26,560 nt of DNA from a virus: positions 1-26,560 of IMG/VR virus record IMGVR_UViG_3300042197_000359; one strand, written 5' to 3'. This document shows, piece by piece, positions 1 through 26,560 of this stretch. The position numbers and the translations under genes are program-made. A model generated the notes under the pieces. That model ran no database searches. It saw nothing but the letters and a program-made list of their open reading frames with translations, and had not been told where the DNA came from. Numbering within the stretch: the first letter of the stretch is position 1; each line of letters begins with the position of its first letter.

Positions 1-478
1 ATTAGAAGAATCTCTTATGTTCAAAGGCAACCATTGGTATGACTGGAATGTAAGAAACTGGGGAACCAAATGGGATGTAGCAATTAGACATGGTGAGGAG
101 TATCCTGAGACTGAGTTAATGGAAGAATCAGAGGATTCTCTTTTATACCGTTTTAATACCGCTTGGTCTCCACCAGTGCCTGCTATTATCAAACTGTCTG
201 AACAGTATCCTGACTTAGATTTTAATCTATACTATCAAGAAGAAACAGGTTGGGGTGGAGAAACAGAATTCAAAAATGGTTTTATTACTAATAGTGAAGA
301 GTATGAGACTAAATGTATGGATTGTGATTCATTAGATACCCTTGAATACTGCGACAATGATTGTGGTCAGATTTGTTCAGAGTGTAACTATATGGGCGAA
401 GCAGACCTTGACCAAGTTGCGGAATGTGAGGAACACAAGATATACTTAGATAACATTCCAGAATACAGAAAGGTATGA
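1..478 (+). CDS. Api92-like protein (YubB ferredoxin-like fold), 5' end cut by window
   Basis: Conserved phage/plasmid protein of the Api92/DUF1281 type; molecular function unknown. The first ATG (17) is followed by a WYDWN-x3-NWGTKWD block and then FNTAWSPPVPAI with an LSEQYPDL helix, which is the usual order in this family (family knowledge). The frame stays open from position 2 to the ATG without a stop, and family members normally have residues before the WYDW block, so the true start probably lies outside the window. The C-terminal third has Cys-rich pairs (CMDCD, CDNDC, CSEC) that look like a zinc knuckle. It ends two bases before the next ATG and is probably co-transcribed with the genes that follow. 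Confidence 0.75.
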   Translation, partial: LEESLMFKGNHWYDWNVRNWGTKWDVAIRHGEEYPETELMEESEDSLLYRFNTAWSPPVPAIIKLSEQYPDLDFNLYYQEETGWGGETEFKNGFITNSEEYETKCMDCDSLDTLEYCDNDCGQICSECNYMGEADLDQVAECEEHKIYLDNIPEYRKV

Positions 479-479
479 A

Positions 480-698
480 ATGGAATCAGAATACATCAAT
501 AGAAAAGTTAAACTAATAGAATATACCAAACTACATGTTATTAGTTTAGAACAGGATTTGGAACAAATATCTACTGAAATGGAAGCATTAGATATGAACT
601 CTAAAGATTGGGATGAGTTAGATTTTGAATATAATCATATGGCAGGACAGATTCTTTCTGCCCGTCATCTTTTGCAAGTTATGGAGGAAATGCTCTAA
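480..698 (+). CDS. small helical hypothetical protein
   Basis: 72 residues, not recognised. The sequence is strongly helical and acidic, with heptad-like spacing (EYTKLHVISLEQDLEQISTE) suggesting a coiled coil in residues 12-60. The start is fixed by a textbook Shine-Dalgarno, AGAAAGG at 467-473, six bases before the ATG. This SD is the exact complement of the CCTTTCT tail of actinobacterial 16S rRNA. The stop overlaps the next ATG by one base (TAATG), indicating translational coupling. Confidence 0.7.
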   Translation: MESEYINRKVKLIEYTKLHVISLEQDLEQISTEMEALDMNSKDWDELDFEYNHMAGQILSARHLLQVMEEML

Positions 699-955
699 TG
701 GAAGAATATCTGCAGAAACAAGTAGACATGGGTAGTTCTGGTTTAGATATTATCCATGGGCACCTCAAAGTTTTAATGCTAGAGGCTGAACAAGAACTCA
801 CAGAGGCACAGCGGGTAGAGGATGAATCAGGCGAAGCCATGGATTCTATGCAGCGGAGGTATTGGGAAGGTGTCTTAGATTCTTTAGGAGATATTTATGC
901 ACTAACCTATGACCTGTCGTTTGCCATTGCAGCCAAGGAGGCAGCCAATGAATGA
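698..955 (+). CDS. conserved small phage protein, helical
   Basis: 85 residues, function unknown. The protein is predicted helical throughout. Its second half (AMDSMQRRYWEGVLDSLGDIYALTYDLSFAIA) resembles a conserved block I associate with actinophage hypotheticals; this is memory-based and unverified. GGAGG at about 683-687 lies upstream of the ATG. The start overlaps the previous stop, so it is in the same operon. It contains no catalytic motif. Confidence 0.7.
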   Translation: MEEYLQKQVDMGSSGLDIIHGHLKVLMLEAEQELTEAQRVEDESGEAMDSMQRRYWEGVLDSLGDIYALTYDLSFAIAAKEAANE

Positions 956-1034
956 ATGGATCCAGTTGACAATACCTCTGGAATTTGATATTATTAATAC
1001 AAACCACCAAAGAAAGGAAAGAAATGAAAACTAA
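948..1034 (+). CDS. possible 28-residue microprotein overlapping both neighbours
   Basis: ATG at 948 is preceded by a very strong SD, AAGGAGG at 935-941 with a six-base spacer. The frame runs for 28 codons to TAA at 1032-1034. It overlaps the end of the preceding gene by 8 bases and the start of the next (1024) by 11. The peptide (MNEWIQLTIPLEFDII...) has a hydrophobic N-terminal half and a charged tail. Its codons also contain a consensus promoter (966-994). It may be a true microprotein or a coupling peptide that brings ribosomes to the next start. The SD is the main support; there is no homology argument. Confidence 0.4.
   Translation: MNEWIQLTIPLEFDIINTNHQRKERNEN
966..994 (+). promoter_or_regulatory. 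sigma70-type promoter for the 1024 gene
   Basis: TTGACA (966-971), 17-base spacer, TATTAT (989-994), with TG at the extended -10 position. The predicted start is near 1001, giving a leader of about 23 nt that contains the AGAAAGG SD of the 1024 gene. Confidence 0.6.
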
Positions 1035-1350
1035 AGACTTAACACTAATAGGGCACTTCTCTGTAGATAGTGGGCAAGCCATGGTTGGCGACCCTTGCTA
1101 TCTAGATGAATGGGAACCATGGAACTCAGAGGTAGATAACTTTGAGGACCATGTTACGAAGGCAGGCGAGTACAGTTATCTTGGGGCATGTGGAGTTACC
1201 CTTAAACAAGGTTACGGAGAATTAGGAAATGGTTCTGCCGTTGCTTTCTCTACAGGCTATGGAGACGGATACTATCCTGTCTATGCTGAAATCAATGACG
1301 AGGGTAGAGTAGAGCGAGTCATTATTGATTTTGTAGGAGATGATGAATAG
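1024..1350 (+). CDS. DUF4241-like phage protein
   Basis: 108 residues. The N-terminal VDSGQAMVGDPCYLDEW motif and the later STGYGDGYYPVYAEI motif are typical of a widespread phage/bacterial family (DUF4241-like) of unknown function. The ATG at 1024 is chosen over an upstream in-frame TTG (985) because AGAAAGG (1011-1017) sits six bases before it and the promoter lies just upstream. The acidic C-terminus ends in FVGDDE. It overlaps the next gene at TAGTG. Confidence 0.75.
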   Translation: MKTKDLTLIGHFSVDSGQAMVGDPCYLDEWEPWNSEVDNFEDHVTKAGEYSYLGACGVTLKQGYGELGNGSAVAFSTGYGDGYYPVYAEINDEGRVERVIIDFVGDDE

Positions 1351-1706
1351 TGGGAGCAAGATGTAACTTTGTATTTAAACAATCAGAGGACCATGCTGTT
1401 GCACTATACAGTCACTGGGATGAAGACCATATGTACCCGCTGCTTGCTGCAGCCCTAGACCATGCGCTGCCACGTATACACATGGGAGATATCGCATATT
1501 CGACTCGTATGGCTATTAGTTATATTATTAAAGATTCTATTTTGGATGAGACAGGTTATGGCATTACCGCCATGGACCCCTCAGACCAAGGATTCTTAGA
1601 CCACCCAATCACAATTGACTTTACAGATATGACCGTAGGCAGTGGGGAAGACTGGCATTCCATTCTTGACTTTATTGCCTATCACTCTGTACAACTAGTT
1701 AAATAG
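1350..1706 (+). CDS. conserved actinophage hypothetical protein
   Basis: 118 residues with a GTG start overlapping the preceding stop (TAGTG); GGAGATGATGAATA supplies the SD. The N-terminal GARCNFVFKQ...VALYSHWDED pattern is one I recall from many actinophage hypotheticals (family knowledge, no function assigned). A YSHW motif, an AALDHALPR helix and an STRMAISYII segment follow. It has no catalytic signature. It is the last gene before the GC-rich hairpin region. Confidence 0.7.
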   Translation: MGARCNFVFKQSEDHAVALYSHWDEDHMYPLLAAALDHALPRIHMGDIAYSTRMAISYIIKDSILDETGYGITAMDPSDQGFLDHPITIDFTDMTVGSGEDWHSILDFIAYHSVQLVK

Positions 1707-1716
1707 TCTTTGCTGA

Positions 1717-1808
1717 GGGGCTGCCTGGTGAACAGCCCGTAAATGGTGGGACGAGGGGTCCTCCCACCTTACACAAGGGCGGAGCGCAGGTGTGCTGACT
1801 TGCGCTCC
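1717..1808 (+). other. three consecutive GC-rich stem-loops
   Basis: The 133-base gap between the 1350 and 1840 genes holds three perfect hairpins: GGGCTG 1718-1723/CAGCCC 1733-1738, GGTGGGA 1745-1751/TCCCACC 1762-1768, and GGAGCGCA 1781-1788/TGCGCTCC 1801-1808. The region is much richer in GC than its surroundings and lacks a U-tract. It could be a terminator or mRNA-stabilising structure, or a structured RNA. The third stem's 3' arm overlaps the -35 of the next promoter. Confidence 0.6.
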
Positions 1809-1828
1809 CCCAACATATTTGATACAAT
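1800..1828 (+). promoter_or_regulatory. promoter for the 1840 gene
   Basis: TTGCGC (1800-1805), 17-base spacer, TACAAT (1823-1828) with an extended TG at 1820-1821. The -35 overlaps the 3' arm of the hairpin at 1781-1808. The leader before 1840 is short and contains GAAAGGA. Confidence 0.45.
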
Positions 1829-1839
1829 GAAAGGACACT

Positions 1840-2073
1840 ATGTATAGAATAAAAAAGGCTGAGGTAATTACCAATGAGGAAAAGGTAGCAAGAAAGATTG
1901 CTAATCTTCTTAGTGACCTTACCCTTGACTTAGATAGAATTGGCTATCACTTGGCTTTCTCCTGCTCTTATTTATGGTATGCTAGAGCACTTGAAGTTTT
2001 GGAATCAGCGCAGTATAATAAAGAAGTAGTAGAACTAAACAGATACGGAGAATATAGTGACAAACTTTTCTAA
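1840..2073 (+). CDS. conserved small phage protein
   Basis: 77 residues. The block ARKIANLLSDLTLDLDRIGYHLA matches a pattern common among short actinophage hypotheticals (recollection; function unknown). It is mainly helical with a Tyr/Trp-rich centre (CSYLWYARALEVLE). The start is set by GAAAGGA a few bases upstream. It overlaps the next gene, which starts at an internal GTG (2057). It looks like the first gene of a two-gene unit. Confidence 0.7.
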   Translation: MYRIKKAEVITNEEKVARKIANLLSDLTLDLDRIGYHLAFSCSYLWYARALEVLESAQYNKEVVELNRYGEYSDKLF

Positions 2074-2320
2074 CATATGCATAATACTAGGAACTTTGTT
2101 TGAAAATTACAAGGGCGACCCAAAGTTTGCAGACTTTATAGATTTTAATGATATAGGGCTACCCCTTGCTTATTTCCAGAGAGAAGGTCTAGCAGAAGTA
2201 TCTGAGGACGGAAATAAATATATCTTAGAATCTTGGGAAATATTTGTGACATCTTTAGGTTTGGAAGATACTGGTTTTAGTAGCCTAGATGAAATGTTTG
2301 ACCTCGCAGAAAAGAAATAA
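2057..2320 (+). CDS. conserved small phage protein
   Basis: 87 residues starting at GTG 2057, inside the end of the previous gene, with GGAG about 8 bases upstream. The pattern NICIILGTLFENYKGD..FADFIDFNDIGLPLAY resembles conserved actinophage hypotheticals; function unknown. The C-terminus is acidic (SSLDEMFDLAEKK). It is the last gene before the non-coding region. A GGGC-tgc-GCCC hairpin (2330-2340) follows the stop. Confidence 0.7.
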   Translation: MTNFSNICIILGTLFENYKGDPKFADFIDFNDIGLPLAYFQREGLAEVSEDGNKYILESWEIFVTSLGLEDTGFSSLDEMFDLAEKK

Positions 2321-2408
2321 TTAGTAGGGGGGCTGCGCCCTCGGGGTATATCTACACAAATTGGACATATCTCAAACCCTATATACCTTATTACGATCCT
2401 TCAAAAAT

Positions 2409-2459
2409 TTTTCCAGATTCATAGCATTACGATAGATAAAATATTTTCCAGATTCATAG
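2409..2459 (+). repeat. direct repeat TTTTCCAGATTCATAG, two copies
   Basis: Identical 16-mers at 2409-2424 and 2444-2459, each preceded by ATTACGA (2390 and 2426). A diverged copy (TTTTCCAGTTTCATGG) lies at 3061-3076 after the ATTACGA at 3042. The spacing is irregular, which fits iterons rather than a CRISPR array. Confidence 0.75.
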
Positions 2460-2582
2460 AAAAATATCAAACCTTATATCCAATATATCCTAATTTGTAA
2501 TATCATGTATGTGTTATGTATACTAGGTATATGGATATGTTTTTTTAATTCCCCCGACTTTACCGCCGCAGCGGGGCGGCGC

Positions 2583-2611
2583 ACTATACCACATTACGAT
2601 CCGCTTGTCAA
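2583..2611 (-). promoter_or_regulatory. leftward consensus promoter in the origin region
   Basis: On the minus strand: TTGACA (2611-2606), 17-base spacer, TATAGT (2588-2583). Transcription would run left into the GC-rich hairpins at 2551-2580. No ORF follows, so the product would be non-coding. Confidence 0.45.
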
Positions 2612-2836
2612 GCCCCCTAAAATTACGGGGGATAAAAAAGATCCACACTATCAAACCCTATATATAGTATTACGAAGACACCAAATTTTTTCCTGGATTT
2701 TTTAAATAAAATGAATATGTTTTATATATTTTTTATAACTTTTTGTTATATTTTCCACAGTTTTTGGGCAAAAATAATATGTTTTATATATCAAATATTG
2801 AGACAATATTGCCCATATTGTGGACATATTAGATAC

Positions 2837-2865
2837 TTGACATATGGTTTTATATGGGATATAAT
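2837..2865 (+). promoter_or_regulatory. perfect consensus promoter in the origin region
   Basis: TTGACA (2837-2842), exactly 17 bases, TATAAT (2860-2865). The predicted start is near 2872. No plausible coding sequence follows for over 200 bases. Confidence 0.6.
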
Positions 2866-2871
2866 CCAGAA

Positions 2872-2996
2872 AAAAGGTTTGATACTAGATATAGTGGTTT
2901 GGGGATTACGAACCCCCTAGTAATAGATGCTCCATTCCCCACTATCCTCCACTTCCCTCCACCAATAATATTATATTTATACACAGTAATATTTTT
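2872..2996 (+). ncRNA. candidate structured non-coding RNA with CCTCC motifs
   Basis: Downstream of the 2837-2865 promoter. An outer stem ATAGTGG (2891-2897)/CCACTAT (2939-2945) encloses a GGGG/CCCC hairpin (2901-2904/2913-2916). A pyrimidine-rich tail (2946-2963) carries two CCTCCAC motifs. An AT stem AATATTA (2967-2973)/TAATATT (2987-2993) followed by Ts could end it. The transcript and its 3' end are inferred. Confidence 0.3.
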
Positions 2997-2997
2997 C

Positions 2998-3018
2998 TGT
3001 GGATAAACCTGTGGATAA
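2998..3018 (-). promoter_or_regulatory. pair of perfect DnaA boxes
   Basis: TGTGGATAA occurs at 2998-3006 and 3010-3018, which is TTATCCACA on the minus strand, the strict bacterial DnaA box. Start-to-start spacing is 12 bp, about one helical turn. A one-mismatch box, TTTTCCACA, lies near 2752 on the plus strand. Confidence 0.6.
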
Positions 3019-3110
3019 CTGGGGGTATTTATAAAAATAACATTACGAAGGGTCTAAAAATTTTCCAGTTTCATGGACTTTTTTTATCCATGCTATAATA
3101 TTATTTGAGT

Positions 3111-3257
3111 ATGGATCAGGACCTGATAGACCGCATAGCCAAACTGATCCATCCCTATCTCAAAACCAAACATAAAGAAAAAGAATCTCACGATATTGCA
3201 ATCCGCATTGTTGAGGAGTTGGAAAAACAACCTCCAACCTGGTATACTCATGGATAA
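3111..3257 (+). CDS. 48-residue helical phage protein
   Basis: ATG GAT CAG at 3111 opens a 48-codon frame to TAA 3257: a helical, charged peptide beginning MDQDLIDRIAKLIHPYL with an IAIRIVEELEK helix. TATAAT at 3094-3099 lies 11 bases upstream. Small proteins with an N-terminal IDRIA motif are frequent in actinophages (recollection). It ends nine bases before the sulfotransferase ATG. A leftward ORF over this stretch is treated as a shadow. Confidence 0.6.
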   Translation: MDQDLIDRIAKLIHPYLKTKHKEKESHDIAIRIVEELEKQPPTWYTHG

Positions 3258-3266
3258 GGGGAGTAG

Positions 3267-4031
3267 ATGATTATCAGTTATTCTAAAAACTTTGTATATA
3301 TTCATTTAGAAAAAACAGGCGGTACATCCGTAGAGTTTGCATTAGAACCTTTCCTATCCTCTGATGATAAAAAAATAGATATGGTCGTAGGAAGTACTCC
3401 AAATGGAGAAGCACTAGAAGATACTCTTAAAATGAAATATGGAGAAAAAAATTTAATATATAAGCATTCATCATCACAAGAAGCAAAAGAATTTTTAGGT
3501 GATCAATGGGACAATATGTATAAATTTGCTACTGTAAGAGATCCCCACGATTTAATGATATCTCTATATTACTACTCTGAGACTATTCTTGCTAGATTTA
3601 TAAATAGTATAGATAAAGAAACAATAGTAGATTTTTTTATGAATAAACCAAGACACCCTGTTGTAAAAATATGGGCAAAAGAAATGCCATATATGATAGA
3701 TTATTTTAGGTCTTGGCATTATGAAAATGGTATAGATGGTTTTATTCAATCTATCCTGTTAGGAAATGGACATCATAAGATGAAAACCCAATATGAAAGA
3801 CTAGAAAAATCTGTTGAAATTTTTGATCTTTCTAACCTATCAAATGATTGGGCAACTATTCAACAAAAAACTGGTATTTTTGAAGCAGAATTAAAACATG
3901 AAAATAAAAGCAAAAAGCCAGAAAATGTTACATTATCTGATAAAACAATAAAATGTATATTAGATTTTTTCAAAGAAGATTATGAGATTATTCCACAAAC
4001 AACTGGCATCTCCTGGAAACACTCTGTCTGA
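3267..4031 (+). CDS. P-loop sulfotransferase (PAPS-dependent)
   Basis: 254 residues; predicted to transfer sulfate from PAPS to a carbohydrate or other hydroxyl acceptor. The 5'-phosphosulfate loop is at residues 13-21 (HLEKTGGTS). The 3'-phosphate motif is at 91-99 (RDPHDLMIS, R-x7-S) followed by LYYY. This is the standard pair for carbohydrate-type sulfotransferases (family knowledge). Length is normal and no transmembrane anchor is seen, unlike Golgi enzymes, so it should act in the cytoplasm. GGGGAG lies just before the ATG. Together with the APS kinase domain at 9053 it suggests a phage sulfation route. The acceptor cannot be told from the sequence. Confidence 0.8.
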   Translation: MIISYSKNFVYIHLEKTGGTSVEFALEPFLSSDDKKIDMVVGSTPNGEALEDTLKMKYGEKNLIYKHSSSQEAKEFLGDQWDNMYKFATVRDPHDLMISLYYYSETILARFINSIDKETIVDFFMNKPRHPVVKIWAKEMPYMIDYFRSWHYENGIDGFIQSILLGNGHHKMKTQYERLEKSVEIFDLSNLSNDWATIQQKTGIFEAELKHENKSKKPENVTLSDKTIKCILDFFKEDYEIIPQTTGISWKHSV

Positions 4032-4043
4032 TATAATCTATAT

Positions 4044-4268
4044 ATGCCTAGCCAAAATACTAAATGGTTTAAAGATGTAGCCCTTATTGAGGCTCTGGAC
4101 AAAATGCGCCAAGCCAATTTAGATTTTATGTCCAAGTGTTATTTTTGTGGCGGTAAGTCCACAGGTATTAAATCTATTCAAGAAAAACTATATTCTGTCT
4201 GTGAAACACACGAAGATAAAAAAGATATTAATAAATTATTGGAAACTCAATCCTCATTTGAGGAATAA
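4044..4268 (+). CDS. small zinc-binding protein, leaderless
   Basis: 74 residues with CYFCGGKS (residues 32-39) and a later SVCETHEDK giving a likely C2-C-H zinc site. Function unknown. TATAAT (4032-4037, with extended TG at 4029-4030) ends six bases before the ATG and no SD is present, so the mRNA probably begins at the start codon. Its 3' end overlaps the convergent gene at 4247-4453 by 22 bases. Confidence 0.65.
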   Translation: MPSQNTKWFKDVALIEALDKMRQANLDFMSKCYFCGGKSTGIKSIQEKLYSVCETHEDKKDINKLLETQSSFEE

Positions 4269-4453
4269 TCAGGGGCAAGAGTATAATCCCCATATGCTTC
4301 TTCGCATAATGGGCAAAATGAATTAGCAGATCTATTTTTATCCAGGCTAATAAGCAATATGCCCTTATCTTGCAAATCTAGCGTTTCAGGATCTAGCCTG
4401 TCATAGACTATAGGTATTAACTTAGTATTACATTTTATACAGGAAGTTAGCAT
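4247..4453 (-). CDS. small zinc-ribbon-like protein, leaderless
   Basis: 68 residues with two CxxC-type pairs: CIKC near the N-terminus (residues 5-8) and CPLC near residue 47, a probable zinc ribbon. Function unknown. On the minus strand TATAAT (4464-4459) lies five bases before the ATG, supporting a real leaderless gene instead of a shadow. It is one of only two clear minus-strand signals left of 10 kb, and it converges on the 4044 gene. Confidence 0.6.
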   Translation of the reverse strand: MLTSCIKCNTKLIPIVYDRLDPETLDLQDKGILLISLDKNRSANSFCPLCEEAYGDYTLAPDYSSNED

Positions 4454-4507
4454 AGTTTATTATAGCATTTTCTGTATACCCCGCTAAAATGCAATTATAA
4501 TATTCTA

Positions 4508-4603
4508 ATGCATTTACACGGATTTTACACTAGGCAAACAGATAACTCTGTTATTTATTATTGTAATAGATGCGGATGGGAAAAGGCTGTAGAAAATGAG
4601 TAG
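4508..4603 (+). CDS. 31-residue CxxC microprotein, leaderless
   Basis: ATG at 4508 follows TATAAT (4496-4501) by six bases, and the frame closes at TAG 4601-4603. The peptide MHLHGFYTRQTDNSVIYYCN continues with RCGWEKAVENE and carries a CNRCGW knuckle. Such CxxCGW peptides are common as mini zinc fingers. The promoter spacing and the CxxC motif support it; there is no homology evidence. Confidence 0.5.
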   Translation: MHLHGFYTRQTDNSVIYYCNRCGWEKAVENE

Positions 4604-4616
4604 GAATAGATACCTC

Positions 4617-4650
4617 AACCATATAGCCCTTTTAGGGCATAGGGTGGTTT
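4617..4650 (+). terminator. possible terminator hairpin
   Basis: GCCCT (4626-4630)/AGGGC (4634-4638) with a three-base loop, inside an outer AACC (4617-4620)/GGTT (4646-4649), followed by a loosely T-rich run. It would end transcription from the 4508 gene before the 4686 promoter. The U-tract is imperfect. Confidence 0.35.
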
Positions 4651-4685
4651 TGTGTTCTATTTTGCGCCGAACTTTAAATGCCCAG

Positions 4686-4714
4686 TTGACACTGTTATTA
4701 GATTAGGCTATAAT
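4686..4714 (+). promoter_or_regulatory. perfect consensus promoter for a candidate ncRNA
   Basis: TTGACA (4686-4691), 17-base spacer, TATAAT (4709-4714). The predicted start is about 4721. The next 110 bases are structured and have no ORF. Confidence 0.6.
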
Positions 4715-4720
4715 TATATC

Positions 4721-4830
4721 TAGAAGGGCTTAGAAACCCTTCTCATCGCACCCTTTCTGGCGATGAAGTCGTCCCTACCTTTCTGGGGATGCGCTCCTGG
4801 GTATGAGCACTAAACTGCCCCCTTTCTATT
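4721..4830 (+). ncRNA. candidate small RNA with CCTTTCT loops
   Basis: The predicted RNA begins with stem AGAAGGG (4722-4728)/CCCTTCT (4737-4743). Stem TCATCGC (4743-4749)/GCGATGA (4760-4766), which shares base 4743 with the first, has loop ACCCTTTCTG. Stem CGTCCC (4770-4775)/GGGATG (4786-4791, one G-U pair) has loop TACCTTTCTG. GCTC/GAGC (4793-4796/4805-4808) and an unpaired CCCCCTTTCT (4818-4827) follow. CCTTTCT is the exact complement of the AGAAAGG SDs seen at 467 and 1011. No homologue is recognised; the 3' end is unknown. Confidence 0.4.
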
Positions 4831-4831
4831 A

Positions 4832-4860
4832 TTGACAAACTTGATGCGATATGAGATACT
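4832..4860 (+). promoter_or_regulatory. promoter for the leaderless 4867 gene
   Basis: TTGACA (4832-4837), 17 bases, GATACT (4855-4860). The ATG at 4867 is six bases after the -10, at the expected transcription start. Confidence 0.6.
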
Positions 4861-4866
4861 TGCAGT

Positions 4867-5001
4867 ATGGAACTAACTAACGAATACATCAAATCAGAAC
4901 TTGTCAAAATTAACGAATTATTATTATCAGGCTCTTTTCATGATATAGATGAGGCTAGTCATATATCAGCAAGGTTAATAGGGGAATTAAGTTCTTCTTG
5001 A
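4867..5001 (+). CDS. 44-residue leaderless microprotein
   Basis: ATG 4867 to TGA 4999-5001: an acidic, helical peptide (MELTNEYIKSELVKINELL then ...SFHDIDEASHISARLIGELSSS). The well-formed promoter placed exactly for a leaderless start is the main support. Its last codons hold the -35 of the next promoter. It resembles the short LxxE-type helical proteins elsewhere in the window, but no family is recognised. Confidence 0.5.
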   Translation: MELTNEYIKSELVKINELLLSGSFHDIDEASHISARLIGELSSS

Positions 5002-5025
5002 TGTACCGCCGAAGTGTGAGATAAT
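4998..5025 (+). promoter_or_regulatory. promoter for the 5031 gene
   Basis: TTGATG (4998-5003), 16 bases including TACCGCC, GATAAT (5020-5025). The ATG at 5031 follows after five bases, so the mRNA is probably leaderless. Confidence 0.5.
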
Positions 5026-5030
5026 GTAGT

Positions 5031-5795
5031 ATGCCTGAATTAAATGCCAATATACCGCCGATTGAATGCTATGTCCGTGGTAATTTTTTGCGTGATCAAA
5101 AAGATAGCCACGATCAATACTTTCCATGTGTGATCTTTGGCGTATCCAGTGTGCCAAACCGTAGCCCATTATTTCATTTTATGATGGAAGATGGTGGTAT
5201 CTGGTGGAGAATGCCTATCAACGCTTTCTGTACCAAGCCTGGTGTTAAGGAAGAAGATATACATAATTTAGTATTATGGAATTCGTTTAGTCCTTTTGTT
5301 ACCGTCACAAAATTCTCAAACCTTGCAAACCTTCGCATGTTTTATATGGACAGAACTAAGACTAAGATATCTGGTAAATATTTATTTACTTTAGATTGGT
5401 ATAGCGGAGATGCAAACAGTCTTGATGATGGCTACTCTGAAAATCCTGGTCAGCATAAGTGTGGTCATGTTATTGAGCGTGATGATGGCAACTTTGCTAT
5501 TCAACCTAACAACCGCATCTTTGCATTAGAGCCTTCCTTTACTACTAAGCCTGGTAAACCTGTTATACATCGTCTTATTAATACCCGCAAATGGGATGTA
5601 GAGGATGCTGCCAAGTGGGTTACAGAAGACTCAGATGCTTATCATTATGACATTACGAACATGGAAAATGAAAGCGGACCTGTAGTTGATAAAATGCGCC
5701 CAGCAGTTAAAGAGGCTCTTGATCAGTTCTTGGCTGATCCAGATACTGATGTCATTATGGAAAGATTAAAGTATATGGAGGACAATGGTATTTAA
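5031..5795 (+). CDS. conserved hypothetical protein, 254 residues
   Basis: I do not recognise a family with a known function. The protein is soluble, with no membrane segment, and rich in aromatic residues. The N-terminal half contains IPPIECYVRGNFLRDQ and a GGIWWRMPINAF strand; the middle has CGHVIERDDGNFAIQPNNRI; the C-terminal third is acidic and helical (VDKMRPAVKEALDQF, VIMERLKYMEDNG). The start is backed by the -10 five bases upstream (leaderless). GGAGG within its last codons serves as SD for the next small gene. An early or middle regulatory or DNA-metabolism role is possible, but nothing in the sequence decides it. Confidence 0.75.
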   Translation: MPELNANIPPIECYVRGNFLRDQKDSHDQYFPCVIFGVSSVPNRSPLFHFMMEDGGIWWRMPINAFCTKPGVKEEDIHNLVLWNSFSPFVTVTKFSNLANLRMFYMDRTKTKISGKYLFTLDWYSGDANSLDDGYSENPGQHKCGHVIERDDGNFAIQPNNRIFALEPSFTTKPGKPVIHRLINTRKWDVEDAAKWVTEDSDAYHYDITNMENESGPVVDKMRPAVKEALDQFLADPDTDVIMERLKYMEDNGI

Positions 5796-5904
5796 TGACT
5801 GGTTTCACATGCTAATGTCTATTTGGTTTTATGGCATGGGGCTAGTGTTTACAGGAATACTTTTGATTATTTTATGGAGCACTATTAGAAATTTTAAGGA
5901 GTGA
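5785..5904 (+). CDS. 39-residue single-pass membrane protein
   Basis: ATG 5785, inside the end of the previous gene with GGAGG just upstream, to TGA 5902-5904. The peptide is mostly one hydrophobic helix (MSIWFYGMGLVFTGILLIIL, residues 10-29) followed by a basic/charged tail (WSTIRNFKE). It could be a small membrane effector or holin-type peptide. Its stop region holds the AAGGAG SD of the next gene. Confidence 0.55.
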   Translation: MVFNDWFHMLMSIWFYGMGLVFTGILLIILWSTIRNFKE

Positions 5905-5906
5905 TT

Positions 5907-6080
5907 ATGAGAGAGTCTTTTGAATTCCCCGAAACCTTAAGCGAAGTAGTCTTAGTTGTACAAACATTATCTCCGACAAAATGGTTACTTGTAGACAGAG
6001 AAACTGGACAAATATATCAGGGTAATGCTGCAGGTCATTGGGATAAACTTGAAACTAAACAAAGAATTGACAAGAAATAG
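5907..6080 (+). CDS. 57-residue conserved hypothetical
   Basis: ATG 5907 with AAGGAG (5896-5901) five bases upstream, ending at TAG 6080. The core WLLVDRETGQIYQGNAAGHW looks like a small beta-sheet unit, similar to short actinophage proteins with a VDR-TGQ-Y-GN pattern (recollection). Function unknown. Its last codons carry the -35 of the promoter at 6067. Confidence 0.6.
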   Translation: MRESFEFPETLSEVVLVVQTLSPTKWLLVDRETGQIYQGNAAGHWDKLETKQRIDKK

Positions 6081-6095
6081 TTTTTAGGATATAAT
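6067..6095 (+). promoter_or_regulatory. perfect consensus promoter
   Basis: TTGACA (6067-6072), 17 bases, TATAAT (6090-6095). The ATG at 6101 follows five bases later, so the 6101 mRNA should be leaderless. Confidence 0.65.
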
Positions 6096-6100
6096 AAATT

Positions 6101-6244
6101 ATGGCTGAAATATCTTTTGAGGTATTTAAGGGTGGGCATGATTTAATATTGTGTACTACTTGTTTTTGTGTTATACCGCCTCATAAGCAGTCAGATCATG
6201 TCAGGTGGCATGATAAGTTAATATTAGAAAGGCGAGATGGATAA
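6101..6244 (+). CDS. 47-residue zinc-finger-like protein, leaderless
   Basis: The peptide has LCTTCFCVIPPHKQSDHVRWHDKL: a CxxC pair followed by two His spaced like a small C2H2 finger. This arrangement is common in short actinophage proteins with a HxxWHD ending (recollection). A perfect promoter ends five bases before the ATG. It overlaps the next gene by eight bases. Likely a small nucleic-acid or protein-binding factor; function unproven. Confidence 0.6.
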   Translation: MAEISFEVFKGGHDLILCTTCFCVIPPHKQSDHVRWHDKLILERRDG

Positions 6245-6347
6245 AGGCAAGATTGCTATTTGTCACATCTGTTCAAAAGAAATTGAAGTAAGATGGGGCA
6301 TATTTGCACACGATACCCTAAATAGACATATGAAGGAGCATAAATGA
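6237..6347 (+). CDS. 36-residue C2H2-type zinc finger
   Basis: ATG 6237 to TGA 6345-6347. CHIC at residues 9-12 and LNRHMKEH at 28-35 form a C2H2 finger with a longer-than-usual middle. It overlaps the previous gene by eight bases; AGGCGAG before the ATG may act as SD. The stop overlaps the next ATG (AAATGA). Possibly a minimal DNA-binding regulator. Confidence 0.55.
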   Translation: MDKGKIAICHICSKEIEVRWGIFAHDTLNRHMKEHK

Positions 6348-6478
6348 GTTTAGATGAAATGATGTTAAGAGAAGAGATTGCCAAGGCTATTGAGGCTATA
6401 CCACTTGGTGAAGACAATAATCAACTAAATGCTGTTGGTATGCGTATCCTTGCTGCTGAAATAGCAAGAGGTAGGTAA
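6344..6478 (+). CDS. 44-residue conserved small phage protein
   Basis: ATG 6344 overlapping the previous stop; AAGGAG (6333-6338) is the SD; TAA 6476-6478. The pattern LREEIAKAIEAI...NQLNAVGMRILAAEIARG is similar to a family of short actinophage proteins (recollection). It is helical with no catalytic site. It couples to the next gene through TAATG. Confidence 0.6.
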   Translation: MSLDEMMLREEIAKAIEAIPLGEDNNQLNAVGMRILAAEIARGR

Positions 6479-6645
6479 TGAAAAAACAAAAATATTATAC
6501 AAAAAATAAAGATAACAAATGGGAAGAAGTTCCTGAAGATATAGTTAATGATATTATTAAACAATATGTAGAAAGAAAATACATTGGAACATTAATACTT
6601 GCTACCTTCATTATTGGGTTCTTGCTTGGAGTTATTGCTTCTTGA
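6478..6645 (+). CDS. 55-residue C-tail-anchored membrane protein
   Basis: ATG 6478 to TGA 6643-6645. The N-terminal 36 residues are polar and basic or acidic (KKQKYYTKNKDNKWEEVPED), then a single hydrophobic helix (IGTLILATFIIGFLLGVIAS, residues 36-55) ends the protein. The topology is like a small holin or tail-anchored effector. Its stop codon is embedded in the TTGACA of the ssb promoter. Confidence 0.55.
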   Translation: MKKQKYYTKNKDNKWEEVPEDIVNDIIKQYVERKYIGTLILATFIIGFLLGVIAS

Positions 6646-6671
6646 CAAGTACCGCCCGTATGTGGTAAACT
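6642..6671 (+). promoter_or_regulatory. ssb promoter
   Basis: TTGACA (6642-6647), 18 bases containing TACCGCCCG, TAAACT (6666-6671). A small hairpin GCATT/AATGC (6678-6692) sits at the start of the 40-nt leader and could protect the mRNA. Confidence 0.5.
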
Positions 6672-6719
6672 GATATTGCATTCTGGAAATGCGTAACTAA
6701 TAGAGAAAAGAGAGAGCAA

Positions 6720-7094
6720 ATGAATCCAGATATTACATTGGTAGGTCGTCTTGGCACAGAGCCAGAAAAAATTGGTGATAAGGGAGTTAGACTTCGCATT
6801 GTTACTAGTGATCGTGTAAAAAATCAAGCAGGTGAATGGGAAGACAAAGACACTTCATGGTGGACAGTAAAACTATGGAATAAGTCTGCAGAACAAGCAT
6901 TTAATACTGTTAAAAAGGGTCAAGAAGTAATGGTAAGAGGAACAATCTATCAAGAAAATTGGACTGATAAAGAAGGAACTGCAAGAACTTCATATGAAGT
7001 GCGTGGGGATTCTATTGGAGTAACATCCTATAGTTTATTAAAGAATAGCACTGCAGCAATGGCTACAGTATCCACTGACAATCCGTGGAAATAA
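6720..7094 (+). CDS. ssb: single-stranded DNA-binding protein
   Basis: 124 residues with an OB fold: ITLVGRLGTEPE at the N-terminus, then DTSWWTVKLWNKSAEQA, KKGQEVMVRGTI and SYEVRGDSIGV, which is the standard SSB order. It coats single-stranded DNA during phage replication. The C-terminus ends in TDNPWK instead of the DDDIPF-like acidic tip used to recruit host partners, so recruitment may differ. AGAGAG is a modest SD. It has its own promoter, unlike most neighbours, in keeping with a highly expressed replication protein. Confidence 0.9.
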   Translation: MNPDITLVGRLGTEPEKIGDKGVRLRIVTSDRVKNQAGEWEDKDTSWWTVKLWNKSAEQAFNTVKKGQEVMVRGTIYQENWTDKEGTARTSYEVRGDSIGVTSYSLLKNSTAAMATVSTDNPWK

Positions 7095-7097
7095 AAC

Positions 7098-7355
7098 ATG
7101 CGTCACGAAGATGACTTCATCGAAGAGTGGAAGACGAGGCGTATTGATAACTCTCGTCCTCCACTTCGGTGGATAGCAAATTTAGCAGGGCACTTTGCAT
7201 CAAATGCTATGGTGCGTATGTTTAATAGAGAAGAAGATGGGATAGATTCTTCTTTTGGACAAAAGGTAGATGGTTTTATTTGGGATAACCTTTGGCATAT
7301 TTATGAAAAATATGGCACAACATATGAAATGCAGTTTGATGAAGAAGACTTATAA
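7098..7355 (+). CDS. hypothetical protein, 85 residues
   Basis: It follows ssb by three bases and probably shares its transcript. The sequence is charged with a Trp-rich pattern (IEEWKTRRIDN, PPLRWIANLAGHFA, FIWDNLWHIYEKYG). No family is recognised and no clear SD is visible, so translation may depend on coupling to ssb. A replication or SSB-associated role is possible by context only. Confidence 0.6.
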   Translation: MRHEDDFIEEWKTRRIDNSRPPLRWIANLAGHFASNAMVRMFNREEDGIDSSFGQKVDGFIWDNLWHIYEKYGTTYEMQFDEEDL

Positions 7356-7371
7356 ATAGATAGGATATACC

Positions 7372-7851
7372 ATGAAAGCACAAATTATAAATAATTTTGT
7401 AGAACTACAAGACTGCAAAGAGATGATAGAACGTCTTGAATATTTGATATTGACTGGAAATGTTGTAAAAAGAGATGATGGAAGAATTGGTATTATGAAT
7501 AAAGAAGATCCAGTTTTTAAAAAATTTGTAGAAAAATATATGAATAAAACCATTGAAACACTAAATGATGGTTTTAATAAGTTTAATGGTTATATTGCAA
7601 CAAAATATGAAACTGGTGTTGGTATGAATGATCATAAAGATTCAGATCCAGGGGAAGAAATGGGAGCCCTTATGTATTTAAATGATGACTATGATGGTGG
7701 AGAATTAACATATACAACAGATGATGGAGAAAAACACTATATTAAGGCAAAGCAGGGAGACATGGTTTATTGCCCGTCCTGGTATCTTCATGGTGTAAAT
7801 AAGGTTACTTCTGGCACTAGATACTTTTTTACAGTTAGTCTTTGCAAATGA
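7372..7851 (+). CDS. 2-oxoglutarate/Fe(II)-dependent oxygenase
   Basis: 159 residues of the prolyl-4-hydroxylase-like type. The metal triad is visible: H88-x-D90 (MNDHKDSD), distal H140 (WYLHGV), and R150 as the 2-oxoglutarate ligand (SGTRYFF). The strand GALMYLNDDYDGGELTY between them is typical of the family. It would hydroxylate a protein side chain, nucleic-acid base or small molecule with O2 and 2-oxoglutarate. Such enzymes are frequent in aquatic phages (general knowledge). AGGA precedes the ATG. Substrate unknown; adjacency to ssb gives no clear clue. Confidence 0.8.
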   Translation: MKAQIINNFVELQDCKEMIERLEYLILTGNVVKRDDGRIGIMNKEDPVFKKFVEKYMNKTIETLNDGFNKFNGYIATKYETGVGMNDHKDSDPGEEMGALMYLNDDYDGGELTYTTDDGEKHYIKAKQGDMVYCPSWYLHGVNKVTSGTRYFFTVSLCK

Positions 7852-7985
7852 TAAAAAAAATTATCAACAAAATATTTTGCAAACATTATAATTTTATTAG
7901 TTCTTCGTGCCCATTTACAGGTTATACGTATACTGACTGTGAGTCATGTGGTAAAAGAATTAAAGTAGAAAAAACAAACAGTTAA
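7848..7985 (+). CDS. 45-residue CxxC small protein
   Basis: ATG 7848 overlaps the oxygenase stop by four bases (ATGA), and TAA is at 7983-7985. Basic N-terminus (MIKKIINKIFCKHYN), then CPFTGYTYTDCESCGKR with a zinc-knuckle CxxCGK end. Translationally coupled to the oxygenase. Small zinc-ribbon proteins of this form are common in phages; function unknown. Confidence 0.55.
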   Translation: MIKKIINKIFCKHYNFISSSCPFTGYTYTDCESCGKRIKVEKTNS

Positions 7986-8001
7986 TCCGAAACAAGATTA
8001 G

Positions 8002-8075
8002 GGAACAGTAGCCAAGTTGGTTAAGGCTCCGAACTCATAATTCGGTGATCGTAGGTTCGAGTCCTACCTGTTCCA
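8002..8075 (+). tRNA. tRNA-Met/Ile2 (CAU)
   Basis: Full cloverleaf: acceptor GGAACAG/CTGTTCC (8002-8008/8068-8074), discriminator A 8075, anticodon stem CCGAA/TTCGG with loop CTCATAA, T-arm GTAGG-TTCGAGT-CCTAC. The anticodon CAU may be elongator Met or lysidine-modified Ile. CCA is not encoded; the base after the discriminator is C, then the ATG of the next gene. Confidence 0.93.
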
Positions 8076-8076
8076 C

Positions 8077-9000
8077 ATGGCAAAACTATCTTTAAAAGAA
8101 TTGCAAAAACGTAATAATTTTTACATATTTGCAAAACGCATTTCAATTGGTCAAGGGTTTTATGTTATAAACAGTGATAAGTTAGTTATACTTCACCCAA
8201 ACATTTTAGAAAATATTGCAGACATTAAGGATCTAAACAAATATAAAATTAATAACTCCATAGTGCTTCCTACCGCTGATGGTGAGGTAGTTAGGCTAAA
8301 CGGTTTATACAAAGACTCTGAGTTTGCAAGCAGAAACCAGCACTCAACGGCTAAACAGGATGAGCAGGTGTTTAATCTTGCACTTATGATGGACACAATA
8401 AAAGAAAAAACACAAAAAGATTACCTGCCAATAAAAATTATTAATAACATATACAATGTAAAAACAGTTAAAGTTTTAGGCGATAAATCTAAAGCAGATT
8501 TTTGTTTTACAGATATTGATGGAATTGATGTTGGTTTTGTTTCTCACAAAGATGGAATAAGCCCACAAGCATTTCAGCAATGGTCTGGAACTTCAAAAAG
8601 ATTTCAAGAAAAAATAGCAACACATCCAGAAACTATTTCTTTTGTTTCTGATCTTAAAGAATTATTTAAAGGTGGATGCCCACGTGCATCTACCGTTGCA
8701 AGAAAAATAAATGATCCAGAACTAAAGAAAATAGCAGTATTTGGCAATAATTTTGGAAACGCACTTGATAAGGACAACGTAGAGGCGGTTATGCAGGGAG
8801 AGTTGGCTTTAAAGGCTGGTTGGGAGGCTTTTGAACTGTTTGGGTCTCATTACACCATACCCAATGGAGAACTGCCCCTATACGGCTACGATCCAGTTTT
8901 TATGGCAGTACATAAAAAAGACAGAGCAGACCATTGGATACAAAATTGTAGAGTTACAATTAATCCTATTGGGAGCAGAAAGATTAAACAGTTTATTTAA
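8077..9000 (+). CDS. hypothetical protein, possible PD-(D/E)XK-like nuclease
   Basis: 307 residues. The central part (KVLGDKSKADFCFTD..GIDVGFVSHKDG..PQAFQQWSGTS) resembles phage proteins I recall without known function. The spacing AD-x9-13-(V)GFVSHK is reminiscent of a PD-(D/E)XK nuclease core with Ser in place of the acidic residue; this is a weak inference. The C-terminus is basic. The ATG lies one base after the tRNA discriminator, with no SD. Removal of the tRNA would leave an almost leaderless mRNA. No membrane segment. Confidence 0.65.
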   Translation: MAKLSLKELQKRNNFYIFAKRISIGQGFYVINSDKLVILHPNILENIADIKDLNKYKINNSIVLPTADGEVVRLNGLYKDSEFASRNQHSTAKQDEQVFNLALMMDTIKEKTQKDYLPIKIINNIYNVKTVKVLGDKSKADFCFTDIDGIDVGFVSHKDGISPQAFQQWSGTSKRFQEKIATHPETISFVSDLKELFKGGCPRASTVARKINDPELKKIAVFGNNFGNALDKDNVEAVMQGELALKAGWEAFELFGSHYTIPNGELPLYGYDPVFMAVHKKDRADHWIQNCRVTINPIGSRKIKQFI

Positions 9001-9009
9001 AATATTTTT

Positions 9010-9033
9010 ATTGTATTGTTTTAATGATACAAT
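9010..9033. promoter_or_regulatory. inverted repeat before the APS kinase gene
   Basis: Perfect arms ATTGTAT (9010-9016) and ATACAAT (9027-9033) separated by ten bases, placed about 20 bp before the 9053 ATG. The second arm contains a -10-like TACAAT. It could be an operator or a weak terminator of the preceding gene. Confidence 0.35.
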
Positions 9034-9052
9034 TATTGTTTAGGGAGAATAA

Positions 9053-9814
9053 ATGATTATACAAATTATAGGTTTGCCTGGATCTGGCAAAACTGAATTA
9101 GCAAAAGCATTAAAAGAACGAATAAATGCTATTCATCTTAATGCTGATGAAGTTAGAGCAACAGTAAACTCTGACCTTGGCTTTAGCCATGAAGATAGAA
9201 TTGAACAAGCAAGACGCATGGGTGAAATGGCAAGACTAATTGCAAAACAGGGTGTTGCTCCAGTAATTGTTGACTTTGTATGTCCAACAGAATTAACTCG
9301 TGCAGCATTTGGTAAGCCAGAAATTTTAATCTACATGGAAACAATTGAAGAAGGTAGATTTGAAGATACAAATAAAATGTTTGAGGTTCCTAGCAATTTT
9401 GATATGTCTTTTCTTGATCATACAAAGAATGCAAATGAAAAAGCAACAGAGATTATTGAGCACTTTGGACTTCACGATTGGTCTGCACCTACAACTCTTA
9501 TGCTGGGTAGATATCAGCCGTGGCATGAAGGACACCACGCCCTTTACAAAGAAGCGGGAAAGAGAACAGATCAAGTCCTACTTGGAGTCCGTAATACCTA
9601 TAATACAAGCGAGAAAGATCCACTTACCTTTGATCAGGTAAAGGAGTATATTGCAAAAGATGAATTTATGAATGGTGCAATGGTATTAAGACTACCCAAC
9701 ATTACTAACATTGTTTATGGTCGTGATGTAGGATATAAAATTGAGCAGGTAGATTTGGGGGCAGACATTCATGCTATTTCGGCTACTGAAAAACGCAAGC
9801 AAATGGGTCTTTAA
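9053..9814 (+). CDS. APS kinase-like / HxGH nucleotidyltransferase fusion
   Basis: 253 residues in two domains. Residues 1-130: an adenylylsulfate-kinase-like P-loop enzyme with GLPGSGKT (7-14), LNADEVR (29-35) and DLGFSHEDR (41-49), followed by RRMGEMARL, the usual APS kinase order; it would phosphorylate APS to PAPS. Residues 145-253: a small nucleotidyltransferase with HEGH (158-161, HxGH) and a C-terminal ISATEKR (ISSTxxR-type), closest in size to NMN/pantetheine adenylyltransferases, far too short for an ATP sulfurylase. AGGGAG is the SD. It pairs functionally with the 3267 sulfotransferase. LDGD of classic enzymes is LNAD here, so another kinase substrate is possible. Confidence 0.8.
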   Translation: MIIQIIGLPGSGKTELAKALKERINAIHLNADEVRATVNSDLGFSHEDRIEQARRMGEMARLIAKQGVAPVIVDFVCPTELTRAAFGKPEILIYMETIEEGRFEDTNKMFEVPSNFDMSFLDHTKNANEKATEIIEHFGLHDWSAPTTLMLGRYQPWHEGHHALYKEAGKRTDQVLLGVRNTYNTSEKDPLTFDQVKEYIAKDEFMNGAMVLRLPNITNIVYGRDVGYKIEQVDLGADIHAISATEKRKQMGL

Positions 9815-9818
9815 GCAA

Positions 9819-9893
9819 ATGGAAGATGCTGGTCGCAAAATAAATGAGGCAGAAGAGCGATTATATTTTAAGGATAAAAATGAACGTAAGTAA
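9819..9893 (+). CDS. 24-residue possible coupling peptide
   Basis: ATG 9819 to TAA 9891-9893, a charged helix (MEDAGRKINEAEERLYFKDK...). It starts five bases after the APS kinase stop and overlaps the next ATG (9880). It has no clear SD. It may only carry ribosomes to the DUF2061 gene. Weakly supported. Confidence 0.2.
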   Translation: MEDAGRKINEAEERLYFKDKNERK

Positions 9894-10083
9894 ACAAAGA
9901 TCAGCACTAAAGGCTGTTACATGGCGTGTAATTGGAACAGCAGACACTTTTGTTATTGCCCTACTCATAACCAAAGAACCAATTAAGGCAGGAGCAATAG
10001 CAAGTTTTGAGGTATTTACAAAAACAATTCTTTATTATTTCCATGAGCGTGGCTGGAATAAAATACAGTGGGGTAGAAAGTAA
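9880..10083 (+). CDS. DUF2061 membrane protein
   Basis: 67 residues from the ATG at 9880, chosen because AAGGA lies six bases upstream; an earlier in-frame start would add 12 residues. The pattern KAVTWRVIGTADTFVIALLITK..KAGAIASFEVFTKTILYYFHERGWNKIQWG is the complete DUF2061 signature. It has two hydrophobic helices, so it should sit in the cytoplasmic membrane. The biochemical role of DUF2061 is unknown. Its place directly after the APS-kinase-like gene makes a link to sulfur-compound or PAPS metabolism worth considering. Stop and next start overlap (TAATG). Confidence 0.85.
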   Translation: MNVSKQRSALKAVTWRVIGTADTFVIALLITKEPIKAGAIASFEVFTKTILYYFHERGWNKIQWGRK

Positions 10084-10235
10084 TGTCACTTGAAGATAAC
10101 ATTAGATCTATTTTATTTGAAATAGGCAAAGAAATAAAAATACATAAACTTATTGATGGTAATTTAATTATTGATTTAGATTACGAAAAATATGTTGGTC
10201 AAATACTTGAAGCAGTCAAAGAAGATTCTAAATAA
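10083..10235 (+). CDS. 50-residue hypothetical protein
   Basis: ATG 10083 overlapping the DUF2061 stop; TAA 10233-10235. MSLEDNIRSILFEIGKEIKI then NLIIDLDYEKYVGQILEAVKED: alternating helix and strand, acidic. No family recognised. It is the last gene of the rightward block and overlaps the convergent glycosyltransferase-like gene by 37 bases. Confidence 0.55.
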   Translation: MSLEDNIRSILFEIGKEIKIHKLIDGNLIIDLDYEKYVGQILEAVKEDSK

Positions 10236-10876
10236 CTGGGTTCTGGGAATTTGTTTTTAAGCAAATCAAGTATTTTATTAAATGAACTGTCCTCACTAGA
10301 CAAAAAATACCCATTTATATAAATGTTATCTGTATGTTTATATATCTTGATATCTGTTATTTTTTCTCCACCTACCCCGTAAATATTGCCATACATAGAT
10401 CTTGGTGCACAAGAAAAATCAAAAACATCAGATAGTTTTTTTCTGTTAAACCTCATTGGAGTATGAACATCATAGTTTAATGGATTAGAAATGCCTATTT
10501 TTTTTAGTTGTCTATTGGCATCAGAAAGCACCCTTGCATATTTTGACAAGCCCTGACGCTCAATGTGACCCTGGATCTTTTCATCAAGCAAGCCATCGTA
10601 GTAATAAGTAAAACTATCTGGCTTATTAATAATGTAAAAATCATCATTCATTAGTATAAAGTCTTCCAAATCCGAATTGCATATTTCTCTATAGCATTCG
10701 TTTATATTGTTAAACTTGTTGCCATAGTCTTTTACTTCTGTGTATTTGCCAGAATACCATCTTGGTTTACCGCCAAAAATATGTATAGAGGCATTTGGAT
10801 AAAAATGCAGAACAGACCTTATTGAGTATCTAAGTTCTTCATTTTCGCCATTACGACATATATATACAAAATCCAT
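10199..10876 (-). CDS. glycosyltransferase-like protein (Stealth/GT-A type)
   Basis: 225 residues from the ATG at 10876, which follows the upstream gene's stop at once; a longer frame would overlap that gene. The N-terminus DFVYICRNGENEELRYSIRSVLHFYPN is a GT-A-like strand-helix start, and FILMNDDFYII (residues 73-83) has the NDD metal-binding motif seen in Stealth-type sugar-phosphate transferases and some GTs. The later block HTPMRFNRKKL may bind the donor. Assignment to a sugar transferase is by motif only. Co-directional with the methyltransferase upstream. Confidence 0.55.
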   Translation of the reverse strand: MDFVYICRNGENEELRYSIRSVLHFYPNASIHIFGGKPRWYSGKYTEVKDYGNKFNNINECYREICNSDLEDFILMNDDFYIINKPDSFTYYYDGLLDEKIQGHIERQGLSKYARVLSDANRQLKKIGISNPLNYDVHTPMRFNRKKLSDVFDFSCAPRSMYGNIYGVGGEKITDIKIYKHTDNIYINGYFLSSEDSSFNKILDLLKNKFPEPSYLESSLTASSI

Positions 10877-10878
10877 AA

Positions 10879-11457
10879 TTATTTTTTCTTGATATAGATA
10901 TCTGCATACATTCTTTCCTGTAATGCAAAACCTATTACTTCCCAATCTTGGTTTTTATCTAAAAATTCACATACCGTTTCAATTACGCCATAAACTATAT
11001 AATCTGCATCATCGTATATATAGTCATTAAAGCCTATAATGCCTCCATCAGCCAGCAGGGGCAATGAAAGTTCAAGGTCTCTAGACGCATGCTCATAGTC
11101 ATGGTTGGCATCAATATATATGTAATCATATTTTTTATTTAGGGTTGGCAACACTTCATGGCTGTACCCCACACAAAGAGAAATCTCTGGATTGTTTTTA
11201 AATCTATTCTTAACAAAATCGTAATGCTGATCTTTATTAAACCTATTAAGATCTCTCCAGTCATTAGCCTTAAACAAATCAACAAGATCTATGCTTAATG
11301 GATTAGTTTGTAATAATTGTTCTGCATAGTCTCCAGCAAGAGTCCCTATTTCTAAAATGTTACCATTTTGAGGCAAATGTTTTATAAATTCAAATTTGCT
11401 AGAATATAACCTGGCATTGTCAAGTTGTTTTTGAGAAATCAATGTTTTTAGTTGCAC
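10879..11457 (-). CDS. class I SAM-dependent methyltransferase, leaderless GTG start
   Basis: 192 residues of the Methyltransf_24 type. Motif I is ILEIGTLAGDYAEQLL (near residues 34-49), acidic strand IDLVDLF, then YDYIYIDANHDYEHASRDLELSLPLLADGGIIGFNDY covering motifs IV-VI. Such enzymes modify sugars or glycopeptides in glycan clusters. The start is GTG 11457, five bases after TATAAT (11468-11463) with an extended TG. The divergent partner at 11495 is also a methyltransferase, so the pair is probably co-regulated. Confidence 0.8.
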   Translation of the reverse strand: MQLKTLISQKQLDNARLYSSKFEFIKHLPQNGNILEIGTLAGDYAEQLLQTNPLSIDLVDLFKANDWRDLNRFNKDQHYDFVKNRFKNNPEISLCVGYSHEVLPTLNKKYDYIYIDANHDYEHASRDLELSLPLLADGGIIGFNDYIYDDADYIVYGVIETVCEFLDKNQDWEVIGFALQERMYADIYIKKK

Positions 11458-11494
11458 AATTTATTATATCAGAACTTAGGGTATAATATATTGT
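11458..11494. promoter_or_regulatory. divergent overlapping -10 boxes
   Basis: A 37-bp gap between two divergent methyltransferase genes holds TATAAT on the minus strand (11468-11463) and TATAAT on the plus strand (11482-11487). The starts lie five and seven bases beyond. Both genes appear leaderless and the two promoters must share a face of the DNA. Confidence 0.55.
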
Positions 11495-12070
11495 ATGGGG
11501 TATCCAAATTGGTTTAAATTAAGTGCAATAAAGTATTTTAATTTATTTCTTCCAGATAAATTTGCAAATAAGCCAAACATAGATTTTTTGCAAATAGGAG
11601 TTTATACAGGTGATGCAACAGAATGGCTAATGGATAATATTATCACAGATCCCAGTTCATGGCTTACGGATGTTGATACATGGTGTGGATCAGAAGAGGG
11701 GGCTCACAAAGATTTTGATTGGGCTGAACTAGAAAGATTTTATGATTCTAGAATATCAAAATACAGCAATGTATGTAAAATAAAAGGATATTCTTCTGAT
11801 TTTTTACAAAATGCAAAACCTGAACATTACGATTTTATTTATATAGATGGAGATCATCGTGCCGAAGAAGTGTATAAAGATGCCGTGTTTGGATGGAAGT
11901 GTTTAAAAAAATATGGATTAATGGCTTTTGATGACTATAGGTGGCATCATGATTCAAAAAATCCTACACTTGAACCAAAACTTGGAATCGATAAATTTTT
12001 AAATGAATATGCAAATCAACTAACCATATTAGCAAGAGATCAACAGGTGTGGATAACAAAAAATGAATAA
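11495..12070 (+). CDS. class I SAM-dependent methyltransferase
   Basis: 191 residues. IDFLQIGVYTGDATEWLM is motif I, LTDVDTWCGS the acidic loop, and YDFIYIDGDHRAEEVYKDAVFGWKCLKKYGLMAFDDYRW the motif IV-VI block, all typical of Methyltransf_24-like enzymes. It ends with an eight-base overlap into the GT25 gene, so the two are translated together and probably act on the same glycan. TATAAT is seven bases before the ATG (leaderless). A rightward gene pair inside a leftward region. Confidence 0.8.
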   Translation: MGYPNWFKLSAIKYFNLFLPDKFANKPNIDFLQIGVYTGDATEWLMDNIITDPSSWLTDVDTWCGSEEGAHKDFDWAELERFYDSRISKYSNVCKIKGYSSDFLQNAKPEHYDFIYIDGDHRAEEVYKDAVFGWKCLKKYGLMAFDDYRWHHDSKNPTLEPKLGIDKFLNEYANQLTILARDQQVWITKNE

Positions 12071-13535
12071 ATTAAAAAACTTTGGACCTGTCTATTTAAT
12101 TAATCTTAAAGATCAGGTTCATAGATTAAAGAGCGCCCAAAAACAATTTAAACAATACAGGATAAAAGATTATACTGTTATTGAGGCTATAGATGGCAGA
12201 AACAATGACTTATCAAGCATTATTGATGGCAAGTATCCAAACTTAAAACCATCAGAAATTGGTTGCATAACATCACACATTAAAGCATTAAGACATTGGC
12301 TAGAAACTTCTAATAGCGAATATGCAATAATTATGGAAGATGATTTTAGTTTTGATACCGTGGATTATTGGCGGTGGGATTGGGATTATGTATTAAAGAA
12401 CATACCAAAAGATGCCGACATAGTACAGTTTGTTATGATAAAGAATGAACCAATAAAATTTAATATGCACAAAAAGGAAAGTTTTGATAGAAGGAATAGG
12501 GCGACCTACTCATGGTCAACAGCCTGTTATTTAATAAAAAGAAAATATGCAGAAATGCTTGTGCAAAAGCATGTTGTTGGTAATAAATTCAAGTTAGATA
12601 GTTTTGGTTTCAGAAATCAGGCTGCTGATGTTGTTTTATACAATCTAGGAAACGCTTACTCAATGCCACTCTTTACTCATATTTTTGACCAAAAGGGTTC
12701 TATAAATCAAGATCATTCTGATTTTCATAACAGATCAAGAAATTTTATTTATGAGTGGTGGAAAAAAAATGCAAAACTGTATTCAAAAGAACAGTTTTTT
12801 CAAATACAGGGTGAACTAAAACACAAGGTCAACAAGCCAAAAATATGTTTTAAGATATTTCATGATGAAAATAATGAAAAAATTGAAACAAGAAAAAAAT
12901 TAGTTAAACGTGCAAAGAAACAGTTGGTACAAGACTTTAAAGAAATAGACACTCCAACAATAATTATGAAAAATAAAGAAGACATATCTTCTTTTTATAA
13001 AAACTCTAAAATTAAAATTGATCCAAAAGGGTATCAGGGAAATGGCTGGAAGCCTGGAGAATTGGGCATATGGGCAAGTAATTATAGTGCCTGGGTTAAT
13101 TTTTCTAAATCTGATAATGATTGCCTTATGCTTATGGAAGATGACATACAACTATCAGGCAAGTTCAATGAAATGATTTACAAATATATTGATGAGTTGC
13201 CTGTAGATTGGGACGTGTTTACAGTTTATATACCAGAAACTGGAAATGTAAGATATAAACAAAACTTTAAAGATCTGATGGTAGGAAAAGAAAATATTTG
13301 CAGAGTTTACCAATCATGGTCTTGTTTGTGTTATGTAGTAAGTAAAACTGGTGCTGAAAAAATGATTAGAGATGTTCGGAAGCCAGTAAGTAGACCAATA
13401 GATCATTACTTATATTATCATGACAAATTAAATGTTTATGCTTTAAAGTTGGGCACACAAAATATTTGCCATATATACAGAACAAGGTCTACCGTGCAGA
13501 ATGTTGAAAAAGAAGATATGACTGGTTATGTTTAA
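12063..13535 (+). CDS. tandem GT25-like glycosyltransferase
   Basis: 490 residues with two glycosyltransferase-25-like domains. Domain 1 (1-215): VYLINLKDQVHRL, GCITSHIKALRHW, MEDDFSF (EDD at 92-94), WSTACYLI. Domain 2 (about 260-490): a diverged copy with ELGIWASNYSAWVNF, LMEDDIQL (EDD at 359-361) and SWSCLCYVVSKTGAEKMI. Both keep the EDD metal motif, so both may be active and add two sugars. GT25 enzymes are galactosyl or glucosyl transferases of LPS and glycoproteins (family knowledge). Overlaps the methyltransferase by eight bases and the convergent gene by four. Confidence 0.8.
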   Translation: MNKLKNFGPVYLINLKDQVHRLKSAQKQFKQYRIKDYTVIEAIDGRNNDLSSIIDGKYPNLKPSEIGCITSHIKALRHWLETSNSEYAIIMEDDFSFDTVDYWRWDWDYVLKNIPKDADIVQFVMIKNEPIKFNMHKKESFDRRNRATYSWSTACYLIKRKYAEMLVQKHVVGNKFKLDSFGFRNQAADVVLYNLGNAYSMPLFTHIFDQKGSINQDHSDFHNRSRNFIYEWWKKNAKLYSKEQFFQIQGELKHKVNKPKICFKIFHDENNEKIETRKKLVKRAKKQLVQDFKEIDTPTIIMKNKEDISSFYKNSKIKIDPKGYQGNGWKPGELGIWASNYSAWVNFSKSDNDCLMLMEDDIQLSGKFNEMIYKYIDELPVDWDVFTVYIPETGNVRYKQNFKDLMVGKENICRVYQSWSCLCYVVSKTGAEKMIRDVRKPVSRPIDHYLYYHDKLNVYALKLGTQNICHIYRTRSTVQNVEKEDMTGYV

Positions 13536-14230
13536 AGATACTTATTGTATAGATGGTGTATTGCAGATCCTTTAGGAAGGTCATTTTTGTCTATGCCCTC
13601 TCTATTTAAAAACTGATTCCATATCTGCAATGTATGGCTGTTTTTACATTTATCCAGGACCTCTTGTTTATGTTGTTTAGACCAAATCTTTTTCCATTGC
13701 CAAAAATGTATTGGATAAAATACTTCTGGTGGCTGTGCATATTGCAACACGTTGAATTCGTTTGCACCTTTTGTTACAAGCAGTGGACCTATCTCTGACC
13801 ATACTATCTTATCTTTATCATATTTGGTAGAATTTTTAATTAAATAATTTATTAGATTAGAGTTTTTAGGCATTCTTAATATTCCATTTGCCAATCTATC
13901 ATCTTCCTCAAAACCAAAAAGGTATTCTCCAAAATCCCAATCAGATCTTAAACATATGGAGTCAGTGTCAGTCCAAGTAAGTCCAGTTTCTTTTATCATT
14001 TTATATCTAAACATATCTGCAAATGGACCATAGGAGTTTTGTATTTTAAATAGTTGAGACTCTGGAATTATTTTATTTGCATTCTGTTTTTTAATACCTT
14101 GCGGAACCTGTAGGTTCATGTCATATACAAATAATGTAAAATTATGCCCGTGATATATAAAAGAAGCAAGAGCAGTTTGCTCAACTTTGCTTAAAGGATT
14201 TCCTATCCATAGTGATCCAAAATCTGCCAT
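13532..14230 (-). CDS. GT32-like sugar transferase with DXD motif
   Basis: 232 residues. FADMFRYKMIKETGLTWTDTDSICL (residues 70-94) is the Gly_transf_sug/DXD signature, with ADMFRY followed by D88-T-D90 that binds metal and nucleotide-sugar. The N-terminal SLWIGNPLSKVEQTALASFI is also usual for the family. No membrane segment. GGAAAGAG is the SD. Separated from the upstream holin-like gene by a 10-bp-stem hairpin, so it is probably its own unit in the glycan island. Confidence 0.8.
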   Translation of the reverse strand: MADFGSLWIGNPLSKVEQTALASFIYHGHNFTLFVYDMNLQVPQGIKKQNANKIIPESQLFKIQNSYGPFADMFRYKMIKETGLTWTDTDSICLRSDWDFGEYLFGFEEDDRLANGILRMPKNSNLINYLIKNSTKYDKDKIVWSEIGPLLVTKGANEFNVLQYAQPPEVFYPIHFWQWKKIWSKQHKQEVLDKCKNSHTLQIWNQFLNREGIDKNDLPKGSAIHHLYNKYL

Positions 14231-14246
14231 ATGACTCTTTCCATAA

Positions 14247-14278
14247 ATAAAGCGGACCTATTTCTAGATCCGCTTTAT
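14247..14278 (-). terminator. 10-bp-stem hairpin between holin-like gene and GT32-like gene
   Basis: ATAAAGCGGA (14247-14256)/TCCGCTTTAT (14269-14278) with a 12-base loop, a perfect stem. On the leftward strand it follows the 14298 stop and is followed by TTATGG, a weak U-run. Likely terminates the long leftward transcript. Confidence 0.5.
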
Positions 14279-14297
14279 CTATACCAACCTTAAATTA

Positions 14298-14546
14298 CTA
14301 GTCAGCCTTATTCTTTGCCTTTGCAGACTTTAGAGCCTTATCAACGGCTGCTGCTGCTGGCATACGACCAAATGCTGGATCGTTTGGATTAACTGCACGT
14401 GCTAGTACTGGGATAAGCGCTCCTACGAGTGCTGCCCATAGATCCTTTGGATCTGTTACTCCTGCAACGTATAATGCTGATGCTGCACCTACAACTGAAC
14501 GACCATATGATGCAAGCATTGCCTTGTGTTCTTTTTTGAGTTCCAT
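14298..14546 (-). CDS. holin-like membrane protein
   Basis: 82 residues: basic N-terminus (MELKKEHKAML), a glycine/alanine-rich hydrophobic stretch (SVVGAASALYVAGV, then LWAALVGALIPVLARAV), then a Lys/Ala-rich soluble tail. The RSVVGAASALYVAGVTDP pattern is one I recall for actinophage holin-like proteins. AGGAGG precedes the ATG. Its role is probably membrane permeabilisation at lysis, but it lies far from the endolysin, so this is not certain. Confidence 0.65.
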   Translation of the reverse strand: MELKKEHKAMLASYGRSVVGAASALYVAGVTDPKDLWAALVGALIPVLARAVNPNDPAFGRMPAAAAVDKALKSAKAKNKAD

Positions 14547-14555
14547 TTTTTCCTC

Positions 14556-14714
14556 CTAGGATAGAACTTTAATTAGTATAGCATAACCAGCCCAAAGACC
14601 AACAATTCCTGCGACTCCCGCAAAAACTGGTGGTGCTGGTACTGGTAATTTGAATGCAGCAAATACTACACCACATCCAAAACCTGTTAATGTTGATAAA
14701 AATATTTCTTTCAA
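14556..14714 (-). CDS. XapX-domain membrane protein
   Basis: 52 residues from a TTG start at 14714, with GGAG seven bases upstream, to TAG 14558-14556. The sequence KEIFLSTLTGFGCGVVFAAF-KLPVPAPPVFAGVAGIVGLW has the KxPVPAPP turn between two helices that defines XapX (DUF1427) proteins. Two membrane passes. Function unknown. The start overlaps the upstream stop by four bases (TTGA), which supports the unusual start codon. Confidence 0.75.
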   Translation of the reverse strand: MKEIFLSTLTGFGCGVVFAAFKLPVPAPPVFAGVAGIVGLWAGYAILIKVLS

Positions 14715-14923
14715 AAATTTTCTCCTTTGTTTCTAGCATCTGGATCTGTTTCAGGATTGTCTAAAGGCGTTGGTGCAGTAGCCAGAGCACCACATTCGTG
14801 ACATTGTATATCTAAGTGATACATCCCTATAGTATAGGTTTCTGGATCAAAGGAAATTAATGCTCTAAATAAAGTACCGCCACACTCAGGGCAAACGCAC
14901 GTTGGTATTCCTCTAGCGTCCAC
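14711..14923 (-). CDS. zinc-ribbon protein, conserved in actinophages
   Basis: 70 residues: CPECGG (C11, C14) and CHECGA (C41, C44) form a four-Cys zinc ribbon around FDPETYTIGMYHLD. The DARGIPTCVCPECGGTLFRA and ATAPTPLDNPE segments match a short family I associate with actinophages (recollection). Possibly a structural zinc protein or regulator. It overlaps the upstream membrane protein by 11 bases. Confidence 0.75.
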   Translation of the reverse strand: MDARGIPTCVCPECGGTLFRALISFDPETYTIGMYHLDIQCHECGALATAPTPLDNPETDPDARNKGENF

Positions 14924-15308
14924 TGTTTTCCTCTTCTGGTAACAACTTTTTTAGTTCTTCAAATTCTTTAGTTATTTTTTTTAATGCAAAATCGTGTGGA
15001 GGCATCATTCCTTCAACTGCTGCACCATATTTATTATAATGCTGCAGTTGTGGTTCCACCTCTTGTATAAATTTTTTTAAACCACCCTGAACATTTTCAA
15101 TATACTCATATGCCCATTCACGAGAATCTGATAAGAACTTAATAAAGTTTTCTTTATGAACATCAATATCTTCGCTATTATTTTGCGGAGACTCCAGAAC
15201 CACTTTCATTAAAGCCTGTTTTACTACTGACAATTGTTTTTGAGAATTATAGTATGCTAAACAAAATGAAAGAGTTAATATGGATAGGACAGATAGAGCA
15301 ATTTCCAT
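14913..15308 (-). CDS. membrane-anchored helical protein, leaderless
   Basis: 131 residues: an N-terminal signal-anchor helix (IALSVLSILTLSFCLAYY, residues 2-19), then a long charged helical region with SDSREWAYEYIENVQ..LKKFIQEVEPQLQHYNKYG. Probably one membrane pass with the rest on one side. Function unknown. TACAAT (15320-15315) lies six bases before the ATG, so translation is likely leaderless. It begins a co-transcribed set running into the zinc ribbon and XapX genes. Confidence 0.7.
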   Translation of the reverse strand: MEIALSVLSILTLSFCLAYYNSQKQLSVVKQALMKVVLESPQNNSEDIDVHKENFIKFLSDSREWAYEYIENVQGGLKKFIQEVEPQLQHYNKYGAAVEGMMPPHDFALKKITKEFEELKKLLPEEENSGR

Positions 15309-15312
15309 ATCT

Positions 15313-15810
15313 CTATTGTACTCTACTTTCGTGAGTTACCCAGTAGTATTGGCAAGGCGTTTTACGCTCAGGGCAGCAGGGTATGTTATGAGGACTATAC
15401 ATTGAGTCTTGATATCTAGCATAGTACAATGGATCTTTTTTGAACAAGTTAAATCTATGCGTAGTAATAACACGCATTAACTTTATATTATCAAGCATCC
15501 ATGATGGTGGATCATAATTCCATTTAGATCCAACTTTGGCTACTAGAGCATTAATATTATTTTGGTTGCCTTCGGTATTTATACCCCGAAATTTTGCTTC
15601 TGTAATCATATTTTGAATATAATTAAGAAGACTACCTTCGTGACCTTTCCACATAAGAACTGCTGGATGATTGCGCCAGCCACCAGTTTTAGACATACCA
15701 GAATTAACATTTAATATTTGATATCCCTCAAGTATTTGTTTATTTAATCTTTTATTGTCTAATGCTTGTGCACACTTTGCATATGTAGAATGTGGTAAAA
15801 ATGTTTGCAT
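15313..15810 (-). CDS. pyrimidine-dimer DNA glycosylase-like protein (Pyr_excise)
   Basis: 165 residues with MQTFLPHSTYAKCAQALDNKRLNKQ (1-25) and HPAVLMWKGHE (48-58), the conserved opening of the Pyr_excise family that includes T4 endonuclease V-like repair enzymes. It would cut UV-induced pyrimidine dimers by glycosylase/AP-lyase chemistry, useful to phages of sunlit water. The C-terminus has CCPERKTPCQYYW, possibly metal-binding. The start overlaps the preceding stop (TAATG), so translation is coupled. Catalytic residues are not confirmed here. Confidence 0.8.
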   Translation of the reverse strand: MQTFLPHSTYAKCAQALDNKRLNKQILEGYQILNVNSGMSKTGGWRNHPAVLMWKGHEGSLLNYIQNMITEAKFRGINTEGNQNNINALVAKVGSKWNYDPPSWMLDNIKLMRVITTHRFNLFKKDPLYYARYQDSMYSPHNIPCCPERKTPCQYYWVTHESRVQ

Positions 15811-16040
15811 TATTTTAATGGCTTTCGTGTTACTAGCACGATAGCACCCTCCATTTCTAACGCCTTTTTTACAAGAGTAACGTATTTGACCGCTTCCATT
15901 TTCTCGTCATGCGTTAATGTCAAGAAAGATCTTTCATCTAATTTTATCGTAAGAAAGTGTTCGTTGTCAATAAGAGAAATAGTAAAATTTTTAGGAGCAG
16001 ATATAGAATGAAAAGCCTTACGCATGTTATCTGTATACAT
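15810..16040 (-). CDS. conserved hypothetical, 76 residues
   Basis: Start taken at ATG 16040, where it overlaps the WhiB stop (TAATG); a longer frame to 16079 would lie inside the WhiB gene. The protein is alpha/beta (FTISLIDNEHFLTIKLDERSFL, then EKMEAVKYVTLVKKALEMEGAIV). No catalytic motif or membrane segment. Co-transcribed with WhiB and the dimer glycosylase-like gene. Function unknown. Confidence 0.65.
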   Translation of the reverse strand: MYTDNMRKAFHSISAPKNFTISLIDNEHFLTIKLDERSFLTLTHDEKMEAVKYVTLVKKALEMEGAIVLVTRKPLK

Positions 16041-16324
16041 TATTTTTCCATAGTTAGTGCTTGCCAGGTGTAGGACCAATCTTTTTTGGTTTTATGATTA
16101 TTAAACTCTTTTGATACTTCCCCACCTTCTAGGTAGATACCGCCCCAGACACCCCACTCTTTTCCAGATATGCCTACTGCAAAACAAGTTTTTGCAACTG
16201 GACAAGTTCTACATAAAGAGTCTACAAACTGTCTGCTTTCTTCTTGTTCTTCGTAAGTATCAAAAAATAGATTGGTTTCAGATCCCAAACATAGGGCATT
16301 GTCTTTCCACAAATGCTGTTGCAC
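16040..16324 (-). CDS. WhiB-family Fe-S transcription regulator
   Basis: 94 residues with the four cluster-binding Cys C12, C38, C41, C47 (C-x25-C-x2-C-x5-C) and the GVWGG turn at 58-62, the hallmark of WhiB proteins found in actinobacteria and their phages. It would bind a [4Fe-4S] cluster and sigma factor region 4 to alter transcription, perhaps redirecting host promoters or blocking superinfection. The basic tail (NNHKTKKDW) is the DNA-contact region. GTG start with AAGGGA in the previous gene's last codons; coupled to neighbours. Confidence 0.92.
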   Translation of the reverse strand: MQQHLWKDNALCLGSETNLFFDTYEEQEESRQFVDSLCRTCPVAKTCFAVGISGKEWGVWGGIYLEGGEVSKEFNNHKTKKDWSYTWQALTMEK

Positions 16325-16326
16325 GG

Positions 16327-16536
16327 CTATCCCTTATACTTATTCGGAATATCCCATCCATTGCGAGTAACTGTGTAAATGCGCTGAATATACCAGGCTC
16401 CATCTACTCTGACTCCATTGACGGCAGTGCGACCTGCTTCAGAACGTTTTCGCTCTGCTACATCCCAACCAATCCAAGAAAGGTTATTATTGCGAGCAAC
16501 AATCTTTTCCATTTTTCCTAAATCTTTTACTATCAC
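16327..16536 (-). CDS. small conserved hypothetical
   Basis: 69 residues from a GTG at 16536 chosen because AGGAGA sits four bases upstream; an ATG eight codons later (TTAGGAAAAATGG) is an alternative. The stretch NNNLSWIGWDVAERKRSEAG and GAWYIQRIYTVTRNGWDIP look like a small beta-rich domain. Function unknown. It lies directly before WhiB and provides its SD in its last codons. Confidence 0.6.
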   Translation of the reverse strand: MIVKDLGKMEKIVARNNNLSWIGWDVAERKRSEAGRTAVNGVRVDGAWYIQRIYTVTRNGWDIPNKYKG

Positions 16537-16544
16537 TGTTTCTC

Positions 16545-16895
16545 CTAATATCTAAAAATTCCGACTTCAACATTTTGAAGTTCGGCTTTTGCAACTAACT
16601 TTGATACTGTTTGTTTTGGTTTACTTAAAAATGCAAAGTAATTTATATATTTCATATTTTCTTCTACCCAGTACATTGGAACCTTATGAAGTTTAATCTT
16701 TCTTCCTCTGGCTTTCATGCCACGCTCAGACAAATTTACAAACTCCATTGCCATAGAATTTATTTTTGCTGGACCAGCGGAATAAATATTTAACTCTACA
16801 TCGTTTTCTTGCATACCAGACATAGCAACACCCATGGCACGGAGAAATACGTTGTAGTCATTAAATTCATTCGTTCCTTGAATTACCACGTTCAT
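16545..16895 (-). CDS. possible SLOG/Rossmann-type nucleotide-binding protein
   Basis: 116 residues from the ATG at 16895, with GGTGGGGG upstream. An in-frame GTG at 16907 is four bases after the -10 and cannot be excluded. MNVVIQGTNEFNDYNVFLRAMG..MQENDVELNIYSAGPAKINSMAMEFVNLSERG shows a strand-loop-helix opening and a SAGP..N-type loop that suggests the SLOG/DUF2493-like fold. No proof of ligand. The promoter lies in the preceding gene. Confidence 0.55.
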   Translation of the reverse strand: MNVVIQGTNEFNDYNVFLRAMGVAMSGMQENDVELNIYSAGPAKINSMAMEFVNLSERGMKARGRKIKLHKVPMYWVEENMKYINYFAFLSKPKQTVSKLVAKAELQNVEVGIFRY

Positions 16896-17277
16896 TTTTA
16901 CCCCCACCTAAATTATCCAATATAAAAAGCATTTTGTCAAGTTCATTCTTGGGCATATTATATATGTCAACAGGAACTGCTTCATTTGGATTTGGTCTAC
17001 CATTGATCAATGATGAAACATAGAAAATATTATTTTTTACCCAATATGCGCTATTATCTATGATTACCACTTTGGTATTTCCATCTTCTGATCTTTTTGC
17101 CAATTGAGAAAATGTTTTATTCTGTTGTATGTCTCTAGAAAAAAAAGTCTTTAAAATGTTATGCATTTCACTTTGTTTAGTTACTTTGTAATTCATTTTA
17201 GGCTTTTTAATTTTCATAATAAAGAGTATACCAGTTATCCCCACCATTGTCAACAAACAAACTAGAAGTATGTCCAT
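16867..17277 (-). CDS. hypothetical protein; start 17277 (membrane anchor) or 17217 (leaderless)
   Basis: The longest frame (136 residues) starts at 17277 with AGGA before the ATG and gives an N-terminal membrane helix (ILLVCLLTMVGITGILFIM) followed by KIKKPK. A second ATG at 17217 (116 residues) is placed seven bases after a perfect TTGACA-N17-TATACT promoter, so a soluble leaderless form is equally possible. The rest is alpha/beta (NTKVVIIDNSAYWVKNNIFYV, then PVDIYNMPKNELDKMLFIL). Function unknown. Both forms may be made. Confidence 0.6.
   Translation of the reverse strand: MDILLVCLLTMVGITGILFIMKIKKPKMNYKVTKQSEMHNILKTFFSRDIQQNKTFSQLAKRSEDGNTKVVIIDNSAYWVKNNIFYVSSLINGRPNPNEAVPVDIYNMPKNELDKMLFILDNLGGGKNERGNSRNE
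16912..16940 (-). promoter_or_regulatory. promoter for the 16895 gene
   Basis: On the minus strand TTGACA (16940-16935), 17 bases, GATAAT (16917-16912), inside the end of the preceding gene. Confidence 0.5.
17225..17253 (-). promoter_or_regulatory. consensus promoter inside the 17277 reading frame
   Basis: On the minus strand TTGACA (17253-17248), 17 bases, TATACT (17230-17225); the ATG at 17217 follows after seven bases. It overlaps codons for the predicted membrane helix of the longer form. Confidence 0.6.
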
Positions 17278-17296
17278 TTTCCTATATTTCTATTTG

Positions 17297-17701
17297 TTAC
17301 TTAGGGCTAAAAGGGCTGCTTTCCCATACCTTTTTTGCTCTATTCTTTTCACGTTCAACAATTTTTCTTGACCAAGAAAATCCTGCATCTCCACCCCAAG
17401 CGTCCCACATGATTCTTCCATTTGATGGATTGGATGTATTGTAAAAATCTTTACCTTTTTTGTCAACTTCATGACGTGAAAAAAAAGAAAACATTCTTTT
17501 TACAGTAGAAAGAGACATAGATCTACCAGCCACAATGTCTGTAGCACGACCCCAGCCTACTGGAGTCCCTGCACCCCTTGCCTTGCCCTCTTCCTTCCAG
17601 CGCAATGCACGTCTTGCTGCTGACTTCATTCCAGAAGTTGGTGCATAGGTTTCTTCCTTGTATATGTCAGAAGGTTGAACTACCTTTGTTCTACTTTCCA
17701 T
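17297..17701 (-). CDS. conserved phage protein with HEVDKKGK motif
   Basis: 134 residues from the ATG at 17701 (GGGGAG about ten bases upstream). The order AARRALRWKEEGKARGAGTPVGWGRATDIVAGRSMS...KRMFSFFSRHEVDKKGKDF...GRIMWDAWGGDAG matches a widespread phage family of unknown function that often lies near capsid genes (recollection). Very basic N-terminal half, possibly nucleic-acid-binding. It overlaps the preceding small gene by 11 bases. A TTG-started longer version is less likely. Confidence 0.75.
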   Translation of the reverse strand: MESRTKVVQPSDIYKEETYAPTSGMKSAARRALRWKEEGKARGAGTPVGWGRATDIVAGRSMSLSTVKRMFSFFSRHEVDKKGKDFYNTSNPSNGRIMWDAWGGDAGFSWSRKIVEREKNRAKKVWESSPFSPK

Positions 17702-17831
17702 TTTTTTTATACTCCCCGTATTTTCCAAGTACTGCTTTTATTGTTCCATCTTTACGAAGACGAACAATCATGCCATCTTTAATTTGAACTGGATTAAAAG
17801 GATGTTTAGTTTTAAATTTTCCAGATGACAT
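17691..17831 (-). CDS. 46-residue basic small protein
   Basis: ATG 17831 overlaps the previous stop (TAATG); TAG 17693-17691 lies inside the next gene. MSSGKFKTKHPFNPVQIKDG continues as MIVRLRKDGTIKAVLGKYGEYKKNGK: 13 Lys/Arg in 46 residues and an SH3-like run of strands (GMIVRLRKDGTIKAVLG). Possibly a small DNA- or RNA-binding protein. The coupled position between two conserved genes supports it. Confidence 0.6.
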   Translation of the reverse strand: MSSGKFKTKHPFNPVQIKDGMIVRLRKDGTIKAVLGKYGEYKKNGK

Positions 17832-18673
17832 TATTTTTTAAATCCTTTAAAATCTAGCAGTCCGCCACTCCAAATACTTTTTGTAACATCTTTTTCTGAT
17901 TTATATGTTCCACCACGACGCTTGTATTCTTGCACTACCCAAGAATTTGCGACTGCAGATGGATATACATCAAACTTATCTTTTGCTTCACGAATAATTT
18001 GTGCATACAGGCGAGCATTTGATGGTTCACTACCGCCACGACGTGGTTGTATAAATTCATCATAGTTTGGTTTCTTTGCTTTATCAATATTGTCGGACTT
18101 TGATACTGGAACACAATTTGGAACCATGCGCCCACCTTTTTCTTTCATGCCCCTTTGTTCATAGCCAACCCAACACGCTTTAGTCATGTTGTCCCATTTA
18201 TCTTCATCTTCATTGTCTGAATGATAAGATTTCATTGTTTCTTCTGCGTCCATGTTGTGATCCTTAATATTTATTTTTTGTGCATCTGCATACATCATGC
18301 CAATACTGTACGCAGTTGGTTCCCATCCGCCATCTTCTTCTTTATAAACTCTAACAGACATTGCAGGATTTTCTGGAGGCATTGATTCAAGGGCATACCT
18401 AGTTCCAGGAGTTCCAAGAGTTCCACCCTCAGTCATAATGTGCTCAATCATTCCGTGAACAAGACCTTCTGTCGTTGCTCCCATAACAAAATCGCCCTCT
18501 TTAAGAGTGTGCATGTTCTTACCTATATTGCCCTCAGATTGGTTTATAGCGTAGATCTGTGCTGCTGCCTGTGTACGAGTATCATGACAGCCCATTACTT
18601 CATTTGTACCCTCTTTTAAAGCAGGGTATCCAGAACAACCGTATGAACCTTTAGCACCTACACGATATGGCAT
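17831..18673 (-). CDS. multi-domain conserved phage protein (DUF5872-like C-terminus)
   Basis: 280 residues. Residues 1-48 hold a GCSGYPALKEGTNEVMGCHDTRTQAAAQIYAIN motif recalled from many phage proteins. Residues about 58-135 (GDFVMGATTEGLVHGMIEHI..GGWEPTAYSIG) resemble XkdF- or head-associated small beta domains. The C-terminus (about 205-265; YAQIIREAKDKFDVYPSAVANSWVVQEYKRRGG) looks like DUF5872. A structural or morphogenesis-linked role is possible but unproven. Extended -10 TGaTATAAT (18685-18680) lies six bases before the ATG (leaderless). Confidence 0.65.
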   Translation of the reverse strand: MPYRVGAKGSYGCSGYPALKEGTNEVMGCHDTRTQAAAQIYAINQSEGNIGKNMHTLKEGDFVMGATTEGLVHGMIEHIMTEGGTLGTPGTRYALESMPPENPAMSVRVYKEEDGGWEPTAYSIGMMYADAQKINIKDHNMDAEETMKSYHSDNEDEDKWDNMTKACWVGYEQRGMKEKGGRMVPNCVPVSKSDNIDKAKKPNYDEFIQPRRGGSEPSNARLYAQIIREAKDKFDVYPSAVANSWVVQEYKRRGGTYKSEKDVTKSIWSGGLLDFKGFKK

Positions 18674-18685
18674 ATAGCCATTATA

Positions 18686-19018
18686 TCAGAATTGTTGACT
18701 ATATAGTCGTTTGATTTCCTGTAAAGACCATCTCTGGCTATCTGTAAGTCTTGTCATTTCTTTATCATCAAACGCAAGTTCTGTTAATTTTACCTTTGGA
18801 TCATCACTAAGAAAATCTATGTTAATAAAACCTTTTTCCCAAAGAGCCATCATTTCTGCATTTACAAAACTCATATGTTCAGAGTATAGTTCTGGCATAA
18901 CCTCTTTTAATTTAGATGTAAAATTATATAACATTTCCCCAGATTCTGACACCCCTGCAGCCTCCAATGCTCCAGAAAGCACAAGCATCTCCATTATTTT
19001 TTGCTCTTCGTTATCCAT
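18686..19018 (-). CDS. conserved hypothetical, 110 residues
   Basis: Helical acidic protein (KIMEMLVLSGALEAAGVSESGEMLYNFTSKLKEVMPELY) with a C-terminal SQRWSLQEIKRLYSQQF. No family is recognised with confidence. It overlaps the thioredoxin stop by eight bases, so it is part of the same transcript. Function unknown; no metal or catalytic motif. Confidence 0.65.
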   Translation of the reverse strand: MDNEEQKIMEMLVLSGALEAAGVSESGEMLYNFTSKLKEVMPELYSEHMSFVNAEMMALWEKGFINIDFLSDDPKVKLTELAFDDKEMTRLTDSQRWSLQEIKRLYSQQF

Positions 19019-19265
19019 TTATAAAGTCTATCAAACTTTCTCTTGTTTGTCCACCTATAATTCTATTTTTTTCTATACCGTTTTCAAATAAAATAAATGT
19101 TGGAATAGATTGAACCATAAATGTGTTTGCTAAACTAGAATTATCATCAACGTCTATTATCTGAAACATGGCAGTTGTTTGCTCACGGCTAAGTTCCTCC
19201 ACTATTGGTCGTGTTCGCTTGCATGGAGGACACCAGTCTGCAGTAAAATAATATACAGTTTTCAT
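19011..19265 (-). CDS. thioredoxin-like protein
   Basis: 84 residues with the redox centre C12-P-P-C15 (ADWCPPCKRTRP) and the cis-proline loop SIPTF (P55). Slightly shorter than a standard thioredoxin (about 105). CPPC instead of CGPC suggests a changed redox potential. It reduces disulfides in the cytoplasm, perhaps for a phage ribonucleotide reductase or polymerase outside the window. Overlaps the nuclease stop (ATGA). Confidence 0.85.
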   Translation of the reverse strand: MKTVYYFTADWCPPCKRTRPIVEELSREQTTAMFQIIDVDDNSSLANTFMVQSIPTFILFENGIEKNRIIGGQTRESLIDFING

Positions 19266-19669
19266 TTACCAGACTTGTTTCTTTGTGCTGCTAATGCTGA
19301 AAAATCTTTAATCTTGGTTTCTCCCATATATCCCCAAGCATATCCATCATTAATCATCTTATCATTAAGAGATTCTGTATCTCCATTAATATATACCCAG
19401 CCTAGAATTCGACCATACTTTTCAGATGAATCCATTTTTTCAGTTTTAATTACAACAGATTTAGCATCTTTAAGATGTTTTTTTAAATATTCTTTTGATT
19501 CAATACCCAAACTTTTTTCAAACTTGTCTTTGGTGCGGGATTCTGGAGTATCTATTCCAGCCATACGAACACGTTGTTCAAAAAGAATATTAAAACCAAG
19601 ATCAATTACTACATCAATGGTATCTCCATCAACAACATTTTTAACATCTCTCACATAATACTGATACAT
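19262..19669 (-). CDS. staphylococcal-type thermonuclease
   Basis: 135 residues with the SNase fold: VVDGDTIDVVIDLG, RMAGIDTPES, YGRILGWVYINGD and LNDKMINDGYAWG. The catalytic residues R35, E43 and R87 and the calcium ligands D40 and T41 fall at the same numbers as in staphylococcal nuclease. No signal peptide, so it is probably cytoplasmic and may degrade host DNA or RNA or process phage DNA. Coupled to thioredoxin downstream (four-base overlap) and to the DUF7455 gene upstream. Confidence 0.9.
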   Translation of the reverse strand: MYQYYVRDVKNVVDGDTIDVVIDLGFNILFEQRVRMAGIDTPESRTKDKFEKSLGIESKEYLKKHLKDAKSVVIKTEKMDSSEKYGRILGWVYINGDTESLNDKMINDGYAWGYMGETKIKDFSALAAQRNKSGK

Positions 19670-19941
19670 TAATTAGGACTCCCCACTAATTTATTTTCTA
19701 TCAACCGTTCACGCTCATCAACAACTTCTAACATAAAAGCCATCATTTTAATATAGGCATCTGGATCATTCATAATTTTGTCATAATGATGACCGCAAAA
19801 CATTAGATCCCCAGTTGATCCCTTTACTTTTACATATGCTTGTGCGCTACATCTATCGCATCGATCATTGGCATTTAAAACCCAATCGCTTTTTATTGAA
19901 TTTTGTATGTTTGGTTCTTCTTTAATTATTGGACGTGCCAT
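19669..19941 (-). CDS. DUF7455-like zinc protein, leaderless
   Basis: 90 residues. DRCDRCSAQAYVKVKGSTGDLMFCGHHYDKI is the signature: CxxC plus CxHH zinc ligands. The family is seen in actinobacteria and their phages (family knowledge). The start is the ATG at 19941, six bases after TATAAT (19953-19948); the longer start at 19956 would put the -10 inside the coding region. Function unknown, perhaps a transcription-associated zinc protein. Confidence 0.8.
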   Translation of the reverse strand: MARPIIKEEPNIQNSIKSDWVLNANDRCDRCSAQAYVKVKGSTGDLMFCGHHYDKIMNDPDAYIKMMAFMLEVVDERERLIENKLVGSPN

Positions 19942-19963
19942 AATAGTATTATACATCTACTTT

Positions 19964-20131
19964 CTACTTGTCGGTTGAATAAAAACCAGAACCTTTGAAG
20001 TGAATGCTGAATGAATTCCAAACTCTCTCCATAGATTTTGAACAACAAACAGGTTCACGATCTTCACCAAACCCACGCTCAAATTCTATTTGAGAATAAC
20101 ATGTGTTGCATTTATAGTCATATTTTGGCAT
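19964..20131 (-). CDS. FmdB-family zinc ribbon protein, leaderless
   Basis: 55 residues: PKYDYKCNTCYSQIEFER, then CCSKSMERVW and IHFKGSGFYSTDK. This is the FmdB/CxxC zinc-ribbon signature, including the FKGSGFYsTD end. Its role is unknown, possibly a transcriptional regulator or a zinc chaperone. A perfect TTGACA-N17-TATACT promoter ends six bases before the ATG, overlapping the Hsp20 terminator hairpin. Confidence 0.85.
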   Translation of the reverse strand: MPKYDYKCNTCYSQIEFERGFGEDREPVCCSKSMERVWNSFSIHFKGSGFYSTDK

Positions 20132-20137
20132 ATATAA

Positions 20138-20179
20138 AGTATACCCTATGCTACTATTATTGTCAAAGCAGCATAGGGT
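20138..20179 (-). promoter_or_regulatory. combined terminator hairpin and promoter
   Basis: Inverted repeat ACCCTATGCT (20143-20152)/AGCATAGGGT (20170-20179), ten perfect pairs, follows the Hsp20 stop. On the same strand TTGACA (20166-20161) is in the loop and TATACT (20143-20138) starts at the hairpin's end; the FmdB ATG is six bases further. The element should end hsp20 mRNA and start fmdB mRNA. Confidence 0.6.
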
Positions 20180-20186
20180 AAACTCC

Positions 20187-20612
20187 TTACTTTATCTTGA
20201 TTGACTTAGGTTTCTTCTCTTCTGGAACAATACGCTCAATATCAATTATAAGCATACCATCTTCCATTTTGGCACCAAGTATTTCCATATATTCACCAAG
20301 AGCAAATGTTCTTGTGAATTTGCGAGTAGCAATACCCTTATGAAGAATTTCAGTTTTATCTTCATCTTCAGTAGAATTGTCACCCTTTATAATAAGAGTA
20401 GAATTATCTACAGATATCTGAATATCTTCTTTAGAAAATCCTGCAACTGCTAGAGACAACTTATATGTGTCATCATCTAGTTTTACAAGATCATAAGGTG
20501 GATATGAAACTTGGCGAGATGCCAACTGTACATTACTTAAACGCTCCATCTCACGATTGAAGCCAATAAAAAAAGGATCTTTAAATAGATCCCATGCAAA
20601 TGAACTTACCAT
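20187..20612 (-). CDS. Hsp20/IbpA-type small heat-shock chaperone
   Basis: 141 residues. The alpha-crystallin domain spans about 38-130: YPPYDLVKLDDDTYKLSLAVAGFSKEDIQISV, TLIIKGDN, FTRTFALGEYM and AKMEDGMLIIDIER (AxxxxGxL motif). The tail EEKKPKSIKIK has the IXI element used for oligomer contacts. It holds unfolded proteins and is common in aquatic phages (general knowledge). AAGGAG precedes the ATG. The shared hairpin marks its 3' end. Confidence 0.93.
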   Translation of the reverse strand: MVSSFAWDLFKDPFFIGFNREMERLSNVQLASRQVSYPPYDLVKLDDDTYKLSLAVAGFSKEDIQISVDNSTLIIKGDNSTEDEDKTEILHKGIATRKFTRTFALGEYMEILGAKMEDGMLIIDIERIVPEEKKPKSIKIK

Positions 20613-20673
20613 AATTTATTCTCCTTTTCAGCGAGTTTCATTTTATGTTCCCCCAATTGGCAGGAACAATACT

Positions 20674-20679
20674 ATTATA
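20674..20679 (-). promoter_or_regulatory. extended -10 box possibly serving hsp20
   Basis: TGgTATAAT on the minus strand (TATAAT 20679-20674), just after the tRNA-Thr. The hsp20 ATG is 60 bases further. The -35 is weak, and read-through from the tRNA operon is also possible. Confidence 0.35.
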
Positions 20680-20683
20680 CCAG

Positions 20684-20755
20684 AGCCTCCTGTAGGATTT
20701 GAACCTACGACAACCCGCTTACAAGGCGGGTACTCTACCCCTGAGTTAAGGAGGC
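20684..20755 (-). tRNA. tRNA-Thr (UGU)
   Basis: Minus strand: acceptor GCCTCCT/AGGAGGC, discriminator U, anticodon stem CCCGC/GCGGG with loop CTTGTAA, T-arm GTAGG-TTCAAAT-CCTAC. No CCA is encoded. Confidence 0.93.
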
Positions 20756-20759
20756 TGAG

Positions 20760-20830
20760 AGCGGATAGCGAGAATCGAACTCGCACATTAACCTTGGCAA
20801 GGTTACGCACTACCACTATGCAATATCCGC
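20760..20830 (-). tRNA. tRNA-Gly (GCC)
   Basis: Minus strand: acceptor GCGGATA/TATCCGC, anticodon stem TAACC/GGTTA with loop TTGCCAA, T-arm GCGAG-TTCGATT-CTCGC. Four bases from the neighbouring tRNA. No encoded CCA. Confidence 0.93.
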
Positions 20831-20834
20831 TAAG

Positions 20835-20906
20835 TATCTCCAACGGGAATCGAACCCGTGTTTACGCCGTGAAAGGGCATTGTCCTAACCGCTAGACGAT
20901 GGAGAC
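20835..20906 (-). tRNA. tRNA-Glu (UUC)
   Basis: Minus strand: acceptor GTCTCCA/TGGAGAT with a G1-U72 wobble, D-arm GTCT/GGAC, anticodon loop CTTTCAC, T-arm ACGGG-TTCGATT-CCCGT. No encoded CCA. Confidence 0.92.
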
Positions 20907-20910
20907 AGAG

Positions 20911-20984
20911 CGATCCGTATCGGACTTGAACCGACGACCTCTACCGTGACAGGGTAGCGTTCTAACCAACTGAACTAACGGACC
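20911..20984 (-). tRNA. tRNA-Asp (GUC)
   Basis: Minus strand: acceptor GGTCCGT/ACGGATC, anticodon stem CTACC/GGTAG with loop CTGTCAC, T-arm GTCGG-TTCAAGT-CCGAT. Discriminator G. No encoded CCA. Confidence 0.93.
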
Positions 20985-20985
20985 T

Positions 20986-21061
20986 TGGCTGGTCTGGTAG
21001 GACTCGAACCTACGACCCAGGCATTAACAGTGCCTTGTTCTGCCAACTGAACTACAGACCA
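20986..21061 (-). tRNA. tRNA-Asn (GUU) with encoded CCA
   Basis: Minus strand: acceptor TGGTCTG/CAGACCA, anticodon stem AGGCA/TGCCT with loop CTGTTAA, T-arm GTAGG-TTCGAGT-CCTAC, discriminator G then CCA (20988-20986). It is the first tRNA of the five and the only one with a genomic CCA. Confidence 0.93.
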
Positions 21062-21068
21062 AATCCTA

Positions 21069-21968
21069 TTAGCCTAATGTATCAACAAATAAATTTGTAG
21101 AAACCAAGCCCTTATTAATTGGCTTTAGAATAGTTTTAAGATAATCATTTGTTGCAGCATATGATCCCTTATAATTCTTTTGCCAAAACGCAGCCAAAGA
21201 TGCAGTTGCTGAAGAAGAATCTCCAAACCTTGCACTTCTTACAGAAGTTTGAAACGCACCTATTGCATAAAATTCAACATCGTTGCTTCTAGTAACCAAT
21301 GGAGATACAACATATCCATCGTCAGTACTAAAGGCGTTAGTTCCGCTTACGGCAAATGATGATGAAACGCATGCTGGAAAACCAACATTTTTTGCTCTAG
21401 CGTTATTTCCTGCTGGATAAAATACTGCAACCCCAGCGCTAACAAGTGCATCTGTATTAGAAACAACAGCACGATTACTTGCTTTTGTAACTGGACAAGC
21501 ACCCTTTACATCAGAAGATACTGATGAAGATACAGCCACAATGTTAAAACGATCTTTATTGTTGGCTACCCAGTTTAGAGCAGATGCCAAAGCGACCTCT
21601 GACATTGTTCTATTAATAGCATTTTTGCTAACTGTTCCAATTCTAATAAAAACAATTTTTGCATTTGGATTAGTATTAAGAGCAATTAATGCCATGGCTG
21701 TTCCATGATTAGACCAAGTATTTCCAGCATAAATCATAGACTTTGGAAGTGTTGCAGCGCCAGCACCCTCCTGTACGCTTTTGCCATTTGGACATGTACC
21801 GCTTACTGGAGTACATACTTCATGAATTAACTTGCCAGAAAACTCTGGGAGTGTAGAATCAATTGCATTATCAATAATTACAATAGACTGTGTGTTTGCT
21901 TGTGCTTGAACTGGTTGCAATAATGTAAAACCAATAACTATTGCAATCCCCACTGCGATTTTTTTCAT
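21069..21968 (-). CDS. secreted subtilisin-like (S8) serine protease
   Basis: 299 residues from ATG 21968 with AAGGAG upstream; the longer frame overlaps the next gene. The signal peptide is MKKIAVGIAIVIGFTLLQPV with cleavage after AQA or nearby. The triad is read as D33 (IVIIDNAID), H88 (NHGTAM) and a Ser at 251-253 (FGDSSSATAS), with oxyanion N188 (YPAGNNA). The GTSMA motif is relaxed to GDSSSA. It would act outside the cell membrane. Such a protease is unusual in a phage; it may degrade host surface proteins or released defence factors. tRNAs follow at once. Confidence 0.85.
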   Translation of the reverse strand: MKKIAVGIAIVIGFTLLQPVQAQANTQSIVIIDNAIDSTLPEFSGKLIHEVCTPVSGTCPNGKSVQEGAGAATLPKSMIYAGNTWSNHGTAMALIALNTNPNAKIVFIRIGTVSKNAINRTMSEVALASALNWVANNKDRFNIVAVSSSVSSDVKGACPVTKASNRAVVSNTDALVSAGVAVFYPAGNNARAKNVGFPACVSSSFAVSGTNAFSTDDGYVVSPLVTRSNDVEFYAIGAFQTSVRSARFGDSSSATASLAAFWQKNYKGSYAATNDYLKTILKPINKGLVSTNLFVDTLG

Positions 21969-21976
21969 TGTTCTCC

Positions 21977-22180
21977 TTATATCATTATTCTGATTACGTG
22001 TTGACATGGGTCGCCTCCTGCTTCCCATTCTTCTAACTCTTCTTCACTCATGTATTGATAGCCACCATCATGGGTATTGCAAAAAGGTTCTGTTACCCAG
22101 CCTCTTTCAATGCCGTTTTGTAGCCAGATGCCAAACTCCTGATCTTCTGGAGTTAAATCTTCTTCATGAGTATGATTCAT
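21977..22180 (-). CDS. small acidic conserved phage protein, leaderless
   Basis: 67 residues, very acidic (EEDLTPEDQE, EEELEEWEAGG). The pattern GWVTEPFCNTHDGGYQYMSEEE..EWEAGGDPCQHVIR is a recalled actinophage family of unknown function. The Cys/His residues (FCNTHD, DPC) might bind metal. A consensus promoter, TTGACA-N17-TATACT, ends six bases before the ATG. Confidence 0.75.
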   Translation of the reverse strand: MNHTHEEDLTPEDQEFGIWLQNGIERGWVTEPFCNTHDGGYQYMSEEELEEWEAGGDPCQHVIRIMI

Positions 22181-22186
22181 ATATTT

Positions 22187-22215
22187 AGTATATACCTAAA
22201 TGCTTAGAATGTCAA
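22187..22215 (-). promoter_or_regulatory. consensus promoter for the 22180 gene
   Basis: On the minus strand TTGACA (22215-22210), 17 bases, TATACT (22192-22187). The -35 is inside the last codons of the proteasome-like gene. Confidence 0.65.
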
Positions 22216-22729
22216 TAGGACCTTTGCAAGATGGTGAGTGATTAATGGCAGCCTGGACTGCTGCTGCTGCTCTTTTTCGTGTATCTTTTGTTTTTTGTGT
22301 AGCATAGAGTGATCCTAATGCAATATCTCCACCAGATCCCATTGTTACATAGTCTTGTTCGTATTGCGTTAAAGACATATCCCCAGAACTGTGTTCATAT
22401 ATTTTTCCACGAACACAAATTATCATACCAAAATCAGCAGTTGATGTTGTATCTACCCACCACTCTTCATAAAATTTTCTAAGAGATTTAAGAAATCTGC
22501 TATACATAAATTTATCAACGCTTCCACGACCTTCAAATTGTGGCGGTACAAATAAATGTCTTATTCTATCTCCATCCATAGATCCAGCATATCCAAATAA
22601 ATATCCTTCTTTTTTCCAAATCTTTGGACTTGATCCAACAGCAATAGAATTATCATCTGAAATACCACGATCCCCAGCCATCCAAATTTTATTGTCTGCT
22701 GTATCCCTAACAGCAACTATGCAAGTCAT
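22196..22729 (-). CDS. proteasome-like Ntn-hydrolase
   Basis: 177 residues. After Met removal the N-terminus is Thr (TCIVAVRD), the nucleophile expected for HslV/20S-beta-type peptidases; AGDRGIS and DYVTMGSGGDIALGSLYA further on are the usual Asp/Lys-neighbour and GSG strand elements. AAAAVQAAINHSPSCKGP is the typical late helix. It could form a ring and work with a host ATPase, or be a phage peptidase working alone. The start overlaps the upstream stop (ATGA). Activity is unproven. Confidence 0.75.
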   Translation of the reverse strand: MTCIVAVRDTADNKIWMAGDRGISDDNSIAVGSSPKIWKKEGYLFGYAGSMDGDRIRHLFVPPQFEGRGSVDKFMYSRFLKSLRKFYEEWWVDTTSTADFGMIICVRGKIYEHSSGDMSLTQYEQDYVTMGSGGDIALGSLYATQKTKDTRKRAAAAVQAAINHSPSCKGPIDILSI

Positions 22730-23478
22730 TTTTCTTTTCCTGGAACTTGATGATCTTTAAATTTATTTTTTCTTATATCCATCCCTTTAAAATAAAGCAG
22801 TTCTACTTTAGGTGGCATTTGACTGTTTTGCTCTTCTCTTCTTATTGATTGCTCTATTGCAATTTCTAATTCTTCTTCTATTAGTTTATGATCAATAATA
22901 TCATAAGCATTGACTAAATTAAATGAATCACAAAAATATCTAGGAATTGGAAGTATTCCCATAATTGGTTCATCTTTTAAAATTTTTATTAAAGTATTAG
23001 GATGATTTATTTTAAAATTTAAGGTAAAAGTAAATTTTAAATTGTCAGTTTCTACAACTCCAGTCATTGGACTAAAACCAGAAACTGGAAAATTGGGTGG
23101 CGATATTGTCATTAAATTTACTCCTGGTGGTGTTTTTAGTATAAAAGGAAAATGTACTGTAAAAATTCCATGCCCAAAGTATGAGTCAATAGAAATGCCA
23201 GTGTTTTTTATAATATCAGTAATATTTTCGCCATACGGACTAATAGCAAGATCTTTTTTTTCTGATCCGCCATTCCAAAATAAATTTACATTATACGGCA
23301 TACTAAATGAAAATCCTTGCATGTTACCAATTGATAATGGTAGACAGCGGTAAAAATGTGGACTAAACCAATCTCTTTTATGGGTTTTACTTAATGGCTT
23401 TAAAAAACTTTCAATATTTATATTTTTAAATTCTGACGTATCTATAAATGCTATTGTTTTATCTGGAACTATCATCAT
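22726..23478 (-). CDS. DUF6065-like protein
   Basis: 250 residues. HFYRCLPLSIGNMQGFSFSMPYNVNLFWNGG, SYFGHGIFTVHFPFILKTPPGVNLMT, SPMTGVVETDNLKFTF and GILPIPRYF follow the order of the DUF6065 family (recollection), seen in bacteria and phages, function unknown. Beta-rich and soluble. The last 60 residues are helical and charged. AGGGG-type SD and a promoter at 23507. The two N-terminal Met codons make the start uncertain by one residue. Confidence 0.75.
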   Translation of the reverse strand: MMIVPDKTIAFIDTSEFKNINIESFLKPLSKTHKRDWFSPHFYRCLPLSIGNMQGFSFSMPYNVNLFWNGGSEKKDLAISPYGENITDIIKNTGISIDSYFGHGIFTVHFPFILKTPPGVNLMTISPPNFPVSGFSPMTGVVETDNLKFTFTLNFKINHPNTLIKILKDEPIMGILPIPRYFCDSFNLVNAYDIIDHKLIEEELEIAIEQSIRREEQNSQMPPKVELLYFKGMDIRKNKFKDHQVPGKEK

Positions 23479-23506
23479 GCCTACCCCTAGATTTTCTCGT
23501 ATATAT

Positions 23507-23535
23507 AGTATACCAAAAAGATTTTAATACGTCAA
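23507..23535 (-). promoter_or_regulatory. promoter for the DUF6065-like gene
   Basis: On the minus strand TTGACG (23535-23530), 17 bases, TATACT (23512-23507). A leader of about 22 bases carries the SD, unlike the leaderless genes nearby. Confidence 0.55.
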
Positions 23536-23542
23536 ACAGGTT

Positions 23543-24124
23543 CTATTTAATATTTTGACCGCAGGTTGGGCAGGTTTTTGCTTCAGATACCGCCTCAGAT
23601 GGGGCAGATTCGGCTTTAGGAGCCCCTTTAAACTTAGGACGACCAAAACCTACTATGGAAACCTGTACATTTTGTTTATTCTTTTTATATGCACGAAGTT
23701 TCTTTACAACTTCCCCACCATTGCGCTGAGATTTTTTTGGGTCTCCTGATGTATTTCCTTCAATACACCATACAGTTCCATCTCCATTATCTTTAATAAC
23801 AATACCAACATGTGAAATACGATCTACGCCATCTCCTGGAAAATCAAAATACGCAATGTCGCCTGGATCTGGATCAGCAATTTGTGCATCTAGCCATTTG
23901 CCAGACTTCTTAAATGCTGCTGCACCTGAAGGAGTATAAACAGTGTTAGGAACTTTTACACCAGCCTTGTCCGCACACCACATAACAAAACTTCCACACC
24001 ATGGCTGAAAGTTTGCTTTGGTAAAAGCACCATACTTTGTTTCATTGTCTTTTGGTCCTTCTATATAACCAATTTCTTCTTTGGCTATTTCAATTAATTT
24101 TGCTGCTGTTCCCATTTCTGCCAT
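23543..24124 (-). CDS. CHAP-domain endolysin
   Basis: 193 residues. The CHAP domain (about 10-155) has the catalytic C43 (FQPWCGSFVMWC), H105 (RISHVGIVI) and the EGNT motif near 122-125. It cleaves peptidoglycan peptides to lyse the host. The C-terminal 40 residues are a Pro/Ala/Ser linker and a CPTCGQ end, perhaps a zinc or cell-wall-binding tip. No signal peptide, so a holin must release it; the two-TM gene directly upstream is the candidate. TAATG overlap with that gene. Confidence 0.9.
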   Translation of the reverse strand: MAEMGTAAKLIEIAKEEIGYIEGPKDNETKYGAFTKANFQPWCGSFVMWCADKAGVKVPNTVYTPSGAAAFKKSGKWLDAQIADPDPGDIAYFDFPGDGVDRISHVGIVIKDNGDGTVWCIEGNTSGDPKKSQRNGGEVVKKLRAYKKNKQNVQVSIVGFGRPKFKGAPKAESAPSEAVSEAKTCPTCGQNIK

Positions 24125-24525
24125 TAGTCTTTATCCCAATCTTCATCAATATCTTGTTCTTCTGGCATTTGTGAATTATCTTTACCAGCAGGTACTTCTT
24201 CTGCTACCGCCTCAGTTGCTGATGTTTCTTCTTCAATTGGAGCGACAGTATTTCCGTTATCTGCTAGTGCATCTTTCATTTCTTGTGCACCACTTTTACC
24301 AATTAACAAACCTGCGAGGGTGCCAGTAATAAATGTTGCAACACTACCAAGAACATTAAAAAACATTTTGTCATTTTCAGACTGTGCATTTACTGGCTGT
24401 GTTACAAATATAAGAGCATACAGGATGCCCAATGTTGTTGCTAATAAAATTGTTCCTAGCATTATTCCTAATGCAAATTTTAATCTTGCATCTAGTTCTG
24501 CTGATGTATATCTTGTTTTACTCAT
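24124..24525 (-). CDS. two-TM membrane protein, holin candidate
   Basis: 133 residues: charged N-terminus, TM1 (FALGIMLGTILLATTLGILYALIFV), a short loop QPVNAQSENDK, TM2 (FNVLGSVATFITGTLAGLLIG), and an acidic tail. This architecture and its position directly upstream of, and coupled to, the endolysin support a holin role. A similar DARLKFALG..LGTILLATTLG protein is widespread in actinophages (recollection). Confidence 0.75.
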   Translation of the reverse strand: MSKTRYTSAELDARLKFALGIMLGTILLATTLGILYALIFVTQPVNAQSENDKMFFNVLGSVATFITGTLAGLLIGKSGAQEMKDALADNGNTVAPIEEETSATEAVAEEVPAGKDNSQMPEEQDIDEDWDKD

Positions 24526-24742
24526 TTGACTCTTCCTCTATTACGCTCTCTTCAGATGTTCCATTAACAACATCTGTACCTACTAGATCTTCTGGACATG
24601 CCCCATTTGTTGTGCAAATTGGTGGCTTGCATTCTGCCTTTTCCCAATTTGCTGGATCTTGACAAGGATAACGATAATGACCATCATAGCCACATCCTGT
24701 TAAAAGGACGGAAAATAAAAGAAGACCAATTATCCTTAGCAT
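24518..24742 (-). CDS. small lipoprotein, leaderless
   Basis: 74 residues. Signal MLRIIGLLLFSVLLTGC with lipobox LLTG|C17; mature start CGYDGHYRYPCQDPANW, six further Cys-rich positions, acidic tail. It would be lipid-anchored outside the cytoplasmic membrane and may act in superinfection exclusion or as an accessory lysis (spanin-like) factor. TATAAT (24755-24750) is seven bases before the ATG at 24742, and there is no SD. Overlaps the holin candidate by eight bases. Confidence 0.8.
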   Translation of the reverse strand: MLRIIGLLLFSVLLTGCGYDGHYRYPCQDPANWEKAECKPPICTTNGACPEDLVGTDVVNGTSEESVIEEESNE

Positions 24743-24761
24743 ACCCACCATTATACCAAGT

Positions 24762-25142
24762 TTATTCTTCTTTTTCTTCTCTTAATGGAATAGTCACAAG
24801 CCATAAAATAGTAGCGGCTATTGTGGCGATTCCTACTATTTGCTGGGCGGTACCAGTAAGGGTAAGCCATGCAATAAAAAAGCCTAGCAATGTCCATACC
24901 TGGGCAATGCTTTCTTTTACAGCCTTACCAAACCATACAACAAAGCCCTTAACGAGCCTGTAGGACAGTCCTGGAGCCTTTTTAAGTAGGCTTATAGCCT
25001 TTGTTAAGGCTGGTTTTGCCTTATTAAGTAAAGGCTTAGCCTTCTCAAGTAAAGGTTTAAGGTTTGGTATTTTTACCTGTGGAACCTTTATTTTGCCAAT
25101 AATGGCTTTTGCCTGATTGATTAACTTATCTATCATTATCAT
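24762..25142 (-). CDS. membrane protein with Lys/Pro-rich amphipathic repeats
   Basis: 126 residues. The N-terminal 55 residues are repeated basic helices (LKPLLEKAKP, LLNKAKPALTKAISLLKKAP), then two hydrophobic segments (VWTLLGFFIAWLTLTGTAQQ, VGIATIAATILWLVTIP). It may insert in membranes like an antimicrobial-type peptide, or be a lysis-linked or tail-associated protein. AAGGAGG is a strong SD seven to eight bases before the ATG. Function not recognised. Confidence 0.7.
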   Translation of the reverse strand: MIMIDKLINQAKAIIGKIKVPQVKIPNLKPLLEKAKPLLNKAKPALTKAISLLKKAPGLSYRLVKGFVVWFGKAVKESIAQVWTLLGFFIAWLTLTGTAQQIVGIATIAATILWLVTIPLREEKEE

Positions 25143-25143
25143 A

Positions 25144-26560
25144 TTATAACCTCCTTAATGACATAACAGAACTAACTATGTTGGAAACCAGGATTACTGG
25201 GATAATGACTTCTTGAGCCTTTTCCCTCTGATCATCCGTCATATCTTTACCCCATTCTGATGGGCTAAATACTTGATCAAAATTTATTTCTGTCAAAAAC
25301 CCTAATGGATCTGACAAAAATGCTTCTGTTTGAAGTTCAGTAATAGCATCTGCCAGCGTGTATGGCATATTAGCGTTTTCATTGTCTGATGACATTTCTG
25401 CAAATTGAACCACTGCTGCAGCAACTGAAGGATTGTCTTTTGCCATTTCAGCAATTAATGCAATTTCTTCTGTTTTAACTCCAAGATCTGAAGCAAAAGA
25501 TTTTTTATTTTCTGGAGATAATTCAATTAAAAGATTGGATACAGCAGCCATTAATCTAGAATCATTTACACTAATTAGTTTATTTAATTTATTGAGTTCT
25601 TCTTCTGATATACCGTTTTGATTTATATCATCCATGTTATCATTATCAGATGGTGGACCTACAACTTCTTCGTCAACAGGTTGCTCAGGTTCAGATTCTT
25701 GATCTGGATTTGTTTCCTCTGGCTGAGATGAAGGCTCTTCTGAGGGCTCTGGAGTTGGATCAGTCTCTTCGCTCTCCCCATCTGTGGTATCAGGGCTTGG
25801 AGAAGGAGTGGACTCATCTGGTTCAGTTTGCTCAGGATCATCAGGAAATCTTGGATCCTCTGGAGTAATTACTTCTGGTTCTACTTCAACATCTGGATCT
25901 GGAAAATCTGGTTCTTCTGTTGGTTCAGGTTCATGTTCTTCTGTCGGCTCAGTAGTTGGTTCTGGTTCTGGCTCATTAACTTCTTCGCCATTTATTGCTG
26001 CAATAAGATTATTAAGATTGGCAATGTCATTTGCTAGGGTAACTGCTTCAACAATTTCTGCTTGTACTTCTTCTGGAGTCAATGGCTCTTCTGTGGGTGT
26101 TGGCGTAGGCTCTGGAATTGGTTCTGGTGCTAAGGTTGGAGTTGGATCTCCAGCCTGTATTTGCGTAGCACCCCATGCTTCAAGAGAAACTATTGAGCCA
26201 TCATGCAGACGAACTCCAGTTCTAAGATTTTGATACTCAGGTCCTTGATAACTATACGAAACTGCCAAGCCACCAGTATTAGTAATAGCCACTAATATAT
26301 TTACTGTGCTTGGTTGTGCCCCATAGTTACCGTATGGAACCATGTTAAGATTTAATTGAAATCCGCCCTCTGAATAATATATATCTAAACCAGTTGTATT
26401 GCTTACTCCTGGAAACCAGTCCATTGAATATAAAGAGATAGATGGTGTATTTGGATAAGCCCAGTATGTATTATCTGGTTGTCCAAATGTAATTATAGAG
26501 TTTGTTGTTGCATAAATGTTTTCATACTGTACCCCGTCAAAAGTAACGGTGGTTGCAATT
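25144..26560 (-). CDS. long Pro/Glu-rich protein with C-terminal hydrophobic helix, 5' end missing
   Basis: The frame stays open to the window edge, past an internal ATG at 26424. Visible part: a beta-rich N-terminal section (YWAYPNTPSISLYSMDWFPG...GVRLHDGSIVSLEAWG), then about 150 residues of P/E/T-rich linker (EPTPTPTEEP type), then a helical part (VNDSRLMAAVSNLLIELSPENKK...) and a hydrophobic C-terminal segment (EVIIPVILVSNIVSSVMSL). A virion or surface-fibre-like protein with extended stalk is likely. The missing N-terminus prevents a family call. It directly precedes the membrane protein gene. Confidence 0.65.
   Translation of the reverse strand, partial: IATTVTFDGVQYENIYATTNSIITFGQPDNTYWAYPNTPSISLYSMDWFPGVSNTTGLDIYYSEGGFQLNLNMVPYGNYGAQPSTVNILVAITNTGGLAVSYSYQGPEYQNLRTGVRLHDGSIVSLEAWGATQIQAGDPTPTLAPEPIPEPTPTPTEEPLTPEEVQAEIVEAVTLANDIANLNNLIAAINGEEVNEPEPEPTTEPTEEHEPEPTEEPDFPDPDVEVEPEVITPEDPRFPDDPEQTEPDESTPSPSPDTTDGESEETDPTPEPSEEPSSQPEETNPDQESEPEQPVDEEVVGPPSDNDNMDDINQNGISEEELNKLNKLISVNDSRLMAAVSNLLIELSPENKKSFASDLGVKTEEIALIAEMAKDNPSVAAAVVQFAEMSSDNENANMPYTLADAITELQTEAFLSDPLGFLTEINFDQVFSPSEWGKDMTDDQREKAQEVIIPVILVSNIVSSVMSLRRL

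Follow-up and report, generated by a model that had tools for sequence, protein, structure and literature searches.

Phages are known to borrow DnaA boxes or operators from their hosts, and phage origins such as lambda ori and T4 oriF are activated by transcription. MraZ ranks among the best-conserved transcription regulators of bacteria; we know of no origin that uses it. Annadreamy and Jada, Streptomyces phages of the Stanwilliamsviridae, carry the tandem DnaA-box pair TGTGGATAA-N3-TGTGGATAAC in gene-free DNA, and the gap that holds the pair spans 1.1–1.5 kb in some members of that family. DnaA boxes are also found in gene-free regions of T5-like phages. For bacterial oriC, the published search rule for the basal unwinding system (BUS) calls for at least three DnaA-trios, read as NTN-type trinucleotides on the box strand and lying no more than 16 bp from a DnaA box (PMC8287927). 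MraZ sites are described as 7-nt repeats that contain GTG and are separated by 3-nt spacers (PMC7761207, PMC8475190), and the operator of this transcription regulator overlaps or comes after promoters (PMC8475190, PMC7761207).

The window analysed here is the entire 26,560-bp virus record and a fragment of a larger phage. Its locus at 2321–3110 holds a core of about 120 bp that resembles bacterial oriC/BUS in having a TTATCCACA pair, a short spacer and an AT-rich stretch with NTN-type trinucleotides on the box strand (PMC8287927), but it is phage-borne, adjoins MraZ boxes, lacks the DnaA boxes in about a third of loci and has only three trios in the window. Like the operator that precedes mraZ in the dcw cluster, the phage array consists of three GTGGA-type boxes with a 10-bp period; unlike that operator, it occurs without mraZ, is inverted relative to the nearby promoter and adjoins DnaA boxes. 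As in lambda ori and T4 oriF, a promoter reads into an AT-rich region adjoining initiator sites, although no phage initiator was identified here and host DnaA sites are found instead. The box pair is identical to that of Annadreamy and Jada, whose gene-free stretches nevertheless showed no CCAC-N6-CCAC array, and differs from the boxes of the T5-like phage Seafire, which lie tens of bp apart. The open-access papers located did not appear to describe a phage-borne MraZ operator, and no conserved one joined to DnaA boxes in phages was found in them.

Most likely the locus serves a large group of actinophages as an autonomous DNA control element, a replication origin or takeover hub read by host DnaA and MraZ. 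The neighbouring genes change, yet the MraZ operator and the DnaA boxes beside it keep a fixed geometry; this suggests viral exploitation of actinobacterial division and replication regulators. The core also offers a short DNA element with which to test how these phages begin replication or sense the host.

Conservation of the core and its promoter

Relatives were collected by an IMG/VR search with the gene at 985–1350, which returned 80 records. Of the 75 relatives that extend to this position, 74 carry the core at the same place, once per contig, as judged by a profile made from its shared sequence (E < 1e-5); five short contigs stop before it and were excluded from the 75, and the single exception, L014, gave only a weak match. 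The elements follow one another as ATTACGA, ~33 nt, CCAC-N6-CCAC-N6-CCAC, ~22 nt, CAGTAA, 8 nt and TGTGGATAAACCTGTGGATAAC. This conserved single-copy core is the main feature of the locus; it, the MraZ operator that is its best-identified part and the promoter reading into it had all been overlooked in the initial annotation. The features of the window are as follows.

2837–2865, plus strand: perfect sigma-70 promoter TTGACA-N17-TATAAT, pointing into the core
2902–3022, plus strand: conserved single-copy core with ATTACGA, MraZ boxes, AT-rich spacer, CAGTAA and DnaA-box pair (nhmmer E 2.2e-26 for the window)
2939–2962, minus strand: predicted MraZ operator, three GTGG boxes with a 10-bp period, GTGGAGGGAAGTGGAGGATAGTGG on the minus strand
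2963–2997, no strand: spacer of 86% AT that separates the MraZ from the DnaA sites, a candidate region for unwinding
2977–2985, plus strand: third perfect DnaA box, TTATNCACA / TTATACACA, specific to the window
2984–2989, plus strand: conserved CAGTAA (TTACTG on the minus strand)
2998–3006, minus strand: DnaA box TTATCCACA
3010–3018, minus strand: DnaA box TTATCCACA
3111–3257, plus strand: 48-aa ORF downstream of the core, with its own -10 TATAAT at 3094–3099; position not conserved across relatives
6720–7094, plus strand: single-strand binding protein, SSB (PF00436, E 2.4e-19)
16040–16324, minus strand: WhiB-like gene (PF02467, E 4.8e-12), a marker of actinobacterial hosts

The WhiB-like protein indicates an actinobacterial host. 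DnaE, DnaB, DnaG and RecA are encoded by a complete relative, and the closest known relatives of the phage DnaE polymerase belong to Streptomyces phages, Stanwilliamsviridae. Between 1800 and 3600 the window showed no nucleotide similarity to known phages, and the nearest upstream flanking ORFs checked gave no match in a Pfam search. One phage of this type, L133 (contig CANGYR010000020.1), was binned in a MAG labelled Chitinophagaceae, likely a mis-binning given that the phage markers indicate an actinobacterial host.

In the 39 non-redundant loci, the first genes downstream of the core fell into dozens of unrelated clusters and were sometimes on the opposite strand, which argues that the core is kept for itself and not as the regulator or leader of any one gene. 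The core showed no RNA covariation, with 0 compensatory pairs, and thus probably acts as DNA; no Rfam family matched at the locus. In every one of the 39 loci the core is preceded, at a distance of 35–93 bp, by a promoter that scores 10–12 out of 12 against TTGACA-N17-TATAAT (mean of 8.3 after shuffling), and the window as a whole holds three perfect sigma-70 promoters where 0.05 are expected.

Conservation of this promoter raises the alternative that the locus is an early transcription control hub with no replication start, at which the promoter would yield a non-coding RNA or a leader, with operators of the MraZ, DnaA, ATTACGA and AAACC/GGTTT types tuning transcription to the state of the host. 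The promoter spacer often contains AAACC or GGTTT, some non-coding ATTACGA copies elsewhere lie ~6–7 nt upstream of a TTGACA-like -35, and MraZ is a known transcription regulator with its operator at or after promoters (PMC8475190, PMC7761207). This explanation must contend with the variable and sometimes antisense genes downstream, with the lack of conserved RNA structure and with MraZ boxes that, unlike those at mraZ promoters, are oriented away from the promoter and sit ~70–95 bp past its -10 in the window. We consider it unlikely, if of appreciable weight.

Predicted sites for host MraZ and host DnaA

The autonomous DNA element favoured above has its clearest component at 2939–2962, where three GTG-containing direct repeats recur with a 10-bp period (0 expected from shuffles). 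Among the 39 loci these boxes were perfect in 29, carried 1–2 mismatches in 9 and were lost in 1. The period agrees with the published 7-nt repeats and 3-nt spacers, a layout that the phage array shares on the minus strand. An exact scan with the family motif CCACTNTCCTCCACTTNNCTCCAC was carried out on ~85,000 bacterial and archaeal genomes, one per species (84,980 species), and returned 53 matches where we estimate ~0.1 by chance. All but two of these (51/53) precede mraZ by 10–205 bp and are on the same (GTGG) strand, the adjoining mraZ genes being recognised by an HMM made from the adjacent proteins; the remaining two are L133, described above, and L166, at a contig end. Because 51 of the 53 genome matches adjoin mraZ, we read the core as holding an operator for this host division regulator, and the CCAC array is, judged from its sequence, very probably a MraZ operator. 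None of 16 phage records encodes a MraZ gene. Of the small Actinomycetes genomes checked, which appear to be host-like, about half have related boxes upstream of mraZ.

The shared TCCAC allowed the CCAC repeats to be considered as weak DnaA boxes, a reading rejected by the genome-wide link to mraZ. A leftward, mraZ-like promoter across the MraZ boxes was also discarded, no good -35 being seen by eye. CTCCAC occurs three times in the non-coding DNA of a second phage group, mostly near a TTGACATTACG-type motif (members L181, L196, L197, L201–L205, L207, L218, L221, L235, L242, L246, L262, L264, L277 and L281). There a hairpin and then purine-rich DNA come after the three boxes; ATTACGA lies ~92 bp upstream in several members, and a few have DnaA pairs.

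The DnaA-box pair lies ~35 bp from the MraZ operator. The two perfect boxes previously reported at 2998–3006 and 3010–3018 are real, such a pair being reached in 0 of 20,000 Markov sequences, and the third box, missed at the time, brings the cluster to three consensus boxes in 42 bp of the window. Across the 39 loci a pair was present in 24 (0.000 expected from shuffling) and a single box in 1; the other 14 have no DnaA box and still have MraZ boxes and CAGTAA. As the phages do not encode DnaA, the boxes must be read by the host protein, and binding by host DnaA is predicted from the sequence with good confidence. In 20 small Actinomycetes genomes, presumed to be host-type, every tandem TTATCCACA pair found adjoins dnaA, so that in those genomes the pair is a signature of the dnaA locus.

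NTN trio-like runs on the box strand next to the pair averaged 6.7 in the family compared to 2.7 in shuffled sequence, while the window itself has three trios, the minimum under the rule (P = 0.33). Loci that lack boxes had shorter runs (Mann-Whitney P = 0.003, with lengths counted by eye and shared ancestry uncorrected). At the level of the phage family this appears to fit the published BUS rule (PMC8287927); tandem DnaA boxes of the hosts were without the adjacent trio arrangement of the phage type. In some relatives a second tandem DnaA-box pair lies ~4–5 kb from the core, outside the window. It was placed ~4.3–4.7 kb left of the core in G001 (34608), G016 (26952) and G002 (118491), where a CRP-like palindrome (TGTGA-N6-TCACA or close to it) comes after the pair, its distance to the core being roughly constant; the window has no CRP-like site.

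A possible replication origin and competing explanations

The locus had been proposed as a DnaA-dependent replication origin. The proposal gains from a conserved, single-copy and non-coding locus with a DnaA pair in 24/39 loci, and is weakened by the skew, by the 14/39 loci without boxes and by the lack of regular iterons. The GC-skew check suggested for it placed the origin at the locus neither in the window, where the minimum lies elsewhere, nor in a complete relative of 118.8 kb, in which the cumulative skew has its minimum at 92 kb and its maximum at 21 kb with the locus at ~4.4–5.1 kb. Cumulative and fourfold-site GC skew gave no coherent signal at the locus. Skew was found to follow gene strand and was rejected as a test of origin.

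An origin is nonetheless argued for by the combination of a single copy in gene-free DNA, an AT-rich spacer, boxes for the host initiator, an inward promoter and a phage-encoded replisome, and by Streptomyces phages from the family with the closest known DnaE, whose gene-free DNA has the same box pair. The skew and the loss of boxes in about a third of loci count against it, as do the minimal trio count of the window, the lack of adjacent trios at the tandem boxes of the hosts, the second DnaA-box pairs of some relatives and the want of a known origin that uses MraZ. On balance, we tentatively give slightly less than an even chance to the locus being the main replication origin of the phage group. 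In such an origin, host DnaA would bind the box pair and help to open the AT-rich spacer between the pair and the MraZ boxes, aided by transcription from the inward promoter. Phage DnaB helicase, DnaG primase and DnaE polymerase would then assemble at the opened site. Host MraZ, bound beside it, could gate initiation or promoter escape and so link both to the division state of the host. The fuller proposal, in which MraZ gates an origin that host DnaA opens and phage replication is coupled to the host division programme, is in our estimation unlikely. The docking sites for host MraZ and DnaA, which share one conserved block of 118 bases, would probably let the phage start DNA copying with the help of the host.

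The same sites could instead act as a decoy, soaking up MraZ and DnaA as the phage replicates, with the division cluster derepressed and host replication initiation blocked as a result. Both sites match host cell-cycle regulators, neither of which is phage-encoded, and in the scanned genomes of host type tandem DnaA boxes occur at dnaA alone. Titration would however be weak early in infection because there is only one core per genome, and a decoy needs neither fixed geometry nor a conserved spacer sequence; we regard it as quite improbable. A site for packaging, recombination or another structural function of the DNA, with fortuitous regulator motifs, would likewise be non-coding, conserved and single-copy. 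No terminase gene was recognised beside the locus in the window, a terminase-like ORF lies ~35 kb from it in the complete relative, and the exact MraZ and DnaA sites would be left unexplained, making this a very remote prospect.

Repeats and composition around the core

The repeats and AT-rich DNA reported earlier for 2321–3110 were located as follows.

2390–2396, plus strand: ATTACGA motif 1
2409–2424, plus strand: 16-mer TTTTCCAGATTCATAG, copy 1, ~12 nt 3' of an ATTACGA
2426–2432, plus strand: ATTACGA motif 2
2444–2459, plus strand: 16-mer TTTTCCAGATTCATAG, copy 2
2593–2599, plus strand: ATTACGA motif 3
2669–2675, plus strand: ATTACGA motif 4
2690–2800, no strand: stretch of 83% AT that includes a near-DnaA box, TTTTCCACA, at 2751–2759
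2905–2911, plus strand: ATTACGA motif 5, at the left edge of the conserved core
3042–3048, plus strand: ATTACGA motif 6

All six same-strand ATTACGA motifs are present, a number that none of 20,000 Markov sequences modelled on the 790-bp stretch reached, and the duplication of TTTTCCAGATTCATAG was confirmed. The whole window has 11 copies of ATTACGA compared to 2.2 expected (maximum 7 in 100 shuffles). Absence of the repeats from relatives had been named as grounds for abandoning the origin; same-strand clusters of at least three ATTACGA were in fact present at the matching locus in almost all of the 80 relatives. The description of the motifs as iteron-like did not hold, as their spacing is irregular (36, 167, 76, 236 and 137 bp) and lacks the regular direct repeats of an iteron-type origin; they are therefore not classical iterons. 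A role as a general promoter element was rejected given that scattered copies lie mostly within coding sequence.

AT-richness was borne out locally, at 83–86% in 2690–2800 and 2963–2997, while over the full stretch 67.5% AT is only a slight excess over the 64.4% of the window. To call the stretch the only large gene-free one was an overstatement, since 4269–5030 is largely gene-free too; 5796–6719 is dense with small ORFs.

TCAAACC motifs to the left and GGTTTG to the right of the locus were seen in the window (2651–2900) and in relatives, often within the promoter spacer, and TTGACAAACCATGGTTTTGCATGTATAAT occupies that spacer in several relatives; these motifs are possibly the operator of some regulator. 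A second perfect promoter, TTGACA-N17-TATAAT at 4686–4714, is followed by short inverted repeats with no clear gene and no Rfam match, and the segment 4686–4830 possibly encodes a small RNA.

Follow-up and report, generated by a model that had tools for sequence, protein, structure and literature searches.

The question raised by this locus is whether a short promoter-led interval that repeats the heptamer CCTTTCT encodes a regulatory RNA, and on which messages such an RNA would act. The interval lies in the IMG/VR virus record IMGVR_UViG_3300042197_000359, of which positions 1 to 26,560 were analysed (the window, 26,560 bases in all).

A putative promoter-led small RNA gene

The original prediction was of a perfect TTGACA-N17-TATAAT promoter driving about 110 bases with no open reading frame (ORF), in which two stems present CCTTTCT in their loops and a third copy is unpaired. 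The promoter does match the consensus at 12 of 12 positions, with a 17-nt spacer, and the homologues inspected have -35 and -10 elements in the corresponding position (TTGACA or TTGCAT, TATAAT or TATACT). No credible ORF exists in 4721-4830, so that by sequence the locus has its own promoter and lacks an ORF, as expected of a trans-acting base-pairing small RNA (sRNA). The putative 5' end was placed from the -10 box and the putative 3' end from a pseudoknot and the next promoter, which belongs to a transcription unit that delimits the sRNA in the 3' direction (coordinates of its 44-amino-acid ORF were taken from the sequence). The features of the locus are:

4686-4714, + strand: sRNA promoter, TTGACA (4686-4691), 17-nt spacer, TATAAT (4709-4714)
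4721-4832, + strand: small RNA of about 110 nt, recognized from fold, alignment, covariation and lack of an ORF
4723-4742, + strand: 5' clamp hairpin, GAAGGG...CCCTTC, of variable length and sequence among homologues
4744-4765, + strand: hairpin A, stem CATCGC/GCGATG, loop ACCCUUUCUG, CCUUUCU at 4752-4758
4770-4791, + strand: hairpin B, stem CGUCCC/GGGAUG, loop UACCUUUCUG, CCUUUCU at 4778-4784
4793-4820, + strand: H-type pseudoknot, P1 GCUC (4793-4796)/GAGC (4805-4808), P2 GGGU (4799-4802)/GCCC (4817-4820)
4821-4827, + strand: third CCUUUCU, immediately 3' of the pseudoknot, of uncertain accessibility
4832-5001, + strand: next transcription unit, promoter TTGACA-N17-GATACT (4832-4860) and leaderless 44-amino-acid ORF (ATG 4867)

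The minimum free energy of the sRNA is -34.5 kcal/mol versus -27.2 kcal/mol for shuffled sequences (z -2.2), which taken alone is modest support for a fold. The two hairpins display their copies of CCTTTCT as had been predicted (unpaired with probability 0.98 and 0.88), and both loops are open (0.88-1.0). The third copy is present at 4821, but its unpaired state is uncertain (probability 0.47 in the window, 0.05-0.94 in relatives) because it can pair with the 5' AGAAGG; an exact copy persists in 7 of the 14 sequences of the alignment. The clamp hairpin and the pseudoknot are parts of the RNA that the original prediction had lacked, and the clamp varies with compensation among homologues (AGAAGGG/CCCTTCT, AGAAGGC/GCCTTCT, CAGTCAA/TTGACTG, AGAGAC/GTCTCT, AAGAGC/GCTCTT). 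The heptamer has an ordinary frequency in the whole window (7 occurrences versus 4.2 expected); what is notable is the presence of three copies within 76 nt and their conservation in relatives.

Perfect TTGACA-N17-TATAAT promoters are also found elsewhere in the window. One (2837-2865) belongs to a conserved non-coding region at approximately 2840-3025 with the repeats GGTTTG, TTCCTCCAC and TGTGGATAA (reverse complement of the DnaA box TTATCCACA), which is a candidate replication origin or a candidate RNA with CCUCC repeats, and which has counterparts in L116, L122, L125, L126, L147, L162, L323 and L329. Another, the third in the window, lies at 6067-6103 together with an ATG (6101) 5 nt past the -10 box, a probable leaderless start. 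The window also contains six tRNA genes: a tandem array for Thr, Gly, Glu, Asp and Asn (20683-21061, - strand) and a tRNA-Met gene (8002-8076, + strand).

Homologues and covariation

Relatives were gathered by means of the protein encoded at 5031-5795, a scan for triple CCTTTCT and later pattern scans, and homologues were accepted only where the hairpin or pseudoknot context agreed. The triple heptamer was rejected as a marker in itself: its scan of viral contigs returned mostly collagen-like coding repeats, and therefore the pattern alone is not evidence of homology. About 24 other viral contigs contain a homologue of the sRNA, each in a single full copy. A covariance-model search returned exactly one full copy in each of the 21 contigs searched, two of which (G005 and G019) have a single-hairpin form of the RNA; further members are L436 (two hairpins) and L438 and L440 (single hairpin). 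No relative of the RNA was found in 50,697 phage records, and no cultured phage record matches it. Two of the fetched relatives that lack the full RNA, G023 and G028, possess in the corresponding interval, downstream of the origin-like region, another putative promoter-led RNA of about 110 nt with the same pseudoknot end but without CCUUUCU (L132, approximately 540-740, and L147, approximately 3310-3480).

The 14 two-hairpin members could be aligned with little ambiguity. The six pairs of hairpin A and the six of hairpin B are 100% paired in all 14 sequences, with two-sided changes at four and five pairs, respectively (9 of 12 together), and at 11 of the 21 pairs of the whole structure, pseudoknot included. 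The covariation score is 0.388 versus 0.130 for shuffled alignments, a value reached by none of 500 shuffles, and slid partners score at most 0.08. In this alignment (A1), compensatory base changes thus exceed the control, as in a structured RNA family, and a chance match of the hairpins is ruled out by covariation.

The loops are conserved more strongly than the stems. In nearly all members they are the 10-nt sequence UCCCUUUCUG, flanking G included; the exceptions are those of the window (ACCCUUUCUG in hairpin A and UACCUUUCUG in hairpin B), hairpin A of L122 (CCCCUUUCUG) and hairpin B of L436, which has one extra C. The core CCUUUCU is common to all homologues. Because the stems covary strongly around loops that are nearly invariant, the original prediction, which proposed that related phages should have compensatory stem changes with CCUUUCU preserved in the loops, stands on this point. 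The RNA itself, in its structure and its loop conservation, is therefore well supported by comparison; how it would act is inferred from the sequence.

Two classes of Shine-Dalgarno sequence

Actinobacteria share with Firmicutes the 16S rRNA tail sequence GAUCACCUCCUUUCU, according to their 16S sequences. The tail has been measured in Firmicutes (PMC6288834). The equation of CCTTTCT with this tail in the original prediction was correct for the extreme 3' part, CCUUUCU, but the match does not include the CCUCC core, and loops without that core would therefore be selective rather than general anti-Shine-Dalgarno (anti-SD) sequences. Both of the AGAAAGG sites to which the loops had been described as complementary are present:

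467-473, + strand: AGAAAGG SD of the ORF at 480-698, at the tail end of a cluster of genes with AGAAAGG SDs
1011-1017, + strand: AGAAAGG SD of the ORF starting at ATG 1024

The window begins at the end of this cluster, and these two are its only such SDs with an ORF of at least 70 amino acids. In relatives that extend further upstream, small co-directional genes form a same-strand cluster that lies within about 15 kb upstream of the RNA. The SDs of this cluster are mostly AGAAAGG, which is perfectly complementary to the loop, and often CAGAAAGG. When all SDs with at least 6 matched bases were counted, with the same-strand 20 kb upstream of the RNA taken as the cluster, AGAAAGG was present in 104 of 160 SDs there versus 3 of 140 elsewhere (Fisher p 9e-35, from related contigs in which SD counts are not independent events). 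The enrichment is individually significant (p < 0.05) in 11 of 14 contigs, and the bias has the same direction in every contig with SDs in both groups. Genes outside the cluster use AAAGGAG, AAGGAG or AGGAGG. A blind ranking of 7-mers before start codons, with duplicates removed, placed AGAAAGG first (50 of 124 cluster genes versus 2 of 440 others). Comparison thus supports a partition of SD types, and two SD dialects can be distinguished by genome region in G001, G003, G008, G010, G012 and G016-G019 (L369-L394), and likewise in G022, G027 and G028.

Predicted duplex energies agree with this partition. For the loop, duplexes with cluster-type SDs lie at -9.3 to -13.7 kcal/mol and those with late-type SDs at -4.3 to -5.6 kcal/mol, whereas the 16S tail makes little distinction between the two types (-8.0 to -10.3 and -8.3 to -12.3 kcal/mol, respectively). 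A loop site of -8 kcal/mol or better precedes 91 of the 124 cluster genes and 59 of the 440 others. Shuffled C/U-rich loops also separate the two groups in part (AUC mean 0.59, maximum 0.81, versus 0.84 for the real loop) because SDs are purine-rich, and the sequence-level AGAAAGG test is the stronger of the two.

AGAAAGG SDs are found in the same cluster in three relatives without the full RNA (G022, G027 and G028), and the SD class is therefore independent of the RNA. It may be older than the RNA, which would exploit it; alternatively, the RNA may serve host takeover. Streptomyces phage Jay2Jay, a distant cultured relative, has neither an AGAAAGG SD cluster nor the pseudoknot in the stretch inspected.

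Host and gene classes

The actinobacterial setting assumed at the outset is supported by the gene content. The window encodes a WhiB-like protein (16040-16324, - strand; PF02467 at 16136-16309, E 1.2e-13, over the cut-off), as do 8 of the 11 relatives searched (9 of 12 records including the window), and among 14 control genomes PF02467 matches only Corynebacterium glutamicum. Streptomyces phage Annadreamy has a portal protein 47% identical to that of G003, and the DUF932 proteins of Streptomyces phages are 53% identical to that of G010. From the WhiB genes and this likeness to Streptomyces phages, the host is very likely an actinobacterium; to call it a freshwater one is suggested by low G+C content and general knowledge of such phages. 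Many of the phage genes may be leaderless, with a -10 box directly at the start codon.

The AGAAAGG-SD cluster encodes GP88 (PF17338), DUF932 and DUF1281_C proteins. In Jay2Jay the DUF932 gene is near the genome end, at two places in the record, as in a terminal repeat, and for this reason the cluster genes are called early, a putative assignment. The genes labelled late, equally putatively, lie on the other strand and include those of portal, head protease, DNA polymerase and RecA.

A recurrent pseudoknot

The 3' pseudoknot has a core of C-UGRGY-AU...AAAC(U)-GCYC with a variable P1, and 162 distinct instances were identified among the sequences fetched. P1 covaries (0.435 versus 0.141 for the control). 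No more than 40 nt separates 82 of the 162 instances from the stop codon of an upstream ORF of at least 60 codons, compared with 70 of 810 random positions, and the pseudoknot is also found directly 5' of tRNAs. It occurs without the hairpins in many unrelated phages, including cultured phages of several hosts: Lentibacter phage ICBM1 (L331, 2501-2530) and Roseobacter phage SIO1 (L332) are examples. L276, L299, L304 and L329 have several copies each, and it is also found in L335, L337 and L338. A strict version of the pattern has only 3 matches in 84,980 bacterial and archaeal genomes, and the pseudoknot is not in Rfam 15. An intrinsic terminator was considered, but T content after the pseudoknot is only slightly raised (4.3 versus 3.5 per 12 nt), with a T run in some copies. 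The pseudoknot is possibly a general 3'-end or intercistronic element of phage mRNA. It looks like an undescribed and widely shared phage mRNA element, testable in the cultured phages SIO1 and ICBM1.

Proposed action of the RNA

The RNA probably blocks translation of the cluster of genes with AGAAAGG SDs, from which the late and leaderless genes would escape. Its own strong sigma70-type promoter would yield a free-standing phage RNA of about 110 nt, with the clamp hairpin at its 5' end, then a pair of hairpins that both display UCCCUUUCUG as their loop, and the pseudoknot at its 3' end. In the cell, the loops would pair (7-8 bp) with the AGAAAGG SDs of the same-strand cluster just upstream, in competition with the 16S tail (CCUCCUUUCU-3'), and translation of the cluster would fall once these SDs were occupied. 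Leaderless genes and those with AAAGGAG or AGGAGG SDs would pair poorly with the loops and continue to be translated, and host mRNAs with AGAAAGG SDs would also be affected. A fuller and more tentative version of this scheme is that these phages have two translation dialects, an early one of AGAAAGG and a late one that is AAAGGAG, AGGAGG or leaderless, and that the RNA, which copies just the final seven bases of the 16S tail, silences the early block as an early-to-late switch. Its 3' end would be sealed by the pseudoknot, which these phages and many unrelated ones would employ as a general 3' element of their mRNAs.

It is unlikely, though the best of the alternatives, that the RNA acts mainly on host translation through host SDs of the AGAAAGG type, the match to the phage cluster being a side effect of the use of the host's SD dialect by both. 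The loop sequence is contained in the 16S tail, so host SDs of this type would match it; the AGAAAGG cluster persists in phages that lack the full RNA; and the phage genes with a -10 box at the start codon may be leaderless. Takeover by this route fits poorly with the lack of the CCUCC core, which would let typical GGAGG SDs escape, and with the position of the RNA, which follows the cluster on that strand.

Somewhat less likely still is a site for a phage or host protein, such as a decoy that titrates an RNA-binding protein, comparable to CsrB and RsmZ, whose repeated loops titrate CsrA. RNAs that sequester proteins typically have such a design, the same loop being presented two or three times on stems that covary, and loops of 10 nt that are nearly invariant to the flanking G would suit a protein. 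We know of no protein that has CCUUUCU as its binding site, however, and a protein site would not predict that the 7-mer most enriched in the cluster is perfectly complementary to the loop.

A cis-acting leader or processing element that controls the small gene next to it, or else the 3' end of the upstream transcript, is improbable: the RNA does end beside a downstream promoter and ORF, and the same pseudoknot follows many genes, but the RNA has its own promoter, the gene downstream of it differs among phages (and in the window has the promoter at 4832-4860 and a leaderless start), and the loops are more conserved than the stems. Least probable by far is a type III toxin-antitoxin RNA: the repeated structured units with a pseudoknot recall ToxI, but the repeats are hairpins and not pseudoknots, no neighbouring gene is conserved, and no ToxN family match was found in 12 records (weak evidence, as the control genomes likewise have no match).

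Comparison with known RNAs

Scans of the window (E up to 10) and of the homologous regions against Rfam 15 returned chance matches only, and no description of the sRNA or the pseudoknot was found in the literature. Translational repression by C-rich loops that bind ribosome-binding sites has been reported for the B11/6C RNA of mycobacteria (PMC10470900). The phage RNA resembles 6C (B11, RF01066) in its two hairpins, its pyrimidine-rich loops complementary to ribosome-binding sites (the pairing here is predicted) and its actinobacterial setting. It differs in being phage-encoded, in its pseudoknot end, in having one phage gene cluster as its putative target, and in its loops, which contain three consecutive C (UCCCUUUCUG; four in L122) instead of the runs of about six cytosines in 6C. 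The 6C covariance model has no match in the window (E up to 10) or in L302; with complementary loops of a different sequence and no model match, the phage RNA is therefore a work-alike of 6C and not a member of its family.

The c4 RNA of phages P1 and P7 blocks the phage's own mRNA around the ribosome-binding site, with the complementary sequences likely in loops (PMC12197685). Here too a phage RNA is proposed to act on the phage's own ribosome-binding sites through loops, but c4 acts on a single mRNA (ant) for immunity, whereas these loops match a whole SD class; the c4 family of Rfam has no match in the window or the homologous regions. The RegA protein of T4 competes with the ribosome at the initiation regions of many early and middle mRNAs and so represses them (PMC3014915). 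The role proposed for the phage RNA is alike, but RegA is a protein, whereas the regulator proposed here is an RNA that would act via SD complementarity.

The loops differ from those of two other RNAs in seed and origin. RsaE and RNAIII of S. aureus, C-rich-loop sRNAs of Firmicutes, pair with SDs through unpaired C/U-rich loops. Their seeds are of the UCCC type, directed toward the G-rich core, and they are of chromosomal origin; we know of no homology between them and the phage RNA. Compact H-type pseudoknots of the luteovirus frameshift and preQ1-I types have a short loop 1 and an A-rich loop 3. The 3' domain of the phage RNA shares this general topology with an unrelated sequence, and differs in being located after stop codons and before tRNAs and in its absence from Rfam 15.

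Implications for phage gene regulation

If repression of the AGAAAGG cluster by this RNA is correct, one RNA would control a whole temporal class of genes via a Shine-Dalgarno variant specific to that class. The variable 3' tail of 16S rRNA would have a use that can be tested directly, and there would be a reason why, in these actinophages, the type of Shine-Dalgarno sequence tracks the position of the gene.
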